Source of the DNA: an uncultured Porticoccus sp.
GTDB lineage: Bacteria > Pseudomonadota > Gammaproteobacteria > Pseudomonadales > Porticoccaceae
DNA: 14,495 nucleotides
Reading direction: 5' to 3'
NCBI GenBank assembly: GCA_950063125.1
Contig: CATLZI010000022.1
Span: 1-14,495, forward strand
Of this stretch, positions 1 to 14,495 are shown in pieces. The notes beneath the pieces are model-generated. The model made no database searches and had not been told where the DNA came from. It worked only from the letters and a program-made list of their open reading frames with translations. Within the stretch, counting starts at the first letter, position 1. Each line of letters starts with the position of its first letter. The position numbers and the translations under genes were made by a program.

Positions 1-38
1 AAAGCTTTTATTGAGGGATCAATCGCTTACTGAAGATA

Positions 39-55
39 GCGGTGAGAGAGGGATT
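39..55 (-). repeat. Direct repeat of tRNA-Ser 3' end (17 bp)
   Basis: GCGGTGAGAGAGGGATT at 39-55 is identical to 209-225, which covers the discriminator base, the 3' acceptor strand and part of the T arm of the tRNA-Ser gene. Beyond the 17 bp the copies diverge at once. Such a copy could be the end of an RtT-type repeat or an attachment-site duplication left by an integrated element. No integrase or cargo lies between the copies, only 153 bp, so the repeat-RNA reading is preferred. Confidence 0.8.
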
Positions 56-172
56 GGCTCACCGCTGCGCGGTTCGGGGTTCCACCCCGCCGTTGCAGGC
101 ACCGGCGCCCAAAACGGCGTTGCCGTTTTGTCGAACGGGGGTTCTCATCCAGACCTCCCGTCACGGACAAAT
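39..172 (-). ncRNA. RtT-like structured element downstream of tRNA-Ser
   Basis: Read on the minus strand, this follows the tRNA-Ser gene and its terminator and ends in a 17-bp exact copy of the tRNA 3' region (39-55 matches 209-225, 170 bp apart). It holds three perfect short hairpins: 111-118 with 122-129 (8 bp, 3-nt loop), 75-80 with 84-89 (6 bp, 3-nt loop) and 39-46 with 58-65 (8 bp). The last encloses the tRNA-like copy. In E. coli the tyrT transcript carries roughly 170-180-bp repeats, each including the last 19 bp of the tRNA, that release RtT RNA; layout and period match that pattern. The minus-strand motif GGATGAGAACCCCCG near 137-151 seems to fit the family, but that is from memory. 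The function of RtT RNA is poorly understood. Open reading frames through this stretch look spurious. No promoter or gene was identified in bases 1-38. Confidence 0.5.
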
Positions 173-201
173 AAAAAACCCGGCACAGGGCCGGGTTTTT
201 T
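173..201 (-). terminator. Rho-independent terminator after tRNA-Ser (bidirectional shape)
   Basis: The stem CCCGGC (179-184) pairs with GCCGGG (190-195) around a 5-nt loop. It is flanked by six A on the left and six T on the right, which can extend the stem. On the minus strand the A run becomes the U tract just after the hairpin, so transcription of the tRNA would end about 5 nt past the CCA end. It could also terminate plus-strand transcripts. If it is efficient, the RtT-like element beyond it would be made only by read-through. Confidence 0.85.
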
Positions 202-206
202 ATTTG

Positions 207-297
207 TGGCGGTGAGAGAGGGATTCGAACCCTCGATACGCTATTAACGTATACACGCTTTCCAGGCGTGCTCCTTCAACCACTCGGACACCTCACC
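207..297 (-). tRNA. tRNA-Ser(GGA)
   Basis: On the minus strand this folds as a class II tRNA: acceptor 5' strand GGTGAGG from 297, D-arm, anticodon stem CACGC/GCGTG with loop CTGGAAA (anticodon GGA at 261-263), a long variable arm (ATACG/CGTAT), and T arm GAGGG-TTCGAAT-CCCTC. The discriminator G (210) and CCA (207-209) are encoded. It decodes UCC and UCU serine codons. The sequence closely resembles the E. coli tRNA-Ser(GGA) as I recall it. A terminator follows within a few bases, so it is probably a single-gene transcript apart from the RtT-like tail. No convincing sigma70 promoter was fixed in the AT-rich 298-340 upstream stretch. Confidence 0.97.
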
Positions 298-401
298 AAA
301 TTTTGTCATCTGAGCTTTAACAAGCTTAACTTAACTCCAAGACCGCACGCCTGCGTGCTCGTTGTCACCCTAAAGGGTGCCCTCTCTGCTAAAGCTCCGA
401 G

Positions 402-422
402 TCAACCAATCGGATACCTCAG
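402..422 (-). pseudogene. Degenerate fragment of tRNA-Ser 5' end
   Basis: TCAACCAATCGGATACCTCAG at 402-422 matches 276-296 of the tRNA-Ser gene (5' acceptor strand and D arm) at 18 of 21 positions, in the same orientation and 126 bp upstream of it. A GCTCC block lies close beside the match in both copies (394-398 here). No anticodon arm or 3' half can be matched, so it is not functional. The surrounding gene-free stretch 298-555 also shows two small hairpins, at 345-358 (GCACG/CGTGC) and 366-379 (CACCCT/AGGGTG), of unknown role. A chance match is less likely than a partial duplication but cannot be excluded. Confidence 0.45.
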
Positions 423-555
423 TAATGCTCTCATTTCAGCTTGAAAAATTTTCGCCTGCCAACCCGGAACTGAGGGCCTCTGCCCGTCTGTGGATCAGTT
501 GGCGCAGGATTTTGAGGAGCGGAACTGTACACAAGCAACCCGGAAAAAGCAATTG

Positions 556-1113
556 TCAGGGCCAGCACTGAAAGTAATCATCGATGGCTGTTTCAGGGGC
601 CTCGGGCGGCGAAATCTGGACGGTTCCCAGATACAGGAAGCCGATGATACGCTCGGCATCACTGAGCCCCAACCCTGCCATGACGTAGGGGTCATAGGCA
701 TAGTCGCCAGTTCGCCATACCGCCCCGACGCCCTGTGCATAAGCGGCAGTGATCATATTTTGTGCAGCCGCACCAGCGGATAACCACTGTTCAATTTCCG
801 GGACCTTGGGGTTTTCTTTCGGGCTGGCTATCACGACCATGACCATCGGCGCGCGCAGAGGGCGCTCGGCAATACGCTGCCGCGCTTTGTCACTGAGTTC
901 GGTACCCTGCTGCTCTTCTGAACGAACAAACAGCTCGCCGAGCGCCTGCCGCCCCTCACCCTCAATAATGAGAAAACGCCAGGGGCGCATTCTTGCATGA
1001 TCGGCAGCACGAAACGCCGCTCGCTGAATATTGGCCAGAATGTCACCTTTCGGCGCGGGCTCGGACAGTCTGGGTGCTGATACGCGCTGGTGAAGGGCCT
1101 GCAATGCATCCAT
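556..1113 (-). CDS. ydjA: Nitroreductase family protein, YdjA-like
   Basis: This 185-residue protein matches the small single-domain nitroreductase YdjA of E. coli (183 aa) along its length. Shared stretches include MDAL at the N-terminus with the FMN-contacting R10 and R15, SEPAP near 17-21, RPWRFLIIEGEG near 43-54 and GFLYLGT at 158-164. The family are FMN-dependent, usually dimeric cytoplasmic oxidoreductases that take electrons from NAD(P)H; YdjA's natural substrate is not established. The ATG start is supported by AAGG seven bases upstream, separated by a run of A. It is divergent from the cyclase gene, with 108 bp between starts, and stands alone. No hairpin terminator was evident past its TGA stop. 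Confidence 0.93.
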   Translation of the reverse strand: MDALQALHQRVSAPRLSEPAPKGDILANIQRAAFRAADHARMRPWRFLIIEGEGRQALGELFVRSEEQQGTELSDKARQRIAERPLRAPMVMVVIASPKENPKVPEIEQWLSAGAAAQNMITAAYAQGVGAVWRTGDYAYDPYVMAGLGLSDAERIIGFLYLGTVQISPPEAPETAIDDYFQCWP

Positions 1114-1150
1114 TTTTTTTCCTTACTGCTGTGTCCACTTTGCTGGGTCA

Positions 1151-1179
1151 TGGACATTTTCAATCAGACATCGTGTAAT
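1151..1179 (+). promoter_or_regulatory. Candidate sigma70 promoter for the cyclase gene
   Basis: TGGACA (1151-1156) and TGTAAT (1174-1179) are separated by 17 bp, each one mismatch from consensus. Transcription would start near 1186, giving an untranslated leader of about 36 nt before the ATG at 1222. This is the best promoter-like match seen in the divergent intergenic region. No equally good match was found for the leftward nitroreductase gene. Confidence 0.5.
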
Positions 1180-1221
1180 GACGCGCACTGACTCACTGTA
1201 CCGGGAACATTATCTTACAGG

Positions 1222-2598
1222 ATGACGCCAAACAGTCTTAAAGAGACAAACCGCATTTTACATTACCAGAGCCTGTTCCGCCTTCTGGTAGGTTTTGCCG
1301 GTATTTTATCGCTACTCACATTCCATCGTGGACTGGAGCATGAGCTGATTGTCACGTTGCCCCTGCTGGTGACCATTGGCTATATTCTGTCTTCCCATTT
1401 TGTATTGCAGCGCATCTCGCCGTCATCGCGGCCCGGCGTCGGGACGGTTTTATCCTTTATTGATGCGCTGCTGCTCGGTGGCCTGATCTGCCTGATCGAC
1501 CTGAGTCTGCTACCGTCACTGCTGTTGATTATTACGCTGCAGTTTAACGGAATAATTGGTGGCGGTTTCAGGAAATTGCGCAATGACAACCTGGCGCTGT
1601 TGCTCGGCATTGCAATAACCGCACTCCTGAGATTTCCCCAATGGACACTTTCGGCAGACATCCTGACCGGTCTGCCACCACTGTTGGCGCTGGGGATATA
1701 TATCTGTATTTACGGCGCCAGCAGTTCCAGGGAAATCGCAACCTTGGGAGAGAAACAGAAAGAGCTGGAAAAAACACAGGTTCAACTGAAACTGAGAAAT
1801 TACCGCCTGTCAAAATATCTCTCCCCAACCCTGCTGAAGGCCATCCAGTCGGGCAAAGACGTCAAGCTGGAAACCCACCGCAAAAAACTGACCGTATTTT
1901 TTTCAGACATCAAGGGTTTCAGCGAACTGGCCGAAGAACTTGAGGGCGATGTGCTGACCAGCCTGCTGAACAACTACCTGTCTGAGATGTCGCAAATTGC
2001 TCTGCAGCACGGCGGCACCATCGACAAGTTTATCGGCGATGCCATTATGGTTTTCTTTGGCGACCCCACCAGTAATGGCGTAAAAGCCGACTGTACGGCC
2101 GCAGTATCAATGGCCATTGCCATGAAAAAACACATGAAGGAATTGCAACGTCGCTGGGCCAGTCAGGGCATAGAAACACCCATGGAAATACGCATGGGCC
2201 TGAATACCGGCTACTGCGCCGTGGGCAACTTTGGCACGGAGAACCGGCTGGACTACACCCTGCTCGGCACCGAGGTGAATCTGGCCAGCCGGCTGGAGTC
2301 TGCCGCAGAGCCCGGCGAGATTCTGATTTCACACGAGACCTACTCACTGGTGAAAGACCAGATCATGTGCCGCGACAAGGGCGATATTCAGGTCAAGGGC
2401 TATCAACAGCCGGTACGAATTTATTCTGTGGTGGACTTCCGCAAAAATATGGGAAGTGACCAGAGCTACTTCGAGCACATGACAGACGGCTTTTCTTTCT
2501 ATATGGATATGGACAGAATCCGCCACTACGACCGGGATCGAATCATGAAGTCCCTGATCGAAGCCGCCGCCCAACTGAAAAACAAGAAAAACCACTGA
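1222..2598 (+). CDS. Membrane-anchored class III adenylate cyclase
   Basis: This 458-residue protein has about six hydrophobic helices in residues 15-166, a short linker helix rich in Glu, Lys and Leu (175-200), and a class III cyclase catalytic domain at about 221-406. Metal-binding aspartates are D229 (FFSDIKGF) and D273 (DKFIGDAIM). K269 and T350 (LLGTEVN) occupy the two purine-selecting positions and fit ATP rather than GTP. N353 and R357 (VNLASR) are the transition-state residues. It should therefore make cAMP at the cytoplasmic membrane face. The helical N-terminus vaguely recalls the six-helix module of PilS; that is an impression only. Residues 407-458 form a charged C-terminal extension with GFSFYMDMDRI. 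The start has only a weak AGG just upstream, but the next Met would delete helices. It converges on queF with 16 bp between stops and no terminator. Confidence 0.93.
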   Translation: MTPNSLKETNRILHYQSLFRLLVGFAGILSLLTFHRGLEHELIVTLPLLVTIGYILSSHFVLQRISPSSRPGVGTVLSFIDALLLGGLICLIDLSLLPSLLLIITLQFNGIIGGGFRKLRNDNLALLLGIAITALLRFPQWTLSADILTGLPPLLALGIYICIYGASSSREIATLGEKQKELEKTQVQLKLRNYRLSKYLSPTLLKAIQSGKDVKLETHRKKLTVFFSDIKGFSELAEELEGDVLTSLLNNYLSEMSQIALQHGGTIDKFIGDAIMVFFGDPTSNGVKADCTAAVSMAIAMKKHMKELQRRWASQGIETPMEIRMGLNTGYCAVGNFGTENRLDYTLLGTEVNLASRLESAAEPGEILISHETYSLVKDQIMCRDKGDIQVKGYQQPVRIYSVVDFRKNMGSDQSYFEHMTDGFSFYMDMDRIRHYDRDRIMKSLIEAAAQLKNKKNH

Positions 2599-2614
2599 TA
2601 CCCGGTGCCCGCCC

Positions 2615-3436
2615 TTACTGCCTCGACAGGCGCACCCTGGGAGGATCGGATTGCACACTGCTGCGATAGGGATTGATCTCCAGCCCACCGCGACGGGTGT
2701 AGCGGGCGTAGACCTCCAGTGTGTCCGGCTGACACAACTCCCTGATTTCGGTAAAGATGCGCTCCACGCACTGCTCGTGAAAATCCTGATGATTGCGAAA
2801 TGAAACCAGATAGCGCAACAACCCTTCGCGGTCGATTGCAGGACCACTGTAACGAATCAGAATACTGGCCCAATCGGGCTGCCCGGTGACCGGGCAATTG
2901 GTTTTCAGCAAATGGCTATAGAGCGATTCGCTGACCACTGTGTGTCCGTTTGCCAGACCGAGCAGCGAGGGATCGGGGGCGTAGGTATCCACCTCCACCG
3001 GTAGCTCATCCAGGCAAATACCGGGCAGCGAGCCGAGTCCCATGTGACGATAACTGTCGCCGGGGTGGATCCCTACCAGTATCGGCCCCTCCACACAGGC
3101 ACTGACGTCGCGCTCGATGGTCCGGGCCACCTCTTCCACGGAGCGATAGCGTTCCTGATTCAGCGAGTTGAGATAGAGTTTCAGGGATTTTGATTCAACC
3201 AGATTGAGCGTGCTGCCCGGTATCGACAACTCGGCCACCGCCACCACCGGTTTGCCCCGCATATCCAGCCAGGAGAGCTCATAGGCAGTCCAGACATCCA
3301 CACCAAAAAAAGGCTCGGCGTCCAGAATACCCAGTGCCTGCCTGCCCTCTTGCCGGGGAATCGGATGCAGTAACTGCGGACTGTAGCTGGCGGGATAGTC
3401 AGTGTCGGCCCCCAGCAATAATTTTTTCTCAGTCAC
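2615..3436 (-). CDS. queF: NADPH-dependent preQ0 reductase QueF (long form)
   Basis: QueF reduces 7-cyano-7-deazaguanine (preQ0) to preQ1 with two NADPH in the cytoplasm, a step of queuosine synthesis. The 273-residue length and two-fold layout match the long QueF class (E. coli 282 aa). The family motif ESKSLKLYLNS is at 81-91. Catalytic C181 (TNCPVTGQPDW) forms the thioimide, D188 is the acid/base residue, and H220-E221 (FHEQC) contact substrate; spacings C to D (7) and C to H (39) equal those of the E. coli enzyme. The C-terminus YARYTRRGGLEINPYRS is typical. The start is GTG, supported by GAGG about seven bases upstream that overlaps the stop codon of the permease gene, which implies translational coupling. 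It is the last gene of the leftward operon. Confidence 0.97.
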   Translation of the reverse strand: MTEKKLLLGADTDYPASYSPQLLHPIPRQEGRQALGILDAEPFFGVDVWTAYELSWLDMRGKPVVAVAELSIPGSTLNLVESKSLKLYLNSLNQERYRSVEEVARTIERDVSACVEGPILVGIHPGDSYRHMGLGSLPGICLDELPVEVDTYAPDPSLLGLANGHTVVSESLYSHLLKTNCPVTGQPDWASILIRYSGPAIDREGLLRYLVSFRNHQDFHEQCVERIFTEIRELCQPDTLEVYARYTRRGGLEINPYRSSVQSDPPRVRLSRQ

Positions 3437-3444
3437 GGCTCACC

Positions 3445-4218
3445 TCAACTGCGCAATCGTTTGCCCCGCTCCAGCAGGAACAGCGAGAAGAAAAACAGCA
3501 GGGCGCAGAAACCCGTCACCATGACAAAGGCCCATGCCACATTAATATCCGAGACGCCCAACAGACCGTACCGGAAGGTGTTGACCATATAGAGCACCGG
3601 ATTGGCCAGCGACACCGCCTGCCAGAAAGGCGGCAACATGCTGATGGAGTAAAACACACCGCCCAGGTAGGTGAGCGGCGTCAACACAAAGGTTGGAATA
3701 ATGGAAATATCATCAAAACTGTTGGCGAAAACCGCGTTGATAAACCCCGCCAGCGCGAACAGGACTGCGGTTAAAAATACAATGGCGACCGTTACGCCCA
3801 GATGGCTGACCTGCAGATCGGTAAAAAACAGGGACAGCAGCGTCACAATCACCCCCACAGCCAAGCCGCGGGCCACACCACCAATTACGTAACCCAATAA
3901 AATAATGTAATTGGGCACCGGCGACACCAGCAACTCTTCAATACTGCGCTGGAACTTGGTGCCAAAAAAAGAAGACACCACATTGCCATAGGCATTGGTG
4001 ATCACCGACATCATGATCAGCCCCGGCACCACAAACTCGATATAGGTGAAACCGGACATCTCACCGATCCGCGGTCCTATCAATTTGCCAAAGATTACAA
4101 AATACAGGGCTATGGTAATGGCAGGCGGCAGCAGGGTCTGTTGCCAGATGCGCATAAAACGGCGGACTTCCTTCACCAGGATGGTGGTAAACGCCACCCA
4201 TTGCTGACCGGCATTCAT
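3445..4218 (-). CDS. yadH: ABC-2 type transporter permease, YadH-like
   Basis: This 257-residue integral membrane protein matches E. coli YadH (256 aa) throughout: RFMRIWQQTLLPPAIT near 20-35, VPGLIMMSVITNAYGNV at 64-80, FQRSIEELLVSPVP at 89-102, and PTFVLTPLTYLGGVFYS at 175-191. Six hydrophobic segments are visible at about 28-48, 60-85, 105-132, 140-165, 172-195 and 226-249. It should pair with the adjacent ATPase as an ABC-2 exporter. The substrate of YadGH is not established; related ABC-2 systems export polysaccharides, lipids or drugs. Its ATG overlaps the ATPase stop codon (ATGA), and its stop lies 8 bp from the queF start. Confidence 0.95.
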   Translation of the reverse strand: MNAGQQWVAFTTILVKEVRRFMRIWQQTLLPPAITIALYFVIFGKLIGPRIGEMSGFTYIEFVVPGLIMMSVITNAYGNVVSSFFGTKFQRSIEELLVSPVPNYIILLGYVIGGVARGLAVGVIVTLLSLFFTDLQVSHLGVTVAIVFLTAVLFALAGFINAVFANSFDDISIIPTFVLTPLTYLGGVFYSISMLPPFWQAVSLANPVLYMVNTFRYGLLGVSDINVAWAFVMVTGFCALLFFFSLFLLERGKRLRS

Positions 4219-5156
4219 AACTGTGCCTCCGCCGTTTCATTCCTGTGGGGCTCCACCAGGGAAACAAACAGCTCTTCCAGCCGGTTCGCCTTGTTGCGCA
4301 TGCTGGTCACATGAATGTCCCGCTCGCTGAGGTTGGCGAATAATTTGTTCAGCGATTTCCCCTTCACTACTTCAACCTCAAAACTGTGTTCATCGATCAG
4401 CTGCCCCGGATAACCCTCAATGGTCGGCATTTCTGTCAGGGCCTCGCGGGTATCCAGCACAAACACCTCCTTGTTGAGCTGCCGCAACAACTGCTTTATG
4501 GAGGTATTGTGGATGATTTTACCCTGATCAATGATCGCCACATTGCGGCAGAGACTCTCTGCCTCCTCCAGGTAATGCGTGGTCAATATGATCGTGGTGC
4601 CGCTGGCATTAATCGCCTTGAGAAACTGCCACATGGAGCGGCGCAACTCGATATCTACACCGGCCGTGGGCTCATCCAGCACTAACAGTCGCGGTTCGTG
4701 AACCAGGGCCCTGGCAATCATCAGTCGTCGCTTCATACCACCGGAGAGCATCCGGGAGCGCTGATGGCGTTTTTCCCAGAGGCCCAACTGCCTCAGATAT
4801 TTCTCGGTGCGCTCCGCGGCAAGCTTTGGCGGCAATCCGAAATAGCCCGCCTGGGTTTTGACAATATCAATGACCTTTTCAAACTGGTTGAAGTTGAATT
4901 CCTGTGGAACCACGCCGATATACTGCTTGGCCAGGGAGAAGTTCCTGTCGATATCCGTCCCGAAAATAGCTATCTGGCCGGCCGTTTTTCTCACCAGAGA
5001 ACAGATGATGCCGATGGTGGTGGACTTACCGGCACCATTGGGCCCGAGCAGCGCAAAAAAATCGCCGGGCTGAACATCCAGGTCGATACCCTTGAGTGCC
5101 TCAAAGCCATTGTCATACTGTTTGTGCAAATTGCGGATCGATAATGCAGCGGTCAT
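4215..5156 (-). CDS. yadG: ABC transporter ATP-binding protein, YadG-like
   Basis: This 313-residue ATPase has Walker A GPNGAGKST (38-46, K44), Q-loop Q85 (VPQEFNFN), signature LSGGM (137-141), Walker B LLVLDEP with D161 and E162, and H194 in the H-loop. It closely matches E. coli YadG (308 aa), including the C-terminal SMRNKANRLEELFVSLV. The frame is open further upstream to 5288, but the ATG at 5156 is preferred because MTAALSIRNL aligns with the YadG start, GGGA sits just upstream, and the upstream extension (rich in Arg, Ser, Cys) resembles no ABC domain. It is the first gene of the yadG-yadH-queF operon and would power the YadH permease at the inner membrane. Confidence 0.95.
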   Translation of the reverse strand: MTAALSIRNLHKQYDNGFEALKGIDLDVQPGDFFALLGPNGAGKSTTIGIICSLVRKTAGQIAIFGTDIDRNFSLAKQYIGVVPQEFNFNQFEKVIDIVKTQAGYFGLPPKLAAERTEKYLRQLGLWEKRHQRSRMLSGGMKRRLMIARALVHEPRLLVLDEPTAGVDIELRRSMWQFLKAINASGTTIILTTHYLEEAESLCRNVAIIDQGKIIHNTSIKQLLRQLNKEVFVLDTREALTEMPTIEGYPGQLIDEHSFEVEVVKGKSLNKLFANLSERDIHVTSMRNKANRLEELFVSLVEPHRNETAEAQL

Positions 5157-5168
5157 AGCGTCCCAATA

Positions 5169-5200
5169 GTTACAAAAATAAAAACGGTTACAAAATAAAA
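5169..5200 (-). repeat. Tandem AT-rich repeat, possible operator of yadG
   Basis: Plus-strand GTTACAAAAATAAAA (5169-5183) and GTTACAAAATAAAA (5187-5200) are near-identical direct repeats, 18 bp apart start to start, in an otherwise GC-rich region. One copy contains the predicted -10 of the yadG promoter and the other lies between the predicted start site and the start codon. Direct repeats so placed are a common arrangement for repressor binding. The half-site GTTACAAAA does not match an operator I can name with confidence. Confidence 0.4.
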
Positions 5201-5215
5201 GCGCCCGCGCGTCAA
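5187..5215 (-). promoter_or_regulatory. Candidate sigma70 promoter for yadG-yadH-queF
   Basis: On the minus strand, TTGACG (5215-5210) and TGTAAC (5192-5187) are separated by 17 bp. The -35 has one mismatch from consensus and the -10 has two. Transcription would start near 5180, about 25 nt before the yadG ATG. The -10 element is part of the tandem repeat annotated separately, so a protein bound there would compete with RNA polymerase. Confidence 0.45.
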
Positions 5216-5379
5216 CCAAAGAACATGACCGGCTCAGCGGGGGTGATAGTCTAAATGACTTTGCCCGGCGTTTGTCGGTTAACACCAAAAAACCCGGCGC
5301 ATTGGGCTGACATCAGGGGGGCGGCGATACTGCAACTCGAACACAGCGACGAGCGAGTCCACTATCATCAAGGCAAGGA

Positions 5380-5409
5380 TTGACCCACCAACCACTCTGG
5401 GCCTATTCT
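5380..5409 (+). promoter_or_regulatory. Weak candidate promoter of the signalling operon
   Basis: TTGACC (5380-5385) and TATTCT (5404-5409) are 18 bp apart, with one and two mismatches from the sigma70 consensus. It would give a leader of about 100 nt before the leader ORF at 5514. It is the best match I found upstream of the operon but is not strong, and another sigma factor could be used. A sigma54 element was looked for and not found. Confidence 0.22.
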
Positions 5410-5513
5410 GCAGTGGTCATACTTATAAAAACAGCCCGCAATGACTGTCCATGCGTTAAATTGGTATTGCAGAATTGTGATAAGGAACTGCCACACTGAC
5501 AGGAAGGACGGCC

Positions 5514-5597
5514 ATGTTGCCCGACTTGACTGCACTATCAAATAACCGGGAAATACCGAGAGTCGGAACCAATCCAATTTCCGGGGTTGCCCCATGA
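5514..5597 (+). CDS. Putative 27-residue leader peptide coupled to histidine kinase
   Basis: This short ORF starts at ATG 5514, five bases after an excellent Shine-Dalgarno (AGGAAGGA, 5501-5508), and ends in TGA at 5595-5597, sharing ATGA with the kinase start. The peptide begins MLPDLTALSNNREIPRVG, has no membrane segment, and resembles nothing I recognise. The kinase start itself has only a GGGG (5583-5586) at its ribosome site, so ribosomes finishing the leader could restart on the kinase. It shows no run of one amino acid that would suggest classical attenuation. It may therefore serve as a translation-coupling device rather than encode a functional peptide. Confidence 0.45.
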   Translation: MLPDLTALSNNREIPRVGTNPISGVAP

Positions 5598-6739
5598 GCA
5601 CCAACAGGCCCGACGACGAATACGGTCAAAACACGGCTCTCCCACCCTCTTACGAACCGGGAAGAAAATGGTCACTGCGTTGCCGCGCACTGCTGATCAC
5701 CGCCGTCTATGCCATTGTGGCCAGTTTGTGGATCTATGCCTCTGACCACGCACTGATGGCATTGGCAGCCGATACCGAAATATTCAGTCGCTGGAGCGTG
5801 TACAAGGGGATTGGATTTGTCCTGGTCACCTCGCTGTTATTACTGCTGCTGATCTGGTGGGCCTTCGGTGCCCTGGAGAAAGCGTATACCGACCTCAAAA
5901 CACTGAACCAGAATCTGGAAAAGAGGGTCAGGGCACGCACGCACGAGCTGGAATCGGTGGCCACCCGCGCGGAAACCGCAGACCAGTTGAAGTCATCTTT
6001 TCTGGCCACAATGTCCCACGAGTTACGGACCCCACTCAACTCGATCATCGGTTTTACCGGCATTATCCTGCAGGGAATGGCGGGGCCCATCACCCGGGAA
6101 CAGAAAAAACAACTGGGCATGGTCCGCAGCAGTGCCCGCCACTTGCTGGATCTGATCAACGACGTTCTAGATATCTCCAAAATCGAAGCCGGGCAGTTAC
6201 AGATCCGACGGGAGCCTTTTGACCTGACCGACGCAATCGACCGAGTTATCGGGAGTGTTCGGCCACTGGCAGAAAAGAAAGGTCTGTCACTTCACAGGGA
6301 TATCGCAGCCGGTTTATCCACCATGCGCAGTGATCGTCGACGGGTTGAACAAATTCTGCTGAATCTGTTGAACAACGCCATCAAATTCACGGACCAGGGC
6401 AGTGTCGCACTGCATGTGGAGCTGGAACCGGCATGGATACCCCCAGCTACGGTCGATGATGCAAATAACGGTACTTCACCACGCAGTGAGCAACCGGTAA
6501 CGGCTGTTCGATTCCAAGTCACCGATACCGGCATTGGTATCCGACCGGAAGATATAGAGCAGTTATTCAAACCTTTCAACCAGGTCGACAGTGGCCTGAC
6601 CCGTCAACATGACGGCACCGGGTTGGGATTGGCCATCTGCAGCCGCTTGACCGACCTGCTCGGCGGCACGATCAAGGTGCACAGTCAATGGTCACAGGGC
6701 AGTGAATTTACCGTGATATTGCCACTGGAGCTACCATGA
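5594..6739 (+). CDS. Membrane sensor histidine kinase
   Basis: This 381-residue kinase has two membrane helices (about 32-50 and 72-93) separated by only about 20 residues outside the membrane, then a coiled coil (about 95-130), HisKA (133-200) and HATPase (245-381). H142 in SHELRTP is the phosphoacceptor. N257 and N261 form the N-box, DTGIGI (311-316) G1, and GTGLGLAI (341-348) G2. The N-terminal pair carries the pattern WIYASDHAL, then YKGIGFVLVTSLLLL, which recurs at the start of many PAS, GGDEF and kinase sensors; its ligand is unknown. An insertion rich in Pro, Asn and Ser (281-300) sits between the N and G1 boxes. The start shares ATGA with the leader ORF and the stop shares ATGA with the response regulator, its probable partner. 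Confidence 0.95.
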   Translation: MSTNRPDDEYGQNTALPPSYEPGRKWSLRCRALLITAVYAIVASLWIYASDHALMALAADTEIFSRWSVYKGIGFVLVTSLLLLLLIWWAFGALEKAYTDLKTLNQNLEKRVRARTHELESVATRAETADQLKSSFLATMSHELRTPLNSIIGFTGIILQGMAGPITREQKKQLGMVRSSARHLLDLINDVLDISKIEAGQLQIRREPFDLTDAIDRVIGSVRPLAEKKGLSLHRDIAAGLSTMRSDRRRVEQILLNLLNNAIKFTDQGSVALHVELEPAWIPPATVDDANNGTSPRSEQPVTAVRFQVTDTGIGIRPEDIEQLFKPFNQVDSGLTRQHDGTGLGLAICSRLTDLLGGTIKVHSQWSQGSEFTVILPLELP

Positions 6740-7134
6740 AAGAACCCCGCCTCGATATTCTGGTCATTGAAGACAATGAACTCAATCGCTACCTGCTGAC
6801 TTTTTTACTGGAACACCGCGGCCACCGCGTCAGATCAGCCACCGACGGACCGGCAGGCATTGCACTGGCCAAAGCGCTGTTGCCCGACCTGATTCTGCTG
6901 GATATACAATTACCGACCATGCATGGGTATGAGGTGGCGGCAACCCTGCGCGAGGTCGAGTCAGTGGGCAATATCCCCATTATCGCAGTGACCTCCCACG
7001 CCATGGCGGGTGATCGCGAGAAAGCACTGGCAGCGGGCTGTAGTGGTTATATCGAAAAGCCCATCGACCCCGATACTTTTGTTGATGAGGTGGAAAGTGT
7101 CTGCTGGCAGTCTCCGGACATGGAAAGCAGCTGA
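6736..7134 (+). CDS. Single-domain response regulator (receiver only)
   Basis: This 132-residue stand-alone receiver domain has E12-D13 in the acidic pocket, phosphoacceptor D56 (LILLDIQLP), T86 (IIAVTSH) and K108 (YIEKP), so all signalling residues are present. It has no output domain, as in DivK- or CheY-like shuttles, and would act through protein contact or as a phosphate carrier in a relay. GGAG (6727-6730) five bases before the ATG supports the start. Its ATG overlaps the kinase stop by four bases, and its TGA overlaps the next ATG by one base. The adjacent membrane kinase is the likely donor; the hybrid kinase downstream is a possible partner. Confidence 0.95.
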   Translation: MKEPRLDILVIEDNELNRYLLTFLLEHRGHRVRSATDGPAGIALAKALLPDLILLDIQLPTMHGYEVAATLREVESVGNIPIIAVTSHAMAGDREKALAAGCSGYIEKPIDPDTFVDEVESVCWQSPDMESS

Positions 7135-9197
7135 TGTCGCGAATCCTCATCGTTGATGACCGGGAAGAAAACCTCTATTACCTGGAGACGCTGCTCATCA
7201 GCCACGGTTATCAGGTCGATACTGCCAGCCAGGGCAACGAAGCACTGGAGAAGGCGCGCAACACCCCTCCCGACATGATTGTCTCTGATCTGTTGATGCC
7301 CATCATGGACGGTTACACGCTGCTCCAGCAATGGAAATCCGACTCCCGCCTCTCGCATATCCCATTCATTATCTACACCGCCACCTACACCGAGGAAAGT
7401 GACCGTGAGCTGGCCCTGGATCTGGGTGCCGATGCCTTTATCCTCAAGTCTGCCGAGCCTGAAGCTTTTCTCAAAGTCCTCTGGCAGATACAGGATCAAC
7501 CCCATATCGCCAAACCTATTGCGACCAGTCCCGTCGGCCTCGATGAAAAGACAATTCTGAAGACCTATAACCAGACACTGGTTCGCAAACTGGAAGAAAA
7601 ATCCCGTCAATTGGAAATCGCCAACCGGGCTTTACAGAAGGACATTGCCCGCCGGGAAGCCACGGAAGCGGCGCTTCGGGTCAGCGTGGAGCGATTCCGG
7701 TTATTGGCCCAGGCCACCAGTGATGCCGCCTGGGACTGGGATATGCTCAGTGACAATCGCTGGTGGAATGATGGCTTCACACAGCTCTTTGGCCACCGTC
7801 GCGCCGACTCACAACCTGACGACGCCGCCTGGGCTGCGCTGATTCACCCCGATGATCGGGAGGAGGTGCTGGCCGGACGCCGACTGGCCATTTCCCAAAA
7901 TGGCAACAATCATTGGTCCGCCAGCTATCGTTTCAGATGTGCAGATGGTCATTGGGCGCAGGTGGAGGATCGCGGCCATCTGATTCGCGATGACCACGGC
8001 ACCGTCATCCGGATGGTCGGTGGCATGACCGATATCACAAACCGCATCTCAATGGAAAAACAACTTCACCGGGCACAACGGCTGGAGGCTCTGGGTATGC
8101 TGACCGGCGGGGTCGCCCATGATTTCAACAACCTGCTCACGGTGGTGATGGGCAACGCGCAAATTCTGGAAGACACGCTGCACGACCACCCCGACCATCA
8201 AAGGCTGGCAAGAATGATCACAGAAGCAGCTGAACGCGGAGCGGATCTGACCCACCGCCTGCTGGCATTTGCCCGGCAACAGAGCCTCACCCCGAGGGCT
8301 GTAAACCTGAATCAACTGGTACTCGGCATCGAGCCGCTACTGCAGCGAACACTGGGCAGCAATATTGTAATCACCCTGGAACTCGATTCCCGGCTGCCGG
8401 CAGTCTACGTGGACCCTTCAGAACTGGAACACGCGCTGCTGAACCTGTGTGTCAACGGACGCAATGCCATGCCACTGGGCGGCGACCTGACCATCTCAAC
8501 ACGTGCTACACAGACGAGCGACTCAACCGAGCTGGATTTGAGTCGTGGCCAATATGTCGCGTTATCGATAACCGATACGGGCACCGGCATAGCCCCCGAG
8601 CTTGTGGATCGGTTGTTTGAGCCTTTCTTCACCTCTGCAGAACAGGGTGCCGGTACGGGGCTGGGTTTGGCAATGGTACACGGGTTCATCAACCAGTCTG
8701 GCGGACAGATCAGTGTCCACTCAAAACCGGGGGATGGCAGCACCTTCCTGCTGTATCTGCCTGTCTCCGACCAGCCACCGACACCGCTGCCGGTTGACGA
8801 GAAACCATCTGAAAATATCGGCGGCAATGAATCAATCCTGTTGGTAGAGGACGACCACCTGGTACAAAATGTTGTTAAACACCAACTAGAATCACTGGGT
8901 TATCAGGTCATCACGGCAACCGATGGCCAGCAGGCACTCAATCTGTTGCGCGAAGGCAATGCGGTTGACCTGCTGTTCACCGATTTGCGCATGCCCGGTA
9001 TGGGCGGCAGGCAGCTTGCCCAGCTGGCCAGTGAGCAATACCCCCACCTGAAGATACTGTTCACCACCGGATTTGCCGGCCACGACGATGAAGGCGACGG
9101 GCTGCAAGACAACACTAACCTCATCAGAAAACCCTACCACCGGTCTGAACTTGCCCAATGCCTGCGACGGGTGCTGACGCAGCAGGACAACACATGA
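7134..9197 (+). CDS. Hybrid histidine kinase REC-PAS-HisKA-HATPase-REC
   Basis: This 687-residue soluble protein has no membrane helix. Domains in order: REC1 (1-120; D8, D9, phosphoacceptor D52, T82, K105), a coiled coil (145-185), a PAS_3-type PAS/PAC (187-303, with WDWDMLSDNRWWNDGF), HisKA (315-380; H329 in GGVAHDFNNLL), HATPase (425-545; N441, DTGTGI 481-486, GAGTGLGLAM 505-514), and REC2 (566-680; E572-D573-D574, D617, T644, K666). All phosphotransfer residues are intact. The N-terminal REC suggests its kinase is switched by upstream phosphorylation, plausibly from the membrane kinase. The AHDFNNLL-type H-box belongs to the class commonly joined to a C-terminal REC. GGAAAG (7122-7127) precedes the start, which overlaps the previous stop as TGATG. 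Its C-terminal half resembles that of the big kinase at the window's end. Confidence 0.96.
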   Translation: MSRILIVDDREENLYYLETLLISHGYQVDTASQGNEALEKARNTPPDMIVSDLLMPIMDGYTLLQQWKSDSRLSHIPFIIYTATYTEESDRELALDLGADAFILKSAEPEAFLKVLWQIQDQPHIAKPIATSPVGLDEKTILKTYNQTLVRKLEEKSRQLEIANRALQKDIARREATEAALRVSVERFRLLAQATSDAAWDWDMLSDNRWWNDGFTQLFGHRRADSQPDDAAWAALIHPDDREEVLAGRRLAISQNGNNHWSASYRFRCADGHWAQVEDRGHLIRDDHGTVIRMVGGMTDITNRISMEKQLHRAQRLEALGMLTGGVAHDFNNLLTVVMGNAQILEDTLHDHPDHQRLARMITEAAERGADLTHRLLAFARQQSLTPRAVNLNQLVLGIEPLLQRTLGSNIVITLELDSRLPAVYVDPSELEHALLNLCVNGRNAMPLGGDLTISTRATQTSDSTELDLSRGQYVALSITDTGTGIAPELVDRLFEPFFTSAEQGAGTGLGLAMVHGFINQSGGQISVHSKPGDGSTFLLYLPVSDQPPTPLPVDEKPSENIGGNESILLVEDDHLVQNVVKHQLESLGYQVITATDGQQALNLLREGNAVDLLFTDLRMPGMGGRQLAQLASEQYPHLKILFTTGFAGHDDEGDGLQDNTNLIRKPYHRSELAQCLRRVLTQQDNT

Positions 9198-9412
9198 TAT
9201 ATCACGATTGCCTCAACCCCGGAAAACCGGCAGTCGCCCGGCGGTCAACAACCACTGTCTCCCTGCAGACCAAACAGCTTTCGAGCGGACTTGATACAAC
9301 CCGCACAATACCGCATGCTGGTTTGGACTATGGTGGATTTGATCACGGATTATCTTTCTGGCCAGACACGTCTCTTCGCCAGACAAACATACGAATAACA
9401 AAGGTCTGGTAA
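9194..9412 (+). CDS. Small ORF of 72 codons, unknown function, overlapping both neighbours
   Basis: I do not recognise this product. It fits the spacing rule of the operon exactly: its ATG overlaps the hybrid kinase stop as ATGA, its TAA overlaps the REC-EAL ATG as TAATG, and AGGA (9184-9187) lies six bases before its start. The predicted 72-residue peptide starts MIYHDCLNPGKP, is polar and rich in Thr, and has no clear membrane segment, signal peptide or known motif. Against a real gene, all four isoleucines use ATA and several other codons are uncommon in the neighbours. If it is not coding, the 214 bp would be the only real spacer in the operon. It may couple translation from the kinase to the phosphodiesterase. 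Confidence 0.4.
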   Translation: MIYHDCLNPGKPAVARRSTTTVSLQTKQLSSGLDTTRTIPHAGLDYGGFDHGLSFWPDTSLRQTNIRITKVW

Positions 9413-10617
9413 TGACATTAAGGCCCCCCGATAAACGACTGCTGGTACTCGATGATGATGCCGATGTCAGCTTTACCATCTGCACCATTGCCAAAAGTGC
9501 CGGTCACGATGCCCGCGCCACAACCAGTGCCGACGAGTTTCTTCACCTGGTTGCAGACTGGGCCCCTTCACATCTGATAGTCGACCTGGCCATGCCGGAA
9601 GTGGATGGTGTCGAGATACTGAAACGTCTGGCCGATGTCGCCTTTGATGGCGCCGTGATTGTTGCCAGCGGTCTGGGCAACAGGGTGCTGGAGGCTGCGG
9701 GTCGAGCCGCCGCAGAAAATGGTCTCAATGTCTCGGGAGTGCTGGGCAAGCCCTTTACCCCCAACCGACTCCGCGAGCTGCTCAGCGACAAGACCCATCA
9801 GCCTCCACTCAAGGCCCCCGAAAACTGGCCACAGGAATTTCAGGTCACCCGGCAAACCCTCACCGCGGGACTCGCTGAACAGCAAATAGGGGTCTATTAC
9901 CAGCCCAAAGTCTCCTGTGCCACAGGAAAATGCATTGGCTTTGAGGCGTTGGCCCGATGGCACCACCCCGATATTGGCATCATCATGCCCGACCGCTTCA
10001 TTCCGCTGGCGGAAGAAACCGGTTTGATCGGTGAGCTGACCCGGCAGGTATTTGGCCAAGCTCTTCGCTGGTTTGCCGAATCGTTTCGCGGCACCGCCAG
10101 CACCATCGCCCTGAACATGTCCGCCAGGGTGATAGCGGACGCCGGCCTATCCGAGTGGCTGATGACCCAGTGTCAGGTGCTGGGTCTGGACCCTCACCAG
10201 ATTGTGCTTGAGATTACCGAAAGCAGCAGTATGGAAAACCCGATCATGATGCTGGAATTTCTGACCCAGTTCCGTATCAAGGGTTTCAGCCTGTCGATTG
10301 ATGATTTCGGGGTGGGCTACTCATCCCTGATTCAGCTGGCACGATTGCCGTTCTCGGAAATGAAAATTGACAAAATGTTTGTCATCTCGGCACCGCAGTC
10401 CGAGGAATCACAGAAAATTGCCGCGGCGATCGTCGGCCTGGCCAGGGCACTGGGGCTACTGGTGACCGCCGAAGGCGTGGAAGACCAATGGACACTGTCT
10501 TTCCTCGCCGAGATTGGTTGCGATACAGCCCAGGGATATTTTATTGGCCGGCCGATGCCACCGGATGCCACCCTCACCTGGCTGATGAGCCCACCGGCAT
10601 CCAACGGGGTTCGTTAA
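9412..10617 (+). CDS. REC-EAL response regulator, c-di-GMP phosphodiesterase
   Basis: This 401-residue protein has an N-terminal receiver (9-122; D14, D15, phosphoacceptor D58 in LIVDLAMP, S86 in place of the usual Thr, K113) and a C-terminal EAL domain (about 145-395). The EAL catalytic set is complete: E178 (FEALARW), N235 (ALNMSAR), E267 (LEITES), D297-D298 (SIDDFGVGYSS), K318 (MKIDK), E354 (AEGVED) and Q374 (TAQGY). It should hydrolyse c-di-GMP to pGpG in the cytoplasm under phosphorylation control. It has no GGDEF domain. AAGG (9401-9404) lies seven bases before the ATG. It is the only enzymatic output in the visible operon. Its stop overlaps the next ATG as TAATG. Confidence 0.96.
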   Translation: MTLRPPDKRLLVLDDDADVSFTICTIAKSAGHDARATTSADEFLHLVADWAPSHLIVDLAMPEVDGVEILKRLADVAFDGAVIVASGLGNRVLEAAGRAAAENGLNVSGVLGKPFTPNRLRELLSDKTHQPPLKAPENWPQEFQVTRQTLTAGLAEQQIGVYYQPKVSCATGKCIGFEALARWHHPDIGIIMPDRFIPLAEETGLIGELTRQVFGQALRWFAESFRGTASTIALNMSARVIADAGLSEWLMTQCQVLGLDPHQIVLEITESSSMENPIMMLEFLTQFRIKGFSLSIDDFGVGYSSLIQLARLPFSEMKIDKMFVISAPQSEESQKIAAAIVGLARALGLLVTAEGVEDQWTLSFLAEIGCDTAQGYFIGRPMPPDATLTWLMSPPASNGVR

Positions 10618-13600
10618 TGGCTATCCCCGGAGACATCCTTTTCGAATGCCACCCGGATCCAATGTGGATCTATGATCTGGAAACTCTGCGCTTTCTTGAC
10701 GTCAACGATGCCGCCATCGCCAAATACGGCTATTCCCGGGACGAATTCCTCGCCATGACTATCGAAGATATTCGACCAACGGAAGATGTTCCCAGGTTAC
10801 TCGAAAATATCGCCAGTTCGGTTGTGGGTTTTAATGACGCAGGCATCTGGCGCCACCGCCTCAAGTCCGGGGAGATTATCTCGGTCGTGATCACCGCACA
10901 TACACTTGACCATGATGGCACCAGGGCCGAGTTGGTCTCCGCCCGGGATGTCACCCGGTTACTGGCACTGGAAGAAGATAAAGCCAACTACCTGAATCAG
11001 GAGCAGGTTTTACGGCAGGAGGCCGAGGCCTCGGCCCATCTGTTTCAGTCCCTGTTCGAGTCGGCGCCCGGTAAGTTTCTGGTCCTGACCCCCGACGAAT
11101 TCAAAATTGTCGCCGCCAGCGATGCCTACCTCAATGCCACCAGCACCCGCCGCCAGGACATCAAGGGCAGACGAATGTTTGATGTTTTCCCCGATGACCC
11201 CGATGACAGCAAAGCCGACGGCGTCCGGAATCTACGGGCCTCACTGGAACAGGTCAAAGTGACCGGCATGTCCGATATTCTGCCGGTTCAGCGCTACCCC
11301 ATCCCCCGCCCGAAAGACCAGGGCGGCGGATTCGCCGAGCACTTCTGGAGTTGTATTCACACCCCCATTAAAGGGGCCGACGGCAACATTGTGTTCATTA
11401 TGCTCCGGGCCGAGGATGTCACAGAATTTGTCTACTCGGCCGAGGGGCGACTGGCAGCCTCCGGATCCACTGTCACGGAGAAACACGACGCTGCCCAGCT
11501 GGAGCTGGATATCCTGTTGCGTTCCCGCGAGTTGAAAATTGCCAACAGTCGCCTGCAGGAACAGGAAGCCAGTCTGCGCACAGCCAAACGACTGCTGAAG
11601 CTGGGTATATGGAAACTCAATCTCGACAGCGATGTGCTCAGTTGGTCTGATGATATCTACGAAATGTACGATATCGCCCCCGAGGACTTTGGCCACTGCT
11701 TTGATGCCTACCTGGGATTAATGCACCCGGATGACCGGCAGGGTCTGGTAGACGAGTTGAACAGTTTTCTGGAAAAGCCCGATGCGCCGCTGCAGTTCCG
11801 TCACAGAATCCCCAAGCCTGATGGCAGCATTATGCACGTTCAGGGCATGGGCGAGCTGGCCAATACTGCCGATGGACGCCTGCTCACCGGGGTGGTACAG
11901 AACATTACCGATCAGGTTCTGGCCGACAGTCAATTGGCCGAGGCCTCCAGCCTGCAACGGATTGCAGGGCAGGCAGCCCATTTGGGAGGCTGGCGTTTTG
12001 ACCTTCAGACAAAAACCATGAAATGGTCAATAGAGACCGCCGACATTCACGATGTCGGGCCGGACTTTCAACCCACACTGCAGGAAGCCATCAACTTTTA
12101 CCTGCCGGAATATCGCAACCGCTTTCGACGCATCTTTGATGCCTGCGCTGAACGGGGTGAATCCTTCAGTGAGGTGATGCCGAAGATTACTGCCACCGGC
12201 AGACCCATCTGGGTGCGCAGCACCGGTGAAGCTGAATACGACGCCGAGGGCAACATCTGTGCTGTGCGCGGTGCCTTCCAGGATATTACCGATCACATCA
12301 ACGCACGGGAACAATCGAAGACGTTATCTCAACAGCTGGAACAGACCCTGGAGAGTATGAGCGATGGCTTCTTCACACTCGACAGGGACTTCAATTTCAC
12401 CTTCGTCAACGACGAATTTTGCCGAGTCCTCAACAAACGCCGGGATGCGCTGATCGGCAACAATATCCGGCAATGCTTTCCGGCTGCTGCGAATTCCGCT
12501 TTCCGCATTGAGTATGAGGCTGCCCTTGCCACACAGACGACACGTACGTTTACCCAGCATTACAGCGAACTGAATCTCTGGCTGCGGGTAAAAGCCTATC
12601 CCTCGATCGACGGACTCGCCATCTATTTTCAGGATGTCACCCAGGAGCGGGCCAGAGAGCAACACCTGCGACTGCTGGAATCCGCCGTCTCCCGGCAAAA
12701 TGATATTTTGCTGATCACGGAAGCAGAGCCCATGGATGAACCTGAGGGGCCCAGGATCATCTATGTCAACGATGCCTTCGAGCGACGCACCGGGTATCGC
12801 CGTGAGGAGGTCATCGGCCAGACGCCGCGCTTCCTGCAGGGTCCAAAAACCCAGCAGGCAGAGCTGGATCGCATCCGTGAGGCCCTCACCCATTGGCAAC
12901 CGGTGCGCTCTGAACTGATCAACTACACCAAAAGTGGTGATGAGTTTTGGCTGGAAATAGATATTGTCCCACTGGCGGACGAAACCGGCTGGTTTACCCA
13001 CTGGGTTGCAGTAGAGCGGGATATCACTGACCGGAAAATGGCCGAGCAGGCTGTCAGACAGAGCGACGAGCGGTTTCAACTGGTCACCAAAGCCACCAAC
13101 GATGTGATCTGGGACTGGGATCTGGTTGAGGACAGCCTGTGGTGGAACGACAACCTGAGAACCATGTTCGGCCACGACCCGGCACAGATCAGTAACAGTT
13201 TGCAGTTCTGGGTCGAGCATATTCATCCGGATGACCGCAATAGTCTGCTCTCAGAACTCTATGCCGTGTTTAACAGCGACGCACTGACCTGGCAGGCGGA
13301 ATACCGGTTTATCCACGCCAATGGCAAGGCACTGTCCGTGGTGGATCGGAGCTTTATTACACGGGACACCTCAGGCAAGGCCATACGAATGGTTGGCAGC
13401 ATGGTGGATGTCACCGAACTGCAGGAAATGGATGAACGGCTACGCCAGTCACAGAAACTGGAAGCGGTTGGCCACCTCACCGGCGGCATTGCCCACGACT
13501 TCAACAATCTGCTCACTGTGATATTGGGCAACGCCGAATTCATGCAGGAGCAGCTCACCGATCAGCCCGATCTGAAACGGCTGGCAGAAATGACTGTCAC

Positions 13601-14495
13601 GGCAGCGGAGAGAGGAGCGGAACTCACCAACCGTCTGCTCGCCTTTGCCCGTCGTCAGGCATTGCAACCCAGGCGGGTGAACATCAATAAACTGGTGACC
13701 GACACCCTGGGGTTATTAAAAAGAGCCCTCAACGAAGATATTGAATTGACGTTTGTCGATACCGGAGAACTGTGGACCACCGAAATCGACCCAGGCCAGC
13801 TGGAAGTGGCACTGCTCAATCTTGCCATCAATGCGCGGGATGCCATGCCAGAGGGTGGCAGGCTGTTGATTGAGACGGCCAACACGCTGCTGGATGAGGC
13901 CTATGTACAGGATCAGGTGGACGTGACCGCCGGTGAGTATGTGCAGGTATCTGTATCCGACAGCGGCACCGGCATGGCTGCCGATACTCTCAGTCAGGCC
14001 TTCGATCCGTTTTTCACCACCAAAATGATGGGCAAAGGCAGCGGTCTCGGTCTCAGCATGGTGTATGGTTTTGTCAAACAATCCGGCGGACATGCCAGGA
14101 TTTATTCTGAAGAGGACGAAGGTACCACAATCAGACTCTATTTCCCGCGAACGGGCGCAACCGACGAGGTTCCCTATGAAACACCCCAGGAGATTGAACC
14201 CAGAGGTGGTTCAGAGCATATTCTGGTAGTGGAGGATGACGATCAGGTGAGGACCTATGTCACCAACCTGCTGAAGAGCCTTGGTTACCGGGTCACAGCT
14301 GCCCGATCTGGCGCAGAGGCGCTGGATATACTGACAGAATACCAGGATATTGACCTGTTATTTACCGATGTGGTGATGCCGGGAGGTATCAACGGTCGAC
14401 AACTGAGCGAGCAGGCGCTGAGCATCCACCCCGACATGAAAGTATTGTTCACCTCCGGCTACAGTGAAAATGCCATTATTCACAATGGTCGCCTG
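10617..14495 (+). CDS. Seven-PAS hybrid histidine kinase, truncated by window end
   Basis: The frame is open from ATG 10617 to the last base (1,293 codons, no stop), with GGGG at 10606-10609 as ribosome site. There is no membrane helix. I read seven PAS-type domains: about 5-115, 140-275 (with FPDDPDD and VRNLRASLEQV), 317-436, 445-562, 568-680, 686-808 (LOV-like fold), and 813-937. HisKA follows (H960 in GGIAHDFNNLL), then HATPase (N1072, DSGTGM 1115-1120, GKGSGLGL 1139-1146), then a receiver (E1206-D1207-D1208, D1251, T1279) cut before its conserved Lys. PAS6 has GQTPRFLQG, lacking the photoactive Cys of true LOV domains. Coiled coils join PAS2 to PAS3 (295-325). It is a cytoplasmic multi-input sensor whose own REC may pass phosphate on; REC-EAL immediately upstream is a plausible target. 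Confidence 0.95.
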   Translation, partial: MAIPGDILFECHPDPMWIYDLETLRFLDVNDAAIAKYGYSRDEFLAMTIEDIRPTEDVPRLLENIASSVVGFNDAGIWRHRLKSGEIISVVITAHTLDHDGTRAELVSARDVTRLLALEEDKANYLNQEQVLRQEAEASAHLFQSLFESAPGKFLVLTPDEFKIVAASDAYLNATSTRRQDIKGRRMFDVFPDDPDDSKADGVRNLRASLEQVKVTGMSDILPVQRYPIPRPKDQGGGFAEHFWSCIHTPIKGADGNIVFIMLRAEDVTEFVYSAEGRLAASGSTVTEKHDAAQLELDILLRSRELKIANSRLQEQEASLRTAKRLLKLGIWKLNLDSDVLSWSDDIYEMYDIAPEDFGHCFDAYLGLMHPDDRQGLVDELNSFLEKPDAPLQFRHRIPKPDGSIMHVQGMGELANTADGRLLTGVVQNITDQVLADSQLAEASSLQRIAGQAAHLGGWRFDLQTKTMKWSIETADIHDVGPDFQPTLQEAINFYLPEYRNRFRRIFDACAERGESFSEVMPKITATGRPIWVRSTGEAEYDAEGNICAVRGAFQDITDHINAREQSKTLSQQLEQTLESMSDGFFTLDRDFNFTFVNDEFCRVLNKRRDALIGNNIRQCFPAAANSAFRIEYEAALATQTTRTFTQHYSELNLWLRVKAYPSIDGLAIYFQDVTQERAREQHLRLLESAVSRQNDILLITEAEPMDEPEGPRIIYVNDAFERRTGYRREEVIGQTPRFLQGPKTQQAELDRIREALTHWQPVRSELINYTKSGDEFWLEIDIVPLADETGWFTHWVAVERDITDRKMAEQAVRQSDERFQLVTKATNDVIWDWDLVEDSLWWNDNLRTMFGHDPAQISNSLQFWVEHIHPDDRNSLLSELYAVFNSDALTWQAEYRFIHANGKALSVVDRSFITRDTSGKAIRMVGSMVDVTELQEMDERLRQSQKLEAVGHLTGGIAHDFNNLLTVILGNAEFMQEQLTDQPDLKRLAEMTVTAAERGAELTNRLLAFARRQALQPRRVNINKLVTDTLGLLKRALNEDIELTFVDTGELWTTEIDPGQLEVALLNLAINARDAMPEGGRLLIETANTLLDEAYVQDQVDVTAGEYVQVSVSDSGTGMAADTLSQAFDPFFTTKMMGKGSGLGLSMVYGFVKQSGGHARIYSEEDEGTTIRLYFPRTGATDEVPYETPQEIEPRGGSEHILVVEDDDQVRTYVTNLLKSLGYRVTAARSGAEALDILTEYQDIDLLFTDVVMPGGINGRQLSEQALSIHPDMKVLFTSGYSENAIIHNGRL

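Follow-up and report, generated by a model that had tools for sequence, protein, structure and literature searches.

The stretch analysed here appears to carry a c-di-GMP control block that is specific to one lineage of marine Porticoccus and in which a phosphodiesterase core of two genes (E and F) is combined with an input block of three genes (A, B and C) and placed beside a putative light-regulated cyclase; among the explanations considered this one is given slightly better than even confidence. In many bacteria, c-di-GMP decides between swimming and surface life. If the reading is right, control of this messenger in a marine bacterium is exerted by one gene block that pits light against a number of further signals. 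The window, a stretch of 14,495 nucleotides, is the entire contig C22 of a draft genome that is 78.5% complete, which is why F and its receiver domain are cut at the contig end.

The operon's open reading frames sit on the forward strand, where a preliminary description of this DNA had placed them. A (5594..6739) encodes a histidine kinase with a HisKA domain (residues 133-200), a HATPase domain (247-379), H142 and, as judged by eye, two hydrophobic stretches close to the N-terminus. It is followed by B (6736..7134), a lone receiver domain with D56, and by C (7134..9197), a REC-PAS-HisKA-HATPase-REC hybrid kinase with D52, H329 and D617. E (9412..10617) is a REC-EAL response regulator, and F (10617..14495) a multi-PAS hybrid kinase with HisKA, HATPase and REC domains, H960 and D1251, whose length in relatives is about 1320 aa. 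Pfam hits and residue checks agree with the inventory given before: three HisKA/HATPase kinase cores, five receivers and one EAL domain are matched, all eight phosphorylation residues are present, and the Pfam hits of the operon's proteins include neither an Hpt nor a GGDEF nor a DNA-binding domain. In the six genomes that carry the operon, the window's own being 78.5% complete, every Hpt match above the cut-off falls within a large open frame (827-1930 aa) except for one in a 139-aa frame of genome G078, which gives no clear sign of a dedicated Hpt relay. The photoactive LOV motif is NCRFLQ; the LOV-like PAS domain of F reads TPRFLQ or TPRLLQ in all six copies, and a photoactive LOV domain in F was rejected.

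The domains of E (Response_reg 11-124 with the phosphoacceptor D58, EAL 149-381) and its motifs (EAL 178, LNMS 234, EITES 267, DDFG 297, MKID 317, AEGVED 353, QGYF 374) make it a RocR-like REC-EAL response-regulator phosphodiesterase by architecture and sequence, with c-di-GMP hydrolysis as the predicted activity. The residues within these motifs that we take to be catalytic are complete, as stated earlier, and the EAL motifs align with those of MucR and RocR; residues 53-388 are covered by the alignment of E with the RocR structure (3sy8). In NCBIfam, E matches PvrR best, at 233.1 bits against a cut-off of 580 (NF052596), which places E outside the PvrR equivalog. E and its closest kin are REC-EAL proteins of 398-430 aa without a GGDEF match, unlike the REC-EAL-GGDEF homologues of E from the same taxonomic order, which are 711-733 aa long at 44-49% identity; seven of eight of these match GGDEF in a profile search and some lie beside PAS-HK-REC genes.

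The six junction strings of the preliminary description are present (ATGA at 5594, 6736 and 9194; TGATG at 7134; TAATG at 9412 and 10617), but its claim of an overlap at every junction rested on ORF D (9194..9412, 72 aa), which is judged to be a chance ORF and no conserved gene. Across the six genomes the frame measures 72, 47, 66, 66, 66 and 7 aa, and variable sites over 9194-9300 are distributed by codon position as 11/12/17, where C has 57/37/214 and E has 46/28/152 (binomial P = 0.0006). With its unstable frame length and no coding pattern of substitution, D was rejected as a coupling gene, and C and E are therefore 214 nt apart (9198..9411) and not coupled. Translational coupling is almost abolished at about 20 nt according to PMC10666635, and a fixed stoichiometry across all genes, which had been deduced from the overlaps, does not follow. 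The A-B and B-C overlaps and the 1-nt overlap of E and F are each kept in 6/6 carriers, so that without D three of the four gene-to-gene junctions overlap. This exceeds the background rate, yet is not extraordinary: in a 400-kb sample of the congener G071, with simple ORF calling, a 4-nt or 1-nt overlap is shared by 36 of the 215 closely spaced gene pairs on one strand (17%), the longest run being two. That D, or a 22-aa frame in the 3' part of the spacer, encodes a fast-evolving small protein linking C and E is very improbable. The 22-aa frame is open in all six genomes and stops 13-16 nt ahead of E, and D reaches 66 aa in three relatives; against this, the third-position excess is absent both from D and from the 22-aa frame (4/2/3, nine sites only), and D shrinks to 7 aa in one relative and to 47 aa in another.

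Within the spacer between C and E, the 3' part (9301-9411) is conserved as DNA across genomes. A 62-nt block picked by eye (9329-9390) is 0.887 invariant over five genomes and stands out only against the 5' half of the spacer (0.602) and third codon positions; as 871 of 3146 coding windows equal or exceed the block, the idea of a 3' half conserved beyond the level of coding sequence was dropped. An RNA element in the spacer was rejected too: Rfam matches nothing in the window but a tRNA, and six stretches, five of them 127-131 nt and the sixth 81 nt long, folded no better than shuffled sequences (z -0.78 to 0.94). Nor is the spacer a dispersed repeat: among the matches listed, the strong ones are confined to the position ahead of E in the six carriers, and the others span at most about 36 nt with E-values of at least 0.0104. 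Since the promoter-pattern scan found no consensus promoter in the spacer, the operon may also be read as a single transcript with an untranslated gap. In front of A, the stop of a 27-aa leader ORF of uncertain coding status (5514..5597, forward strand) overlaps the A start. Its start, an upstream purine stretch and the ATGA stop are kept in the four genomes in which the whole leader was compared (the G078 contig starts inside the leader and G077 was left out), and the same comparison revealed no third-position excess. A promoter-like site, TTGACC-18-TATTCT (5380..5409, forward strand), is positioned 5' of the leader and kept, between -211 and -215 relative to A, in the window and three relatives, in a region where two such sites were found and 5.1 are expected by chance.

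The conserved gene order that the preliminary description had proposed as a check exists, though within one Porticoccus sub-lineage: orthologous A-B-C-E-F is found in five congeners in addition to the window (6/17 genus genomes), the G077 copy being split over two contigs. A is found only in these carriers (6/112 family genomes). The A-B-C and E-F groups occur together in 6/6 carriers, on one strand wherever contigs show it, and because the carriers are close kin (u3 is 99-100% identical among the five in which it was found) this co-occurrence counts as one evolutionary event. In relatives, the operon ends at F. The block of 10-13 kb is flanked by an ABC-transporter ATPase gene on one side and a tRNA-Gly/tRNA-Glu pair on the other. 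Its approximate left edge is the last stretch common with non-carrier congeners (5247..5262), a string present in 4/4 carriers and 2/4 non-carriers among the genomes scanned. In all seven non-carriers examined, the site consists of the two tRNA genes without the operon.

Of 26 genomes outside the genus in the search for E homologues, the loci of 12 were opened (L039-L043 and lower-ranked matches were left out). In 10 of the 17 loci opened outside the carriers, a hybrid HK-REC gene directly adjoins the E homologue, and in seven there is no adjacent hybrid kinase. The kinase core of F groups with five of these ten E-adjacent kinases (support 100/98), while the other five fall outside this group, as does C, whose core is distant from that of F; the kinase and E trees cover four of the six carriers, G073 and G077 being left out. 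On the E tree, loci with an adjacent kinase show no clustering (308 of 500 shuffles were as low), and L152_E and L154_E are placed apart from the window's E even though their kinases belong to the F group. At other loci, the recurrent kinase type next to REC-EAL homologues is that of F, whose gene comes after that of the phosphodiesterase E. For this reason, and because A was found only in the carriers, the linear wiring from A via B and C to E proposed earlier does not have the best support.

Extension to the right, which had been suggested as a way to find Hpt or GGDEF genes, leads in the lineage to a GGDEF protein as the next gene. Hydrolysis as the sole c-di-GMP output, as earlier claimed, therefore holds inside the operon with its only EAL domain and fails for the whole block. 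In three of the five relatives (L032, L034 and L035), a PadC-type phytochrome-diguanylate cyclase gene lies next to F, tail to tail, with the order PAS_2-GAF-PHY-GGDEF; in the other two, 3' remnants of the phytochrome gene follow F, so that 2/6 carriers retain the operon without it. The only PHY match of the window's genome is on contig C184, where the GGDEF domain is cut by the contig start, and C184 aligns 328-330 nt past the window end on L032, L034 and L035; the phytochrome gene would thus adjoin F in the window's own genome as well. The protein matches PDB 6et7/5llw over nearly its full length. N-terminal Cys, DIP, PRxSF and GGEEF motifs are all found in L032, L035 and C184, and in L034 all except the DIP pattern. 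The F-adjacent gene thus has the architecture and motifs of PadC, with red-light cyclase activity predicted. In three of the five relatives it is followed by a heme-oxygenase-like gene whose match covers part of the model (positions 2-94 of 204; no NCBIfam match) and whose L035 copy has an in-frame stop. As a general partner of E the phytochrome was rejected, E loci elsewhere having different neighbours.

In the favoured model, F would sense cytoplasmic signals and phosphorylate the receiver of E at D58, which would switch on the EAL phosphodiesterase and lower c-di-GMP; the receiver of F itself may be a sink or modulator. The translationally coupled genes A, B and C would form a second input block: through the membrane kinase A, the single receiver B and the hybrid C, a membrane signal would enter and E or F would be adjusted, perhaps through competition for phosphoryl groups. 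Translation of E and F would be uncoupled from that of A-B-C, and the conserved element ahead of E probably sets separate expression. A red/far-red-sensitive c-di-GMP maker would thereby be placed beside a multi-signal c-di-GMP breaker, the two enzymes presumably acting antagonistically. The sequences themselves show the domains and key residues, the order and overlaps of the genes, the spacer, the additional block at the site, the recurrent pairing of E with a kinase and the phytochrome neighbour in relatives; direct phosphotransfer from F to E, activation by phosphorylation, the part played by A-B-C, light input, the antagonism of the two enzymes and the position of the phytochrome gene beside F in the window's own genome are inferred from them.

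Other explanations draw on the same observations. A single, tightly coupled operon with fixed stoichiometry and a linear relay from A via B and C to E is consistent with the kept same-strand order, the conserved A-B, B-C and E-F overlaps and the promoter-like site before the leader; it is nevertheless unlikely in view of the 214-nt gap left by D, the restriction of A to carriers while E homologues elsewhere sit beside other kinases, and an operon without an Hpt to carry phosphate from the C receiver to E. Two neighbouring systems that have only their location in common, with A-B-C acting on targets elsewhere and E-F as an independent two-component phosphodiesterase, would explain the dividing spacer, the E-kinase pairs without A-B-C in other loci opened and the distance between the kinase cores of C and F. 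This is somewhat less doubtful than the linear relay, but both groups stay together in all six carriers, on the same strand where visible, albeit in close kin.

Still below even, and with a better claim than either, is a hitchhiking island at the tRNA pair, where phytochrome-cyclase and operon arrived jointly or successively without acting on each other. The empty sites of the non-carriers, the deletion of the phytochrome gene in two carriers that kept the operon, the other neighbours of E-kinase pairs elsewhere and the 21-32 GGDEF matches per carrier genome all fit; the adjacency of opposing enzymes of one messenger in three relatives and, by placement, in the window genome does not. Equally tentative is a bolder reading, a heritable unit of 10-13 kb that was acquired or retained as a whole at the tRNA pair. 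In it, the phytochrome-cyclase would make c-di-GMP under red/far-red control and the REC-EAL enzyme, with as many as three kinases and numerous PAS sensors acting on it, would remove it, the phytochrome half having been erased in some species; light and other signals would then be weighed against one another at a single locus.

Among known systems, the control block resembles the RocR/PvrR-type systems of Pseudomonas, in which a REC-EAL phosphodiesterase is part of a hybrid-kinase network. The Roc network described in PMC12051241 is branched and includes RocR and Hpt proteins, and PMC3842833 presents PvrS as a kinase with RcsC as relay and phosphatase. Unlike the Roc system, the operon has neither a DNA-binding RocA-type regulator nor an Hpt step among its Pfam hits, and it differs from RocR/PvrR systems by its PAS-rich kinases F and C, the separate kinase A and the lone receiver B. 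The phytochrome neighbour resembles PadC (IsPadC, PDB 5LLW), the architecture of which is described in the part of PMC9587094 available; the same text presents PadC-EAL, where the EAL partner is fused within one protein, whereas here the cyclase gene stands apart from, and convergent with, a multi-kinase REC-EAL operon. A literature search, with most subscription papers outside its scope, returned no description of such an arrangement and no paper with both "Porticoccus" and "c-di-GMP". Natural pairs are formed by close relatives of which one has kept the phytochrome half and the other lacks it, and together with the empty-site congeners they make the contribution of each half testable.

The window comprises the entire contig C22 (14495 bases) of a draft genome in 330 contigs that is 78.5% complete. 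Three Porticoccus and one Cellvibrionales MAG supply the four closest named relatives of the E protein, on which basis the genome is taken as that of a Porticoccus. The operon is preceded on its left by a tRNA-Ser (207-297) and by genes for a nitroreductase, a class III nucleotide cyclase, QueF and an ABC-2 transporter of two genes. The operon itself encodes a HisKA-HATPase protein (A, 5594-6739), a REC (B, 6736-7134), a REC-PAS-HisKA-HATPase-REC protein (C, 7134-9197), a REC-EAL protein (E, 9412-10617) and a protein with several PAS domains, HisKA, HATPase and REC (F, 10617 to the contig end). Every residue and junction string of the preliminary description was correct when checked in the window sequence, and its observation is accurate apart from counting ORF D (9194-9412) as a gene. 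The class III cyclase (Guanylate_cyc, 1222-2598), a few genes upstream of the operon, is 98-99% identical across the three carriers compared, carriers being the six Porticoccus genomes with the operon, namely the window's own and five congeners.

ORF D has to be rejected as a gene, as the frame from its ATG runs for 72, 47, 66, 66, 66 and 7 residues across the six carriers. In the window the frame is shifted by a length difference of 4 nt relative to the five others, so that it ends in TAATG over E. Variable sites by codon position number 11/12/17 in 9194-9300, compared with 57/37/214 in C and 46/28/152 in E, a scarcity of third-position changes with P = 0.0006 under the coding pattern. Without D, C and E are separated by a gap of 214 nt, and the claimed overlap at every junction fails there. 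The 5' half of this spacer is drifting (0.602 of sites invariant in five genomes) while the 3' half is kept at 0.793, near the mean of 0.841 for coding DNA in 62-nt windows. In a search of 112 family genomes, every strong match listed for the 3' part lay in front of E in one of the six carriers. The spacer folds no better than shuffled sequence and no consensus sigma-70 site was found in it; its conserved part may be a regulatory or 5' untranslated element. Just before E (9362-9409) are two direct copies of CCAGACA and an inverted GGTCTGG, possibly a regulator site or a hairpin at the ribosome-binding region; one of the six genomes has CCAAACA for the first copy, and the other two elements show no change in any of them.

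The remaining junctions overlap in all six carriers, as ATGA at A-B, TGATG at B-C, and TAATG, TAGTG or TGATG at E-F. By comparison, in a 400-kb sample of the congener G071, overlaps of 4 or 1 nt occur at 36 of 215 junctions between same-strand neighbours no more than 300 nt apart, the longest run being two. As one study (PMC10666635) reports coupling to be almost abolished at gaps of about 20 nt, the 214-nt gap implies that A-B-C and E-F are probably two groups, each coupled on its own. In the window and three relatives alike, the leader ORF (5514-5597) has retained its start codon, the purine stretch ahead of it and the ATGA stop; among these four copies there is a single in-frame difference of 3 nt. 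By codon position, the window's copy differs by 7/5/3 from locus L035 and by 0/1/2 from L044, which carries no coding signal. These four genomes also preserve a promoter-like site at 5380-5409, although the region contains no more such sites than chance would give (2 found against 5.1 expected).

The operon is narrowly distributed, with carriers making up 6 of 17 genus genomes. Of 112 family genomes, the six carriers alone have a match to A at E <= 1e-60, and eight genomes match C at E <= 1e-120, the additional two (G005 and G069) matching through a kinase that adjoins an E homologue. E copies in the five congeners are 93-96% identical. The carriers are close kin, with u3 identity of 99-100% in the five where it was found versus 75-90% in non-carriers. 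The operon is spread over two contigs in G077, the contig of G078 starts within the leader ORF, and in G073 (locus L033, 5953-7228 and 7623-9790) A and C are each broken by a frameshift that comes with a local repeat, reflecting either an assembly fault or decay. An ABC permease and msrB share a contig in 7 of the 11 genus non-carriers, and in all seven the ATPase-to-msrB interval is 506-636 nt and holds tRNA-Gly and tRNA-Glu (by ARAGORN in two, by eye as the same sequence in the rest). The same interval spans 10.2, 10.3 and 12.8 kb in the three carriers whose flanks both lie on a single contig, the block sitting 3' of tRNA-Gly.

F is the last operon gene in the relatives. Rightward extension, suggested earlier as a way to find Hpt or GGDEF genes, did reveal GGDEF: the next gene in L032, L034 and L035, on the opposite strand, encodes PAS_2-GAF-PHY-GGDEF and matches the diguanylate cyclase of PDB 6et7/5llw over nearly its full length (E = 1.4e-140). 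The gene beyond it partially matches a heme-oxygenase model. In G084 (L035, 16604-17269) this gene has an in-frame stop, so that chromophore supply may differ there. In G077 (L034, 9029-11918) a further large GAF/PAS protein follows, with a GGDEF match farther on the contig, so block content varies between species. Remnants of the phytochrome gene's 3' part directly after F (305 nt in L044, 125 nt in L033) lead us to infer that both loci lost it through deletion. A single PHY match is present in the genome of the window, in a gene cut at the start of contig C184; this contig aligns from 328-330 nt past the point equivalent to the window end in L032, L034 and L035, a placement suggesting that the phytochrome-cyclase probably adjoins F here too. 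PHY occurs in 4 of 20 genomes searched, being found in 4 of 6 carriers and 0 of 14 non-carriers (Fisher P = 0.003), but as the carriers form one lineage this co-occurrence counts as a single event. The locus combines known parts in a new way, and its phytochrome neighbour, along with relatives whose sites are empty or half erased, raises its interest.

Pseudohongiella and MAGs related to it have homologues of E at 60-65% identity. Elsewhere in the order, other families have them at 35-61%, with 29 of 293 genomes (three of them carriers) matching at E <= 1e-70. Among 17 E loci opened outside the carriers, an HK-REC gene directly adjoins the E homologue in ten, nine of these genes sharing its strand; in one further locus the neighbour is a kinase with no recognised receiver, and six loci have neither type in that position. 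A tree of 24 kinase cores places F with five of the ten adjacent kinases (L037, L038, L145, L152, L154; support 100/98), the other five and C falling outside. L037, L038 and L145 also group with the window's E in the E tree. Neat co-inheritance of E and kinase is countered by the lack of clustering of adjacent-kinase presence on that tree (values as low arose in 308 of 500 shuffles) and by the position of L152_E and L154_E apart from the window's E. The pairing recurs but is not strictly vertical. At the EAL motif, L036-L038 have ESL and L146 has ECL, with DDFG kept in all four and EITE in L036-L038; going by sequence, the activity of these homologues may differ.

The earlier interpretation, a single strictly coupled relay acting on c-di-GMP, was half right. 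We infer that the PAS-bearing F would be the likeliest kinase for E. Direct phosphotransfer from H960 of F to D58 of E would be favoured, since the operon has no Hpt and in the carriers every Hpt match above the cut-off falls within a large frame, with the exception of a 139-aa one in G078. A-B-C would contribute a membrane signal, several kinases perhaps feeding one network by analogy with the RocR and PvrR systems, and the phytochrome-cyclase would counteract E. With 21-32 GGDEF matches per carrier genome, the locus is only one among many c-di-GMP inputs. Residues ~686-821 of F (12672-13079) form a LOV-like PAS matching a blue-light photoreceptor family; where the photoactive LOV motif is NCRFLQ, all six F copies have TPRFLQ or TPRLLQ, the window's being TPRFLQ.
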